Program-made: the position numbers and the translations under genes
Shown here: piece by piece, positions 1 through 64,000 of the stretch
Layout of the letters: the number at the start of each line of letters is the position of its first letter
How positions within the stretch are numbered: position 1 is the first letter of the stretch
DNA from: a virus
Reading direction: 5' to 3' (one strand)
Length of the DNA stretch: 64,000 bases
IMG/VR virus record: IMGVR_UViG_3300045125_000058
Location: 1 to 64,000 of that record
Notes under the pieces: generated by a model
Seen by the model: the letters and a program-made list of their open reading frames with translations, nothing else
What the model was told of the DNA's origin: nothing
Databases searched by the model: none

Positions 1-60
1 AGTAGCCCACTTCCGTTCAATTCGGAATTTAGGTGTTTAACCGTTTTCGCATTTATCGTG

Positions 61-76
61 AAACGCTTTCGCGTTT
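61..76 (-). other. Short hairpin downstream of the LSm-like gene
   Basis: A perfect 6-bp inverted repeat (AAACGC, loop TTTC, GCGTTT) lies just past the stop of the minus-strand gene at 90. It could help end the transcript, but there is no strong T-run on the minus strand, so a terminator role is only possible. Nothing else is recognised in bases 1-89. Confidence 0.25.
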
Positions 77-89
77 TTCGTGCGCCGCT

Positions 90-351
90 TCATCCCATAT
101 ACACGATTGAATTTCGTGGAACCAATATTTCAAATCCCTTGATGTTGTACAAGTAATTTACAAGTTTGACAAATTCCATGATATCGCCTTCGGGAGTTTT
201 TGTTGCATAATTCTCCATGAGGGCTGGCATTCGTATGCTAATTTCGTATTGGGACACATCTTTCACCAAACCAATCAATTCCTCTCCCGTCAGCAACCTA
301 ACAATCTCTAAGTGTGCCTGAGATAGGATTCTCAGGAATTGAATCGGACAT
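90..351 (-). CDS. Small LSm-like phage protein
   Basis: Reconstructed protein of about 86 residues starting at the ATG at 351, behind a clear AGGAGG ribosome site at 359-364. One apparent indel near 297-303 separates the first 17 residues (MSDSIPENPIS...) from the rest. The stretch LLTGEELIGLVKDV followed by short beta-like segments recalls the Sm1 motif of LSm/Hfq-like RNA-binding folds that occur as small proteins in T4-like marine phages. The fold call rests on this motif only and no activity is claimed. It lies 17 nt after the uvsW stop and is probably co-transcribed with it. Confidence 0.55.
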
Positions 352-367
352 GATGTGTCCTCCTAAT

Positions 368-1986
368 TTATTTATTTTTTCCTAGGTCTGTAAAAGACAT
401 AGAATGGACACTGTAATCAAACTTTTCTTTCTTGTAGATTTTTATACGTTCTTCAAAATGTCGAAAGATGTGATTCTTGTGTGACTTCCAGCAAAGATCA
501 TCAACAATATCATATACTTTGAGTGTTTTCTTTTTGCCGACACGCGTAAACCACGACCAATGCTCTGCAAGAGTCTTATAATCGATTTAGTAGGTGAAGC
601 AAAAATAATATTATCAAGATTGACAATGTTGATGCCAGTGCTAGTCGTACCAAAACTGGCAACCAAAATGGCGTTTGATTCTCTGTCAATAACTCTTCTA
701 ATATATTCTCTTGCGTCTGCTTCTGTTTTTCCGTGTATGAGATATATTTTGCGATCCGTTCCCGCTGCTTCCAAGAGAAGCCTGCGAGTGGTTTCCCGTG
801 GTCTTCGACGTAATTAAAGAGGATAAGGGTATTCCCTTTGGTGCGGAGAGCGAGTTGTTTGATGAATTCGTTTCGCTTTTCATTCGTTACGATCCATTTC
901 AATTCATCAATGTATTTCTGTTTTTTGATGAATTGCTTCTCTTCGTCATTATATTTAAGAATTATGCAATCTATGCCAAGTTTTAGCAAGCAATCCCTTG
1001 TTCATCAAGTCCTTTGGTTTGTATGAACTGAACGGCTGGACCAAGAATACCTTCGATGCTTAATCGATGTGCCTGAGCCTGATCGTAGCGTTCCTGTTGT
1101 GCCAATCCGAAACCAAGCCTTTGAAAGTTTTTGTCCAATGAAGTTTATTGATTCTGCTTTTGCTTGGTGGCATTCATCGAAAAAATACGGCATCAAATTG
1201 GTCAAACCAAGTCTTTGGAAGTTTGTAGATTGATTGCCAAGTAGATACAACTATCTGATTGTTTGATTCTTTTTCTGCCCCAGCAGATATTTTGTGAATG
1301 TACTTTTGCAAGACCAAGACTTGTCATTCATTTGAGTAGTCAAAGAAGTCGGATTCCATCTGATTCACGAGACCAACCGTTGGAACTAATATGAGTATTT
1401 TGCGATCTGATTTTAAGACGGATTTGAAGAAACCGGACCAAGACGTATATGATCAAACTTTTTCCCGAACCAGTAGGAGAAATCAGCACACATCTGTGAT
1501 GATTTAAAGCATGCAGTATAGCCTGTTGTTGATGAGAATGCATTTTCACTGCCTGTTTCTTTACGGAAACCTGCAATGAGTCGTAGAACTGTAAAAGTTT
1601 CTCCTCCGTGATGCATAGAGGATTTTTGCTCTCTTTATATTTAGTGTGATATCCACGATCTTGGCAAAACTTTTCCAAATAAGTTTTCAAACCTCGTGGT
1701 AAGCGTAGAAGAAAGAATGTCATAGAGACGAATTTTTCCATCCCATATTCTTCTTTTGAACATAGGCATATATTGAGCACCCAGGAACCATAAATGAAAA
1801 ATAGTCCCGTAACTCTTGTTTTATGCCTTTGTCGGTTTTTATATAATACCGAACTTCATCAATAGATTCAACTTCAATATCCACATAATATTTAGACTGA
1901 TGCCGTTCATCATTTTGTTGCCAATCAATGGCAGACTTGATCATAAAATTTCTGTTGTTGAGTGATTTTAAAAATTCTTCAACCAT
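368..1986 (-). CDS. uvsW: UvsW-type RNA-DNA/DNA helicase
   Basis: SF2 helicase that in T4 unwinds R-loops and branched DNA during recombination-dependent replication. Reconstructed length is about 540 residues (T4 UvsW is about 500) across several apparent indels. The N-terminal domain is at 1720-1986. Motif I (SPTGSGKS) is at about 1459-1486, the DEAH-type box (FFDECHQA) at about 1155-1190, a motif III-like GTTGTLRSG follows, and motif VI (QSIGRGLR) is at 546-572. The tail ends ...FTDLGKNK with TAA at 368-370. A small gene lies upstream and the LSm-like gene downstream in the same orientation. No late promoter is seen directly before it, so the promoter at 2375-2402 probably serves it. Confidence 0.9.
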
Positions 1987-2003
1987 CTTAATTTTTATTT
2001 CTG

Positions 2004-2340
2004 CTAACAGACAATTTTAGATTTAAGTTCTATAAGTTTTGAGTCTGCATCCATGAATTTATCAACATCGGTCTTAAGAATGTCAAGTTCAAATGGATCT
2101 TCCTTCCAAAGTTCTCAAGTTCTTCTTCAGGATGCCTTACCAGTGTAAATTTTCCATTTACGCAAACGCAATATTGCGAAGTCGTGTTGTTGCTTCGTCA
2201 AAAGTAATTTAAGATCCGTAAAGTTGATTAAGATACTTGGAGTGTATTTGAGGTATCTTAAGAGACTCTAATACCTAATTCTGTAGAGTCTATTTGAGAG
2301 TCTTTAGTAATAGAGTTCTTTAAGGTTCTTCTAGATTCAT
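2004..2340 (-). CDS. Small unrecognised protein (heavily frameshifted)
   Basis: A minus-strand frame ending in TAG at 2004 reads DILKTDVDKFMDADSKLIEL near its C-terminus, and further upstream ITFDEATTRLRNIAFA and NGKFTLVRHPEEELENFG in other frames. These look like one protein of about 110 residues broken by four or five apparent indels. A plausible start is the ATG at 2340 (MNLEEP...), about 28 nt after the predicted transcription start of the promoter at 2375-2402. I do not recognise the family. The gene precedes uvsW by 17 nt and probably shares its mRNA. The N-terminal half is uncertain. Confidence 0.42.
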
Positions 2341-2374
2341 CTTTAGTATTCTTCTTTAAAGTTCTTTTAAGAGA

Positions 2375-2402
2375 ACTATAGAGTATCTCTAGATAAAGTC
2401 AA
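2375..2402 (-). promoter_or_regulatory. Early promoter for the uvsW operon
   Basis: On the minus strand, TTGACT (2402-2397), 16 nt, TATAGT (2380-2375). The geometry equals the other early promoters in the window. Its -35 box shares a palindrome with the opposing promoter at 2413. Confidence 0.7.
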
Positions 2403-2417
2403 ATAAATATATTTGAC
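2398..2417. repeat. Palindrome between divergent early promoters
   Basis: GTCAAATAAATATATTTGAC is an 8-bp inverted repeat with a 4-nt centre. Its arms are the -35 boxes of the two divergent promoters, so the symmetry may arise from the boxes themselves or also serve as an operator. Confidence 0.7.
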
Positions 2418-2440
2418 ATTTCTTTAGTATGTCTTATATT
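2413..2440 (+). promoter_or_regulatory. Early promoter for the glycan module
   Basis: TTGACA, 16 nt, TATATT. The -35 box is perfect. The ATG of the first glycosyltransferase follows 13 nt after the -10 box, so only a very short leader is expected. Confidence 0.78.
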
Positions 2441-2453
2441 ATTGTGAGTACTT

Positions 2454-3100
2454 ATGGCAAAATTGATAATTAAATTTCCAACAAGAAATAGACCAGAAAA
2501 ATTTAAAAAGTTTTACAACGGTACATTGATGGTTTATCCGGGAAACATGATGTAAAATTTGTAATAACAATGGATCATGATGATTCAACAATGAATACGC
2601 CAGAAATCAAAGAATGGTTGAATTCATTGCCTGTACAAATTAAATACAATTATGGTTATTCTAAATCTAAAATTGAAGTTCTGTAAATGCTGATTTAGAA
2701 AACGAAGATGGTGATGTATTGTTACTTGCATCAGATGACATGATACCACAAGTAAAAAATTATGATGACGTAATTTTTGATTGTTTTAGTCAAAGTGTTT
2801 CCAACATTTGACGGTGCAATTAAATTTTATGATGGATTACGAAATGATGATTTGATGACTTTATGTGTTATGGGATGGCCCTTATATAAAGAATTTGGAT
2901 ACATTTATCATCCTGAATATACATCCGTTTATGCTGATAATGAACAAACTATTGTTTTGAAAAAAATGAACAAGTTTGCTATTTCTGATATCTGTATAAT
3001 CAAACATGATTGGACTCGGAACCTTGGGATGCATTACATGCAAGAAATGAAAATTGCAAACATGTATCAAAGAACAAAACAATTCTTGATAAACACATGA
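2454..3100 (+). CDS. Glycosyltransferase-like protein (GT-A type)
   Basis: Begins MAKLIIKFPTRNRPEKF, typical of phage GT2-like enzymes, followed by VITMDHDDS and a second acidic motif LLASDDMIPQ that may bind the metal/nucleotide-sugar. The C-terminal part has a GWPLYKEFGYIYHPEYTS segment and an HDWT motif. Three or more apparent indels (about 2510-2555, 2685, 2785, 3020) break it; the rebuilt length is about 215 residues. It is the first gene of the glycan module. Its end overlaps the next ATG (ATGA), which implies translational coupling. Donor and acceptor are unknown. Confidence 0.65.
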
Positions 3101-3796
3101 GCAGTAAACTTTACATGATAAAGTATCCAACCTACTCAACATGGGTGTAAAGAAATATGCGACAACATGTTGATGTCAGCATCTTCTGTTGGTATTCCAT
3201 ATACAGATTTTAAAATCATAGCCTTTGATCGTCCAATATATGAGTACCATTTAAATAAAAATATTGATACAGATCTTTATGTAGACTCTGATGAAGAAAC
3301 TTACCATGAATGGTCTTGGGATTCTACTTCTAAATTTAGAAATTTAATAAAAAATAAAATGGTCTATTATAAAAAATCAATACACAAACTATAAAAAATT
3401 GGTTTGCTGGATACAGATGTTGTTTTTTTTAAAAATCCCACCGAGTTTTTAAATTCTGCAATACACCAACATTCCAATTAGATTATCCAATTGCGTGTGC
3501 GTGTACTGGTTTCATGTATTTTTCCGGATCATAATCTAAGTGAAAAAATAATAAATGATCTTGGAAATCAAAATACTGAAGACGACCTAAATCATTTGCA
3601 ATCACTATTTGCAAAAAAATAATTTAATGGATCAAGTTAGTTTTTTTAATCTAAATTTATTTCAAATGGAAACTATTTTTATGATTATAAGGGAACGGAT
3701 AAAAATACAGCAGTACTACTGCACTGTAATTATATTCTAGGGTTGGGAAACAAAATAAATAGACTAAAAGAAGAATCTGGAGCTTGGTACTTGTGA
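3097..3796 (+). CDS. Nucleotide-diphospho-sugar transferase-like protein
   Basis: Starts at the ATG that overlaps the previous stop (MSSKLYMIKYPT). The central LLDTDVVFFKNP carries the DxD motif of glycosyltransferases of the Nucleotid_trans type (PF03407-like), and the following DYPIACACTGFMYF and VLLHCNYILGLGNK segments fit that fold. Apparent indels near 3147, 3394, 3460 and 3620 interrupt the frame; about 230 residues once rebuilt. It overlaps the next gene by GTGA. The family assignment is by motif and order; the substrate is unknown. Confidence 0.6.
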
Positions 3797-4685
3797 TTTA
3801 TTCTAGAGAAGATTTAAGACCAATACCACGTTATCCCATATCCACCATATCATGAAGGGGATTATAGTGAAGATTATTTCTGCAGTAACAAATTTGTTAA
3901 AAAAATCCACGAGGAGCTTTCAGAAAATTATAAAGTTGGTGGTAAGTTGGTCAACAGCTATATTGCCAAAATGAAGATCCTGGAATACAGCAATTTTTAA
4001 ATTCTTTAGATCAAAGTAAAGAATATTTTACTAGTAATGTCAACATGACGATGGACCAAAACATATTTTACCACCAAAAACACTTGTTTTTTCTTTGTCA
4101 CGTTCAAAACCAAATCCATATATAAATCAATACGAAGTAATACCAGCCGTTTGTTCTGCCGCTCCCGTATTACCAGAATTGGAAAAAAGACATATTTGCT
4201 TCATTTGTTGGATCCGTAACACATCCAATTAGAAATGAAGTTTATCTTGCTTGCAAAGATATACCCGGCTATTATTTTTCCGGTAAAGGATGGAATCCAT
4301 AGTTTCGTCTCATGAACTAAATCATTTTTTGCAAATAACAAAAAGAAGCAAATATGTATTATGTCCGCGTGGTTACGGTAATACAAGTTTTAGAATGTAT
4401 GAAACCATGCAGTTGGGTGCTGTACCTGTATACATAAGTGATGATTTTTTTACTCCATGGGACGATGAATTAAATTGGAATGAATTTTGTGTTTTGATTC
4501 CTTCAGAGAGAATCTATGATATAGATAAAATATTAAAATCTATATCCGACGAAGATTATGAAAAAATGCTTACTAAAATAAAAAAAATATATCCAAAATA
4601 TTTTACTTTAGAAGAGTACTTACAACAATATTATACGGAAATTAAAAATGAAAAAAATATTATTCGTGATAGCAAATTATTCTGA
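3793..4685 (+). CDS. Exostosin-like glycosyltransferase (GT47 type)
   Basis: Probable GTG start overlapping the previous TGA. The first half (about 3793-4290) is broken by several indels but reads VIPYPPYHEGDYSEDYF, then LVFSLSRSKPNPYINQYEV. The second half is intact from 4290 and carries the exostosin C-terminal signature YVLCPRGYGNTSFRMYETM followed by GAVPVYISDD, where a conserved acidic cluster contacts the nucleotide sugar. Total about 295 residues, no signal peptide, so probably cytosolic in the infected cell. The end overlaps the next gene by 38 nt. Confidence 0.72.
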
Positions 4686-5374
4686 TTATAAGCAACAATT
4701 TTTTGAAGATAATTTTTCTCCAAGAAACAAAAAATTTGCTGATCAACACGAATTATCAATACATTGTGAGTAAAGGTGGTGAGATATTCAGAGAAATCCA
4801 ACGTGGTGGAAATTTACTCTTGTTCGTGATATGTTGAATGATGGAACACTGCAAGATGGAGATGAATTATTACACATGGATGCTGATATGCGAATAGACA
4901 AGTTTGATGAAGATTATCCATGTGATAAATCGTTTTCTGTTGCCATAGATAACGGCAATTCTTTCTGCATGGGATCCTATAAATTAAAAGTAAACTCTTG
5001 GACGCGCTCATTAGTTGACAATATTTTAGATGAGTCATTATGGGAAAGAGAAAATATGATCCCCACTGGCTTTCTTTTAGAGAGCAAGCGCGTTTTACAC
5101 TTTGTGTGGTATAGTTCCACACAGTTGGGTTTCATTCTTAACTTTACCCGACTATGGTTGGCATCAAAATAAGTCTGAAGACACAAAGTAGTTCTATTGA
5201 AGAATTACATGAACATATACAAATTTTAGGTCCAGAATGGAATACAACACTGCTGGATGAAGAATCGTGGATCAATTGGACCAGAATTGATGCAATACAA
5301 CATAACCAAATCTAAAAAAGAAGATACAATAATCCGGCATTTTGCTGGAGGACAGCAATGGAGTAAAGTTTTAA
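4648..5374 (+). CDS. GT34-like galactosyl/mannosyl transferase
   Basis: Starts MKKILFVIANYSDYKQQFF inside the end of the preceding gene. ELLHMDADMRI contains the DxD motif and NGNSFCMGSYKLK follows. The C-terminal part, in another frame, reads IIRHFAGGQQWSK, the His-containing motif typical of GMA12/MNN10-type (GT34) enzymes. Apparent indels fall near 4766-4800, 5095-5130 and 5255. About 240 residues; the stop TAA overlaps the next ATG. The GT34 assignment is inference from the two motifs and their spacing. Confidence 0.65.
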
Positions 5375-6371
5375 TGCGAATATTATATATTACTACCGAT
5401 GAAAATAGACATCTTCATGCGAGAGACAGATCGCAGGGAGATTACATGGAAAACTTAATTCTTCTAGGATTAGAAAGATATTAAAAGAAAACTGTGTTGA
5501 GTATCCACGTAAAAAAATATTATACCATGATTTTTCATCAGTACCCTGAAGACAGTCTTCATGGAAGAGGATTTTCCCTATACCATGAAAAGATGGAAGA
5601 TATTCCCGGATCATTGTCGTGATTTAACAAATCAAACATTTGACGTAATACTATACGGTACTGCCTTTGCTTGGGGAATGCAAGACATACCAGAATTAGA
5701 AAAAAAATGTAAGATTAAATTCTATATTGATGGTCATGATTTATATGGTCATGCAACGGCTGGAAATTATATTAGATATAATGGTGAAATATTAATAGGT
5801 AATCAGGCAAAACCTTCATTTAAAGAACAATTGATATTTCAAGAACCATCATGTTTATCCCACCGGAGTAGGTTTGCCAGAAAGTAGAATACTTCCAATT
5901 GATTTGAATAAAAAGTGTCAGCTTATATCAAAAGCCTATCCTCGTATGGCTAATTTTGAAATATCCGGATGAAGCCAATAGAAAACATCATATTTTTACA
6001 AATGAAGAAGATTATTACGAAGATATGTCCAAATCTTGGTTTGGTTTAACCTGTGTAGGCGTGGTGGTTGGGATGCAATGAGAAATTACGAAATAGTTGC
6101 AGCAGGATTCTGTGCTTCTTTTTAGGGATCATTATCTCAAACCAAGATATTGTTCTCAGGAGATTTGCCAGCAATTTCTTATTCCACGCACAGAAGAACT
6201 TACACAATATAATGAACACTTTGATTGTTGATAACAAGCCCACAGATGCTTATATAAATAAGTTAGGAGCAAAGAGATTGGTTGATAAAGAATGCTACAA
6301 CAGTAGCAAGAGCACAATATGTGTTGAATATCTTAAAAAAGTATGTGGATGAATATGATAAAAATAAATGA
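5374..6371 (+). CDS. Glycosyltransferase (GT-B-like)
   Basis: Starts MRILYITTDENRHLHARDRS and carries DVILYGTAFAWGMQDIPE, then IKFYIDGHDLYGH. Near the C-terminus it reads RRGGWDAMRNYEIVAAGFC, the glycine/glutamate-rich nucleotide-sugar binding segment of GT-B enzymes. Apparent indels near 5483, 5545, 5850, 5965, 6055 and 6120-6200. The best end is TGA at 6369-6371 (...KKYVDEYDKNK), about 330 residues. It overlaps the next gene. Confidence 0.6.
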
Positions 6372-7094
6372 ATTTACAATCTGTTTGCACTGTGGTTGTA
6401 ATCAAAATATTGTTGATAAACAAATTGCTACATTAAAACCACTAGAGCAAAAGTATAAAATACATTGGAATAACCGTATAGACCGTTATCCACATATGTA
6501 TCCAACATATTCACAGTTGATCAATCACTCAATTGTTACCTCACCAAGTGAATGGGTTATTTTAATCAATGATAGGTGTTCTCCTACCCCAGATGAAATT
6601 GAAAAAATGATTCATCTACTAGAAAATGGATTTGGATGTGTATTGTTTTATGGTGTAGGTTTTATGGGTTTTTCTAAAGAACTTATTAGACAAATAGGGT
6701 GGTGGGATGAAAGATTTATACAGGGATGGGAGGATAGAGATTGGGTTTGGAGATTACAACTAAATGATATTGCTTTATATGAAAGTTGCGAATCACAATA
6801 TGATTATAGTTGGCGTTCGCCATTGAACCACCCTCCGGGAAGAAGATATAACAGACCATCTTCTTGCAAAATATGATTTTAGTAACCATGAAATAGTTTA
6901 TAAAAAATTACCAGAAGAAACATACCAACATTGGAATTTATTTATTAGGCGATTTAAATCCAAAAATTAAAAATTCATGGATGAAATGGAGTAATTCTTT
7001 ATTAAATTTGGAATATAATAAATTAGGTGGTGGTCAATCAGCATCTTCTTTAATAGGAAATAGAAAGATAATAACAAATTATGAAAATGATTAA
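6355..7094 (+). CDS. GT2/GT7-like glycosyltransferase
   Basis: Starts MIKINEFTICLHCGCNQN. WVILINDRCSPTPDE carries a probable nucleotide-sugar binding acidic pair. IGWWDERFIQGWEDRDWVWR is the W-x-D-E...G-W-E-D-x-D motif that closes the active site in galactosyltransferase-like (GT7 C-terminal) folds. One apparent indel near 6835 moves the frame to SEEDITDHLLAKYDFSNH, and another lies near 6930-6960; it ends NYEND at 7092-7094. About 245 residues, overlapping the next start by 14 nt. Confidence 0.68.
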
Positions 7095-7703
7095 AATAAC
7101 TAATGAATTAACTATGGTTGATGAAAATCATCTAGGTGGTTTTATTATTGAAAATGATCCAGCAACATTTACACCCACATTGTGGGAATATATATGTAAA
7201 AATTATAATATTAAAAAAGTAATTGATGTTGGATGTGGTATGGGATATGCTCTTAAAGAATTTTTAAAATATTCTGAAGATGTTATTGGCATAGATGGTT
7301 CAGAATATGTAAAAATAATAGTTCAATGAAACAAAATATTATATTTCATGATTTTACAAAAGAAAAATTTATTTCAAATAAAATATATGATTTGGTATGG
7401 TCATCTGAGTTTTTAGAACACGTAGAGGAAAAATATATGGATAATTATTTTTCCATTTTTTTAAAATCAAAGTATTGTGCGGTTACTTATGCTGATAAAG
7501 GTCAATCCGGTCATAATCATGTAAATTGCCAAGATAAAAATTATTGGTTAGATAAATTTAAAAATTATGGATTTAAATTTTTAGAAAATGACACAAAAAT
7601 TTTAAAAGATAAAGCATACGAGGATGCTTTAATTTATAATCCACTATACAAAGATAATCATTTTTATAACCGAGGTTTATTTTTTAAGAATGAAAATCTA
7701 TGA
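7081..7703 (+). CDS. SAM-dependent methyltransferase
   Basis: Class I methyltransferase of about 206 residues. Motif I is KKVIDVGCGMGYALKEF (residues about 42-58), then VIGIDGSEYV (motif II, acidic residue for the SAM ribose) and YDLVWSSEFLEHVEE (motif IV region). One apparent indel at about 7320 splits it. The cluster context suggests methylation of a sugar or glycan rather than nucleic acid, but the substrate is not shown. Its stop overlaps the next start (ATGA). Confidence 0.78.
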
Positions 7704-8675
7704 ATAATAATAAAAATATACTTATAACAGGTGGTTTAGGATTCATTGGTGCGCATTGTATTGAAAAATGGAAAAAAGAGGGTGGTCTATAACAATTATA
7801 GACAATCTTTCTTCAAACGCTATTGAAACAAGCCATCCCTTACAGATGATACTAAACTAATAATTCAAGATATTACTAAAGTTGATTGGAGAAATCTTCC
7901 TAAATTTGATTTGATACTGCATTTAGCTTCCCTGTTGGACCACTAGGAGTATTAAAGCACAGTGGTACCATGGGAAGACTCATAATGGATGATATCTATT
8001 CTGTAATTCATGGTGCAAACTACAATAATTGTCCACTCATATTTATTTCTACATCAGAAATTTATGGTTACAGAGATCATAAGAGTTATTTGCAAGAAAA
8101 TGATGACAAAGTTTTGCATGGAGATTTCACAGTTAGAAACGAATATGCCATAGCAAAATTGCTTTCAGAAATTGATATTGTCAAATCATGCAAAAATTAA
8201 TTCCAATTTTAAATATCAAATTATCAGACCATTTAATGTAACTGGACAATACCAGCTACCAGATGGTGGGTTTGTATTACCAAGATTCGTTGATCAAGCA
8301 TTAAAAAATCAAGACATAACCGTATATTATTCTGGTCAGCAGTTAAGAGCGTTTACTTGGGTGAAAGACATTGTAGACGGCATCTATTTGACTTCGACTG
8401 TCCATGAGAGTCAATGGAATCAGGAGTGGAACATAGGCAACGAGTTAAATGAACAAACAATTTTGTATTTAGCCCAAAAAGTAAAAAAACTCACCAACAG
8501 CAAATCTAAAATTATTCACGTAGATCCAAAAGAATTGCATGGATCCTTGTTTGCTGAGGCACCAGAAAAAATACCAAATAGTGAAAAAATAAAAAATCAA
8601 CTTGGTTGGAAGCCAACAAAATTTGTAGATGAAGTTATATTAGAAGTTATAGAATTTTATAAAGGAAAAAAATAA
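7700..8675 (+). CDS. NAD(P)-dependent nucleotide-sugar epimerase/dehydratase (extended SDR)
   Basis: Starts MNNNKNILITGGLGFIGAHC with the Rossmann GxxGxxG. STSEIYGYR and NEYAIAKLLSE give the catalytic Ser/Tyr/Lys set (YxxxK), followed by IIRPFNVTGQYQLPDGGFV and AFTWVKDIVDGI, typical of NDP-hexose epimerases. Indels near 7775, 7835, 7930-7960 and 8200. About 320 residues. It presumably supplies a nucleotide sugar to the adjacent transferases. Stop and next start overlap as TAATG. Confidence 0.82.
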
Positions 8676-9286
8676 TGTGTTCATTACATCAGATATTATC
8701 TAATTTAAATCCTGGCACTTTTTTTGAAGCAGGTGCAAACGACGGTGTTACTGAAAGCAACACACGATTTTTGGAAGATTTAGGTTGGACTGGAATTTTA
8801 GTAGAACCTCATCCTGAACAATGTCACCTTTGTCAAAAAACAAGAAAAGGAAAAACAATTCATGGTGCACTTGTTTCCTCTGATTATAAAAAACCATTTA
8901 TTGCTGGTAATTTTTTAAATGGAAAAGGGCACAGTTCATTAATGTGTGCAATTTTTGACGTTCCAAATTATTTTAGTGATCATCAAAAAAATGAAATTAA
9001 TGAAAAAATAAATGAAGGATCTATAGAGGTTCCTGCATTCACAATACAAGAGATATTAGACAAAGAAAACATAAATGATCTTACATTTTTATCTCTAGAT
9101 CTTGAAGGTTATGAACTAGCAGCCTTAACAGGATTAAATTTTAATAAAATAAAACCAACATACATTTTAATTGAAACAGCAAATAACTCAGTATATCAAA
9201 ATAAAGTAAAAGAATATCTTCAAAATATTGGATATGACTATTATTGTAAAATATCAGGAAATGATGATCTTTTTAAATTAGGATAA
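8675..9286 (+). CDS. FkbM-family methyltransferase
   Basis: Intact 203-residue ORF. TFFEAGANDGVTESNTRFLE is FkbM motif I; GILVEPHPEQCH (acidic residue for SAM) and FLSLDLEGYELAALTGL are the other diagnostic FkbM segments. This family O-methylates sugars or polyketides in polysaccharide loci, so a role in capping or decorating a glycan is likely. Second methyltransferase of the module; 4 nt precede the next ATG. Confidence 0.85.
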   Translation: MCSLHQILSNLNPGTFFEAGANDGVTESNTRFLEDLGWTGILVEPHPEQCHLCQKTRKGKTIHGALVSSDYKKPFIAGNFLNGKGHSSLMCAIFDVPNYFSDHQKNEINEKINEGSIEVPAFTIQEILDKENINDLTFLSLDLEGYELAALTGLNFNKIKPTYILIETANNSVYQNKVKEYLQNIGYDYYCKISGNDDLFKLG

Positions 9287-9290
9287 CTTT

Positions 9291-9997
9291 ATGAAAATAA
9301 TATCACCACTTTTTACACAAAACAAACACTGTTGTTTTCCTTTACAAGAAACATTAAATAAATATTCTCCACAAAATAAAAATGATTTAATTTTTTATAC
9401 TGATGGCACAACAACGGCAGATTTTTATCATACAAAAATGTTTCATGCATCCCAAACAATGAAACAATTGAATGATGAAATTATTGTTTTGGTTGACGCA
9501 TTTGATGTTTTAGTAAATAAATCTTTAGATAATCTTGTTGAAGATTTTAAAAACAAAACTGCAAATTATTAATTTCAGTCTGAAGCAAATTGTTTTCCAT
9601 TTAAAGAATATGAAGAATTTTTAGCTTCCAAATCTAAAACAAAATTAAAATTTCCATGTGCTGGTTCTTGGATTGGTTATAGAGAATATATGATTGAATT
9701 ATTTGACGGACCATTATCGGTACAAAACCATATGCATTGGAGGCGATTTACCGATCAAGGATTTATGGAAACAATTTATGTTAAGTCATTTGAGGATCCA
9801 TATTTTTCTGTCAAAATAGATACAGAAGCTAAAATTTTTGTAAATACTTTTTATTAGAAAATAATAAAGATATTTTTATTGAAGAAAAAACAAAACAATT
9901 AACTTATAAAGAAACAGAATCTGTACCGTATTTTATACATTTTAATGGTGATGGAAAATGCCACATGCCATTATTTGGTTATGAATATTGTAAATAA
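9291..9997 (+). CDS. PLOD/procollagen galactosyltransferase-like enzyme
   Basis: Starts MKIISPLFTQNKHC. IIVLVDAFDVLV is the D-x-F-D metal site seen in the glycosyltransferase domain of lysyl hydroxylase/galactosyltransferase (PLOD-type) proteins, and PYFIHFNGDGK near the C-terminus is the matching HxNG motif. CAGSWIGYREYM between them fits the family. Indels near 9570 and 9850-9860. About 235 residues. Because two collagen-like fibres are encoded downstream, modification of collagen-like G-X-Y virion proteins is an attractive but unproven role. Confidence 0.68.
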
Positions 9998-10003
9998 TAA
10001 TAT

Positions 10004-10031
10004 TTGATTTTTTAAAAAAATAGTTTATAAT
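10004..10031 (+). promoter_or_regulatory. Early promoter before the epimerase-cupin-methyltransferase gene
   Basis: TTGATT, 16 nt, TATAAT, with the ATG only 7 nt past the -10 box, predicting a leaderless mRNA. A TATAAATA (10032-10039) runs into the same ATG and could also act as a late promoter, but the early match is the stronger reading. Confidence 0.72.
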
Positions 10032-10038
10032 TATAAAT

Positions 10039-12615
10039 ATGAAAATAGTTATTACTGGTGGTCTTGGATATATTGGTTCAGAACTTTGCAAACTATATTC
10101 TGGTGAATCTAGGTTTAAAAATATTGTTGTTCTTGACAATAGATTTGTATCAGAACGCGTGAAACAACTAAGAGACTGGGGTATTGACTTTCATCAAGTC
10201 TCAATCCTAGACAAAGATAATCTAGAAAAACATCTGTTTGATGCAGATGTTGTAATTCATTTGGCTGGAGTAACAGATGTCGCTTATGTTAAAACAGAAG
10301 CAGATCCAGAAAAAGATCGGCTTATTACACAGACAGGCTGTAGAAGGTACTAGAAAATGTTATCCACAGCGTCAAGTCAACATGCAAAGTTATATTCCCA
10401 TCAACACATGTTGTGTATGAAGGCTTTCAAGAAACACGGCTTGATATACCAGAAACAGAGCCACCATGTCCCGTATTGACCTATTCTATTGGCAAAGTTC
10501 AATCGGAAGAAGATTTTAAAAATTCAACTTTAAATTATGTTATTTTGCGATTGGCATCAGTTTATGGCTATTCCACCGATACAATGCGAATTGGAATTAT
10601 GCCAAACTTGTTTTCCAAGATTGCCTCGCAGAATGGAACAGTCAAGTTATTCTCTGGGGGTTCAGGTAAAGAGTCTAGTACCTTTGCAAGATGTTGTTCG
10701 TTGCATTAAGTTTATGGCTGAAAATGAATCCGTTAAGCGAGAAATTTTTCACCTATCTAAAGAAAGTTGCACGGTAAAAGAAGTTGCTGAAATTTGCAAA
10801 AAGATAAATCCAACTCTTGAAATTGTTGAGACACAAGATGAAATTCCAAACTTGGGATACACAATTTCAAACCAAAAACTTCTGAATACCGGATTTAAAT
10901 TTTTATATTCATTGGAACAATCTATCAAAGAAATGATTGATAATTGGTCCAAAAAAAATATTAATCCAGCACTGGAGTACATTGATCGTGGTGGAAAAGA
11001 GTTTGTTGACGAACGCGGTAAAATTTTAAACTATGAACTTACAGAACCTATTAATTTGATTGGTTACATTGAATCAAAGAAAGGCTCTGTGCGGGCAAAT
11101 CACTACCACCCAATACAAGAACAAAAATGTTTGCTTATTAAAGGTCAATATATAAGTGTTATCAAGGATTTGGCCATCCCCGATGCTCCTGTTGAAACAA
11201 AGATCATCAATCCGGGTGATATCGCTATTATCAAGCCAAACGTAGCACACACCATGGTTTTCACCGAGGATTCTATTTTCCTGAATCTGGTTAGAGGTGA
11301 AAGAGAACATCAAAATTATGGAATAACACATACAATACCTTACATTTTGGTGAATGAAGAAATGAGAGACAATTTGCTAGCGGCACACAAGTTTACCAAA
11401 ACATCATGTAGGTCTTGTGGAAACAAAGAATTAAAATGCGTAATTTCTCTTGGAAATTCTCCGCTTGCCAATAACTTAAAAAATGACGAATTTGAAAAGG
11501 AAGAAATGTATCCTTTACAAATGAATTATTGCCCAACATGTCATAATTGCCAGTTATCAGTTTCTGTTCCACCAGAAAAAATGTTTGACAATTACTTGTA
11601 TGTTTCATCAACTGCATCATCGTTTAGAAAACATTTTGAAGATGCTGCGGAAGACTATGTAAAAGAATTTGGTTTAAACAGATATACTTTGGTAGTTGAT
11701 ATAGGAAGCAATGATGGTATTGCCTTAAGACCATTGAAAGAAAAAATTATACCAGTTATTGGCATTGAACCAGCAAAAAACATCGCAGAGCTGGCAAACA
11801 ATAATGGTATTCGAACCATCAATAGTTATTTTGATGATTTTGCTGTAAATGAAGTTTTAAAACATGGAAAAGCAAAACTCGTCACAGCATCAAACATGTT
11901 TGCTCATTCAGATCATTTACCTGAAATTGCACAAAATGTATTTAAAATTTTAACGGATGATGGAACTTTTGTTATTGAAGTTCAATATTTAAAGAACACA
12001 CTAACAGATTTAACTTTTGATAATATCTATCATGAACACTATAATTACTGGAGTGTTACTTCATTAAACAATTTTTTCAATAATTTGGGTTTCAAAGTTT
12101 ATAAAGTCAAACACGTTAATACACATGGTGGATCTATAAGAGTTTATATTTCCAAAAACCCAACCACAATCGATGATAGTGTAAACCAATTTATTCAAGA
12201 TGAAAATAATTTTGGTCTTACACAATTTGAAACTTATGAAAAATTTGCTAAACAAGTTCAAGAAATCAAAAGAAACGTAAGAAACAATATTCAAAAACTT
12301 AAAGACCAACATGGAACAGTTTGTGCATATGGGTCTCCAGCAAAGGCAACAACTGCCCTTAACTATTTTGGTGTTAGTAATCAAGATATTGGTTATACAG
12401 TTGATGATAATCCAATGAAAAACGGTAAATACATTCCAGGTGTAAACATTCCAATCCAAAACCGGGAATATTTTAAGACAAATTTACCAAAAGCAGTTAT
12501 TGTTCTTGCTTGGAACTTTTTTGAACAAATTGTTCAAAATAATCAAGAATTTGTAGATCTTGGTGTTAAATTCTATAACATTAAAGATTTAGAAAAAGAA
12601 TGCTTTGTCGTATGA
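10039..12615 (+). CDS. Triple-domain epimerase-cupin-C-methyltransferase
   Basis: Predicted protein of about 858 residues. Residues 1-300: extended SDR epimerase (ITGGLGYIGSELCKLY; LTYSIGKVQ with YxxxK; LVPLQDVVRCIKFM). About 310-440: cupin with RANHYHPIQEQKCLLIKGQ and IKPNVAHTMVF, like FdtA/WxcM-type sugar isomerases. About 445-858: sugar C-methyltransferase with an N-terminal zinc site (SCRSCGNKELK and YCPTCHNCQ), SAM motif VVDIGSNDGIALRPL, and the C-terminal AYGSPAKATTALNYFGV segment of the TylC3-like family. The last third of the epimerase, the cupin and the methyltransferase are in one uninterrupted frame (10537-12615), so that linkage is seen directly. Joining the epimerase N-terminus needs correction of indels near 10330-10350 and 10670. 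It would make a branched-chain or deoxysugar nucleotide. Confidence 0.85.
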
Positions 12616-12616
12616 A

Positions 12617-13502
12617 ATGTTGTTTTATAATATTTGTTTATTGAAAATAAAAATGCAAGCAGAAGAATCTTTTGACTATATTAAACAAGTTTTTGATAAA
12701 AAAGAACCGCATCTTTTTTTTAGATTGGGTTTAACTGAAGCCAAATATATGGATGCATGGTTAGAACCAAAAAATGTATCTTTGTTAGATGATATAATGA
12801 ATTTTTCTGAAAAACACTGGCTTCAATGCACTGGGTTTTTTCCACCTGAGAAAAAAGAAGTTGAAAAATTTTAAATTATTATGAACAACTTATTTTAAAT
12901 ATTTTAAAAGAGTCTCAAAAAATAACGTATATACCTACAAAACATTCCGAGAAACTATTAAGTATTTTTACTCAAAATAATTGTAATGTGAAGGAATTGG
13001 GCTTCAATCCATTTTATAATTTTCCTAATTTTCAACCACTGTTAAAAGATAAAAAAATATGTATAGTTTCTTGTTTTCCAAAAACCTTTTAAATCAGTGC
13101 AACAAGTTGGAGCATCTTTTTACAGAAAAGCGGTTGTCCAATCTCAATCCACAAAACATCACATTTGTAAAATGCCCACCACATAAATTTATATGTTTTG
13201 ACAATGAAAATCCATATTCTTCTTGGTTTGAAGCAATCGATGATTTACTGGAAGATATCACATACACTGATTACGATATACTGCTAACCAGTTGTGGTGC
13301 ATTTTCTTTGCCTCTATGTCACCATGCCTTCAAATCAAATAAAATAGCAATTAATCTAGGTGGTGATTTACAAATTTTATTTGGGGTTAAAGGAAAAAGA
13401 TGGGATGACCCCTTTTACAAGTACAATGATTATTGGATTCATCCATTACCAGAAGAAACTCCCGGTGGTGTTTTTAAAGTAGAGAATGGTTGTTATTGGT
13501 AA
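12617..13502 (+). CDS. GT-D-like or conserved glycan-module protein
   Basis: Likely ATG at 12617 (MLFYNICLLKIKMQAEESF) just after the fusion-gene stop at 12615; a TTG at 12605 is also in frame. QAEESFDYIKQVFDKKEPHL and RLGLTEA resemble the N-terminal segment of GT-D fold (DUF1792-like) transferases. The C-terminal LLTSCGAFSLPLCHHAF and AINLGGDLQILFGVKGKRWD form a second conserved block. Indels near 12873 and 13080. About 293 residues. Function is not established; position argues for glycan assembly. A weak hairpin (13508-13524) follows the stop. Confidence 0.55.
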
Positions 13503-13507
13503 TCAGT

Positions 13508-13524
13508 ATTTGATTTTTTCAAAT
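13508..13524 (+). terminator. Possible weak hairpin terminator of the glycan module
   Basis: ATTTGA, loop TTTTT, TCAAAT follows the last glycan gene and overlaps the -35 region of the gp55 promoter. The stem is AT-rich and short, so function is doubtful. Confidence 0.3.
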
Positions 13525-13537
13525 AACATGCTATATT
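13510..13537 (+). promoter_or_regulatory. Early promoter for gp55
   Basis: TTGATT, 16 nt, TATATT. The GTG start at 13544 follows after 6 nt, so the transcript is predicted to begin at or next to the start codon. Confidence 0.72.
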
Positions 13538-13543
13538 ATACTT

Positions 13544-14111
13544 GTGAAAAAGACTAAAAGAAAAAAGCCAAACCATCAGATGCTGATTATGTTGACAATC
13601 AGCAACTTTATGATGCTTTGGTTGAATATAAAAAGAAGTGCAAAGATGCAGACAACTCTGGAAGAAAAAAGCCAAAGTTACCCGACTATATTGGTGAGTG
13701 TGTGTTAAAGATAGCAACAAGACTGTCTTACAGACCAAACTTTGCAAACTATCCATACAGAGATGAGATGGTATCCGACGCGGTGTTAAACTGCATAACT
13801 TACATTGATAACTTTGATCCAAAAAATCAACCAGCCCATTTGGATATCTAACCCAAATATGCTGGTTTTCTTTTGTTCGTATCATAAACAAAGAAAAGAA
13901 AGAAAAGTATGTTCAATACAAGTTTGCTGAACAACAGAATAACAAAGACTTCCAAAACTGGTTCAATGAAACTTATGCTGGTATGGACATAGGAAGACGA
14001 GACTTCTTTGGTCTGACCGATTCCGACATGGAACGGTTTGACGAGATGTGTCAGCCGAAGAAAACAAAAAGAAAAAAGCGAAAACCAAAGCCTGACCCAT
14101 TTGATCTATGA
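13544..14111 (+). CDS. gp55: Late-transcription sigma factor gp55
   Basis: Phage sigma factor that directs host RNA polymerase to TATAAATA late promoters together with the gp45 clamp. Rebuilt protein about 188 residues: VDNQQLYDALVEYKKKC, then PDYIGECVLKIATRLSY and ANYPYRDEMVSDAVLNCI, matching region 2 of T4-like gp55, then a basic C-terminus (PKKTKRKKRKPKPDPFDL). Indels near 13568, 13835 and 13865. GTG start chosen from promoter position. Stop overlaps the gp47 start. Its presence explains the many late promoter motifs in the window. Confidence 0.85.
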
Positions 14112-15154
14112 AAGCAGTAATTCTTAACGATACCCACTTTGGGTTCAAGAATGATTCGTGCATAGTTCTTGATTATTTCCTTGATTTTTTCACGGAACAG
14201 TTGTTTCCATACATGAAGGAAAACAACATCAAGACCATTTTTCATCTTGGTGATCTGTTTGACAGGAGAAAATATGTCAATTTTAAGACGCTTCACAGAG
14301 TTCAAAAAGAGTTTTTTGACCCACTACTTGAGATGGGCATCAAAGTCCACATCATCTGTGGAAACCACGATACCTATTATCGTAATACCAATAACATCAA
14401 TTCCTTGCAGGAACTCGCTGGACATTATTCGAATTGGTCAGTATATTCAGAGCCGACAAATGTTCATCTTTCCTGCGGTTGTGTCGCGTTACTCCCATGG
14501 ATAAACCCAGAGAATGAAGATCAAGCAGCCAAGTTTCTTTCAGACAACACTTGTTCCGTATTGCTTGGTCATCTTGAACTTTTTGGCTTTCAAAGCATTC
14601 GTGGTGTCTTTATAGAGCAAGGATATGATCCCAAGCATTTCGATAAGTTTGAGTACGTTCTTACTGGCCATTATCATATTAAGTCTAGCCGTGATAATAT
14701 TCATTATCTCGGAACGCAATACCAGATGGGCTTTTCAGACGTTTGGGAAGACAAGGGCTTCCATGTCTTTGATTTCCAGAATCGTACTCTTGAATTTGTT
14801 AAAAATCCAAAGAAGTTATTCTATACGCTTGATTATAACGAAGACGACAAAGAAAAACTAGACTATCAACAATTCAAGGATTGTCATGTTAAAATCTTCA
14901 TTAAGAACAAGACTAAACAAAATTTGTTTGAGCGTTATTTAGACAAGTTCTATGAAGCTGGAGTTGCTGAACTCGTTGTGGCAGAGGAAGTCTCTGCAAA
15001 CCCGGAACTTGTTGCAGTTGACATTCATAAAGACACTCTGCAACTCCTCCATGAAGAGATTGAGACAATCACAGAGAATTCCATTCAAAAGCCTTTGCTT
15101 GCAGAAATCATAAATGCAGCATATAATAGTGCATTGTCTAAGGATGAAGAATGA
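14108..15154 (+). CDS. gp47: Recombination endonuclease subunit gp47 (Mre11-like)
   Basis: Intact 348-residue metallophosphoesterase. Metal-binding motifs in order: NDTHFG (about residues 7-12), HLGDLFDRR (46-54), CGNHDTYY (84-91), GHLELFG and TGHYHIKS (about residue 190). With gp46 it forms the Mre11/Rad50-type complex that resects DNA ends in phage recombination and break-directed replication. Overlaps gp55 and gp46 by 4 nt each. Confidence 0.95.
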   Translation: MKAVILNDTHFGFKNDSCIVLDYFLDFFTEQLFPYMKENNIKTIFHLGDLFDRRKYVNFKTLHRVQKEFFDPLLEMGIKVHIICGNHDTYYRNTNNINSLQELAGHYSNWSVYSEPTNVHLSCGCVALLPWINPENEDQAAKFLSDNTCSVLLGHLELFGFQSIRGVFIEQGYDPKHFDKFEYVLTGHYHIKSSRDNIHYLGTQYQMGFSDVWEDKGFHVFDFQNRTLEFVKNPKKLFYTLDYNEDDKEKLDYQQFKDCHVKIFIKNKTKQNLFERYLDKFYEAGVAELVVAEEVSANPELVAVDIHKDTLQLLHEEIETITENSIQKPLLAEIINAAYNSALSKDEE

Positions 15155-16873
15155 TTGAATTTGTATCTGTAAAGTTTAAAAACTTTGGATCATTCGGAAA
15201 CAACTATTCCGAAATAAAATTAAATACGAACAAGACAACTTTGGTGACCGGAACAAACGGTCACGGAAAGTCTTTTGCTCTTCTTGATTCGTTATGCTTT
15301 GGTTTGTTTGGAAAGCCATTTCGACCGATCAACATTCCTCAGTTGGTAAACTCAATCAACAACCGGCATTGCATGGTTGAGATTGAATTCAAAAGATCTG
15401 GTTCCACATACTTGGTCAAGCGTGGATTAAGTCCCAAAATCTTTGAGATCTACAAAGATGGGGAAATGCTGGATCAACACGCAAAGTCCAAGGATTATCA
15501 AGAACACTTTGAGGAACAAATTCTTGGATTTGACTATGCAAGCTTTCAAGCAAGTTGTAATTCTTGGAAAGTCAAACTTTATACCATTTATGCAGTTGAC
15601 ACCCAATGAGAGACGCAAGATTATCGAAGGTCTTTTGGATCTTGATATTCTTGCAGACATGAGTGTATATGTCAGGGGTGAATTGTCCAAACTAAAAACT
15701 GAAATATCAGAAGGAGAAAGTTTTGTAAAGATTAGCCATGAAAAGATAAAATCTTTGAATGAACTTAAAACTCAACTGGACAATACAAAAATTTTGGAAT
15801 TGAAAGAATGCCAAGATAAAATTGTTGAACTTAAAAAATTTGCTAAAATTGAAGAAAGTTTTATTGAAAATACACTAGCAAATCTTTCAAAGTTAGAAAA
15901 AACAAAGAAAGAACTGAATTCTAAAATCAATTCTATGGCAGGGGTTCCAACAATGCACTCCAAGGCATTGGAACTCCAAGAAACGCTTATAGAGCAGATA
16001 AACACTCTAGAAACCGATCCAAAATGCACCTGCTGTGGTCAAACTTTGCCAGAAGAGGCCAGAGAGAAGCATTTGGAGGAAAAAAGACAAAAATTGGCAA
16101 CTTGTAAAAAATCTTTACAAGTTGGAGATAAAAAATTAAAAGAACTAGAAACTTTAAAAAACGAACTAGAAATTTTGAGTAAACAGATATTAGATACCAC
16201 AGTTCTTTGTGCTCAAGCAGATATTCGTAAAAACAATATCAATGCTGAAATGAACACACTTACTGAAAAAGTTTCTAAAATAAAGAAGACTACCAGTGAA
16301 TCCGAAATCAATACAAAGATCGAAGAAGCGATTGCAGATAAGGACAAACATGCAAAGGCTTTGGAAAATGCAATCAGCAAGCAAATTCACCATGATGTTG
16401 TGTATGACATTCTCAAGGATGGTGGGCTCAAGAGCCGCATTATCAAACATTATGTTCCCATTATCAATGGACTCGTCAACAAATTCCTCGGAAAACTTAA
16501 TCTCTATGTTGACTTCACCATCGATGAGGAGTTCAAGGAAACAATCAAGTCACGATACAGAGATGCATTTTCATATTCCTCTTTCTCTGAGGGAGAGAAA
16601 CAGCGTATCGATCTGGCCATTCTCCTGACTTGGCGTGAGATTGCAAAGATGAAGAATAGCCTAAATTGTAATCTATTGATCTTTGACGAGATTCTTGATT
16701 CCTCCTTGGATTCAACAGGAACAGAATCTTTCTTGAAACTGTTGAACAAGATGAAGGCCAAGTGTTCCATATTCATCATCAGCCACAAGTCTGATCAGTT
16801 GGCAGACAAGTTTGACCAGCAGATGCAGTTTGAGAAGAAGAACAACTTCTCAAGAATTAAGTCACAAGTATAA
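15151..16873 (+). CDS. gp46: Recombination endonuclease subunit gp46 (Rad50-like)
   Basis: ABC ATPase of the Mre11/Rad50 class. Walker A GTNGHGKS (about residues 33-40), long coiled coil, zinc hook CTCCGQ in the middle, ABC signature SSFSEGEKQRIDLAI, then Walker B LLIFDEILDSSLD. One apparent indel near 15565 shifts the frame after the N-terminal lobe; about 574 residues in all. Stop TAA (16871-16873) is embedded in the late promoter TATAAATA of the next gene. Confidence 0.95.
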
Positions 16874-16876
16874 ATA
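16869..16876 (+). promoter_or_regulatory. Late promoter TATAAATA
   Basis: Perfect T4-type late box overlapping the gp46 stop; an ATG lies 7 nt downstream at 16884. Confidence 0.75.
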
Positions 16877-16883
16877 TTATTGA

Positions 16884-17167
16884 ATGTTCAAGGAAACTTT
16901 CAACTAAAGAACGCTTCTGGAAAACCCATTACATATTCAAATGGGGATGTAGTGATATATCAAGGAAAGATGTATCAGTGCAGGGTTGAAACACAGAAAA
17001 CACCATTCCAAGCACCAATGAGTTGGTCCTATACCGGAGCAACAGAAATGGTTCAATCAATTGATCCACCATTGAATCCAAAGAATGGTCAAATTTGGGG
17101 AGCATCAAATGGAAAATTTTATGCTTGGTATGAGGATAAAGATGGTTCTCAATGGATTGAAACTTGA
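16884..17167 (+). CDS. Small carbohydrate-binding-like virion protein
   Basis: About 95 residues. The best start is the ATG at 16884, placed 7 nt after a late promoter; an apparent missing T near 16887 then gives MFQGNFQLKNASG. Otherwise a TTG at 16880 opens the same frame. ITYSNGDVVIYQGKMYQCRV resembles the N-terminal strand of carbohydrate-binding modules of the CBM5/12 type, where a polypeptide with conserved Tyr/Trp faces binds glycans. It ends DKDGSQWIET. A late structural gene between recombination and clamp genes is unusual. Confidence 0.55.
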
Positions 17168-17191
17168 TTTAAAAAAAACCGGAGTTATAAT
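17164..17191 (+). promoter_or_regulatory. Early promoter for the clamp/clamp-loader operon
   Basis: TTGATT, 16 nt, TATAAT. The ATG at 17198 follows after 6 nt, so a leaderless mRNA is predicted for the small gene preceding gp45. Confidence 0.78.
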
Positions 17192-17197
17192 ATCACC

Positions 17198-17349
17198 ATG
17201 AATGAAGAGAGTTTTGAAAAGTTTACTAATCGCCGCAAGAACAAAAAGACCGGCCTTAGCCGCAAGCAAGAAAAAGAGAGAAGCGGGGAAACCGCCATGA
17301 GAGCAAGCAGCAAGTTAATGATATGATGTATCGTCGTGACCAAGACTAA
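17198..17349 (+). CDS. Small basic protein upstream of gp45
   Basis: About 50 residues: MNEESFEKFTNRRKNKKTGL, then SRKQEKER; after one apparent indel near 17278 it continues NRHESKQQVNDMMYRRDQD with TAA at 17347-17349. Very rich in Arg/Lys, so it may bind nucleic acid or RNA polymerase. T4 has small genes at this place (rpbA region) but I see no clear homology. Confidence 0.55.
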
Positions 17350-17366
17350 CCTACAAAAGGATCTAT

Positions 17367-18038
17367 ATGAGTACTGTGACAAAAATGCGTTTGAGTAAAG
17401 AAACATTTAATATTCTTAAAAATTTTTCCTCCATCAATTCAAACATTCTCATCAAGCCAGGGAATGTCTTGAAGACTCGTTCGGCAGGAAGCAACATCTA
17501 TGTAAAGGCCAAGGTTCAAGAGGATTTTGATACTGAGGTAGCCATTTGGGACTTGAACAAGTTCCTTGGAGTAATCAGCATGTTCAACAATCCTGACTTG
17601 GAGTTCCACGATACCCATGTGGATATTTCCAACGGTCGTTCCAGCGTAAAGTATTATTATGCCGAGAAGTCTCTGTTGACTGTCCCAACCAAGGATATCA
17701 ACATGCCCGATGTTCTCTTCACCTTCACGCTTGATGAGCAGGACTTGAACGAGATCATGAAGGCTGCAAGCATTCTTCAGGTCAATGATTTAAAAATTAT
17801 TGCAGGTGACGGCAAGATTCGTCTGACTGTGGATGATTCATCCAACAGCACATCAGACAGTTTTGAGATTATCGTTGAGGAAAACTATGATGGACCAAAT
17901 TATGAAGGACAGATCACGATTGGTGAGATCAAGTTTCTTTCCGGTTCATACAACGTTGATGTAACTGATACTGTTGTGTCACGTTTTACACACACTTCTC
18001 AAGACATTACATACTTCATCGCAATCAACAAGGGATAA
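17367..18038 (+). CDS. gp45: Sliding clamp gp45
   Basis: Intact 223-residue DNA polymerase processivity clamp. Features are KMRLSKETFNILKNFSSIN at the N-terminus, EVAIWDLNKFLGVISMF, the repeated two-domain clamp fold and the ending YFIAINKG. It tethers gp43 to DNA and, in T4-like phages, also activates gp55-dependent late transcription. Two nt separate it from gp44. Confidence 0.93.
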   Translation: MSTVTKMRLSKETFNILKNFSSINSNILIKPGNVLKTRSAGSNIYVKAKVQEDFDTEVAIWDLNKFLGVISMFNNPDLEFHDTHVDISNGRSSVKYYYAEKSLLTVPTKDINMPDVLFTFTLDEQDLNEIMKAASILQVNDLKIIAGDGKIRLTVDDSSNSTSDSFEIIVEENYDGPNYEGQITIGEIKFLSGSYNVDVTDTVVSRFTHTSQDITYFIAINKG

Positions 18039-18040
18039 AC

Positions 18041-18985
18041 GTGTCTGACATAAACAACATGCTTTGGGTTGAAAAGTATCGACCCAAAACACTGTCTGAT
18101 TGCATTCTCCCGATTGATCTCAAGAAGATCTTTGAAGGGGTTGCCAAAGAGGGTTCTGTTCCGAACATGCTGTTGTATGGAAAGGCAGGCACGGGCAAAA
18201 CTACGGTTGCCCGTGCTTTGGCAAAGGATGTTGGCTCGGAATACATCCTCATCAACTGCTCTGAAGAAAATGGAATCGACACACTGCGAACCAAGATTCG
18301 CCAGTATGCGTCCACCGTTTCTTTGAATGGAAACCACAAGATCGTCATTCTTGACGAGTTTGATTATGCAAACCCACAGTCAATTCAGCCAGCATTACGT
18401 GGTGCAATTGAAGAGTTTCATAAAAACTGCAGATTCATACTGACTTGCAATTATAAAAATCGTGTTATTGAACCTTTGCATTCTAGATGCACTGGAATTG
18501 ATTTTACGATTCCCAATGCAGAAAAAGCACAAATTGCATCTGCCATGCTTGGTCGGGTGGAACACATTCTTACTACGGAAAAAATTCCATATGACAAGGC
18601 AGTTACTGTCAATCTTGTCAAGAAACACTTTCCTGACATGCGAAGAATCATCAATGAACTTCAGAAGTATTCAAGTTCTGGAAAAATTGATGTTGGTATT
18701 CTTGCACAAGGAAGCAGTGAATCCTACAAGGAACTCATTGGATTCATGAAGAATAAAGACTTTACTTCATGTAGAAAGTGGGTTGTGCAAAATCTTGATT
18801 TAAATACAACAGAGTTTTTCAAGCGTCTTTATACTGAACTATATACAGCTTTAAAGCCAAATTCTGTTCCACAGGCAATTTTGATAATTGCAGAGTACCA
18901 ATACAAGGCTGCATTTGCGTCAGACCAAGAGATCAATACAATGGCATTGATTGTGCAAATAATGATGGACTGCGAGTTCAACTGA
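18041..18985 (+). CDS. gp44: Clamp loader large subunit gp44
   Basis: Intact 314-residue AAA+ ATPase. WVEKYRPKTLSDCILP at the N-terminus, Walker A LYGKAGTGKTT (about residues 45-55), Walker B VILDEFDYAN, sensor 1 RFILTCNYKNRV and arginine finger SRC. With gp62 it opens gp45 and loads it on primed DNA. The start is GTG at 18041. Stop overlaps the gp62 ATG. Confidence 0.95.
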   Translation: MSDINNMLWVEKYRPKTLSDCILPIDLKKIFEGVAKEGSVPNMLLYGKAGTGKTTVARALAKDVGSEYILINCSEENGIDTLRTKIRQYASTVSLNGNHKIVILDEFDYANPQSIQPALRGAIEEFHKNCRFILTCNYKNRVIEPLHSRCTGIDFTIPNAEKAQIASAMLGRVEHILTTEKIPYDKAVTVNLVKKHFPDMRRIINELQKYSSSGKIDVGILAQGSSESYKELIGFMKNKDFTSCRKWVVQNLDLNTTEFFKRLYTELYTALKPNSVPQAILIIAEYQYKAAFASDQEINTMALIVQIMMDCEFN

Positions 18986-19367
18986 TGAAATTAAAAGACT
19001 TTTGAACAGCATAAATCACGACAAGAAGCCTCTGCTGGACAAAGATGAAAAGGATATTCGTCTATATCCAGCTTTTGTCGTAAATAAATGTTTATCATAT
19101 TTTGCAGATACCCTTTTTCACGCTAATGAAATGAATTGTCATCCATGGTTGGACGGCAAATCACAATTTGATTTTTATAGATTTTCTGTTAGAAAGAAGA
19201 AAAGATTTTCACCTTGGCTTAAAAAGGAGTCAGAAGAAAATATATCTGTAATTAAAGAGGTTTTTGGATACAGTGATATGAAGGCCAGAGAAGTACTAAA
19301 TATCCTTAGTACAGAAGATATAGACAATTTAAAAGCATATCTTAACAAAGGTGGAACTGGTAATTAG
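18985..19367 (+). CDS. gp62: Clamp loader small subunit gp62
   Basis: About 127 residues, start MKLKDF at 18985, one apparent indel at about 19003 leading into LNSINHDKKPLL, then YPAFVVNKCLSYFADTLFHANEMN, which is shortened here to the diagnostic PAFVVNKCLSYF, and a C-terminal REVLNILS...LKAYLNKGG. Position between gp44 and regA and the sequence agree with T4-like gp62. Ends in TAG, which argues against any UAG reassignment. Confidence 0.82.
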
Positions 19368-19379
19368 AGTGAGGTAGTT

Positions 19380-19805
19380 ATGTCAGATGTATCCAATAAA
19401 ATTTTCAATAATGTAGGCGTTCATATTAATTTATTTGATCCAGATGATTTCATGGTTGTCCGTGAAACCCTGTCAAGAATTGGTGTATCGCCAAAAGGCA
19501 AAAAAGTACTTTATCAATCTTGCCATTTAATTCACAAAAATGAATGCTACATTGTAGCACATTTTAAAGAATTGTTTGCTTTAGATGGTCTTCCTTCAAA
19601 TATTTCTGAAGAAGACATCAAACGAAGAAACGCCATCATAAAGTTGCTTGAAGAATGGGAACTTCTTGAAATTGTTGACAAAGAAAAGGTAAAAGAGGCA
19701 ATGCCTTTATCCGGATTGAAGATAATTAAATATACAGAGAAAGAACAGTGGGAATTAATTCCTAAGTTCAATCCTGGATCTCTTCGTAAGTTTTTTAATA
19801 CATAA
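19380..19805 (+). CDS. regA: Translational repressor RegA
   Basis: Intact 141-residue protein. The blocks VRETLSRIGV, KVLYQSCHLIHK, YIVAHFKELFALDG and EEWELLEIVDKEK correspond to T4 RegA. In T4 this RNA-binding protein represses early mRNAs at their start regions. If early mRNAs here are leaderless, its targets must include coding sequence. Preceded by GAGGTAGTT, a normal ribosome site. Confidence 0.92.
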   Translation: MSDVSNKIFNNVGVHINLFDPDDFMVVRETLSRIGVSPKGKKVLYQSCHLIHKNECYIVAHFKELFALDGLPSNISEEDIKRRNAIIKLLEEWELLEIVDKEKVKEAMPLSGLKIIKYTEKEQWELIPKFNPGSLRKFFNT

Positions 19806-19807
19806 GG

Positions 19808-21031
19808 ATGAATATGCACAAGTTGACTTTGAGTATGATCGTAAAGGACGAAGCTTCAATTATTGAACGTTGCTTGGCTTCATGCGCACCCTTCATTGAT
19901 TACTATGTAATCTGTGATACCGGATCAACGGATAACACCAAAGAAATCATCAAGAAGTTTTTTGATGAAAAAGGTATTCCCGGAGAGATTCATGACCATG
20001 AATGGTCAGACTTCGGAACCAATCGCTCAAAGGCACTTGAACTTTGCATGGGCAAGACAAAATGGGCTTTGATGATTGATGCAGATGATTTTATTACAGG
20101 CACACTCCCTGTTGATAAATTTGATGACAATCTTGATGGATATGTTGTTCAAATCAAACGTGGTGAATTTAAATGGCTTCGTGCACAAATTTTTAATTTA
20201 GCAAAGAAAAAGTGGTGGTATGAAGAACCATTGCATGAATACGCCATTTGTGAACAACCAATGAATATTGGTAAACTTGAAGGTGATTATGCATGGGAAG
20301 TCAGAACTGAAGGTTGTCGTTCACGTTCTGTCGCAAATGATATTGAAAAATACACCAAAGACTATCATATTCTGAAAGGTTATTTGGATAAGGATCCAAA
20401 ACAGCCACGCAAACAGTTTTATGCTGCTCAATCTGCTTTTGATGCAAGAATGTTTGAAATTGCAGAACAAGAATATATCAAAAGAATCGAACAGGGTGGA
20501 TGGCATGAAGAAGTCTTTTTCTCTTGGATGCGCGTTGGTATGTGCAGAGAATTTCAAGGAAAGCCTGTTGAACAAATCGCAGATGCATTTATGATGGCAT
20601 TTGAAACGGCACCCAATCGTGTAGAACCTCTATACCATCTTTCTTGCATTTATAGAAAATATAATCGTCCCAAAAATGCTTTCTTAATTTCTCATTTAGG
20701 TGCTCATATTCCCGTCCCACAAAATGATATTTTGTTCGTTGACAATGCAAATTATCTGTGGGGAATTTTTGATGAGATAGCAACCACTGCTTTCTATGCA
20801 GGAATGCCTCAACTGGGAATGCAATGCTGTCAAAAACTTTTAAATGAACCTTATTTGCCAGCAGAGCATCGGGAAAGAGTTCAAAATAACATGAACATCT
20901 ATATGCAGGCATTTAAACAATTTCAGATGAAAGTAGAACAACAGCAAAAAGAGTTAACTGAAAAAGTTGCAAAAGAGTCTAATAAAACTACTTTAAAGGT
21001 TAATCCAAAGGCTGCAACTGTTAAATTATAA
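19808..21031 (+). CDS. GT2 glycosyltransferase with TPR-like tail
   Basis: Intact 407 residues. LSMIVKDEASIIERCLASC and YYVICDTGSTDNTKE are the GT2 nucleotide-sugar motifs; ALMIDADDFITG carries DxD. KWWYEEPLHEYAI follows as in TPR-containing GT2 enzymes, and residues about 190-340 look like helical repeats (FYAAQSAFDARMFEIAEQEY, PLYHLSCIYRKYN). The C-terminus is Gln/Lys-rich. It lies apart from the main glycan module, directly before fibre genes, so a virion or host-surface sugar target is possible. Confidence 0.85.
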   Translation: MNMHKLTLSMIVKDEASIIERCLASCAPFIDYYVICDTGSTDNTKEIIKKFFDEKGIPGEIHDHEWSDFGTNRSKALELCMGKTKWALMIDADDFITGTLPVDKFDDNLDGYVVQIKRGEFKWLRAQIFNLAKKKWWYEEPLHEYAICEQPMNIGKLEGDYAWEVRTEGCRSRSVANDIEKYTKDYHILKGYLDKDPKQPRKQFYAAQSAFDARMFEIAEQEYIKRIEQGGWHEEVFFSWMRVGMCREFQGKPVEQIADAFMMAFETAPNRVEPLYHLSCIYRKYNRPKNAFLISHLGAHIPVPQNDILFVDNANYLWGIFDEIATTAFYAGMPQLGMQCCQKLLNEPYLPAEHRERVQNNMNIYMQAFKQFQMKVEQQQKELTEKVAKESNKTTLKVNPKAATVKL

Positions 21032-21043
21032 GTTTTTGTCTGA

Positions 21044-21050
21044 CTAAATA
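21044..21050 (+). promoter_or_regulatory. Late promoter CTAAATA
   Basis: Seven nt before the ATG at 21058; opens the fibre region. AAGGA between them can serve as a ribosome site. Confidence 0.65.
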
Positions 21051-21057
21051 ATAAGGA

Positions 21058-21450
21058 ATGGTAGAACCTTACGATTTAAATGCTATCATAGGCGATACGC
21101 TTCGCTGGAGTGCTTCCTTTACAAATTCTGCGGGAAACAGTTATAATTTAACTGGATCCACTCTAAGTCTAGAAATTCGTAATGGATACAATCCAAGTAA
21201 ACTTTTTGTAACATACACATTTGGTGTTACTTCTGGTTCTACTTTATCACAAGCCAATGGCATTCTGGGTGGAATTTCAACAACTGCTTCTGGTGGTGTG
21301 GCCAATATCTGCATTGGTTCAACATATACAAGTAAATTTCCACCATATACAAACGTTTTTTATGATTTACAAGCAAAGAATGTATCAAATGGAGATACAA
21401 TAACTCTTGCCCGTGGTGCAATAAAACCCATACCTAATGTAACTACTTAA
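21058..21450 (+). CDS. Small virion/fibre protein, BppU-like
   Basis: Intact 130 residues. AIIGDTLRWSASFTNSAGN and GSTLSLEIRNGYNPSKL give the beta-sandwich pattern of BppU-like N-terminal domains in phage baseplate/fibre proteins. Low charge, Ser/Thr/Gly-rich, no signal peptide. First gene of the late fibre operon. The function is inferred from composition and position. Confidence 0.55.
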   Translation: MVEPYDLNAIIGDTLRWSASFTNSAGNSYNLTGSTLSLEIRNGYNPSKLFVTYTFGVTSGSTLSQANGILGGISTTASGGVANICIGSTYTSKFPPYTNVFYDLQAKNVSNGDTITLARGAIKPIPNVTT

Positions 21451-21451
21451 A

Positions 21452-23452
21452 ATGTTCTTCGGAAAGAACAAAACATCCTTAAGACTTTCAAGACCACACC
21501 CAATACTTGTGGAAGGTTGTGAATATCATGTTATCGATTCTTCACGAAATCCCACCAAAGTAACTGTCGGTGTCGGTATTACTAAAAGTATTTTTGAGAG
21601 ATAAAGATGGTCAAGAATTTGTTGTAGAAGGAAATTCTTCAAAAATTAAAGAACTTTTAATTCCTGTATATGTTTTTGAAAATGTTGAAGGACCTTCGTT
21701 TCGTTTAAAACTGCCTGTTGGATCTCTGCAAAAGAATACCCTTTTAAAGGAGACCAATTCAGTACACCCAGATGAAAAAATTTATTTGGGACACGGGGTA
21801 TCAGAGAGATATTTTATTCAATCTAAGACAAATAAGATAATAAAATTTATTGGTAATCCATCTCAAATTAAAAATATTGTTGAAGAGGTTGTAGAAACAC
21901 CAAAAAATATTTCTCAACCAGTTAGTCCACCACCAGTTCAACTAATTGAAAAAACAATTGTAAGAGAAATAGTTCCGCAATTTGGTGCTCAGGGTGTTCA
22001 AGGAGAACTTGGTCCTGTTGGACCAAGAGGCGAAAGAGGTCCTGCGGGCCCACAAGGTCCTGTTGGCCCTAGAGGTCCGATTGGTCCAAATGGAGAAATG
22101 GGCCCACAAGGTCCTGTTGGACCACAGGGAGAAAAGGGAGATCAGGGAGAAGAAGGACCAGTTGGTGCTATTGGTCCCCGTGGTTTAAAAGGCTCACAGG
22201 GACCAAAAGGTGATCGCGGAGAAAAAGGTGATCGTGGTGATATTGGTACTCAAGGGCCTATAGGACCACAAGGACCAAAGGGTGATAAAGGAGATAAGGG
22301 AGATCGTGGAGATCGTGGACCTATTGGACAGCAAGGACCAATAGGTCCAAAGGGACCACAGGGTCCTGCTGGATTACAGGGTCCCATTGGTGCAAAGGTG
22401 ATCCGGGAATTGTAGAAGCACAATTTCCACTAATATTAGAAGATGGGGTTCTTTCATTCAATTCAGAACATGTGTCTTCTATTCTTGATAAATTAAAAAA
22501 TGATGATGTTCAAAAAGCAATTAATCAAATTGCTTTGGCAACTCCCGGTGGAGGAGGGGCGGTTGATGTTGCACTAAATGGTGACAAAATAATTCGTTCA
22601 GTTGATACGATGAATTTTATTGGTTCTGGAATAACAATAACCAGAAGAAGAAAAAATGTAGATATTGATTTGAGTGGATTATGTGGGGGTGGAGGTCCAG
22701 TAGGTTCTTGTGCGGGTGTTCAAAAAATTATTGCTGGTTCTGGTATTAAAATATCTCCTTCCGGTGGCACTGGCAATGTTACGATAACAACAGCAGCCAC
22801 TGTAAAAGGAGCACAATATTCAGTTCAATTTACATCAACAACTGACAATCAAGATTTACAAGCATTATCAAGTTTTAGACTAACTGATACTACACTTGAT
22901 TTATTGGTTCCACAAGGTTTAATTCTTTCAAATACTGGTTATATAGAATTTACAGACGGAACTACATTAGGATCTCGTCCTAATATTTTTATAGAAGGTG
23001 CAACAACTCCAAATGTATCAGTGACTTTGGCTGGCGATAGGTGGTTTAACACTACTCAAGGTAAATTATATACAGCCATCACAGATCCAGGAAGTACATA
23101 TCCCATATGGGTTGAATTTGGTATAGGTGTTGGTGCTGGTGTTACTTCATCAGGAACAATTTCTACTTGTGTAAATGTTACAGGTGCAACCTATTCTGCA
23201 AATCAGTATGATTATTATATTGGTGTGAGTTACGCTGGTTCAGTTACAATAACCTTACCATCTAATCCCGAAACAGGTAGAGAGATGGTCGTAAAGGATG
23301 AATCTGGTAGAGCAGGAGATGGAGTAACAAGACAAATAACGATTATTGGGGCAACAACTTCCCAAAAAATTGACAATCAAGATTCTGCAATACTTAATAT
23401 AAACAATGGGGGCTTGCATTTCATTTATAGAAATGGATGGAGAATAATATGA
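21452..23452 (+). CDS. Collagen-like fibre protein 1
   Basis: About 667 residues after correcting indels near 21570 and 22395. N-terminus [19 protein letters not shown] and a [19 protein letters not shown] domain. Residues about 170-315 are collagen-like G-X-Y repeats rich in GPxGEKGDxG and GDRGDRGP (about 21990-22400). The C-terminal half is beta-rich ([37 protein letters not shown]) like phage fibre tips. Trimeric collagen-like shafts are common in phage fibres. Charged triplets (EKGD) distinguish it from fibre 2. Confidence 0.82.
22000..22400 (+). repeat. Collagen-like G-X-Y coding repeat (charged type)
   Basis: Nine-base periodic Gly codon pattern encoding G-P-x/G-D-K triplets within fibre protein 1. 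Confidence 0.85.
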
Positions 23453-24682
23453 GCTCATCTTTTTAACAACCAAACAGGATTTATTCCAACAGCAAAAGAT
23501 TCTTTTGCGAGATTACGCACATCGGACCCGTTTACTCTTTTTGACTCCTCTCACCGTTATCGTGATAATGGGCTATGGTCTACCGGAGCAACTGGTGGGG
23601 CTACTGCGGCTTTTAATGCAAACGGTGGATTCATGGAGCTGAGTGTAGGAACTGCAGCTGGTAGCGAACTAATAAGAGAAACTGAAAGAGTATTCCCATA
23701 TCAACCCGGCAAATCGTTGTTAAACATTAATACGTTCACAATGAATCCATCAAAGTCTGGTTTACGTCAGAGAGTGGGATATTTTGGTGCAAATAATGGA
23801 TTGTTTGTTGAACTGGAAGGCGCAACGCTTTCTTTTGTAAAACGCAGCAGAGTAAGCGGATCTATTGTTGAAACCAAAGTAACTCAAGGTAATTGGAATA
23901 TAGATCCCCTAGATGGAAATGGGCCGTCTGGGATTTCACTGGATATCAGTAAAAGTCAAATTTGGTGGACAGATATCGAATGGCTTGGAGCAGGGACTGC
24001 CAGACTTGGATTTATTATCGACGGCAATCTTATTCATTGCCATTCTTTTCAGCACGCCAATGGAATAACCGGAACTTATTTTACAACAGCAACACTTCCA
24101 ATAAGATATGAAATAACAAATACAACAGCACAAGCATCTGGCAGTACAATGTATCAAATATGTTCTACCGTTCTTTCTGAAGGCGGTTATGAACTAAATG
24201 GCACACAACAATCAATTTCAACGCCCTTTTCCGCTGAATACAATTTGCCTGTTGCCGATACCTACTATCCTGTTGCTGCTCTTCGATTAAAAACTGACAA
24301 TCTTGATGCTTGTGTTATCTTCAGTGCATTGAGCATCATACCTTCAACTTCTGGAGAAAACTATAATTACCGAATTATTAATGGCTCTGGTGTGGGTGTC
24401 AGTGGAGGTTCATGGATTTCTGCTGGGGCTAACAGTTCAGTAGAATATAATCTTACTGGAACTTCCATAACAGGAACTGGAAAAATTTTGGCAAGTGGAT
24501 ATTTTAGTTCCAAGACAAATATTGGTGGTGTTATAAATTTGGACAAATCACAAGTTTTAAATACACAACTTTCAAGAAATACATTGACCAATACTCCACA
24601 TCAGTTGATTTTAGCGATTACCGCATCACAAAATAATAGCAAAGTATTTGCATCCGTAGACTGGGAAGAGATAAGCAGATAA
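23449..24682 (+). CDS. Virion structural protein, phage fibre-associated
   Basis: Starts MSSSF at the ATG overlapping the previous stop; an extra T at about 23463 shifts into NNQTGFIPTAKDSFARLRTS and then FTLFDSSHRY, a motif common at the N-terminus of T4-like and cyanophage virion proteins of the ESFGRLRxSxPxTLFDSxxRY type. About 411 residues, with GLRQRVGYFGANNGLFVELE and FIIDGNLIHCHSFQHAN, all consistent with a beta-rich capsid or tail decoration protein. Exact location on the virion is unknown. Confidence 0.72.
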
Positions 24683-24731
24683 AATATGGTTTTAAGATTA
24701 GTACAAGCAGACTTCTCATGGTTTGAAATCA

Positions 24732-24739
24732 TATAAATA
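24732..24739 (+). promoter_or_regulatory. Late promoter TATAAATA
   Basis: Perfect late box 9 nt before the ATG of collagen-like fibre 2. Confidence 0.78.
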
Positions 24740-24748
24740 TTTTTATAA

Positions 24749-26281
24749 ATGCCCATTGACTTTCCAAGTTCCCCTGCAACTGGTGTAACATATACATTTA
24801 ATTCCATAACATGGCAATTTGATGGGCTTGCTTGGAATAAGATAGTAAGTGGTGGAAGTGGTGGAATTGGACCACAAGGGAACACAGGAGCCACTGGTGC
24901 TACTGGTCCCCAAGGCATCCAAGGCATTCAGGGAAACACAGGAGCCACTGGTGCCACTGGTCCCACTGGAGCCACTGGTGCCACTGGTCCTCAAGGCATT
25001 CAGGGAAACACAGGAGCCACTGGATCTACTGGTCCCCAAGGCATTCAGGGTCCCACTGGTGCCACTGGTCCCCAAGGCATCCAAGGCATTCAGGGAAACA
25101 CAGGAGCCACTGGTGCCACTGGTGCCACTGGTGCCACTGGTCCCCAAGGCATTCAGGGTCCCACTGGAGCCACTGGTCCCCAAGGCATCCAAGGCATTCA
25201 GGGTCCCACTGGAGCCACTGGTGCCACTGGTCCTCAAGGCATTCAGGGAAACACAGGAGCCACTGGATCTACTGGTCCCCAAGGCATTCACAGGAGAGTC
25301 CCACTGGTGCCACTGGTCCCCAAGGCATCCAAGGCATTCAGGGAAACACAGGAGCCACTGGATGCCACTGGTCCTCAAGGCATTCAGGGAAACACAGGAG
25401 CCACTGGATCTACTGGTCCCCAAGGCATTCAGGGTCCCACTGGAGCCACTGGTCCCCAAGGCATCCAAGGCATTCAGGGAAACACAGGAGCCACTGGTGC
25501 CACTGGTCCTCAAGGCATTCAGGGAAACACAGGAGCCACTGGATCTACTGGTCCCCAAGGCATTCAGGGTCCCACTGGTGCCACTGGTCCCCAAGGCATC
25601 CAAGGCATTCAGGGAAACACAGGAGCCACTGGTGCCACTGGTCCCACTGGAGCCACTGGTGCCACTGGTCCTCAAGGCATTCAGGGAAACACAGGAGCCA
25701 CTGGATCTACTGGTCCCCAAGGCATTCAGGGTCCCACTGGTGCCACTGGTCCCCAAGGCATCCAAGGCATTCAGGGAAACACAGGAGCCACTGGATCTAC
25801 TGGTCCCCAAGGCATCCAAGGCATTCAGGGAAACACAGGAGCCACTGGATCTACTGGTCCCCAAGGCATTCAGGGAAACACAGGAGCCACAGGAGCAACT
25901 GGTCCACAAGGAAATACGGGTGCAACTGGTCCTGTTGGTAATTATGTAATATCTCTCAATGGTCTAACTGGAGGTGTTACATTATATGCTGGTTCTAATA
26001 TTACGCTAACTGTAGCAACAGCAGGAATAACGATTGCTTCAACCGCTTCTGGATCAGGCACACCTGCTGGAGTTACTGGTTCAGTTCAATTTAATACTGG
26101 AACAGCATTTGGTGGTTCTACAGGTTTTATTTGGGATAACACAAATCGAAGACTCGGAATTGGATTAACTGCACCATCAATAGCACTTGATGTAATTGGC
26201 GATGGTGAATTTACTGGAGATGTCTATGTTACCACTAATTTTATCAAGGTAACAAACAACGCTAGACATTGGTTCTTATGA
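24749..26281 (+). CDS. Collagen-like fibre protein 2
   Basis: 510 residues. N-terminal [17 protein letters not shown] with [11 protein letters not shown] is a short attachment module seen again at 28660. Residues about 40-400 are G-X-Y triplets built almost only from [16 protein letters not shown]-type units. A foreign stretch in the array (about 25290-25355) reads [13 protein letters not shown] and returns to frame after a second indel. The C-terminal part ([38 protein letters not shown]) resembles neck and tip segments of phage fibres. Stop overlaps the next start as ATGA. Confidence 0.85.
24871..25935 (+). repeat. Nearly identical collagen-like tandem array
   Basis: Over 1 kb of 9-bp-periodic repeats made of a few recurrent blocks (GGAAACACAGGAGCCACTGG, GGTCCCCAAGGCATTCAGGG). 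Near-identity at DNA level suggests recent expansion and makes assembly length uncertain. Confidence 0.92.
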
Positions 26282-28069
26282 AATTTTCAAAAAGCAGAAG
26301 TAACAATGGATATATTGGTTTAGATTATAGAACACCTTGGGGTGAAGGAAGACTTTCTCCAAGTAAACATTATCAATCGGTAATGGATCCGTATAAAATA
26401 AATCCAGAAGAAGGATCACAATATACACCCCCCGTTGAATGGAGATCTCTGCCTACTATAGTGGCAGGAAATCAAAGATTTGCTGGAGTTTATGCAGTAT
26501 ATAATGATACTAATCTAGCATCTCTGAATGCAACCGTTTCTTCGGGAAATTACATAGTAGATTGGGGTGACGGTACAACTGGATCGTTTGCTTCAAACAC
26601 ACAAGCAAACAAAATTTATACACCAGCAATATATGCTGGATTAACATCCGATGTGTTTAGAAATTATAAAACTGTGGTTATTACAGTTACTCCCGCAACA
26701 GCAAATCTGACATCTGTCAGCTTTAAACACAAATTACAATCAGTTAGTAACTGGAAGAAGTTTACCTTCAAATAGATCTAGACCATGGTTAAACATTAGA
26801 GTTGCTGGTGCAAACATAACCTCCATGAATTACCAATATTGTTATGATTTGGAGCAAATAGAATTTGTTGGCACGAATAGCATGACTTCTGGTTACGCTC
26901 ATTTTAATGATTTGAGATCACTGCGAAGAATTGTCAGTTATTATACTGGAAGAATGAATAGATTTGATTTGTGTTTTAACGGAACTTATAATCTGAGAAC
27001 AATTCCACAGTTTGATTTATCTGGTCTTTCGGGAAGTGCATTTGGAATGAATCAAATGTTTTATGGAGCGTTTGGACTACAATACATTCCGTGGATGGAT
27101 ACTTCAAGAGTAACTAGTTTTAATCAAGTTTTTTATCAATGTGTGTCATTAAGAACTATTCCACCATTAGATTTATCTAATTCTACAGATTGTTCAGGAA
27201 TGTTTGTTACCTGTAATGCTTTGGAATACGTTCCATATTTGAATACAAGAAATTGTACAAATTTTTCAAATATGTTTCAGTCCTGCGTATCATTGCGTAC
27301 TGCACCAAAATTAAATACATCAAATGGAACAAATTTTAATAGAATGTTTTATGATGCAAATTTTTCCAGAGTGTCCACAATATGATTTTTCTAAAGGTAC
27401 AAATTTTAACGAAACATTTTATAGAATAGAAAATTTAAATAAAGTTCCACCACTAGACGTTTCTTCCGGAATAACTTTTAGTTCAATGTTTATTGCTTGT
27501 CCAGCATTAACTAGTATAGATTTAACAGGTCTTACTGGTGCTTCTTCTACAGCAAATGGACGATCATTTGATTATATGTTCCAAGCATGTTCATCCTTGA
27601 GAATTATAAAAGGTTTATGTCTTGCAAATGCAATAAATTTACAGCAATGCTTTAATAGCACAGCGTTAGATTATATTCCTGCTGACCTTCCAGCGGGAAT
27701 GACAACTGGACTTCCTTCATCAGCATTTTCTACCGTGTTTGCATTTATGAACTATTTAAAAACTATTGGTAATTTTAATATGAGTGGTTTTACAGGAGCT
27801 ACTTATGCTCACAATGTATTCAGGACTTTTCTCTTGGCTGCAATAGTTTAATGAGTATGGGATTAACAGGATTGCAACATAATTTTAGCATATCAAGTTC
27901 TCAATTTGGTGGAACTGCTTTAAATGATCTATATACCAGTTTAGCAGTTGTGGGTGCATCTGGTGCTGGTGCAAAAACAGTTACAGTAACTGGAAACTGG
28001 GGAGCAACAGCAGCATATGGGCATAACCCAGTAATTGCAATAGCAAAGGGTTGGAGTGTAGCAAACTAA
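26278..28069 (+). CDS. DUF285-type repeat adhesin/fibre protein
   Basis: About 597 residues from [20 protein letters not shown], with indels near 26745, 27355 and 27825. A PKD-like segment ([13 protein letters not shown]) precedes about 8-9 repeats of about 24 residues such as [40 protein letters not shown] and [20 protein letters not shown]. These have the F-x-x-C/A...L-x-x-I/V-P-x-(L/F/M)-(D/N) spacing of BspA/DUF285 leucine-rich repeats known from bacterial surface lipoproteins. Ends [15 protein letters not shown] host-recognition role is inferred from repeat type and position. Confidence 0.75.
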
Positions 28070-28072
28070 ATA
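28066..28072 (+). promoter_or_regulatory. Late promoter CTAAATA containing a stop codon
   Basis: Contains the TAA (28067-28069) of the adhesin gene; next ATG is 6 nt downstream. Confidence 0.65.
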
Positions 28073-28078
28073 ATTTAT

Positions 28079-28311
28079 ATGAATACGGATAGAGGACCAG
28101 GATTTTACAAATATGATAGTGAAGAACTACTTTATGCACAAAATTATGTTTTGTCAGGAGATTATAATCTCTATACAGAACAAAAGATACGTATCAATAC
28201 CCAGTTGGAGGATGGTATTGGTTTGATACCGAAGCCGAAGCAAGACAATTTTTTAATCTTCCTCCACTAGAAATAAATGAAAATGGAATTTTAAATACCA
28301 GAAACATATAA
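28079..28311 (+). CDS. Small late protein, tail-fibre accessory
   Basis: About 77 residues: MNTDRGPGFYKYDSEELLYA, then after an apparent indel near 28190 YQYPVGGWYWFDTEAEARQF and ending NENGILNTRNI. The aromatic YPVGGWYWFD segment and size recall short proteins that often follow adhesin genes in phages. No further domain is recognised. TAA at 28309-28311, beyond the next start. Confidence 0.55.
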
Positions 28312-28615
28312 AAGTTTTGGAACAATTTTAGGAACAACAGCAGCAACAACAATTTACTCTGGTGTCACAGGCACAGCAATAGTTAACAGTATAAATTGTA
28401 CAAACGGAAGTACATTGGCTGGTAATCCGGTAACTTTAGAAGTAGTTAAAGGATCCACGGCATATTTAATTTTATATCAAGTACCAATTCCAATTAATAC
28501 TACCTTACAAGGTTTAGATACCTCTATAGTTTTAGAATCTAACAATAGTTTAAGATTGACACCGGGACTTGCATATCCAATGCATGTTTTTGTTTCCGTA
28601 CTTGAAATTACATAA
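28283..28615 (+). CDS. Small virion protein
   Basis: About 110 residues; start ATG 28283 (ME/F-N-IPETYKSFGTILG) with an apparent indel within the first four codons. GTAIVNSINCTNGS, TLEVVKGSTAYLILYQVPIP and the C-terminal VFVSVLEIT give an all-beta pattern shared with small capsid or tail surface proteins of marine phages. The function is inferred from this pattern only. Confidence 0.5.
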
Positions 28616-28645
28616 TTTTGCTAATTTTTATAACCTAAAAATGGT

Positions 28646-28652
28646 CTAAATA
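28646..28652 (+). promoter_or_regulatory. Late promoter CTAAATA
   Basis: Seven nt before the ATG at 28660. Confidence 0.6.
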
Positions 28653-28659
28653 TTAGTAA

Positions 28660-29598
28660 ATGTCCATCAATTTTCCCACAAATCCAATAGTAGGACAACA
28701 ATATTCCTACAACGGAATAACTTGGGAATATACTGGATTTGGTTGGTCTATTGTCCCACCAGGCTCCATCTGGTATATCCAGGAACTATGTAATCTCAGT
28801 TGATGGTGATACTGGGATTGTATTTCTTCCTGCGTGGACAAATACAGATCCGGATATTTCAAATGGAATTGCAAGTGGTATAACATTTACAGTTGGTTCA
28901 AATGCAATTCAGGTTTTAGAACAATTGATATACCCATATCAACCAGTTTCATTTACTGCATTTTCTATTGGTTTGGGAAGTTCTCCTTTTGATCTTGGAA
29001 GAACTTTTGGTGCTGGTACATATACATCTACATGGAGCACATCAGGTCCTGCAGCAAACTGGACAGCAGGTTCTTTGGTCATTAGAAATACCACAAATTC
29101 AACATTGATAATTTCCGGGTTAAATTATAATAGTTCACCACAAGGTATAAGTTTGGGTTTGTGTGGTTATGCTAATTCCAAGTCAACATGTATTTGGAAT
29201 TACAGGTCAACAACTATCAGGAAACGTTGTTTCTAGAAATGATACTTATTCTTGGTTGCATCGAATTCGTTGGGGTAAAAGCGCATCTGCATCTCCAACA
29301 TGCTATTGCAAATTTAACAACTGGTGCTAATAGTAGATTTACAAGTTCAACTACTGCTCTTGGTACTTACACATACACGTTCCCGGCATCTGGCAGTGCA
29401 GAATATTGCTATGTTATTGTTCCAACTGCCCCTGGATCACCGGGAACGTATACGACATGGAAAGATTCCAATAACTTAACATTTACACCAGTTTCTGGAA
29501 CTTTCACCGAAGCAAATTCTTATGGCGTATCAATTTCTTGGACTTGGTATCAAGTAAGTAACCCAACTACCGCAACTTTCTCGGCAACAGCATCATAA
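28660..29598 (+). CDS. Fibre-like virion protein
   Basis: About 312 residues with indels near 28760, 29165-29200 and 29300. N-terminus MSINFPTNPIVGQQYSYNGI and TWEYTGFGWSIV repeats the attachment module of fibre 2 ([17 protein letters not shown]). The body includes VISVDGDTGIVFLPAW and an SSSTTALGTYTYTFPASGS-like tip of Ig-like character. The shared N-terminus suggests both dock at the same virion site. Confidence 0.6.
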
Positions 29599-29599
29599 T

Positions 29600-30235
29600 A
29601 TGGCAATTACAGGATATATTTCAGTTGGTTTACCAATAGGACCTGGTTCGGTAAACGATCCATATTATGTAACTGATCCAAAATTTGGTCTTGGTGGACT
29701 TAGAACTGTAACTGATATTACAGAAAGAAATTCTATAATCAGCCAGCGTCGTGAAGTTGGTATGATGGTTTATGTTCAAGGTGATAACAAATATTATTAT
29801 TTGTCTGGTGGAACAGGAAATTCTTATTGGATAGAATTTACTGGAGGAAGTGGAGGAGGGGGAACAGGTGCTGTAAGTTCTATAATAGGCACCACAAATG
29901 AAATAGAAGTAAGTTCTCCTACAGGAAATGTCACAATTGGCCTTCCAAATGATGTAAAAATTGCATCAACTCTTAACATTGGTGGAATAACTATTGGAGT
30001 AACAGGTGGAAATTCTTTAGTAATTTACGGTGGATTGGACATAATTGGTAATATAAATACTTCAGGTACACTAATTGTAGATGGTTTAATAATAACTAAA
30101 ACAGCATTTCAGGGATTTACAGGAAACGATATATCAGAACCAATTGAAAATGTAACCCTTGATGGGGAGAATTTTAAGGAACAATTATGGCAACAATTAA
30201 ATTTAGAAGAGGATCAGGACAACCAACAGGTTTAA
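29600..30235 (+). CDS. Fibre/collar structural protein
   Basis: 211 residues in the open frame: MAITGYISVGLPIGPGSVND, ITERNSIISQRREVGMMVYV, then a Gly-rich hinge and beta-rich ASTLNIGGITIGVTGGN. The last 48 nt overlap the next gene; an indel near 30165 would instead end it at a TAA just before the AAGGA ribosome site of the next gene, which I think more likely. It resembles proteins that link fibres to the baseplate. Confidence 0.6.
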   Translation: MAITGYISVGLPIGPGSVNDPYYVTDPKFGLGGLRTVTDITERNSIISQRREVGMMVYVQGDNKYYYLSGGTGNSYWIEFTGGSGGGGTGAVSSIIGTTNEIEVSSPTGNVTIGLPNDVKIASTLNIGGITIGVTGGNSLVIYGGLDIIGNINTSGTLIVDGLIITKTAFQGFTGNDISEPIENVTLDGENFKEQLWQQLNLEEDQDNQQV

Positions 30236-32337
30236 CTGCATATGAACCAGCTTGGGACACAACAAACAATCGTTTCTTTGTAAATAATGGCGCAACCGCT
30301 CTTTGGGTTGGTGCCAAAATAGAAAATGATTCCGCTTTAGGTGGTGCTGGTTCTTCAGCATTCGTTGTTCCCACTCAATTAGCAGTAAAAACTTACGTAG
30401 ATAACCAAGTTGCTGGCGGTGCTGTCACTTCTGTAAATGGAACAACAGGTGCTGTAAGTATATTTTCTGGCAATAGCGGTATTCTTGTAGCTGGCAACTT
30501 GGAAAAGGTATTACAGTATCAAATATTGGTGTTTTGTCATTCAACGGAAATACTGGTGCTGTTCAAGGAGTATCTGCAGCAGTTGCGGGAACTGGTATTT
30601 CAGTATCTGGTGCAACAGGTTCTGTTACTTTTACAAACACAGGTGTACTGAGTAATGCTGCTGGATCTGGTATCTCGGTTTCAGCAGGCACAGGTAACGT
30701 AACAATTACAAATATTGGTGTTACCAGTATTGATGGTTCAACTGGTGCAGTAAATAACATTGCCAGAACAAATACTACAAATTCTTTTTCACAATTACAA
30801 ACATTTACAAATGGTGTTTCAATTACTTCTGGTGCAACATTATCAGATGTATTGAGAATTCGTGGTTCTTTGACTGATCCGGTGGTAGAATTGAACTTTG
30901 GGATGAAAATAATGCGTTTAACGCAGCCCTTCAATTGGAAACACCGATGGCAAAAAATGCCACTTTTCAATTTGGTGGATCTGATGGATTTGTAGTTGGT
31001 GTAAATAGCGATGGTGCAACAGCAAACTGGATTGTAAAAGCCTGCAGGTGCTGGTTTACCAAATACTTGGGTTGACGCTTCAGATGCAACAACCGGTATA
31101 ACTTCATTTAAATCTTTAAGAAGTGATAGACTGTTTACTCAAGCAACAACTACAGGAACGTATCAAGTTGCTCTTTCTGGTGGAAAAACAGGATATCAAG
31201 ATTATTATACTGAAGATCAACTTACTTGGAATAATACTACACAAGTATTTACAGTTTCAAATCTTAATATTACTGGTGGTATTACTGCTCCAAATAACGT
31301 AAATAGAATTATTGCTGGAACAGGAATTCAAGTAAGTGGTGCTACTGGTAACGTAACAATTACAAATATTGGTGTACAATCACTTTCTGGAACTGCAAAT
31401 CAAATAACAGTTTCTGCTGGAACTACTGGTGCTCTAACATTAAGTTTACCATCAGCAATAACTGCTCCCGGATCCCTTACAGTAACAGGTGATTTGACTG
31501 TCAACGGAACAACAACAACAGTAAATTCAAACTCACTTACTATTCAAGATCCAATTATAAACATTGGTGGTCTTACAAACGGAGCACCACCTGTTGCTGG
31601 CGATGTAAAAGATCGTGGTATTGCTTTCCAATATCACACAGGATCAACAAGTGCTACTGGTTATTTTGGATACGATCAAAGCAAAGCAAGATTTGTTTAT
31701 ACACAATTAGCCACTATTGCGAGCGAAGTTGTAACAGGAAATGCAGGAAATGCTGATTTTGCTGGAATTTTTGCTCCACAAGGAACATTAACACTTAGAG
31801 GTGAATGCACAGCAAACGCAAGTATCACTGTAAGTGGTGCTGCAACTGCCGCAGCCACATCAATAAGCAATACTGCATTTGAAACATTGTTAACTTCTTC
31901 TACAGGCATTGGAAGATTGGCAATTCAAGGTGATGCTTTGGACCCCTCATTAAAGGGAACAATAACCACAAAACGCATTTACTGCTGCTAGAACATTTAC
32001 TTTGCCTGACATTACAGGCACACTTCCAGTTGCTACAACTGGTGGTGCAACAAGTGGTTGGGTTCTCAGAGGTCAGGGAGCATCTACAGTAAATACATGG
32101 ATAGATCCAACTGCATCAGGATTTACGGCATTTGCAGCCACAAACTCTGTTTTGCAACTTGTTCAAGGAACCAAGACTGGTGGAACATACGGTGTTCTTT
32201 TTGCTCTTGGTACAGGTTATAGAGATGTTTTCCTAGATTCTGCAAATGATATTGTCTGGAATACAGTTAACAATACTTTAACTGTAGGAAATGGGAATGG
32301 AAGATTTGAGGGTATTGTTGATGGTGGTGGATTCTAA
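30187..32337 (+). CDS. Long fibre protein with Mtd-like N-terminus
   Basis: About 716 residues across indels near 30505, 30900, 31040 and 31970. MATIKFRRGSGQPTGL and EPAWDTTNNRFFVNNG match the small N-terminal domain of the Mtd/fibre type. Then repeated beta modules (VTSVNGTTGAVSIFSGN; GTGISVSGATGSVTFTN; GTGIQVSGATGNVTITN) and a segment LTVTGDLTVNGTTTTVNSNS common in marine phage fibres. The repeated SVNGxTGAV blocks point to a long fibrous shaft. Ends EGIVDGGGF. Confidence 0.78.
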
Positions 32338-32359
32338 TATTTAAAAGGAGATTTGTGAT

Positions 32360-32569
32360 ATGGCGTTTGAAAAGAAAATGATGGAGTTTTTATATAAGAA
32401 GTATTTTGAGATAGCACAACAAAATGTTTTACATGAACTTAATCTTGTAGCCGAACAATTTAAAAATTTGGAATTACAAGAAAAAATTGACGAATTGAAT
32501 AAGAAATTGGAGACTTATTCAAAAAGGAAGAAAAAAGAAGAACCACAACTAGATGGTGAAACCTTCTAA
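32360..32569 (+). CDS. Small coiled-coil protein
   Basis: Intact 69 residues behind an AAAGGAG ribosome site: MAFEKKMMEFLYKKYFEIAQ, then heptads (LNLVAEQFKNLELQ, EKIDELNKKLETYSKRKKK). Likely an all-helical chaperone or trimerisation helper between two fibre genes; this role is inference. Its TAA lies in a CTAAATA motif (32566-32572). Confidence 0.65.
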   Translation: MAFEKKMMEFLYKKYFEIAQQNVLHELNLVAEQFKNLELQEKIDELNKKLETYSKRKKKEEPQLDGETF

Positions 32570-32572
32570 ATA
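32566..32572 (+). promoter_or_regulatory. Possible late promoter CTAAATA
   Basis: Contains the preceding stop; the next credible ATG is 47 nt away, behind its own TAGGAG ribosome site, so this is weaker than the others. Confidence 0.4.
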
Positions 32573-32619
32573 GTAATGTAGTTATTAAGATTTAATAATC
32601 ACTAGGAGTTTCACCGAGA

Positions 32620-33852
32620 ATGGCAATTCTTCGATTTAAACGCGGATCTGGAATCCCCGCAGGACTATCACTGGGGGAACCAGCATACGATTTTACAAAC
32701 AATAGATTATATATTGGTATTACAGGTGGAGCCTGCTTTGGTGGGTGCTTCTGGTGCTATTGGTGTTGCTTCTTTTAATGGATTGACTGGCGATGTGACT
32801 GGTGTAACAACTGGTAATGCCAATACATTTGGTCCACTTCAAAGTTTTACAACTGGAATCAGTTCTAGCAGTGGAACATTCAGCAACCAATTAAATGTTC
32901 AAAATTTAAGAATGTTGACAGTTGGTGGCGATGAAGGTGGTCAGATTGATTTTGGGTTGCCTGCTACAAACACAAGTTTAACTGGTGGTGTTTCAATTGA
33001 CATATATCAAAATAGAGTTCGTATTTTTGAAAGTGGTGGAACTAATCGCGGAGTTTTTATTGATTTATCAGGTGTAAGTGCAGCGGTTGGAACAAATCTT
33101 ATTGGTGGTGGGGGAGGTGGTGCTGTTTCCTCAGTTTCGGGTTCAGGTAATGGTATTTTAATATCACCGACTACAGGTTCTGTTATAGTTCAAAATACAG
33201 GTGTTCATAGTTTTAATGGTTTAACGGGTGCTGTTTTTGGTGTTACAAACAGCGTAGCAAATGTATTTGGACCTCTTCAAGAATTTACAAATGGTATAAG
33301 TAGCGCAGGTGGAACTTTTAGTGCACTTACAAGATTTACTACGGGAATAAGTTCTTTGGTGGAACTTTTAGTGCTCAAACAAGATTTTTGGCTGGTGTTT
33401 CTGGATCTGGTGGTGCAACCTTTTACGGTCAACTAATAGGACAAGCAGCAGCTTTTAGTGGTCTTATAATTTCTACTGCCGGATTCTCTGGAACCGGAAT
33501 TACACTTAGCGGAAACCTGAGTGCTGCAACCAAGTCCTTCTTGATTCCCCATCCAGTTAAGCCCGAGAAAAAACTTCAGTACGCTTGCCTAGAAGGTCCA
33601 GAAAATGGAGTTTATGTTAGAGGAAGATTGGAAGGTTCAAATATTATCGAACTTCCAGATTATTGGACCGCCCTCGTACACGCAGAATCTATCACAGTGC
33701 AACTTACAGGCTTTGGTGAATATAAGAATTACTTTGTGAAGTCTATTGAAGGAAACAAAGTAACTATTGGTCCAAGAAGCAAGGATACAGATTGCTTCTA
33801 TTTGGTGCAAGCAGAGCGTAAGGATGTCCCAAGACTAACAGTGGAGTATTGA
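32620..33852 (+). CDS. Fibre/spike with Mtd-like N-terminus and KSF-type C-terminal domain
   Basis: About 411 residues; MAILRFKRGSGIPAGLSLGE, then TNNRLYIGITGG is the same N-terminal module as at 30187. Beta-rich VASFNGLTGDVTGVTTGNA repeats follow. The C-terminal SFLIPHPVKPEKKLQYACLE and GPENGVYVRG is a conserved end domain of T4-like and marine phage fibre/spike proteins, possibly an intramolecular chaperone. Indels near 32735 and 33355. Confidence 0.78.
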
Positions 33853-33853
33853 T

Positions 33854-34553
33854 ATGGCAGTTCAATATAATCCCGGAATAATTACAGATGGATTGGTATT
33901 GTATCTAGATGCTGCGAATAGAAAGAGTTATCCGGGAAGTGGGATAACTTGGACGGACATGAGTAATATTACAAATAGCGGAACTCTTACTAACTGGACC
34001 AACCTACAACAGTGCTAATGGTGGTTCCATAGTTTTTGACGCTGTAGATGATTTTGTTTCAACATCAACTGCTACTGCAATAGGGATAAATGATGTCACT
34101 AAAAATTTCACTATAAGCATATGGTTTAGGCAGATAATAGTGCAAACGAGATGCCTATCTTTGATAATTACAACGGTGGCACAGATGTAAGCATCCGTAT
34201 AAGAAACAGAAGTGGAGAATTTTTTTACAAAGTTCAAACGCACAGTCAATGTTTCTTCAGAACATGGGAACAGGATTTGGAAACGCAACATGGAACAATT
34301 TTACTTTTACATGGAATGGAACAAGCAAAACAGCAATTCTATATGGAAACACCGTGAATATAGGTTCATCGACAAATACATCCATGAGTGGGTCTTTTGA
34401 TTCTGGAGCAGTATTTACATTGGAAGCCGCCCACTAAATGCAGGCGCAAAATTTGCAGGAAGAGTCGCTTGTGTTTCTGTTTACAATAAATTGTTATCTG
34501 ACTCAGAAATCCAACAAAACTTCAACGCCCTCAGAGGAAGGTTTGGCATCTAA
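33854..34553 (+). CDS. LamG-like lectin virion protein 1
   Basis: About 232 residues with several indels (about 34000, 34135, 34245, 34425). GLVLYLDAANRKSYPGSGI, TWTDMSNI is the typical start of phage concanavalin A-like (LamG) proteins, and the end ACVSVYNKLLSDSEIQQNFN, ALRGRFGI is equally diagnostic. Such domains bind glycans. Overlaps both neighbours (TAATG). Confidence 0.75.
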
Positions 34554-35395
34554 TGGCCCTTTCACATTCACCTCAAATAGTCTTGGATGGATTGATTCTG
34601 TATTTGGATCAATTTAATCCAAAATCATATCCAGGTTCTGGAATTACACTTTATGATTTGAGTGGAAACAATCGTGACTATACTCTTGAATGGAGGAACA
34701 TTTGTTCAAGATCCAATTTTTAATTATACTAATTCACCAACCTCAAGAGGTTATGCTCCCGGTTATCGTCAGTCTACTGGAATTTGGATGGATGGAAGTG
34801 AAAATTATATAGGGTCAACATTTTATTCTGCTATTTCTGGATTAACACAAATAACAGTTGAACTTTGTTTTGGTGTCAGGCAATATCCGTCAAATAGAGT
34901 TTTGGCTTCTACTTATGGAAATCAAACAGGAAATGATGGATTCGGTTTATTGATTGGTGGTCTTGCAACAACTCAGCCAATAACAATAGAATTTAGAAAA
35001 GGAAGTACTACACGAAGTTTTAATTATTCTCCGAATGGTGGAGGATCATTAGATAGAACTGAACCAATGTATACACATGATGTTCAGTTAGCCATGTATG
35101 GTTTTAACTCAGTTACTGCAAGAATGTGGGGTGCAGGAGGAACAGTTTTTGCAGATATATCTGTAAATGGATCAACATTGACTTCTACACAAAGTGCTGC
35201 ATTGAGTGGTATAACATCAAATAATCCTTTTTGGATTTTTAGAAATCCACTAGGAACAACTGCTGGTGCAGCAAGACCTTTGGAAATGCCGATGCAGGAA
35301 CTTTTGCATTCTGCAGAGTTTATAACAGACTTTTAAGTGAAGCAGAAATAAAACAAAATTACGCCGCGATGAAAGGACGGTATAAAACATCATAA
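34553..35395 (+). CDS. LamG-like lectin virion protein 2
   Basis: About 280 residues. MALSHSPQIVLDGLILYLDQ, FNPKSYPGSGITLYDLSGNN and the end VYNRLLSEAEIKQNYAAMKG match paralogue 1. The middle (SGLTQITVELCFGVRQYPSN; GSGGSL-like turn; VQLAMYGFNSVTARMW) is a jelly-roll lectin pattern. Indels near 34685 and 35290. Stop and next start overlap. Confidence 0.75.
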
Positions 35396-36136
35396 TGGCT
35401 ATTAGCGCAGGACCACCAAACATCATCAAATGGTTTGATTTATTCCATTGATCCGGGAAACAGTAGAAGTTATGACATAAATGGAGGTGCAGTATCTTTT
35501 AGAAATTCAGTTCCAGGATTATCTGGAAATGGAAATTTAAGAGTAGGGGCATCAATCGGAAGAAGATATGGTGGTGTAATATCTTTGGATGGTTTAAATG
35601 ACTATGTAACTTTGCCTCTTATGGCAAATTGGTGTCCTCAAAATATTTATGGTTATTCATCAATATCTTTTGAATTTTGGGTTAACTTAGAAGATTCAAA
35701 TGAATCAACTTTTTTAAGTAGATATTATAATAGTGGTATTGGTAGAACGGCAATTGGTTTAAATAAAGGTGGATACATACTTATAAATGCAAAAACATCT
35801 TATAGTAACACAATTACAACAAATTGGTCTTTTACAAATGGAATATGGTATAACATTGTAATTACTGTTTCACCAACAGAAATTAGAGCATACAAAGATG
35901 CAACGTTATCTTTCTCGGCAAATCATGGTATTACTGCTGCATATGATGCAGGCTTTGACAGCATGAATAATGAAGGAATTGGAATAGGTTGTGCAGTTTT
36001 ATATAACTATGCCCCATATACAGAGGCTTCGGCATTACAAGGTTATGTGGGATTAATTAATGTTTACAACAAAATTCTTACACCAGAAGATATTGAAATA
36101 AATTATAAAAGCATGAGGGCAAGATACAATGTTTGA
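35395..36136 (+). CDS. LamG-like lectin virion protein 3
   Basis: About 246 residues. MAISAGPPNIIKWFDLFH frame moves (indel near 35430) into NGLIYSIDPGNSRSYDINGG; YSSISFEFWVNLEDSNESTF is the core LamG strand pattern; ends VYNKILTPEDIEINYKSMRA, RYNV. Third member of the tandem lectin set. Overlaps the next gene by 8 nt. Confidence 0.75.
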
Positions 36137-36380
36137 AAATAGAAGATATGTAATTTTTAATGTATCGGAACTTCCATTAGTTGATTTTTCTAAAGTTTTA
36201 GAGGAATCTCCTGAAAGAACTATTAGGTCTTTAGATTTAACAAAAACAGTTGTAAAATGGGATGGAGATACACCTGAATTTGTTGAAAATTTAACAACTA
36301 AAGAAGGTATATATACACTTGAAGAAATTTGGCCAATTGTCAAAGGTCCTGAGTGGACCAATCCAAATCCCACACCCTAA
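36129..36380 (+). CDS. Small conserved protein following the lectins
   Basis: Intact 83 residues: MFENRRYVIFNVSELPLVDF, then VKWDGDTPEFVENLTTKEGI. Short acidic proteins with V-K-W-x-G-x-x-P-x-F are commonly found beside LamG-like tail genes in phages, possibly as assembly helpers. No catalytic motif. Confidence 0.65.
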   Translation: MFENRRYVIFNVSELPLVDFSKVLEESPERTIRSLDLTKTVVKWDGDTPEFVENLTTKEGIYTLEEIWPIVKGPEWTNPNPTP

Positions 36381-36383
36381 ATA
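36377..36383 (+). promoter_or_regulatory. Late promoter CTAAATA containing a stop codon
   Basis: Contains the TAA of the 83-residue gene; ATG of the next gene is 9 nt downstream. Confidence 0.62.
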
Positions 36384-36392
36384 TTATAAACC

Positions 36393-37103
36393 ATGGCTGA
36401 CTCAGATAAAAATATTGTAATAACACCATTTGTTGGAGCAACAAGCCAACCAAGAATAGTATTTACTGGCCAAGGAAATGATCCAATTACTGTTCGCGTT
36501 CTTGATGGTGCCACAGGGACAGGATTGACTGCTGGTGGCGCTTTGTCATTTGAGGGGTCTGCAGGCCAATTGTTCAGCGTTGTAAATCGTTTAGGAACCG
36601 GGAGTATATTCAGCGTAAATGACATTTCTGGTATTCCCAGTATGGATATAGATGCATCTGGTAGAATCCATATGGCTGCATTCACTGGATTTATTGGAAT
36701 TGGATTAACTGCACCAGCTGATAAATTAGATGTTTTAGGAAATGTAAGAATTAGTGGTGGATTATGTGCTGCTGGAATATCTGCGGGATCATATATATTA
36801 ACCTCAGCAGGAATAAAAGGACTTACAGGAACAACCTATACATTCTTGTCTACAGATAATGGAGATGTGTTGACACACGATAATGCATCTGGTTGCACTA
36901 TGACAATACCCACAGGACTTCCTGTCGGATTCAGTACAACTATAATAAGATTGAATGCAACTGGAAGAGTAGGATTTACAGCAGCATCAGGAGTAACTTT
37001 GAATATTTATAATGGTTTTACAGGACTGGCTGGACAACATGCCGCAGCATCCTTGATTTCTTATGCAAGCAATATTTATAATTTATCTGGTACATTGGCA
37101 TGA
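36393..37103 (+). CDS. Fibre tip-like virion protein
   Basis: Intact 236 residues. MADSDKNIVITPFVGATSQP; FIGIGLTAPADKLDVLGNVR repeats the IGIGLTAP...LDVxG motif of fibre 2 (26150-26215), and the C-terminal TFLSTDNGDVLTHDNASGCT is a phage fibre head pattern. It probably shares ancestry with the tip of fibre 2. Overlaps the next gene by 4 nt. Confidence 0.65.
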   Translation: MADSDKNIVITPFVGATSQPRIVFTGQGNDPITVRVLDGATGTGLTAGGALSFEGSAGQLFSVVNRLGTGSIFSVNDISGIPSMDIDASGRIHMAAFTGFIGIGLTAPADKLDVLGNVRISGGLCAAGISAGSYILTSAGIKGLTGTTYTFLSTDNGDVLTHDNASGCTMTIPTGLPVGFSTTIIRLNATGRVGFTAASGVTLNIYNGFTGLAGQHAAASLISYASNIYNLSGTLA

Positions 37104-37561
37104 GGCATTTACCACAATTACAAGGATTTTCTAGAAGTATAAGAGATTTGATTCCAGGATTGAGTGGATCCTGTGCAGGAATAAATTCCGCGTTGGGTGC
37201 TACAACTAGTAATTGGTTTCGTGGAGGATATGATGATGTTGCTGGTGTGTATGCTTATACTAGCAGAAGAATAGTAGATATTAATGAATCAATAATTTTA
37301 GGTGTAAGTTATGCATCCGGTTCTTATAATTTATATTATGCTAAAAATCTTGGAGTAAATAATGGTGGTGATTATTCGACTTTTAGAGATCCAATAAACC
37401 GTGGATTGGCATTGATAGCTAATGGTGGAACATTTTCTGTATCTAATTTAGATTATGTAGATTTTGGAGCTGAAGGAAGTTTTGGTGGATTTGCTTTTAT
37501 TCTTAATAGATCTGAAAATAATAGAATTGTTGGATCAGTAGATGTTAGAATTACTTTTTAA
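37100..37561 (+). CDS. Virion-type protein of unknown role
   Basis: Intact 153 residues: MRHLPQLQGFSRSIRDLIPG, then SNWFRGGYDDVAGVYAYTSR and a Gly/Ser-rich second half ending VGSVDVRITF. Composition matches the neighbouring fibre proteins. I recognise no family. Last gene of the plus-strand fibre operon. Confidence 0.6.
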   Translation: MRHLPQLQGFSRSIRDLIPGLSGSCAGINSALGATTSNWFRGGYDDVAGVYAYTSRRIVDINESIILGVSYASGSYNLYYAKNLGVNNGGDYSTFRDPINRGLALIANGGTFSVSNLDYVDFGAEGSFGGFAFILNRSENNRIVGSVDVRITF

Positions 37562-37567
37562 TAATTA

Positions 37568-37595
37568 TTGACTATACTATAATTTGTGATATGTT
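37568..37595 (+). promoter_or_regulatory. Early promoter for dUTPase
   Basis: TTGACT, 16 nt, TATGTT; the ATG at 37602 follows after 6 nt, predicting a leaderless mRNA. Confidence 0.65.
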
Positions 37596-37601
37596 ATTAA
37601 A

Positions 37602-38117
37602 ATGCTTAAAGTATATAAATTAGAATCGGATGCTCGTATTCCAAATTATGAAACTCGTAAAGCTGCATGTTTTGATTTAGCAGCGTATATTCCAGCAAAC
37701 TCAAAGGTCAATATTTGGGCTGGAAAGACGCAAAGAGAATTTGATGTTCAGCATGATGGTTCAAATGGTAAGTCATATATAACGATTGCTCCAACAGAAA
37801 GAGCAATGATTCGCACAGGATTAATCTTTGATCTTCCTGAAGGGTATTCAATGAGAATCCATCCAAGATCAGGCATGGCTTTGAAGTATGGATTGATTAT
37901 GGCCAACTGTGAGGGTGTCATTGACGAGGATTATGTTTATGAAACTCAGTTGATTGTATTGAATACATCTGACGAAATCATGAAAATTTACCACGGAGAT
38001 AGAATTGCTCAAGGCGAACTAGTTCGCTATGAGCAAGTTTACATTGAAGAGACTTGGGAACAGCCTACGCAGAAATCAAATCGTGTGGGTGGGTTTGGAA
38101 GTACCGGGAAGAATTAA
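37602..38117 (+). CDS. dut: dUTP diphosphatase (trimeric)
   Basis: Intact 171 residues. All five dUTPase motifs are present: ACFDLAAY (1), HPRSGMALKYGL (2), ANCEGVIDEDY (3, with the catalytic Asp), KIYHGDRIAQGEL (4) and RVGGFGSTG (5, the flexible phosphate-binding arm). An insertion between motifs 1 and 2 makes it longer than bacterial Dut (about 150). It hydrolyses dUTP to dUMP, preventing uracil incorporation and feeding ThyX. Confidence 0.93.
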   Translation: MLKVYKLESDARIPNYETRKAACFDLAAYIPANSKVNIWAGKTQREFDVQHDGSNGKSYITIAPTERAMIRTGLIFDLPEGYSMRIHPRSGMALKYGLIMANCEGVIDEDYVYETQLIVLNTSDEIMKIYHGDRIAQGELVRYEQVYIEETWEQPTQKSNRVGGFGSTGKN

Positions 38118-38120
38118 TAA

Positions 38121-38530
38121 TTATAATCCTGGTCCACGTGTCAATGCGTAATTATACTGTAACCGAGTAATCGAAGCCAAAATGTTATTGTTGTCACTTA
38201 GATTTGTAAGAGCTGTAATATAGCCATTGAGCGTGCATCCAACATTGGCTCCATCAGTGATGAGATCTTATACCAAGTCTATACAGTTTGATTATTTCCT
38301 ACAGTAAATCCAGAAGTGGATGAAATTGATACAGGATGCACCATCATTAATGCTGTAATAATATGTTGTAAACGTATTTGTTAGTGCCTTGTGTGACTGT
38401 AGCTATACAGGTTTGACTGTAATAAATGATGTGATTATCACTGAATGCAACTGTAGAACCGCTGAGAGCAGTTCGTTGTGGACCATTTATGCTGTGCCCA
38501 ATAAATTGTATTTTGACCAGTAAATCCAAT
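38121..38530 (-). CDS. Fragmented minus-strand late gene, fibre-like
   Basis: Minus-strand frames with common composition read GSTVAFSDNHIIYYSQT, VTQGTNKYVYN and, at the end, SDNNNILASITRLQYNYALT, RGPGL with TAA at 38121-38123. They appear to be one protein of about 135 residues broken by at least five indels. A late-type motif (38551-38545) precedes it; no ATG is evident near it and the start is unresolved. A decayed gene is an alternative. Confidence 0.4.
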
Positions 38531-38544
38531 TAGGTTTCCAAAAC

Positions 38545-38551
38545 TATTTAG
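38545..38551 (-). promoter_or_regulatory. Late promoter CTAAATA on the minus strand
   Basis: Contains the TAA stop (38550-38548) of the 85-residue gene and precedes the fragmented gene. Confidence 0.5.
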
Positions 38552-38805
38552 TTAAATATTGGCACAACGTCAGTAGCATTGCCATTATCACCACTAGAAG
38601 TTTCATATCCCATTGCCATCATGTCTTGCAAGGATATATTACTCATTACCATGCCATTGTTTACGTTTTCCCAAAGTTGGTGCATATCATTCCATTTAAA
38701 TGGACCCATTGGGGTATTTACAATTTTGGAAGAATAACCAGAATCAACCATGTTTCCTTGCATGGCTTCAAAGAAAATTTTCATTGTTTGTTTATCTATT
38801 GACAT
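38548..38805 (-). CDS. Unrecognised 85-residue late protein
   Basis: Intact: MSIDKQTMKIFFEAMQGNMV, then NTPMGPFKWNDMHQLWENVN and MSNISLQDMMAMGYE. Methionine-rich and acidic. The order M-G-x-F-x-W-N-x-x-x-x-L-W-x-N-x-N-x-G recalls small late proteins of marine phages that follow fibre genes, but I cannot name a family. Late promoter GATAAATA at 38821-38814, 8 nt before the ATG. Confidence 0.6.
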   Translation of the reverse strand: MSIDKQTMKIFFEAMQGNMVDSGYSSKIVNTPMGPFKWNDMHQLWENVNNGMVMSNISLQDMMAMGYETSSGDNGNATDVVPIFN

Positions 38806-38813
38806 GACTTAAT

Positions 38814-38821
38814 TATTTATC
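38814..38821 (-). promoter_or_regulatory. Late promoter GATAAATA on the minus strand
   Basis: Contains the stop codon of the lipoprotein gene and lies 8 nt upstream of the ATG at 38805. Confidence 0.55.
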
Positions 38822-39056
38822 TTCTGATTTGGGTGGTGATTTTGACTAAAATTTTTCTAACTTCTTTCCAAATAATCCAAAGTGCAATCATGCAAATTAT
38901 TACATACCAAAATGACCATTCAGATGCCTGACTTGGACTCCCAAAGAATGGTTCTTTTAAAACGCTGTGAATAGGATTTCCCTTCTTGTCCAAAGGAGAA
39001 ATAATTTGAGGAGTAGTGCATGAAGCGAGTAATAATAGCAGTAGAATATATTTCAT
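38817..39056 (-). CDS. Small membrane-anchored lipoprotein, possible spanin
   Basis: 79 residues. MKYILLLLLLASCTTPQ is a short signal peptide with an LASC lipobox, so Cys13 should be lipidated. SFWYVIICMIALWIIW (about residues 48-63) is a clear transmembrane helix followed by a basic tail (KEVRKILVKITTQIRR). A lipid anchor plus a C-terminal membrane helix is the layout of unimolecular spanins, which fuse inner and outer membranes in lysis, but the periplasmic part of about 35 residues is short for that. Overlaps the holin stop (ATGA). Confidence 0.65.
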   Translation of the reverse strand: MKYILLLLLLASCTTPQIISPLDKKGNPIHSVLKEPFFGSPSQASEWSFWYVIICMIALWIIWKEVRKILVKITTQIRR

Positions 39057-39489
39057 GACTTATTTGCTCCTGCAGCAGTTCCAAAGTAAAAACCTACGAC
39101 TGCCAATAGAACTTGACGATTCTCTTCTGCAAACAAATAACCTGGAATTTCTACAAAGTACTTTTTGGTTGTCTCAGGAATCATTCCAAAGAAACTTGAA
39201 GGTTGTGTTTGTGTAAATTCTGCAAAGGTAGAAATTCCAAAGAATGGTAGGACAAATGGTGCGGCTACTACAGCAAACAAGCAGGCCAAGCACAATCAAA
39301 CTGTCTAACATTTTTGCCCATATCAAGTGGAACTCTTTGAACTGCTTTGTCTTGATTGTCTGTGGTTTGTTTATTGGCTCCCATAGCCATTTCAAACATT
39401 TCTTTGCGATCTTGGGCTTGTTGTGCCCAATAACGGAATAGGAATCCAGTGACTCCTCCACCCAATAATGATATTAATTCTGTTGGCAT
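39053..39489 (-). CDS. 3TM holin-like protein
   Basis: About 145 residues with one indel near 39295. N-terminus MPTELISLLGGGVTGFLFRY and WAQQAQDRKEMFEMAMGANK, then membrane helices ACLFAVVAAPFVLPFFG and VLLAVVGFYFGTAAG. Length, order and the G-F/Y-Y-F-G motif fit the GTA/3TM holin family found in marine T4-like phages. It permits endolysin escape at lysis. No endolysin gene is visible in this window. A GAGG ribosome site precedes the ATG. Confidence 0.68.
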
Positions 39490-39496
39490 AAATTCC

Positions 39497-40112
39497 TCAA
39501 TTCTTTTGTTGTGAAAGTTGCATTTCTATAGAATCACGAATATGATTCAAAATTATTCATGGCATTCTTCTTGAGCTTCACTTGGTATTTCAAAATCATG
39601 ATGCCATTGAAGCAGCATAAAACCAACATTGGCTCCCTTATTTTTTAATGGCAAACAAGCATATTGAGATACATTTTCATCCTCAAAAAATCCCTTTGAC
39701 ATAACTGTGTGTGAAGCAAGTTGGTATGATGAATGGTGCTCTTGTTTTCAATCACCTTTGTCAATAAGGGAATATACATTGAACAGAGAGTTTCCTTGAG
39801 TTTCATTACCTGTGATGTATATCCCTTTGTATGTCGATTCGTGAGTTACGGAGAATTTACGCATTGAAATTCCATCCATTGTATACTTCACCATTATGAA
39901 ACTGAATTATGCTGGCCCTCATTGACTTTGCGATAACTCTAAGTTCTGTCAAGAAGTTCATGAATTTCCGTATGTATTTCAATAAAGTTGTCATCTTTTT
40001 TCTTTGATTTCCAAAATTTTATTATTCCCCAAATGATGCCTAGGGTTCCCGCGACTACTAAAGCTGTGGCTTCAAGAAATTTTGTTGGATCTATTTGGGA
40101 AATTAGGTACAT
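39497..40112 (-). CDS. Membrane-anchored GAF-like late protein (frameshifted)
   Basis: About 205 residues over several indels. MYLISQIDPTKFLEATALVV, then AGTLGIIWGIIKFWKSKKK is an N-terminal membrane helix with a positive-inside tail. ELRVIAKSMRASIIQFHNGE, TKFSVTHESTYKGIYITGNE-like and KNKGANVGFMLLQWHHDFEI look like the start, middle and end of a GAF-type domain. Ends RDSIEMQLSQQKN just before the holin. Family members occur next to holins in marine phages; a sensor or lysis-control role is inference. Confidence 0.5.
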
Positions 40113-40138
40113 CTTAATGAAACTCCGGGTGACTTTAA

Positions 40139-40146
40139 TATTTATA
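40139..40146 (-). promoter_or_regulatory. Late promoter TATAAATA for the lysis cassette
   Basis: Minus-strand perfect late box, 26 nt before the ATG at 40112 and back to back with the early promoter at 40150. Confidence 0.72.
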
Positions 40147-40149
40147 TTC

Positions 40150-40177
40150 TTGACACCACACCTAGTGGTGCTATACT
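40150..40177 (+). promoter_or_regulatory. Early promoter for the polymerase/UvsX cluster
   Basis: TTGACA, 16 nt, TATACT: the closest match to consensus in the window. ATG at 40185 is 7 nt after the -10 box, so near-leaderless. Confidence 0.8.
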
Positions 40178-40184
40178 AATGCAT

Positions 40185-40509
40185 ATGACAAGAGACGAAT
40201 TATTCAAATTACACGAAGAAATTTGCACCAGTGCCAAAGAATTAATGAAGAAAAAGAATGCAGATTATGCCTGCAGCACTGATCCCTTCATGAATTTTAG
40301 GCGAGCCTGAATTTTTGGGTTTCAGCACTGCTGAAATGGGAGTTTTGATCCGAATGACGGATAAGATGTCCCGAATTTCCACATTCTTGAACCGTGGTCA
40401 ACTTTCATTGGAAAACGAGAGTGTTTATGACGCAATTGTTGACATGATTAACTATAGTGTCATACTTGCTGGACTGCTCAAGGATAGGGAAACAAACAAA
40501 CCACAATGA
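40185..40509 (+). CDS. DUF1599-family protein
   Basis: About 108 residues, one indel near 40300. MTRDELFKLHEEICTSAKEL, MKKKNADYACSTDPFMNF, then MTDKMSRISTFLNRG and ENESVYDAIVDMINYSVILA: the helical, acidic pattern of DUF1599, which phages often carry with nucleotide-metabolism or DNA-modification genes. An NTP-pyrophosphohydrolase-like role (MazG-like fold) is suggested by the E/D spacing but not shown. Stop overlaps the polymerase ATG. Confidence 0.75.
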
Positions 40510-43017
40510 AGTTTTATACTGCCTGCGCTATCAAGGGAAACAAGATTCTTGTAAGGGGATATAAGGACGGAGTTCGGTTTACCGACTCCGTTTCCTTTAA
40601 ACCATCGCTATTTATTAGATCCGATAAGGAAACCAAAGTACAAGACTCTTAATGGAATTGGTGTCAAAAGAATGTTCTTTGACACCCTCTATGACTGCAG
40701 GGAGTTCCTGAAACAATACGAGGATCTGAATGATTCGCCAATTTATGGAAACACTGATTTCGTCACTCAATATCTCTTGGAGACTTATGAGAGTGAGATA
40801 CTATACGATCTTTCCCAAATCAAGATAGCATACTTTGACTTGGAATGTGAAACTGAAGGTGGATTCCCGGATCTTCGCAATCCAAACGAGAAGATCAACA
40901 TCATCGGTGTTCGCATCTGCTGGTATCAATTATGCCATCACAGAGAAGCAAATATCCATTCCAAACTGCAAACTTATTCTTGTTTCGTCCGAGAAAGAAC
41001 TTATTCAAAAGTTTTTTGAGTTGCTTGCGCAAGGAAGACATTGATGTAATTACCGGGTGGAACGTCAAACTGTTCGATATTCCCTACATCATTGGCAGAG
41101 CCTAGATTGTTCTTTGATGACAAGGAGATTCAATCGTGGCTTCCTTTCAACTTGATGAAGGAGCGAGAGACAAACATTGGTGGCACAGACTATAGATTGT
41201 TTGAGTTTCCCGGATACACGATCCTTGATTACATGGATCTGTATAAGAAGTTCTCAGGTACAAGCCAAGAGAGTTATGCGCTAAACTTCATCGCCAAGGC
41301 AGAGTTGGATGAACAAAAACTAGACTATGCGGAATATGGTTCTTTGCGTGAGTTCTATACAAAGGACTTCCAGCGATTTGCGGAGTATAACATTCAGGAT
41401 GTTGAACTGGTTGAGAAACTAGACAATAAACTTCGTCTGATTGACTTGGCAGTCTCTATTGCGTATGAAGCCAAGATTCCCTTTGATGTCGTGTTCTTTG
41501 CAACAAGAATCTGGGGAACCATCTGCTGTGATTACCTTCTTCGCAAAGACATCATTCCACCCATTCAAACTTCGTATGCAAAGGATGACCAATTTGTGGG
41601 TGCATATGTAAAGGATGTTACTCCAGGTTTGTACAAGAATGTTGTTAGTTTTGACGCTACAAGTCTGTATCCAAGCATCATAATGGGATGGAATATTTCT
41701 CCAGAGACATGCATCAAGAAAGATGCCTCTTTGAGTGCAGATGATTTCTTGAGAAGCAAAAGAAAAGATATTCCAGATTTGGTCAATGAAGCATCTGATC
41801 ATAATGCTTGTTTGGCCTGCAATGGATCTATGTTTACAAATGACATTCGTGGATTCATTCCTATTCTCATTGAGCGGACATTCAATCAAAGAAAGGAAGC
41901 CAAGAATAAGATGTTGGAATTGGAGAAGGAATATGAACATTCCAAAGATTCCAATCTTCTTCCAAGAATTGCTGCATTGAAGATTCGTCAGTCAGTCAAG
42001 AAGATTTTGGCAAACAGTCTTTATGGTTGCTTGGGCAATCCAGCATTCATCTATTCGTCTCCTGAGTTGGCAACAGCCGTCACAGTCACAGGTCAAGTTA
42101 TCATTCGTACTGCAGAAAACTGCATGAATGGTTATATTCGTCATCTCACAAAGGATAATGACAAAGATTATGTTCTTGCTGTCGATACAGATTCAGTATA
42201 TCTGAATCTTGATGACATCATTACACAGATTCGGCAAAAGACAAAGATTACTGATATTACTGAGTTTGTTGACAAGATCTGTGAACAAAAGATTCAACCT
42301 GAACTGAAGAAAGAAATGGATCTTCTGACCAAGTCGTTGAACTGCATGGAAAACAAGATCTTCTTCAAGCGTGAAGCAATTGCATCAGCAGGAATGTTCA
42401 TTGCCAAGAAGCGATATGCTTTGCTTGTTCAAGATCTTGAAGGTAGTTCGATTTGAGGAGCCTAAACTCAAGATCATGGGTCTTGGAGACTGCACGAAGC
42501 AGCACACCAGCAATTGTTCAGAAAGAAGTTGAAAGACTGCATTAAGATTATCTTGACCAAAACTCCAGAGGAGCTGCGACAATATGTGAATGAATTCTAT
42601 GATGAATTTATGGTGCTTCCTATATCTGATGTCGCAGCTCCTCGGGGAGTCAAGGGAATAAACAAGTATTCTGACAATACAAAGATATACCAAACTGGAA
42701 CTCCTATTGCAACCAAGGCAGCATTGCTTTACAATAGTTACAGCAAGAAGATTGGGATTGACAAGCAGTATGCAGCAATCAAGGAAAACGACAAGATGAA
42801 GTTTGTGTTTGTCAAGATTCCAAATCCTTACGGTATGGCTGGCAAGGATGCTGTCATGGGATTCATCAATAGTCCACCCAAGGAATTGGATCTTGAGAAG
42901 TACATTGATCGTAAGAAGCAGTTTGACAAAACTTTTGGTGAACCTTTGGACAATATTCTTCAAGCAATAAACTGGAAACTAAATGCACAAGTATCACTTG
43001 AATCCTTCTTCGTATGA
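40506..43017 (+). CDS. gp43: DNA polymerase gp43 (family B)
   Basis: About 837 residues. 3'-5' exonuclease motif Exo I IAYFDLECETEG, Exo II region VITGWNVKLFDIPYI, Exo III YNIQDVELVEKL. Polymerase motif A SFDATSLYPSIIMGWN, motif B VKKILANSLYGCLGNP, motif C VLAVDTDSVYL. C-terminus ends LNAQVSLESFFV, a clamp-binding peptide type. Indels near 40640, 40920, 41030, 41100, 42445 and 42480-42540. It is shorter than T4 gp43 (about 898), as in marine relatives. I read it as one polypeptide, not as a naturally split polymerase. Confidence 0.95.
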
Positions 43018-43267
43018 TGTAAAATATAAAACAGATATGACAAATATTTACAAAAAATATCAAGTACCAAAGATGAACAAATTAAAAACCAAAGAGGATT
43101 TCTATAATAATCCTTTTCATGTTCCTGCACGACCAACTTCTGTAATTCCTCAAGAGATCAAGGATTCTTTAAAGCAGAAAGATGAAAAGATTGCTGAGTT
43201 GACTGAGGAGATGGAAGAACTCAAAAAAGAACTGGAAACTATGCGTGCCATGATGGAGGAATGTTAA
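42983..43267 (+). CDS. Unrecognised coiled-coil protein
   Basis: 94 residues starting inside the gp43 end: MHKYHLNPSSYDVKYKTDMT, then a C-terminal coiled coil (KQKDEKIAELTEEMEELKKE, LETMRAMMEE). The ATG overlaps gp43 by 35 nt. Conserved position between polymerase and uvsX suggests an early accessory factor; I see no domain. Confidence 0.6.
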   Translation: MHKYHLNPSSYDVKYKTDMTNIYKKYQVPKMNKLKTKEDFYNNPFHVPARPTSVIPQEIKDSLKQKDEKIAELTEEMEELKKELETMRAMMEEC

Positions 43268-43270
43268 GAT

Positions 43271-43567
43271 ATGGTAAAGAAAATCAAATCTAGATATGGT
43301 GATGAAAGAATTATCACACTTCTTGAAGACGGATCTTACAAAGTCGAAGGCAGGTCAATGTATTCTCGCTTTGGCGATGGCTTATTCGATTTTGAGGGTG
43401 GGCCATGCTTTATCGTTGGTGACCGACTACTTGATGTTAAAGATGATGTAATAATCAAAGACATCAAGATTATTCATGACACTCCGGAAGGTGTCGCTGG
43501 TTGTATTTTGTATGTAAAGGAAAACAATGTCAAAGTATCTAAAAAGTCTAATCGGAAAAATAAATAA
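43271..43567 (+). CDS. Small unrecognised early protein
   Basis: 98 residues: MVKKIKSRYGDERIITLLED, GSYKVEGRSMYSRFGDGLFD, FEGGPCFIVGDRLLDVKDDV, then a Lys-rich tail. Beta-rich, no known motif. It overlaps the uvsX start by 41 nt, suggesting coupled translation. Confidence 0.65.
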   Translation: MVKKIKSRYGDERIITLLEDGSYKVEGRSMYSRFGDGLFDFEGGPCFIVGDRLLDVKDDVIIKDIKIIHDTPEGVAGCILYVKENNVKVSKKSNRKNK

Positions 43568-44550
43568 CCCGGACGCAAAGATTGTTGAAGAAGGACTGGA
43601 GGGATCTGATGTCACTGGCTTCATTGACACCGGATCTTATGTGCTTAATGCACTCCTTTCAGGCAGCATCTATGGTGGTCTTCCAAACAATAAGATCTCT
43701 TGCTTGGCGGGTGATCCAGCAACCGGAAAGACATTTTATGCGATTGGAATTGCTTCTCAGTTTCTAAAAGACAACAAGGATGGTGTAGTTGTCTACTTCG
43801 ACACGGAACAAGCTATTACTAGTGATATGTTCAAGCAACGTGGTATTGATACTGGAAAGAGTTGCAGTAGTTCCCGTTGCTACCATTGAAGAATTCAAAA
43901 CACAATCTTTAAAAATTGTCAATGATATAATTGAACAACCTGAACAAGATAGAAAGCCTGTTTTGTTTATTCTTGATTCTTTGGGTATGTTGTCAACAGA
44001 AAAGGAAATGAACGATTCTGCTGAAGGCAAAAATGTTCGGGATATGACAAAGGCGCAGCAGACCAAAGCAACATTTCGTGTGTTGACTCTGAAACTTGGT
44101 AAAGCAAAGATTCCCATGCTCATGACCAACCACACATATCAAGTAATCGGTTCATATGTTCCAACTAAGGAACTAGGTGGTGGTGTTGGATTAAAATATG
44201 CAGCAAGCAATATTTTGACGTTATCCAAGAGCAAAGATAAGACTGATGAAGGTGTAGTTGGAATTTTTATCAAGTGCACAAATTACAAAAACAGATTTGT
44301 CAAAGAGAACATGAATGTTGAAACTCGCCTTAACTACACTTCAGGACTTAGCCGTTACTATGGTCTTACAGAACTTGCCATAAAGTACGGAATTTTCAAG
44401 AAGGTTTCCACAAGAATTGAACTACCTGATGGAACCAAGGTATTTGAAAAAAACATTGATGACGAGCCTGAGAAGTACTACACCAAAGATATCCTAGATA
44501 AGTTGGACGTAGAGATTCAAAAGGATTTCAAGTATGGACAAAGCACCTAA
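43527..44550 (+). CDS. uvsX: UvsX recombinase (RecA-like)
   Basis: About 342 residues. Walker [11 protein letters not shown] (about residues 60-69), [10 protein letters not shown], Walker [12 protein letters not shown], then an L2-like loop region and [20 protein letters not shown]. One indel near 43855. It forms presynaptic filaments for strand invasion in recombination-dependent replication with UvsW, gp46/47 and gp41. T4 UvsX is 391 residues; this is shorter. Confidence 0.93.
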
Positions 44551-44843
44551 GTTCAAGTATGTCCCAGAAGCATCATCTGATGTTGGAGCAAATTGTCCCA
44601 TTCAGATAATGGAAGGACAATACAAAAATATTATCTATCGGTATGGAAAAAATTTCATTAAAAGAAACAGAAAACGAAGAGATCAGTGTCACCATGGAAA
44701 TTGATGTATTAAAAGCACCGGATGATTTTAATCAACAGCAAGAAAAATTTACAAAAGCAGTTGGACAAATATTTACACAGATTGTCGAAGAAGGAATTGA
44801 ACAAGAACCCGTGGATCTTGAGGATGATGTCCATCAAGATTAA
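44534..44843 (+). CDS. Small acidic protein between uvsX and gp41
   Basis: About 103 residues: [38 protein letters not shown], then (extra A near 44650) [20 protein letters not shown] and an acidic tail [13 protein letters not shown]. Beta-rich N-terminal half followed by a helix. It occupies the place of small conserved genes beside uvsX in T4-like marine phages; no function can be given. Confidence 0.62.
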
Positions 44844-44846
44844 TGG

Positions 44847-44875
44847 TGGACTTTCACTTATCCAAAGAGTATAAT
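44847..44875 (+). promoter_or_regulatory. Early promoter for gp41
   Basis: TGGACT, 17 nt, TATAAT; the ATG at 44882 is 6 nt past the -10 box, again predicting no leader. The -35 box is weaker than in the others. Confidence 0.55.
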
Positions 44876-44881
44876 TAAAAC

Positions 44882-46295
44882 ATGGAATCAGTAATTCTAA
44901 AGAACTTGGTCCTCAATGAGGACTACGCTCATAAAGTTGTTCCGTTCCTTCAAGAGGAATACTTTCACGACAAGTCAGAGAAGATAATCTTTGGTATTGT
45001 CGGAAAGTTTATTTTAAAGTACAATAACATTCCAACAAAGGATGCTATTTTAATCTCACTTGGAGATGAAAAGACTCTCAGTGAAGTTGAGTTCAAAAAG
45101 TGTACATCGATAACAGATGAGATGTACAAAGAGGGAGAGAAGTCTGATACTGTTTGGCTAGTTGAACAGACAGAAAAGTTTTGCAAGGAAAAGGCAATCT
45201 ACAATGGTATCATGGCATCCATCGGCATTATTGAAGGAAAAGACAAGGAAAAACTCAAAATGCTTATTCCTGATATCATGTCAAAAGCTCTTTCTGTTTC
45301 TTTTGATACTAGAGTTGGCCATGACTTTTTGGAAGATGTTGACGAGCGATATGAATATTATCACAGAATAGAAGAGAAGGTTCCCTTTGACCTTGAGATG
45401 TTCAACAAGATTACACGGGGTGGAACCAGAAGAAGACTCTGAATGTAGTAATGGCTGCATCCGGTGTTGGTAAGAGTGCATTCCTATGCCATCATGCAGC
45501 AGCATGTTTGTCTCAAAATCTTAATGTTCTCTACATCACTTTGGAGATGGCAGAAGAAGAGATTGCAAAGCGCATTGATGCAAATCTTTTGGATAGTGAC
45601 ATGCATATTCTTGAGCAGATGCCATTGGCTCAGTACGAATCAAAGGTTGAGAATCTAAAGAAGACATGCAAGGGAAAACTCATTATCAAGGAGTATCCCA
45701 CCGCTGCTGCAAATGTCACCCACTTCCGTAATCTTCTTGAAGAACTTAAGATCAAGAAGAAGTTTACACCGATGTAATTTTTGTTGACTATTTGAATATC
45801 TGCTCATGTGCCAGGTTCAAACTTGGAAATGGTATGAACAGTTATACATATGTCAAAGGTATTGCAGAAGAACTTCGTGGTATGGCAAAGCAATTCAACA
45901 TTCCTCTTTGGACTGCAACACAGGTTAATCGTGAAGGTGCCAAGAGCAGCGACATGGAGATGACAGACACATCCGAGAGTTTCGGTCTTCCACAGACTGC
46001 GGATTTCTTCTTTGCCTTGATTGAGAACGAGGAACTTGCAGAAGCAGGTCAACTCATGGTGAAGCAATTGAAGAATCGTGGAAACGATACTACCAAGAAC
46101 AGAAAGTTCTTGGTGGGTGTAAACAAGTCCAAAATGAAATTCTATGATGTGGACAATGCAAATTCAAATTTGGTGAATTCCAATCAGACTGAAGAAGAGG
46201 GTTTTGGATCAGGTTCAGACGGCCAAGGTTTTAATCCAAAATTTGGAAAGAAGCGCAACAAGGCAATCAACTGGACTTTTGAAGAAGCCAAATGA
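44882..46295 (+). CDS. gp41: Replicative DNA helicase gp41 (DnaB-like)
   Basis: About 470 residues. N-terminal DnaB-like collar domain, then Walker A MAASGVGKSAFL, LYITLEMAEEEIAKR, and Walker B VIFVDYLNI; MAKQFNIPLWTATQVNRE and FFALIENEEL complete the RecA-fold core. Acidic/Gly-rich linker and basic C-terminus. Indels near 45435 and 45770. It unwinds the fork 5'-3' with the gp61 primase, whose gene follows with ATGA overlap. Confidence 0.94.
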
Positions 46296-47280
46296 CACTA
46301 TATATTGATAAGAAGTTTGTCAATCTGGTATCAGGTTCACTTGAAAAGTTCAAGTGGAAGAAAGATACACTAGCCACATGCAGGTGTTTCAAGTGTGGCG
46401 ACTCACAGAAGAATAAGTCCAAGACAAGGGGATACTTCTTTGAGCACAAAGGCCATTATGTTTACAAATGCCACAATTGCGGTTTTTCTTGCAATGTATA
46501 TTCTGTACTTGAAAATAATCAGCCCAACGCTCGCAAAAGAATATGCATTTGAAAAATTTAAAGACTCGCATCCGAGAGAAACTGAACCGAAACAGGAAGT
46601 TGCCCGCCAACCAGGTGTTTACTGATCTCGGAACAAGGCTTGACCTACTCAATGCTGACCACAAGGCGATAAAATATGTTAAGTCCCGTGAAATCCCCAA
46701 GGAAAAGTATTGCAACTTTTATTATTGCACTGACTTTGCAAAAGTCATGCGATCCTTTGACCGCGACGGAACCAAGGAAGATAGACTCATCATACCATTC
46801 TATAATGACCTTGGGGAGCTTATCGGAGTTCAAGGCCGCTCTCTTGACCCAACTGGCCAAGCGATTCGTTATATCACTCTGAAACGTGAAGGCGAAGAAC
46901 GCCTGTGGTACAACCTAGATAAGATAGAGCCACGGGATACTGTATATGTAACTGAAGGTCCCATCGACTCCATGTTTATTCCAAACGGAGTCGCAATGCA
47001 GGGTGCTGGTTGGTTGGCGGAAATGCCTGATAAACTGAAGAAGTCAAAGGTAGTGTTTATCTTTGATAATGAACCAAGAAATTTTGAAATAGTTGCTTTG
47101 ATAGGAAAGTACGTAGAGGCTGGACGAAATGTAGTAATCTGGCCAGAAGAAATAGATAAAAAAGATGTCAATGACATGGTATTGGCTTATGGCGTAAACA
47201 CGACCATGAAACTGATAATCAACAATGTCTATTCTGGACTTGTCGCAAAAATGAAGTATACTTATTGGAAGAAGGTTTAA
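46292..47280 (+). CDS. gp61: DNA primase gp61
   Basis: About 329 residues. N-terminal zinc-binding domain CRCFKCGDSQ...YKCHNCGFSCN (two CxxC pairs, residues about 32-63), then Toprim-type core with DRLIIPFYNDLGELIGVQGR, VYVTEGPIDSMFI and VVFIFDNEPRN. Indels near 46530 and 46620. It makes RNA primers on the lagging strand in complex with gp41. Confidence 0.92.
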
Positions 47281-47520
47281 ATGAAAGACGATAACGACGA
47301 AATGACAGAGGAAGAAATTCTCAAGGCTAGCGAAGCATATCTCATGTTTGTACAGAGATTTGGAGAATATGTTAAGGAAATGAATCCTGAACTTTGGTCA
47401 AAGGCGCGAGAATATGCCGCAGACTTTACCAAGATTCCCGGTGTTAGCGTTGAACTTGTAGATAATGATGAGGATGAGAATGACACAGACAACACAAAGC
47501 GTGCGTCCGAGCTGATATAA
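47281..47520 (+). CDS. Small acidic protein between primase and thyX
   Basis: Intact 79 residues, mostly helical and acidic: MKDDNDEMTEEEILKASEAY, LMFVQRFGEYVKEMNPELWS, then a tail rich in Asp/Glu. No motif. As written the stop is TAA (47518-47520); one base change to TGA would create the usual ATGA overlap with thyX. Confidence 0.65.
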   Translation: MKDDNDEMTEEEILKASEAYLMFVQRFGEYVKEMNPELWSKAREYAADFTKIPGVSVELVDNDEDENDTDNTKRASELI

Positions 47521-48206
47521 AGGTTCTTGATTGTGGACATGTTCAGTTGATTGATTGGATGGGTTCAGATCTTAGCATCGTGAACGCAGCAAGAGTCTCC
47601 TTCAACAAGGAAAGTTCTTGGGAATATGCTGACAGCCATGTTCCTTCTCAATCTTTATCTGAGCGAGATGCAAAATTAATTAAGTATCTTGCCAAGCACA
47701 ATCACTTCACTCCATTTTGTCATGCTACAATTTCTATTCGTGTGAAGTGTCCAATATTTGTTCGTGCCCAACTTGGCAAGCATCAGATAGGTCTGACAAT
47801 GAATGAGGTCAGCCGTCGATATGTTACATTTGATCCTGAAGTCTATGTTCCTCTTTGGAGATCTGCTCCAACTGACGGAGCAAAGCAGGGAAGCAGCGGA
47901 AGAATTGAAGATATGGATCTCTGCATTCGCATGAGACAAGAATATGAAGGTGTTGCCAAAGATTGCATCAAACTTTACAACGATCTTCTTGCAGACGGTG
48001 TTGCACCAGAACAAGCCCGTTCCATATTGCCACAAGGCACGTATACGGAATTTGTTTGGACTGGATCGCTATATGCATTTGCTCGTATTTATAATCTAAG
48101 AATTGATGCACATGCACAATGGGAAATTCAAGAATATGCAAAAGCAATTGACAAAATAATTGCTCCACTTTTCCCAGTTTCGTGGCAAACTCTAACAACT
48201 AAATAA
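47517..48206 (+). CDS. thyX: Flavin-dependent thymidylate synthase ThyX
   Basis: About 229 residues. FTPFCHATISIRVKCPIFVR and QLGKHQIGLTMNEVSRRYV correspond to the ThyX signature region, here in the degenerate KHQxGLxxNEVSRRY form rather than RHRx7S; FVWTGSLYAFARIYNLRID and HAQWEIQEYAKAI form the C-terminal FAD/dUMP region. It makes dTMP from dUMP using methylene-tetrahydrofolate and FADH2. The natural start would be the codon at 47517, which reads ATA. Confidence 0.9.
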   Translation: MKVLDCGHVQLIDWMGSDLSIVNAARVSFNKESSWEYADSHVPSQSLSERDAKLIKYLAKHNHFTPFCHATISIRVKCPIFVRAQLGKHQIGLTMNEVSRRYVTFDPEVYVPLWRSAPTDGAKQGSSGRIEDMDLCIRMRQEYEGVAKDCIKLYNDLLADGVAPEQARSILPQGTYTEFVWTGSLYAFARIYNLRIDAHAQWEIQEYAKAIDKIIAPLFPVSWQTLTTK

Positions 48207-48231
48207 AGACACCAATAAAGAAAGGCCAATT

Positions 48232-50120
48232 ATGCCAGAAGTTTTATCACCATTTCAATCGTTTATTTTTATCTCGCGCTACTCACGATGGCTTCCATCA
48301 GAAAATCGTAGAGAAACATGGGATGAATGTGTCGATAGATGGTGGAATTACTTCACTGACAAAGTTCCAGCATTGGCAGAACGACCAGACATCAAAAAGC
48401 AATTTTGAATCTTGAAGTTCTTCCATCCATGCGCAGTCTAATGACTGCTGGACCTGCATTGAATCATGACAATACTTGCTTGTACAATTGCTCGTACTTG
48501 CCTATTGATTCCATTGATTCATTCGCTGAGTTGTTTGTAATTCTCATGAATGGAACTGGTGTTGGCTACAGTGTAGAACGACAGTACACTGATAAACTTC
48601 CTGCTGTCGCAAATAAAATAGAAAAGGATTTTAATGTTATCGTCAAAGTTGAAGACTCTAAAGAAGGTTGGGGAAACGCTCTCAAGGAAGTTCTACGACA
48701 TCTGTATTCGGGTCGTCACGTTAAATGGGATGTTTCCGGGATCCGACCCGCTGGAGCCTAGACTTAAGACTTTTGGGGGTAGGGCTAGTGGGCCTGCTCC
48801 TCTTGATAATCTCTTTAAGTTAATTGTAAAGGTATTCTATGCAGCACAAGGAAGAAGACTTACTGCTTTGGAATGTCACGATATTTGCTGTGCTATTGCT
48901 AATGCTGTTATCGTAGGTGGTGTTCGTCGTTCTGCGATGATTTCACTCAGCGATCTTTCTGATCGTGAAATGGCATTGTGCAAGAGCGGAGCATGGTGGG
49001 AGCAAGCAGGATATCGTTCATACGCAAACAATTCTGCGGTCTATCGTGGTCGTCCACCAATGGGCCAATTCCTTGAGGAATGGACTTCACTATACAACAG
49101 CCATAGCGGTGAGCGTGGTATGATCAATCGTAAGGCTTTGCAAGAGCAAGCAGCCAAATGGGGTCGTGATCTTGATTGTGAGTATGGAACGAATCCATGC
49201 TCAGAGATCATTCTTAAGCCATTTGAGTTTTGCAATCTTTCAACGGTTGTTGTTCGTCCTGATGATACAGCAGCAACACTCAAAAGAAGATTGAAATGGC
49301 TACAATCATTGGTACTGTTCAATCCACCTTCACAAACTTCCCATATCTTCGTCCTGAGTGGAAGAAGAACTGCGAGGATGAAAGACTTCTTGGTGTCAGC
49401 ATGACTGGCATCTATGACAACAAACTCACCAGTGGTCTTGAAGGCAAGCCAAAGTTGATTCGTTTGCTTGAATCTCTAAGAGATCATGCAACTGCCACCA
49501 ATCTTCACTGGGCAGAGAAGTTGGGAATCAATCCAAGCAAGTCGATCACTTGCGTCAAGCCAGAGGGCACAACTTCGTGCTTGGTAGATTCTGCATCTGG
49601 TCTTCATCCAAGATATGCAGATTATTATTATCGTAGAATTCGCATTGACAAGAAGGATCCAATCTACAATCTCATGAAAGACCAAGGTGTTCCTTGTGAG
49701 GATGATGTCATCAATCCAAACAATACTGCAGTCTTCACATTTGCAATGAAGGCTCCCCGTGGAACAATCACCACAGAAGATCTTCGTGCATTGGATCATT
49801 TGGATCTTTGGAAGACATATCAAGAGCACTATTGCCAACACAAGCCTTCTGTGACGGTAAACTATCGTGACAGCGAATTCCTTGAAGTTGGAAATTGGTT
49901 GTGGGAAAATTTTGATGTTGCAACCGGAATTTCATTTCTTCCGGGTGGTGACAATCACACATATGCTCAGGCTCCGTTTGAGCAGATTGATGCGGCAACT
50001 TATGGCGAACATCCAAAGATTAAAGTGAACTTTAAAGAACTTTCAAAGTATGAATCACAGGACAACACAGAGGCAGCAAAGGAATTTGCATGTTCTGCAG
50101 GAGGTTGTCAGATAGTGTAA
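48232..50120 (+). CDS. nrdJ: Class II (adenosylcobalamin) ribonucleotide reductase
   Basis: About 628 residues with indels near 48400, 48745 and 49292. Monomeric RTPR type: CLYNCSYLPIDSIDSFAEL and FVILMNGTGVGYSVE, GWGNALKEVLRHLYSG, RLKTFGGRASGPAPL, the thiyl-radical loop NPCSEIILKPFEFCNLST, then SKSITCVKPEGTTSCLVDSA and GLHPRYADYYYRRIR; the C-terminal ACSAGGCQIV holds the C-x4-C redox pair. It reduces ribonucleotides with host or environmental B12. Most T4-like phages carry class I NrdA/NrdB instead. Confidence 0.92.
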
Positions 50121-50126
50121 CATTGA

Positions 50127-50199
50127 TGGAGTGTAGCACTAACGGAAGTGCAATCCGCTGTTAACGGATCGGTTACAGGTTCGAATCCTGTCACTCCAG
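50127..50199 (+). tRNA. tRNA-Asn (GTT)
   Basis: Complete cloverleaf: acceptor TGGAGTG/CACTCCA, D arm GCAC/GTGC, anticodon stem ATCCG/CGGAT with loop CTGTTAA (anticodon GTT), T arm ACAGG/CCTGT with TTCGAAT. CCA not encoded. Confidence 0.93.
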
Positions 50200-50207
50200 T
50201 TCAAAAT

Positions 50208-50280
50208 GCCACTTTAGGCTCAATGGTAGAGCCTTGCTTTTGTAAAGCAGAGGTTGCGGGTTCGAATCCCACAGGTGGCT
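50208..50280 (+). tRNA. tRNA-Thr (TGT)
   Basis: Acceptor GCCACTT/AGGTGGC, D arm GCTC/GAGC, anticodon stem TTGCT/AGCAG with loop TTTGTAA (anticodon TGT), T loop TTCGAAT; one mismatch in the T stem. Confidence 0.9.
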
Positions 50281-50361
50281 TGAGTATACTCAAGCGGTCA
50301 ACGAGGGCACACTGTAAATGTGCTGGCATTGCCTACGAGGGTTCGAATCTCTCTGCTCGCA
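50280..50361 (+). tRNA. tRNA-Tyr (GTA)
   Basis: Class II tRNA with a long variable arm (TGGCATTGCCTA). Anticodon stem GCACA/TGTGC with loop CTGTAAA (GTA), T arm GAGGG/CTCTC. The 5' acceptor strand TGAGTA pairs with TGCTCG; the outermost base abuts tRNA-Thr and looks damaged or shared. Confidence 0.85.
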
Positions 50362-50368
50362 CTAAATA
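50362..50368 (+). promoter_or_regulatory. CTAAATA motif after tRNA-Tyr
   Basis: Matches the late promoter motif and lies 7 nt before the tRNA-like element, so it could start a late RNA transcript including tmRNA. Confidence 0.35.
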
Positions 50369-50375
50369 ATTGTAT

Positions 50376-50472
50376 GCGTAGTCCAGCAGCGAGATAATCG
50401 TCCGGCTGATAGGATCTTTGATCTAGAACAGAGATCTGATAAGCAATAGAGGTGCAAGTCCTCCACTACGCT
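50376..50472 (+). tRNA. tRNA-like element, identity unresolved
   Basis: 97 nt with a perfect 7-bp acceptor (GCGTAGT/ACTACGC), a D-like arm (CAGC/GCTG) and a T arm (GAGG, loop TGCAAGT, CCTC). The central arm is an 8-bp stem (GATCTTTG/CAGAGATC) with an 8-nt loop ATCTAGAA. If one A is an insertion the loop is ATCTAGA with anticodon CTA, which would read UAG; a damaged class II tRNA (Leu/Ser) or a tRNA-like RNA are alternatives. Confidence 0.55.
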
Positions 50473-50475
50473 TTG

Positions 50476-50675
50476 GTATTGTTGATATCAGATAGAAATG
50501 TGTATGACACGGGAGTTCGAATCTCCCCGGATCCACTATACGGGTCCGACAGGCATCGATCAGCGCAAAGTATTAAAGAAGGAGATACCCGACACGGGTA
50601 ACAAGTGTCGTAAATAAACAGTTGCAACAACAAAAGCCGCACCATTGCGGATGGCTGCTTAAAGCAGTGGGGTTT
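50476..50675 (+). ncRNA. ssrA: Circularly permuted tmRNA
   Basis: In gene order: T arm GGGAG/CTCCC with TTCGAAT (50511-50527); 3' acceptor strand CGGATCC plus discriminator A (50528-50535); 6-nt intervening CTATAC; 5' acceptor strand GGGTCCG (50542-50548), which pairs over all 7 positions; D-like region; pseudoknot PK1 with stems ACCC/GGGT and GACAC/GTGTC (50587-50609); then AAACAGTT before the resume codon GCA at 50624. The tag frame 50624-50662 encodes ATTKAAPLRMAA and stop, with the stop in the loop of a CTGCT/AGCAG hairpin, as in bacterial tmRNA. Acceptor halves in reversed order define a two-piece, permuted tmRNA. The 5' boundary is approximate. It would rescue stalled ribosomes and tag peptides for proteolysis. 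Confidence 0.88.
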
Positions 50676-50711
50676 CCCGGTTTTCCCGCGACTGAAAAAC
50701 CGGGATTTTTT
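50676..50711 (+). terminator. Rho-independent terminator of the RNA cluster
   Basis: Stem CCCGGTTTT/AAAACCGGG with an 11-nt loop, followed by ATTTTTT. Confidence 0.9.
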
Positions 50712-50716
50712 ATTGG

Positions 50717-50724
50717 CATAAATA
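50717..50724 (+). promoter_or_regulatory. Late-type promoter CATAAATA
   Basis: Just after the terminator and 13 nt before the micro-ORF ATG at 50738. Confidence 0.5.
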
Positions 50725-50737
50725 ATTTTGCCAAAGG

Positions 50738-50821
50738 ATGTTGGATACCGCATTTTCTCTTGAGTCTTCGAAGTACCACCCAACAGAAAATTTAGGTCCA
50801 CATCCTTTGAGCGAGGTATAA
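50738..50821 (+). CDS. 27-residue micro-ORF
   Basis: ATG after an AAAGG ribosome-like site: MLDTAFSLESSKYHPTENLG, then PHPLSEV. The stop TAA is inside the next TATAAATA late promoter, the same arrangement as in confirmed genes of this phage, which is the main reason to list it. No known homologue. Confidence 0.45.
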   Translation: MLDTAFSLESSKYHPTENLGPHPLSEV

Positions 50822-50824
50822 ATA
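50817..50824 (+). promoter_or_regulatory. Late promoter TATAAATA
   Basis: Perfect late box; the RuvC-like ATG is only 4 nt downstream. Confidence 0.75.
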
Positions 50825-50828
50825 CCTA

Positions 50829-51375
50829 TGTTCTATATGCTTGTAGGTGTTGACTACTCAATAACTTGTCCGTGCTTGTGTCTGTTTGACGAGCGCAAAG
50901 ACTTTAAATTTTCAAACTGTTTTTTTATTATCTGACAAATACTAAAAAATTTGCAGATAAAATTTTACCAAATATTACTGGAGAAAGTTTTCAGGAATAT
51001 GTGGCCGATGTAGATCGGTTTGACAGCATATCTGATTGGGCATCAAATTTATGCATAGGGGCTTCTGACGTAGCCATTGAAGGGTATTCTTATGGCAGCA
51101 AAGGCAAAGTTTTTAATCTTGCCGAGAACATGGGTATCTTTAAGCATAAGCTCTATAAGGCCGGGGTTCCCGTGACCATCATAGAGCCGTCCAAGGCAAA
51201 GAAACTCGCCACAGGCAAAGGTAACGCTGATAAAGTGGCAATGTACAAAGCCTTCTCCGAAGAGACGGATACAAATTTAGTGTTCACTTTTAATCAAAAA
51301 TCTTTGACAAATCCGGTGACGGATATTGTGGACAGTTACTATATTTTAAAATCTTTGCTGGCTACCAAAAATTAA
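50829..51375 (+). CDS. RuvC-like Holliday junction resolvase
   Basis: About 182 residues with one indel in a T-run near 50925. LVGVDYSITCPCLCLFD gives the first catalytic Asp at the start of an RNase H-like fold; SDVAIEGYSYGSKGKVFNLA carries the Glu in the second acidic site; VTDIVDSYYIL the C-terminal Asp pair. T4 uses endonuclease VII (gp49) for junction resolution before packaging; a RuvC-like enzyme may replace it here. Late promoter fits a packaging role. Confidence 0.78.
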
Positions 51376-51677
51376 CGAACGTAGCGAACAGCAGATCCCT
51401 TGCCAGCATTGTCAAGTCGGTCATGGAATCTCTTTGGAACTTGACCAGATCCCTTGATTCTTGAGATCACTTCATTCCATGCACTTCCACAAACTTTAGT
51501 GGGAGTTAAAGTTGAATCGAAGGCAATGGAATTTCTTTGAGCACCCCAATTTTTGGCAACTTTCTTTTTCCCACAGTTTGGACACTTTTCCTTGGTGGGT
51601 TGGTCGTTCTCGCTCATCTTGAGGAAAACTTCAAATTCATGTTTACAGGCACCACATTCGAATGAATAATTAGGCAT
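51372..51677 (-). CDS. FmdB-type zinc ribbon protein
   Basis: Intact 101 residues. MPNYSFECGACKHEFEVFLK and EKCPNCGKKKV give two CxxC pairs of the FmdB/CxxC regulatory family. The C-terminal half contains SRIKGSGQVPKRFHDRLDN. Family members are small DNA/RNA-binding or structural zinc proteins of mostly unknown role. It overlaps the HNH gene upstream and shares its late promoter. Confidence 0.8.
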   Translation of the reverse strand: MPNYSFECGACKHEFEVFLKMSENDQPTKEKCPNCGKKKVAKNWGAQRNSIAFDSTLTPTKVCGSAWNEVISRIKGSGQVPKRFHDRLDNAGKGSAVRYVR

Positions 51678-52167
51678 TGTTTTTCTTCCTAAAAGTAATT
51701 AGCATGTGGTCAAACAGGAATCCATAGGCAGGTTCCTTTGGTTTGTTTTTGAGTTCCATCTTTGCTTCCTTTGGTGTTCTGTTTCCTTTGGTCGTATTGC
51801 AATCTTTGCATGAAGTTACCATATTGACCCAAGTGGATCCACCACCTTTTGATCTTGGAACAACATGGTCTACCGTGGCTGTCTTTTCACACAGATCAAT
51901 TCCACAATATTGACAGACATAACTGTCTCGTCGGAAGATATTCTTGCGATTTGCAACAACCTTCTTGAAAGGCAATTTTACATAATATTTAAGAATCAAA
52001 ATTTTTGGAATCTTGACAATTTTGCTGACAGAGACAACTTCATAGTATTCGGGGGATCCTTCATCGATCCACACCTTGTCCTTTGACATCAACTTGAATG
52101 CTTTTCCAACGGTAATGATATTCAGCGGTGTATTATCTTGGTTGAGCAAGAGAACCTGCTTAGTCAT
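51670..52167 (-). CDS. HNH endonuclease
   Basis: About 165 residues from the ATG at 52167 (MTKQVLLLNQDNTPLNIIT), preferred over an in-frame ATG at 52209 because the late box CATAAATA lies between the two. YVCQYCGIDLCEKTATVDHV and VPRSKGGGSTWVNMVTSCKD, CNTTKGNRTP form the HNH motif with two zinc CxxC pairs. This single-domain type occurs widely in bacteria and phages; in late genes it may act in packaging or recombination. Confidence 0.85.
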   Translation of the reverse strand: MTKQVLLLNQDNTPLNIITVGKAFKLMSKDKVWIDEGSPEYYEVVSVSKIVKIPKILILKYYVKLPFKKVVANRKNIFRRDSYVCQYCGIDLCEKTATVDHVVPRSKGGGSTWVNMVTSCKDCNTTKGNRTPKEAKMELKNKPKEPAYGFLFDHMLITFRKKNNA

Positions 52168-52177
52168 ACCTTTTAAG

Positions 52178-52185
52178 TATTTATG
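52178..52185 (-). promoter_or_regulatory. Late promoter CATAAATA on the minus strand
   Basis: 10 nt before the HNH start at 52167. Confidence 0.62.
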
Positions 52186-52190
52186 AAAAT

Positions 52191-52197
52191 CTAAATA
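52191..52197 (+). promoter_or_regulatory. Late promoter CTAAATA
   Basis: 10 nt before the ATG at 52208, back to back with the minus-strand late box. Confidence 0.65.
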
Positions 52198-52207
52198 TTT
52201 TACAGCC

Positions 52208-53655
52208 ATGGATAATAATAAAGATAGAAAATTTTATTGGGAAGTCAAGGATTTCATGAACAAAAAGCATGAGCCAAAGCCTTCAACTCCTTCGTCAAGT
52301 CTAAAGGATAGCATAAAAAACGTACTAGAGCAAAATAATTCTTATGTACAAAAGACATTTGACCAAAATTCACAGGCTGTCAATATTGGTTCAAACTTCA
52401 TTTCTCAAAATGCAACTGTTCAAAAAGGTTACAACACAAATTGTGTAGCATACACAAAGAACAAAAATATCAACGATTTTAGCGTTGGTAAGATGATAAA
52501 CGAACAAGCAACTTCTTTTGGACAATCAAATAGAGGTGGTGGTTCTGTTGGTGGTCCCGGTGGGGCTGGCGTAATGGGTGGTGGCGGTGGTGGCGGTGGA
52601 TCATGGCGTGAAAGAAATCCAGAAGCATATGCCAGAAATGTTGCTGCTCAACAAGAACTAGAAGCAAAAAGAGCACAAAATGTAACCGCAAGTCGCAGAC
52701 GTAGAGCAGAAGATGAGGCTGCAGATTATAACACCACTCAACCACAAGGACCAACTCCAACTGGAGGAAATATCGGAAGTGAACTTGAAATGGATCCAAA
52801 CGATCCAACTATCCCATTGGACAATCCAGCAAATAGAGCAAAACTAAGAGATTTTAGACAAGGTAAACAAGCGGATTACATGGCAAAAAGAATGGCCGAA
52901 ATATCAAATCGCAATCCATCAGCATCTGATGTAGCAGAGTTAAGTTTATTTAAATCAATGACACAAGGAAAAGAAGCAAGCGTTGGTTTAGGATCTAAAC
53001 TTACACAAAGAGTAGGACAAGAAGGTGCATGGGCAATGGATGTAATGAAAAATGATACTCAAGATAATTTGGCATTTGTTTCTAGTCAATTAGGAAGAAA
53101 AGAAGCAGAAGCCAAAGCAGCAGAACAAAAAGCATACGATGATCAACTTGCTGGCGAACGATATGCAAAAATGCAAGATCAAATTATTCAAGGCACAAAC
53201 ATGACGTATGGACAATTCAAGGCTCAATACGGACGAGATTATGATGCAAGAAATCCAGAAGATTCTGCAATGCTTGTCCGTGCTGCAAGTAACCGTTCTG
53301 CATTCCGCGTTTCACCAACAGCACGTGCATTAAATCAAACTACCGTAGATTTCAATAGATCCTACAGAGACATCAATGCAGCCAACGCATCCCGTCAAGG
53401 AGAACTTGATCGTAGAGTAGATACTGCTCAAAGAGATTTGGATCAATTCAATGCTGATCGCAGGGGAACTGTTCAAGAGAAATTCAAGCAATTCAAACAC
53501 CTGCATTTATTCAAGGTGTTGCTCAAGATATGGCTCGCGCTGTTGGTGGTCAAATTAGAAGAACAAATATGATTCCTCCAACTCCTCCACAAAGACAAAC
53601 AGCAGCCAGACCTTCTTCGGCATCTCAAACAGCACCAAAAACCTACAGGATCTAA
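52208..53655 (+). CDS. Large Gly/Gln/Ala-rich late protein
   Basis: About 482 residues, one indel near 53490. MDNNKDRKFYWEVKDFMNKK, a poly-Gly segment (VMGGGGGGGGSW, about residues 125-137), a long helical region rich in Ala, Arg and Gln (EAEAKAAEQKAYDDQLAGER), and a proline-rich tail (NMIPPTPPQRQTAARPSSA). No recognised domain. The composition suits an internal or tail-associated virion protein. Continues directly into another large protein (1-nt gap). Confidence 0.65.
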
Positions 53656-53656
53656 T

Positions 53657-56084
53657 ATGGATCATCTGACAAATCTCTATCGTAATAGAGCAATTCAATT
53701 ACAGAACAAAGTTCAGTTGCTTGAGCAACTTCTTTCTGAAAAGGAAGACAAGGAACCGAATGTGTACAGACAATCCGAGGCTTCTGCTGCTATGCAACAA
53801 CCATGGAGAGTTGCTGCAGGACAAGAAGCATCTGTCCCTGAAAAACAAATGGCAGAACTTCAGGCAAGATTTGAAAAAGAACTAAAGAAAGAAACTCTCT
53901 TAAGAAAAGCACAAGAGGAAAAAATCTTGCTGCTATGCCACCTGAAATGCGCAAAGAATATTTAAAAGGCGCTGATAAAATAACAGATGAAATGGTAAGA
54001 GATCAGGCTTTAAAGGCTGTTGTATTCAAGCATCCAGAACTTTCTGATGTTCTCCCCGAACAAGATTATGAAAGATTGGCTGGAAGTTTGACAAGTCCTC
54101 TTGTTGTTAGCAAGAGAGGAACTTTCTATGAACATCAACCAAATCTTTCCTCTGAAGCATTGGAGGGGTTAGTTGCCGCACAACAAGCAGCACAAGGTCC
54201 CACCGAAGATGGTGGAAATAGAGTTGGTTTCCAAATCGTAACACCAGCACATAAATCTTTCAAAGATGCTGGTTCTTGGGAAAAATTTGTAACAAAAACA
54301 ATTGAAGCCTCTAAAGATCCTGAAAATATTAAATCAGCTATTGCGATGGGAATTCCAGTTGGTATTGCTAGAAAAGGCGGACAATTACTTCTTAAACCTG
54401 TTGTTGGTGCAATAGAAAGAGCTGGAGCAAAAACAGCCGCCAAAGCAGTATCTGCAATACCTGATGTTGCTTTAGGAACAGCATTGGTTGCGGGAACTGC
54501 AATTGATGTCGCACAAGAAAGAGAAAGAGCCGCCAAAGGACTTTCAAGTACTACTTGGCAAGAAACTCTTGGAAGATTGGTTCCATCACTTGCATATGGT
54601 GCCCCCGGCTTTGCCACAGGGCAGGGTGTATTTGGAACTGTTGGTGCGGCTGGACGATCCAGAATTTCTTCTGGCATGGTTCCTTCTGCACGCGGTGAAA
54701 TATCTGTAAAACCAGAACCAGCAAGAGCAGCAGGACCAAAACTACCTGAAACAAAATTTGAAGTTCCAGCACAAGAACCATTTGCTCCAAAAATGGAGCC
54801 AATGACCGATGTAAAACCAAGAGTAAGAATGGTCCGTGGAAAATATGGTGAAATTACATTTGAATTGGTTGGTGAAAGAGGACAAGTACAAGTTCCCGGT
54901 GGCCAAAGAATTTCAGGCAAACCAGAAGGAATCAATCTTCGTGGTATGGAAGGACGAAGACCAAGTGAACCAAAACCATCTCTACCTCTTCCAAGTGAAA
55001 CCGCAGTACCAAAAGCACAACAAACACAAGCATCAGTTGTTTCAGACATTGCAAACATGATTATTAATCCGCTTCAATTTTCACTAGATAAAATTAGAGC
55101 GGAAAGAATGTCTCCAAAACCAATACAAGTTGGCGTAGAACCTGCTAGATTGCCGACTCCAACTACACCTAAACAAATAAAAGCATATTTTGATGAACCA
55201 TATGCTTGGCGAAAAGCTTATGCTGATGCTGCAGCCAAAGCAGAACCAACTTTCTTCAGCTAAACCAACAGAACCACCATCTGCAGGAAGAGTTGCAGCC
55301 ACAGTTATGGGAATTCCTGGAGCAATTTCAGCCGCAGAAGCACCAATTACACCAAGAGGACTTCCACCAGTTGCAGCAGAAGTTTCAAGAATGCCTGCAC
55401 GAACTGAAACTGCTCCAAGAATTGTTGTAGAGCACTGGAGTAAGCGCACCATCAGCAAGACCTAGCGGAGTTTCTGTTTCTCCAGAAGTTTCTCCTGCTC
55501 GTACTCCAACAAAATTAAGTTTATTGGACTTGGTAATGCCCAAGCAAATTGGAGATACCGTAAAACAAGCAGCAAAAGCACAAGAAACCGCTAAAGAAGC
55601 AGAGAAGGCACCTGAAGCAGCAAAAGCACAAGAAACCGCTAAAGAAGCAGAAAAAGCACCAGAAGCAGCAAAAGAAGCAGAAAAAACTGAAGATGCTGCT
55701 AAAGATATTGCAAAAGAAACTCAAAAAGCAACAGAAGATGCAACTCAAAAAGCAACAGAACGTGCAGAAGATACTAGCAAAGAAACTTCAAGTTCAACTG
55801 TAAGCGCTTTGGCTACTTCTCTGTCAACTGCAGCCACATCGGTTGTGAATACATTTAATCAATGGGGACAAAGCAGAGTAAACTATCCACCAGATAAACC
55901 TCCTGTTGCACCTCAAAGACGAGGTCGTGGTAACGAAGGTGGTGGATTGACACCTGGAATTCCATCAAATAAAGGTGGTATGGGTACAGGTGGAAAGGGT
56001 GCTCAAGAAAAATTGGGTATTGATTTGACGGCAGATTCTTGGGGTGGAAAATATTCAAGATATTTAAAAATTGCACCTTCGTAA
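53657..56084 (+). CDS. Very large low-complexity virion-type protein
   Basis: About 808 residues, indels near 53925, 55258 and 55435. Starts MDHLTNLYRNRAIQLQNKVQ with a coiled coil; the middle has a hydrophobic Ala/Gly-rich stretch (GTALVAGTAIDVAQERERAA; LAYGAPGFATGQGVFGTVGA) and a Pro-rich domain; then A-K-E-A-E-K-A-P repeats (55570-55770), and a C-terminus with GKYSRYLKIAPS. The glycine/alanine helix resembles membrane- or DNA-penetrating segments of ejected internal proteins. Function unknown; transcription is late from 52191. Confidence 0.65.
55565..55770 (+). repeat. Lys/Ala/Glu repeat in virion protein
   Basis: Tandem units encoding A-Q-E-T-A-K-E-A-E-K-A-P-E-A-A-K, about 16 residues each, then a degenerate K-A-T-E-D-A-T-Q part. 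Confidence 0.85.
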
Positions 56085-56098
56085 TTTAGTGTTATAAT
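56071..56098 (+). promoter_or_regulatory. Early promoter for the PD-(D/E)XK nuclease
   Basis: TTGCAC, 16 nt, TATAAT; the GTG start is 18 nt after the -10 box, so a short leader exists here. Confidence 0.62.
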
Positions 56099-56116
56099 TA
56101 CATAAAGTCGTACTAA

Positions 56117-56791
56117 GTGAATATAAAAACATTTACACATAAACCTATTGAAATTTCTTGGAAACTTGAAGAAGTAACTCAAAACGGATCGCGTTTCTAC
56201 AAGACTCCTGCTGGCATTTTTCCAAGTGTCACCACGGTTGTTGGTTGGGAAAAACAAAAATTTTTCAGTGATTGGCGAGCAAAGAATCCTGAAGAAAGCA
56301 AGCGAGTCACTTCACGGGGAACAAAGTTTCACACATTGCTTGAAAATTATCTGAATAATGAAACTTTAGATTATGACAATATTCTTTCCACACAGAAATC
56401 TCTCTTCTCTCTCATAAAACCAGAAATAGACAAGATTGACAATATCATTGCTTTGGAAACTCCTCTGTTTTCAAAGACAATAGGACTTGCTGGTAGAGTT
56501 GATTGCATTGCCGAATATGATGGAAAACTTTCCATCATTGATTTCAAGGCAAGCACAAAAGAAAAGCGTGAATCCGACATCGATAATTACTTTGCCCAAG
56601 CAACTGCTTATGCATTGATGTTCCAAGAAAGAACGGGAATAAGAATAGATAATTTTGCAATTTTAATTGCTTGTGAAGATGGTCTTCGTCAAGTCTTCTC
56701 CGGACAACCGCTTAAATATGTTAGGCATCTGTCTAATTTAATAAAGCGATACAAGGAGGCTAACGATGTACCAAGAGCAGAAGACAATTGA
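56117..56791 (+). CDS. PD-(D/E)XK exonuclease (RecB/Cas4-like)
   Basis: Intact 224 residues, GTG start. IFPSVTTVVGWEKQKFFSDW and RGTKFHTLLENYL form the N-terminal helical part with an RGxxxH motif; GLAGRVDCIAEYDGKLSIID, FKAS is the catalytic D...(D/E)xK core; NYFAQATAYALMFQERTG is the QxxxY motif. It resembles RecB-family exonucleases of marine T4-like phages, possibly for recombination or host DNA breakdown. Overlaps the next gene. Confidence 0.83.
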   Translation: MNIKTFTHKPIEISWKLEEVTQNGSRFYKTPAGIFPSVTTVVGWEKQKFFSDWRAKNPEESKRVTSRGTKFHTLLENYLNNETLDYDNILSTQKSLFSLIKPEIDKIDNIIALETPLFSKTIGLAGRVDCIAEYDGKLSIIDFKASTKEKRESDIDNYFAQATAYALMFQERTGIRIDNFAILIACEDGLRQVFSGQPLKYVRHLSNLIKRYKEANDVPRAEDN

Positions 56792-57363
56792 AGATCAAGT
56801 AAACACCAAAGGAACCAAACTTTGGATGCAGATGAATGATAACTCCAAGGCCGCAAAATTGCGAGCCTTGTTTGTTCAACAGCACGGTGGCTTCTTCCTG
56901 CAAGACGGAAGATACTGGATTTGGAAAAGTCCAATCGAACAAGAAAATGGTTATTGGCTGAAACGTGCTGATACGGGAGAAAAAGTCTTCTTTACAAGCA
57001 TGACTGAGTTTGGTGCAAAGCATGGACTTTCTTGCGTAAAAATTTGTGAGTTGATGAACGGCAAAAGAAAGACTTATAAAGGCTGGACAGCCGTTGAACT
57101 TCGCCCCGTTCAAAAACAAGAAGGTGCAAAGAAAAAGGCAAAGAAACCAAAGAAGAAAAAGATTCAAATAACTATGTCTGCAACTTTTGTGGACACAAGA
57201 ACAAATCAACAAATTCAGGTTTCAAGTATTTCCCAGTTTGCCAAAGAAAATAATCTAGACTATGCCAATCTTAGAAAATTGGCAATTGGCAAAAGCAAAA
57301 ACCTATAAACATCTTAAATTATACAATCCATTTGAGATTCCCGGCGAATCTACGGAAGGCTAA
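56766..57363 (+). CDS. NUMOD-like DNA-binding protein without nuclease domain
   Basis: About 199 residues. Two copies of an IENR/NUMOD-type helix module: GEKVFFTSMTEFGAKHGLSC with KICELMNGKRKTYKGW, and NQQIQVSSISQFAKENNLDY with LRKLAIGKSKTYKH. A Lys-rich linker joins them. In homing endonucleases such modules bind DNA beside a GIY-YIG or HNH domain, but none is present. An indel in an A-run near 57300 extends the end to GESTEG, with its stop inside CTAAATA. Confidence 0.68.
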
Positions 57364-57366
57364 ATA
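57360..57366 (+). promoter_or_regulatory. Late promoter CTAAATA containing a stop codon
   Basis: Contains the restored stop (57361-57363) of the NUMOD-like gene; next ATG is 7 nt downstream. Confidence 0.62.
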
Positions 57367-57373
57367 ATTTGAG

Positions 57374-59734
57374 ATGAACTTCATTACTCTTTTACAAAAA
57401 TTACAAGAAGCAGCCACACCCAAAACAGGGCAATCTATGCAAAAGGATCGCTCCAAGGGCACTGGTACCGATGCAAAGGCCAAGGATGCTGCCAGAAAGC
57501 GTGCAGAAAGATCACGCCAAGTTCCCCGTGACCGAAAGCCAAAGCAGGAATTGGTCAAGGAAGTCATTGCTGTAAAGACCAGAGATGGTCGAATCCAATT
57601 AATCTTCAAAGATTCATTTAATGAATCAGTCCACGAAAGAGTCAGCAAGGAGACAATGACTCTTGAAGAAGCCCAACAAATTTCAAAAGATCCAAAATTT
57701 GAGCAAACACGAGCTTCTAAACTTCTTTTTGGAGATGTAAAGGACAAGGAACCCGCTGAAAAAAGGGTGGCAAAAAAGAAGAAAAGAAAGAGGGTGGAAA
57801 ACCTTCTGCAAAAGGCAAGGAAGAAAAAAGGAAGACGGCAAACCAAAAGCAAAAAGACTTTCCAAAGAACAAATCTTCCAAGCCATGAGCCAAATGAGTG
57901 CTGATCAATTGGCAACTATGCCTCTTGACATGCGCCAAGATTATTTCAAGATGATGCGTAAACCTCCAACGAACGTTGATTTTGACAATGTTTCATTTGA
58001 GGCTTTATCGGTTAAATACGCAATCAGCCCAATTTCAAGTTTGCCATATAATCAGCAAGTATTGAACGCATTGATGTTCTTGGCCAAGATCAAGGCAGGT
58101 GCATCTGACCAAGAGATGCAGACATACAGTGCAGTTGCACCAAGTGCAACAGAGTTTACAAGAACAGCCTTCAACACCGCAAGAAAGATTCTTTCACAGA
58201 TTGGTGAAGAGTGCATTCAAAATTTAGTTTCTACAGTAGAAACTGGTGGACAGCCGGTTAATGCAGAAGGTTCAGTTGACATGGAATGTGGAAACTATAA
58301 GTTCAAGGTTTCTGCTGGTGGTGAAATGTCTTTGTCAACTACACAGTTTGATCAATCAAACAAGTCCTTCAGAGGGCTTATTGGCAATGCATTGATGCAA
58401 GCATTGTCAAATCCAAAATCAATTCAATCAGATCCACGCCTTGCAGAACTGATGCAAACAGGTTCTCAGGAATCACAAAATTTTCAACAACCTTGATTCC
58501 TGATGACATGGTTCAACAATTAATGCAAGATCCAGATATGGCAAAACAACTTCAATCCTTGAAGTTGAAGGATGCAACTGGAAAGGACATTGGCCCTGTC
58601 ATCGATGAAGAAGGAAACTTGAATCCACTTGCATCATTGAGCAACTACCAAAATCTTTGGCTTGATCGAAGCAAGAGCATACTGGCAGGAAACAAATCTT
58701 CCGCCAAGTCTCCATTCCGAGCCCTTGTTGCTTCCAGCATCTTAAAGAATTATCTTCGGGGTGATGGAATTGTTGATCCCAAGATGGCTCCAAACCACTT
58801 GGTCACGGTCAATGGTGTGTTTCCAATGACAGATCAATATTTTGATGCAATTTCAACCCAAGCAGACATTGATGTAAAGCCCGCGAAGGATGTAATCAAT
58901 TCATCAAACATCGGATCCTTGAAAGCATCTTCAGCCGAAGCAATGAAGAAATACCGTGTGGTTGTTGAAGCAAAGGAAGAAAAGGAAGCCAGAAGCCATC
59001 TCTCAAGCAGGCTTTGGTCAACATCAAGGACATCGATCCGGTGCAATTGATGGTATCCAATATAGTGGATAACAGGGATTTCTTATTCAATGTAAGTCTG
59101 TTGCCAGGATTCAGTCCAAAAGATTTGAATGCAGTTGAATACAACTATGTGACAATTGGAAAGAAAACAATAAAGATTCCTGTAATTACTCATGAAAAAG
59201 TAGCACAACAAATGGTGCAGGAATCTGCATTGTTGCTCAACGATTGTCTTATTGAAGCCTTGACAAATAATTTTGTTCTTCGTGCCTTCAGAAATGTTGA
59301 ACTTTTGACTGATTCAGAGCAAGCACTGTTTGAAACAAACCCAGCAGTCTTGCTTGAGTCATATGAAGATATCACTCCTTTGAAAGAGATTTACAGATCA
59401 ATAATGGAAAAGATTCAAATGAATCCTTCAATTCTTGAGGCATTCATTCTTCAACTTGAAGAAGCCGAAAGAGACTATAAGAAGGAATACAAGAATTATC
59501 ATGGTAAGGCGAAGCAAAGAAAAGAAAGAGCAGCCAGAACTGCTGCCCGCGAATTGATGATCAAAGAAGGGTAGAGCAAAACGTGGTGATGGCAAGGACA
59601 TTGATCACAAGAAGCCTCTGCGCAGCGGTGGTTCCAAAGGCATAAATAATCTACGCGTCAGAGATAAATCTTCCAATAGATCTGACAATGGCCACAAAAA
59701 AGGTGAAAAACAAAACAAAGGTAGCTGGAAATGA
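57374..59734 (+). CDS. Large virion-type protein with C-terminal HNH-like motif
   Basis: About 786 residues, indels near 57780, 58485, 58990 and 59573. Start MNFITLLQKLQEAATPKTGQ, then a Lys/Arg-rich linker; a conserved middle (MSADQLATMPLDMRQDYFKM; ISSLPYNQQVLNALMFLAK; FTRTAFNTARKILSQIGEEC; SAKSPFRALVASSILKNYL; LLPGFSPKDLNAVEYNYV) and a C-terminal GRAKRGDGKDIDHKKPLRSG, GSKGINNLRVRDKSSNRS with the D-H-K...N-L-R pattern of an HNH-like zinc-free finger. It probably is a structural protein; whether the HNH end cuts DNA is unknown. Confidence 0.65.
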
Positions 59735-60881
59735 TCTCCAATCACATAAAGTTGATAACTGAAAAGTTTATTCAGATTCCGGTTTGGGAAAATGGTTCAA
59801 CAAGGAATCTGCTGGTGGTGGACCTGGTTGGGATCGTTACAATACCAAGGGTGAAAGAGTCGGCAAATGTGGTGATGCCAAGGAAGGAGAAGCCTATGCT
59901 GCATGCCTGAGTCGTCAAAAGGCAGATAAACTTGGAAAGAAAAAGATTGGAAGTTTTGTACGCAGAAAGCGTGCAGCACAAAACAAGGCAGGAAGAGGCA
60001 AGAAGGGCGAAGGAAAGAGCGGAAAGAAGCCAATCTTTGTAAAGACGGGGGTGACTGAAGTAAAGGAATGTTTTGATTCTTTCTTGGTTGAAAATTCAAA
60101 TCATGTCATTCCATTAAAATTTGCAAGCATTGAAGCACAGGAACTTCTTCCATTTGATTTGATCATCAATGAAAATGGTGATTTCCTGAATGTAGACATG
60201 ATTGAAATTACAGAAGATGGGAAGTATGAAGTAACCTTCACAGATGAATTTGGCTGCGAATTGAAAGAGTCTTTCAGTCCAGATACAACTATGGGATTTG
60301 TTGATGTAACTGAAGGTGGAGAATACAATGACTTTGATGAAATGCTGGAACTTCACGAAGAAGAAAAGAAAAAAGTCAAACTCAACAAGATCATGCGTGG
60401 TGATGTCAAAAAGTACAAAGTTTATGTAAAGAATGATAAAGGAAATGTCGTCAAGGTAAACTTTGGTGATCCTAACATGGAAATCAAGCGTGATGATCCT
60501 GCACGAAGAAAGAACTTCCGTGCCCGTCATAACTGCGACAATCCCGGTCCTCGTTGGAAAGCTCGTTATTGGGCTTGTAAGACTTGGAGTGCAAAGCCAG
60601 TTTCTGCCATGTTGAAGGAATCAGAAATTCTTGATGAAGCCAATAACAAACCAAAGAATCCAAAAAAATGGTCATCCTGCATTGCACAAGCAAAACAAAA
60701 ATTTGATGTGTATCCATCTGCATATGCAAACGCTTGGGCTGCAAAATGCTACAAAGGCAAAGGTGGAAAGTGGAAAAAATTGACAGAAGAGATCGCAGAA
60801 TATGCTCTTAACAGCATGAAGAACAAAATTTATAATCCAGATCTTTTTGGATTGATAAAGAATAGAAACGGTAAAAATTAA
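59731..60881 (+). CDS. Conserved late basic virion protein
   Basis: About 383 residues. ATG overlapping the previous stop gives MISNHIKLITE, then (indel near 59763) VYSDSGLGKWFNKESAGGGP, a conserved start of marine T4-like virion proteins, followed by ECG-like GKCGDAKEGEAYAACLSRQ and VRRKRAAQNKAGRGKKGEG. A second domain KKYKVYVKNDKGNVVKVNFG, DPNMEIKRDDPARRKNFRAR, HNCDNPGPRWKARYWACK is a Cys/Trp/Arg-rich conserved phage module. An alternative start at 59688 exists. Confidence 0.68.
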
Positions 60882-60882
60882 T

Positions 60883-60889
60883 CTAAATA
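60883..60889 (+). promoter_or_regulatory. Late promoter CTAAATA
   Basis: 11 nt before the ATG at 60901, with a GAGAAG ribosome site between. Confidence 0.6.
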
Positions 60890-60900
60890 GAAGAGAAGCC

Positions 60901-61456
60901 ATGAAATTTAAACAATTACTTTCAAAAATCAACACATTGGTCGAAAATGCTCCTGAGCAAACTTTCGGTGGTGGTCTTTACATCGGAGATCCCCAAGGAG
61001 CAGGAAAAGTTTCAGCTCTTTCCGACAAAGGAACTTTTAATCTAAAACTTCCTCGTTCGATTGATGCAATCAATGCATTGCTTCATACCTTTTCAAACAG
61101 AGATTACATCGATCCAGATGGTCTGACAGGCATCGTAAAGCAGAAGTTGAATCACTTTGGCCTTGACTTCTCTTGCAGTGGCAAGGTTGGCGATGGCGAG
61201 AATGTATATGAACTTGTTCAATACGGAAGCCCACAACTGGGTGTATATGGACAAAATCCTTATGATGATGTTAATAAGACAGGCTTTAAGCAAGGTGATG
61301 GAATCAAGGAAAAACTAGGCCACTCCCTAAATTTGGTAGTATCTGTTCAAAGAATGCCAAATGGTCTTCGTAAAAGTCGGAATGATGATTGTTCCAGCCA
61401 ATTCTTCTTCATACAACAGTGACATGGCAGGTTCTGATTGTGGATGCCAGCATTAA
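60901..61456 (+). CDS. Virion structural protein
   Basis: About 185 residues, one indel near 61376. MKFKQLLSKINTLVENAPEQ, FGGGLYIGDPQGAGKVSALS, then SIDAINALLHTFSNRDYIDP; the end, in the shifted frame, is VGMMIVPANSSSYNSDMAGS, DCGCQH. The pattern matches small conserved structural proteins of marine T4-like phages. Location on the virion unknown. Confidence 0.65.
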
Positions 61457-61463
61457 TCTATTG

Positions 61464-61862
61464 ATGCAAGAAAAAATAAATTCTCTGACAGAAGAAAACT
61501 TTGTTGAATTCTGTCAGAGATATTATTTTAATCCAGAGTGTTCTGGAAAGAATGAGTTCGTGGATGACCTCAAGCGTGTAAAATACATAAAAAGATTATT
61601 GCAAAAAATCCATAAGCACAAGACTCTAAAGTCAATTCGTGAACGATTAATAATAAACCATCTGATAATTTTAAGAAATGTATTCGGGGACCAAAATTGT
61701 TCCCGAATTTTGTTTTTCAAGTTAGAACCTCGACTACACTCATATCTCAAATCTTTCACCGTATTCTTGGAATTTGAGATAAAAAATTCACCAGAAGTAA
61801 GATACTCAGAATTGAATACTGATCCCAGAGTGGATCGAAAACTCTCTCTGACAGAAAACTAA
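61464..61862 (+). CDS. Conserved T4-like marine phage protein
   Basis: 132 residues, MQEKINSLTEENFVEFCQRY, YFNPECSGKNEFVDDLKRVK, YIKRLLQKIHKHKTLKSIRE, RLIINHLIILRNVFGDQNCS, RILFFKLEPRLHSYLKSFTV. All-helical and basic. The R-Y-Y-F-N-P-E-C and R-L-I-x-N-H-L-I-x-L-x-N-V-F-G motifs recur in a conserved protein of unknown function beside structural genes of marine T4-like phages. Stop in CTAAATA. Confidence 0.72.
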   Translation: MQEKINSLTEENFVEFCQRYYFNPECSGKNEFVDDLKRVKYIKRLLQKIHKHKTLKSIRERLIINHLIILRNVFGDQNCSRILFFKLEPRLHSYLKSFTVFLEFEIKNSPEVRYSELNTDPRVDRKLSLTEN

Positions 61863-61865
61863 ATA
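61859..61865 (+). promoter_or_regulatory. Late promoter CTAAATA containing a stop codon
   Basis: Contains TAA 61860-61862; next ATG 6 nt downstream. Confidence 0.65.
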
Positions 61866-61871
61866 TTTTAG

Positions 61872-63610
61872 ATGCGTCCCGGAAACTTGGTTCCATCCTT
61901 TTACTTCTATAAGTTGGCTGATGCTCTCAGCAGCCCTTATACGTCTTTGACGGCCTATTCCGCTGGATTGATCGACGCACAGGGAAATGTCTTAAAGCCA
62001 GAAAGCAGCATCGATCCTTTTGAATATCTTGTCATAAAATTGAAAAAGATCTTCGATCAATTGCCTTATGGAATGACAAGAGCCAGACTTGGAAATTATC
62101 TATCAACTCTTCAATTGTTTTCTGAAGAAGTAGAACAGTTTGACATTACTCAAGAACAATTTCATTGTTTGGTTGAAGGGCTTGTAACTCAGTACTCAAA
62201 TGGAGAATTGAGTTATTTGGAGTTGCTTGAAGACATGTCAACAGGTGGTGGAGCTGGTGCTTTGGGAGTTCCTGCACAAGGTGGAAATATCAATCAAGGT
62301 GGTATAGCCGGATTTGATCCACGACTTGGAATGCCTCTTCAAAGAAGAAAGACTCCAAAGTACTTTGACAACTGTGAAATATTTGAAGTGTGTCCAGAAG
62401 AATTTTTGCAATTAAAGGCAGCAAGAACTTGGAAAGAAGTTCCCGAAGGTGATACAAAAAATTATCTGCAACGATTTCAACGAAGAAACAAGGGTGGAAA
62501 GATTGCTGTCAAGTCTTTGAACCCATTGAACGCGGAGCATGAATTGCATTGGATCAATTATCCTGCCAAAAACTTTATGGAAGATATTGACTTGTCTTTT
62601 TTTCTGAATTGTTAACTGAAACAAATGATGACAATCCAGATAGATTTGATGGTCCTGATGGAGGATCACAAGCAGATTCATCAGAGGTTGCATTGGGTCA
62701 AGTTTCAAAACAAATTGCAGATGTTGCAAAAGCAAGAGAACAAAAAAGGGGACACACTCCACCAAGAAGTTTTCCAGACGATCCACATAAAGAATTTGTG
62801 GCACATATGAAGCATCTTATGTTTCAATATTCAGACCCCAATGTATCTAAAGGAAGAAAAACAGAAATTGAAGGCAGAATGTTATTTCATGCCAAAGCAT
62901 ACAATATGCTAAAAGACAATCACGAAGAATTGTCAAAATATATTGCACGTGCACATCCAATGATTCATTCAAGCACAAGTGCTAATGATAGTGAAATAAG
63001 AAAAGAGGGTGATTCTTTGTTTGTTCAACATGGAAAAGATGGTGTTGTCACACACCCATTAGAAATAAAAGGCAAAGGTGGCAACATAAAGGACAGCATT
63101 ACAAATGAACAAAAAGATCACCTGATAAAACATTATGGTCACTTAATGCCAACATGGGTTCAAGGAGCATCAGCACATCCAGTTGCTGGCCAAAGATTTA
63201 TGTTTCAAACTCATCATGGCAAAAAATTAGAGGAAGAATTTAAAGCAGCCTTGGATGCCGAAGAAGCTGATGCCATAAAAGATCAAAGAGTCTCAATGAG
63301 ACACCAGATTCTTTCTAGTTTAAAAGCACAACCTTCACATTTGGTTAGAAAAATAGGAAAACGATTCTATTATTTTGGAAATCCGACCACATCAGAACCT
63401 AAACTCAGATTAGGTTGGTCTGGAAAAGAACGAGGCCAAGAAGTTCCAGAAAGAAGAACTTCCCTTAGAATCGAACGAAATTTAGGACAAAATAAAAAAT
63501 TTAATGGTGAATTGGTAAGAATAACCCAAGATGAATATTCACCTTGGGTTTCTTCTCTTGATGAAGTCTCAAAAACTCAATTTGAGACACTTTTCAAACA
63601 ACATCATTAA
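61872..63610 (+). CDS. Conserved structural-region protein, probably one long gene
   Basis: About 579 residues if the T-run near 62597 contains an indel: the first frame ends DIDLSFF, the second continues SELLTETNDDNPDRFDGPDG. No ATG supports a separate second gene (only a TTG at 62609). N-terminal SFYFYKLADALSSPYTSLTA, YSAGLIDAQGNVLKPES is conserved in T4-like marine phages. The C-terminal half has GRMLFHAKAYNMLKDNHEEL, FVQHGKDGVVTHPLEIKGKG and ends SKTQFETLFKQHH. Function unknown. Confidence 0.6.
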
Positions 63611-63828
63611 TCCTGAATAAAGTTTTTCTTCTTACAGCATTTGGGTTTTATGCAAGAGTTTCTTTCTCGGGCTTCATTGATTATTTTTGTATCCGCATCT
63701 TCCCAACCAGTTTTGTATTCCTTCCAATAAGGATCCATTCCAAAAACTGCTTGATTTGGAAGTTCACCACCATTCATACGACAATTAAAACCCTTATCAT
63801 AACCTTCACCTGGCTTGTATAGACTCAT
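63607..63828 (-). CDS. Small Cys-rich-tail protein
   Basis: Intact 73 residues: MSLYKPGEGYDKGFNCRMNG, GELPNQAVFGMDPYWKEYKT, GWEDADTKIINEARERNSC, tail CIKPKCCKKKNFIQD. The N-terminal part resembles short phage proteins with YxxGWxDA motif. Three Cys near the end may bind metal. Unknown role. It overlaps the end of the plus-strand gene by 4 nt, tail to tail. Confidence 0.6.
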   Translation of the reverse strand: MSLYKPGEGYDKGFNCRMNGGELPNQAVFGMDPYWKEYKTGWEDADTKIINEARERNSCIKPKCCKKKNFIQD

Positions 63829-63830
63829 AA

Positions 63831-64000
63831 TTAATCCTTTTGTCTAGGGGGCATTGGAATCATTTGAATTTGATTGAGAACTTTATCCAAAGCCTTCACG
63901 TGAGCATACTGTTCAGTGATCGCTAGATATCCACGAATCTCAATCAACTTCATGTATTCATCTTGAGTAAAGTTTACCACAGTAGACTTTCTTGAATTTT
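63831..64000 (-). CDS. Partial unrecognised protein (runs off the window)
   Basis: Minus-strand open frame entering from the right edge: NSRKSTVVNFTQDEYMKLIE, IRGYLAITEQYAHVKALDKV, LNQIQMIPMPPRQKD with TAA at 63831-63833. Helical, no motif recognised. Its stop is 3 nt before the downstream ATG at 63828, so both are co-transcribed. Confidence 0.6.
   Translation of the reverse strand, partial: NSRKSTVVNFTQDEYMKLIEIRGYLAITEQYAHVKALDKVLNQIQMIPMPPRQKD

Follow-up and report, generated by a model that had tools for sequence, protein, structure and literature searches.

Back-to-back divergent sigma70 promoters occur in many phage and bacterial control regions. In T4, uvsY is a middle gene and uvsW is a late gene. 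For two T4-like phages without MotA, RB49 and the cyanophage S-PM2, overlapping early and late promoters have been proposed for the middle-mode genes (excerpt of PMC2984593), and the late motif of S-PM2 is given there as NATAAATA. The late motif of T4-like phages is TATAAATA, which occupies positions -13 to -6, the base at -13 being A or T; that of phage Aeh1 is CTAAATA (both from an excerpt of PMC1524935). The locus described here probably combines these elements in a nested triple promoter, made up of two early promoters, one for uvsY and one for a glycan operon, and of a gp55-type late promoter that serves the glycan operon as well.

The window, the site and its flanking genes

The window is the whole stretch of DNA that was analysed, 64,000 nucleotides corresponding to positions 1-64,000 of the IMG/VR record IMGVR_UViG_3300045125_000058, and belongs to a T4-related family of uncultured phages. 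Its bases 43-92 are 100% identical to the end of phage Mu and resemble the transposase adapter of a nanopore rapid kit. Alignment of the first 2.4 kb with relatives opens 23-28 gaps, whereas one relative against the others opens 0-4. Because of the Mu-end match and the many indels in its genes, the record has the appearance of an uncorrected nanopore read that still includes its transposase adapter. uvsY, uvsW and the first gene of the glycan operon are all broken by read errors in the window, and the first query used to find uvsW relatives was itself a read-error fusion that joins the last part of uvsY to the first part of uvsW; it still retrieved relatives. Elsewhere the window carries a tmRNA gene (50445-50753, predicted tag ATTKAAPLRMAA) adjoining three tRNA genes, and long collagen-like GPQG/GNTGATG repeats within a reading frame at 24743-26281.

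The features on which the analysis draws are the following:

395-1884, minus strand: uvsW helicase gene, left end approximate, intact copy in the relative L089
1889-1896, minus strand: late-promoter-like motif TCTAAATA, 4 nt ahead of the uvsW GTG start
1892-2340, minus strand: uvsY, first leftward gene, aligned with intact relatives, ATG at 2340
2375-2380, minus strand: -10 box TATAGT of the putative early promoter for uvsY, 16-nt spacer
2397-2402, minus strand: -35 box TTGACT of the putative early promoter for uvsY, from the sequence and from TTGAC in all 208 related IMG/VR loci
2398-2417, no strand: palindrome GTCAAATAAATATATTTGAC, 20 bp, the sum of two -35 boxes and a late motif
2402-2409, plus strand: late-promoter-like motif AATAAATA, aimed at the glycan operon, with a start predicted near 2415
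2413-2418, plus strand: -35 box TTGACA of the putative early promoter for the glycan operon, from sequence and conservation
2435-2440, plus strand: -10 box TATATT of the putative early promoter for the glycan operon, 16-nt spacer
2444-2448, plus strand: GTGAG, a weak Shine-Dalgarno-like sequence ahead of the glycosyltransferase ATG at 2454
2454-3115, plus strand: glycosyltransferase, first gene of the glycan operon, right end approximate
13618-13851, plus strand: gp55 (partial), late sigma factor and presumed reader of the late motif (PHROG 234, E 2.8e-30)
17367-18038: sliding clamp (PHROG 223)

The initial annotation of this DNA had described two promoters with 16-nt spacers diverging from a palindrome at 2375-2440, and promoters, palindrome and coordinates are confirmed by the sequence. 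It had equated the arms of the palindrome with the -35 boxes. This is true of the outer 5 bp of each of the perfect 8-bp arms, which flank AATA, but not of the inner 3 bp. It had further proposed that the uvsW operon and the glycan operon could be controlled together. The first leftward gene, however, is uvsY, and uvsW starts only at about 1884. The intact copy of uvsY in L089 matches PHROG 231, and the intact homologue of the glycosyltransferase (L089, 3866-4528) matches the glycosyltransferase family PHROG 14945. A Shine-Dalgarno-like sequence similar to GTGAG is found at the same place in many aligned relatives. The divergent first gene varies among relatives, while the site itself stays.

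From the sequence we infer sigma70-type promoter activity at the site: the boxes are TTGACA-like and TATAAT-like, conserved and 16-18 nt apart, and the pattern TTGAC-N16-18-TATANT exceeds its reversed control when summed over the ten records searched. The plus-strand promoter has an alternative -10 box, TATTAT, at 18 nt. A strict search for the complete double promoter gives one hit in the window and none in 60 shuffles, and the 20-mer, with at most three mismatches allowed, is found at one place where 0.03 would be expected.

Conservation of the site and the question of an operator

A UvsY profile run on all fetched loci gave 232 matches, of which 216 with at least 150 nt of upstream DNA were kept and 16 were dropped. 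The core GTCAA-N9/10-TTGAC precedes uvsY in 208 of 208 related IMG/VR loci, which amount to 79 distinct contexts; since many of these loci are closely related, the number 208 overstates their independence. The 8 of the 216 loci that have no core are all the loci of six reference T4-like phages (HTVC008M, S-SSM7, ACP17, AG-345-L05, Sf-FS3 and C48C1), and before uvsY the site is absent from all six. In the five annotated ones uvsY stands after genes of the same direction. A nucleotide search of phage records with the intact region of a relative gave no match.

In an earlier set the core was present in 72 of 75 stretches, a further 6 of 81 having been left out as too short. For the three stretches lacking it (L098, L104 and L110) the query match is limited to the uvsW part, and their contigs do hold the palindrome (L041, L054 and L035). 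One locus comparison omitted 6 of 80 loci with short upstream DNA. On the uvsY side a -10-like hexamer lies 16 nt from the -35 box in 68 of 72 loci and 17 nt from it in 4, and on the glycan side TATATT or TATAAT is found at 16 nt in 71 loci and at 17 nt in one. Some relatives have an imperfect -10 box for uvsY (TACATT, TATTTT). Conservation in related phages had been named in the initial annotation as a check of its reading, and with the core in all 208 related loci it bears out two conserved back-to-back early promoters that share one element.

This conservation also speaks to the suspicion that the palindrome is a chance product or an artefact of read errors. The window does resemble an uncorrected nanopore read, and inverted repeats with 8-bp arms and a 4-nt loop are not rare in it (3, against 1, 3 and 2 in three shuffles), so that the rarity of the palindrome alone was not significant and was discarded as evidence. 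Yet the identical 20-mer precedes uvsY in 50 of the 79 contexts, which come from other records. An accidental origin is refuted by this and is extremely improbable; because the palindrome is conserved before uvsY in other records, it is no read error.

Nine core sequences make up the 79 contexts: the 20-mer of the window (50 contexts, as stated), GTCAACTAAATAACTTGAC (18), GTCAACTAAATATCTTGAC (5) and six others, each found once. They allow an assessment of the proposal that the palindrome is an operator through which one dimeric phage or host protein controls both early promoters. Several observations would fit such a protein. The arms are perfect over 8 bp in the 50 contexts and extend to 9 bp in L086; two variants (L086 and L157/L158) have changed both members of an inner pair, as would suit a protein that reads the dyad; and three core bases that belong neither to a -35 box nor to the late motif are 84-92% conserved in the 20-bp group, against flank means of 62-70%, which leaves room for a further constraint. 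Of all core positions in the earlier set, however, bases of this kind were the least conserved, as the nested triple promoter would have it.

However, neither dyad symmetry beyond the -35 boxes nor a constant half-site spacing is kept. The -35 boxes are 10 bp apart in 55 of the 79 contexts and 9 bp apart in 24, and the first pair inside the boxes is symmetric in 4 of the 9 core variants but asymmetric in 5. The conserved centre is asymmetric as well and matches the late motif. The loci with the altered palindromic spacing still have a -10-like hexamer to either side, 16 nt away in nearly every case. Relatives that keep both promoters without the palindromic spacing are just what the initial annotation had listed as counter-evidence to its idea of a single repressor or activator bound to the palindrome, and the 24 contexts with 9 bp are of this kind. 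That idea is not supported, and the operator was rejected as the best reading; we regard it as unlikely. A regulon of many sites was rejected too. Each of 16 records has a single such site, their other matches to GTCAA-N8-12-TTGAC being scattered and unlike it, and because of this single occurrence per phage record the site does not define a regulon.

The late-promoter motif and predicted leaderless mRNAs

All 9 core variants have [AC]TAAATA at the centre of the site, read along the glycan strand. 7-mers were counted in the 80 nt upstream of 428 ORFs of three large relatives and compared with genome rates. ATAAATA heads the list (70 genes versus 6.3 expected, 19 on the opposite strand), followed by CTAAATA (44 versus 2.8, 9 on the opposite strand). 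A TATAAATA-like motif is thus enriched upstream of genes on the coding strand, as expected for T4-type late promoters, and gp55 and the sliding clamp, which such promoters call for, are encoded; gp55 is found in 8 of 8 records. In 77 of 77 relatives the motif is also found ahead of uvsW, as a rule 4 nt from the GTG (69 matched by pattern, 8 by eye), and in the window TCTAAATA overlaps the stop codon of uvsY. Unlike the motifs of many genes in the relatives, the central one is not 5 nt from an ATG, its predicted leader being about 39 nt long.

Both the late motif and the region around it are A/T-rich, and one could suppose that only the two early promoters matter, which would compete for the host polymerase and share the A/T-rich centre as an UP-like element. 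Both early promoters are conserved, and at other places the relatives have back-to-back TTGAC pairs, separated by gaps of 3, 4 and 14, as this explanation would have it. On the other hand, the centre shows [AC]TAAATA in a single orientation in every variant, the same 7-mers top the gene-upstream list, and at other sites TATTTA lies 1, 3 or 5 nt from TTGAC, unlike a fixed upstream element. We therefore consider it improbable that the early promoters are all there is.

The motif GTCAA-N0-8-[AC]TAAATA, an early box opposed to a late motif, occurs 18 times in four sequences against 3.55 expected, and 2 times and once in two control orientations. Because an early box facing away from a late motif recurs in this way, the site fits a family-wide habit of placing an early box near a late motif, here with a second early promoter added.

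A separate shared site, GTCAAGAATATAAATA, is present in the window (40146-40177) and in three of three relatives (G001 at 54631, G005 at 134074 and G013 at 86929); it has an early promoter one way and a late motif the other way.

The spacing of 5 nt was followed in these three relatives, which correspond to the loci L160-L179, counting ATGs that open an ORF of at least 80 codons. [AC]TAAATA stands exactly 5 nt before the ATG 14, 14 and 11 times in G005, G001 and G013, 39 cases in the three records, and 0-4 times at other distances. In a 45-kb stretch of T4 there are 0 late motifs at 5 nt and a peak near 27-28 nt, and HTVC008M has 3 at 5 nt. Early -10 boxes show a comparable preference, lying 6 nt before an ATG or GTG 16, 9 and 14 times (39 in total) versus 0-3 elsewhere. 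Of the 428 called ORFs, 34 are such late cases, and none of these has a Shine-Dalgarno-like sequence. A late motif at -13 to -6 that ends 5 nt from the ATG puts +1 on the A of the ATG, and leaderless mRNAs are therefore predicted; unlike T4, this T4-like family is predicted to use them. The window itself shows no peak of this kind, as expected if read errors blur the starts. G005 also has, at about 81-94 kb, many promoters of the form TTGACA-N17-TACAAT, which are often preceded by a TG and located 6 nt ahead of the ATG and which differ from the N16 type found elsewhere in the phage.

Judged by titles and the beginnings of abstracts, the literature searched gave no report of leaderless mRNAs in T4-like phages; PMC9004378, seen as an excerpt, mentions the term by way of a reference title. 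If RNA mapping confirms the prediction, these phages have a translation strategy clearly unlike that of T4, which would be a clue to their hosts. Actinobacteria as the host is only a guess from the leaderless pattern.

The probable nested promoters compared with known systems

How could the nested triple promoter work? Host RNA polymerase with its main sigma factor would first drive the two divergent early promoters, those of uvsY and of the glycan operon. With 9-10 bp between the -35 boxes there would be room for one polymerase at a time: polymerase footprints make simultaneous occupation at this spacing unlikely, and hence the two early promoters are unlikely to be occupied together. Between the boxes would lie the T4-type late -10 element [AC]TAAATA, aimed at the glycan operon. 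Later, gp55 and the sliding clamp would direct the polymerase to the central TAAATA with a start near 2415. In this position the polymerase would sustain transcription of the glycan operon and at the same time cover the -35 box of the uvsY promoter. The predicted timing is early for uvsY, early and late for the glycan genes, and late for uvsW through its own motif. Both the mutual exclusion and the switch from early to late are our inference. The palindrome would then be a by-product, formed by inverted -35 boxes that flank an A/T-rich late motif.

A more far-reaching version, which we put forward tentatively, is that the gp55-polymerase at the nested TAAATA covers both -35 boxes and so blocks both early promoters. 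As a result uvsY would be switched off and the glycan operon would come under late control without a repressor, in a family that would also make wide use of leaderless mRNAs. Control by MotA or AsiA was rejected, as neither has a match in 8 of 8 records, in a search that found the T4 positive control. If the nested promoters are real, a T4-like phage without detectable MotA and AsiA can time its recombination and surface-sugar genes by promoter geometry alone. They would also be a caution against taking every palindrome between divergent phage promoters for an operator, since some can be nested promoters.

Set against T4, where uvsY is middle, uvsY here has only a putative early promoter at the site, while for uvsW the late timing predicted from its own motif is that of the T4 gene. 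The late element resembles the gp55-read T4-type late promoter in its [AC]TAAATA motif and in the presence of genes for gp55 and the sliding clamp (PMC2988020 and PMC1524935, in excerpts). It differs in that the late motif of the relatives is often exactly 5 nt from the ATG, which would put +1 on the start codon, whereas the T4 stretch peaks at 27-28 nt. Like other back-to-back sigma70 promoters, the site has outward -35 boxes with little DNA between them, and the polymerases should exclude each other; unlike the usual regions of this type it has a late element in the gap, and no operator or repressor gene was identified. The putative new part is the divergent nesting of a late motif with a second early promoter, of which the open-licence text of PubMed Central yielded no description. 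The site also resembles the arrangement proposed for RB49 and S-PM2 (excerpt of PMC2984593): these too are T4-like phages without MotA in which a group of genes has an early and a late promoter upstream, here recognized by sequence only. Unlike the arrangement given for them in that excerpt, the late motif here is enclosed by two divergent early -35 boxes and shares sequence with the promoter of the opposite operon.
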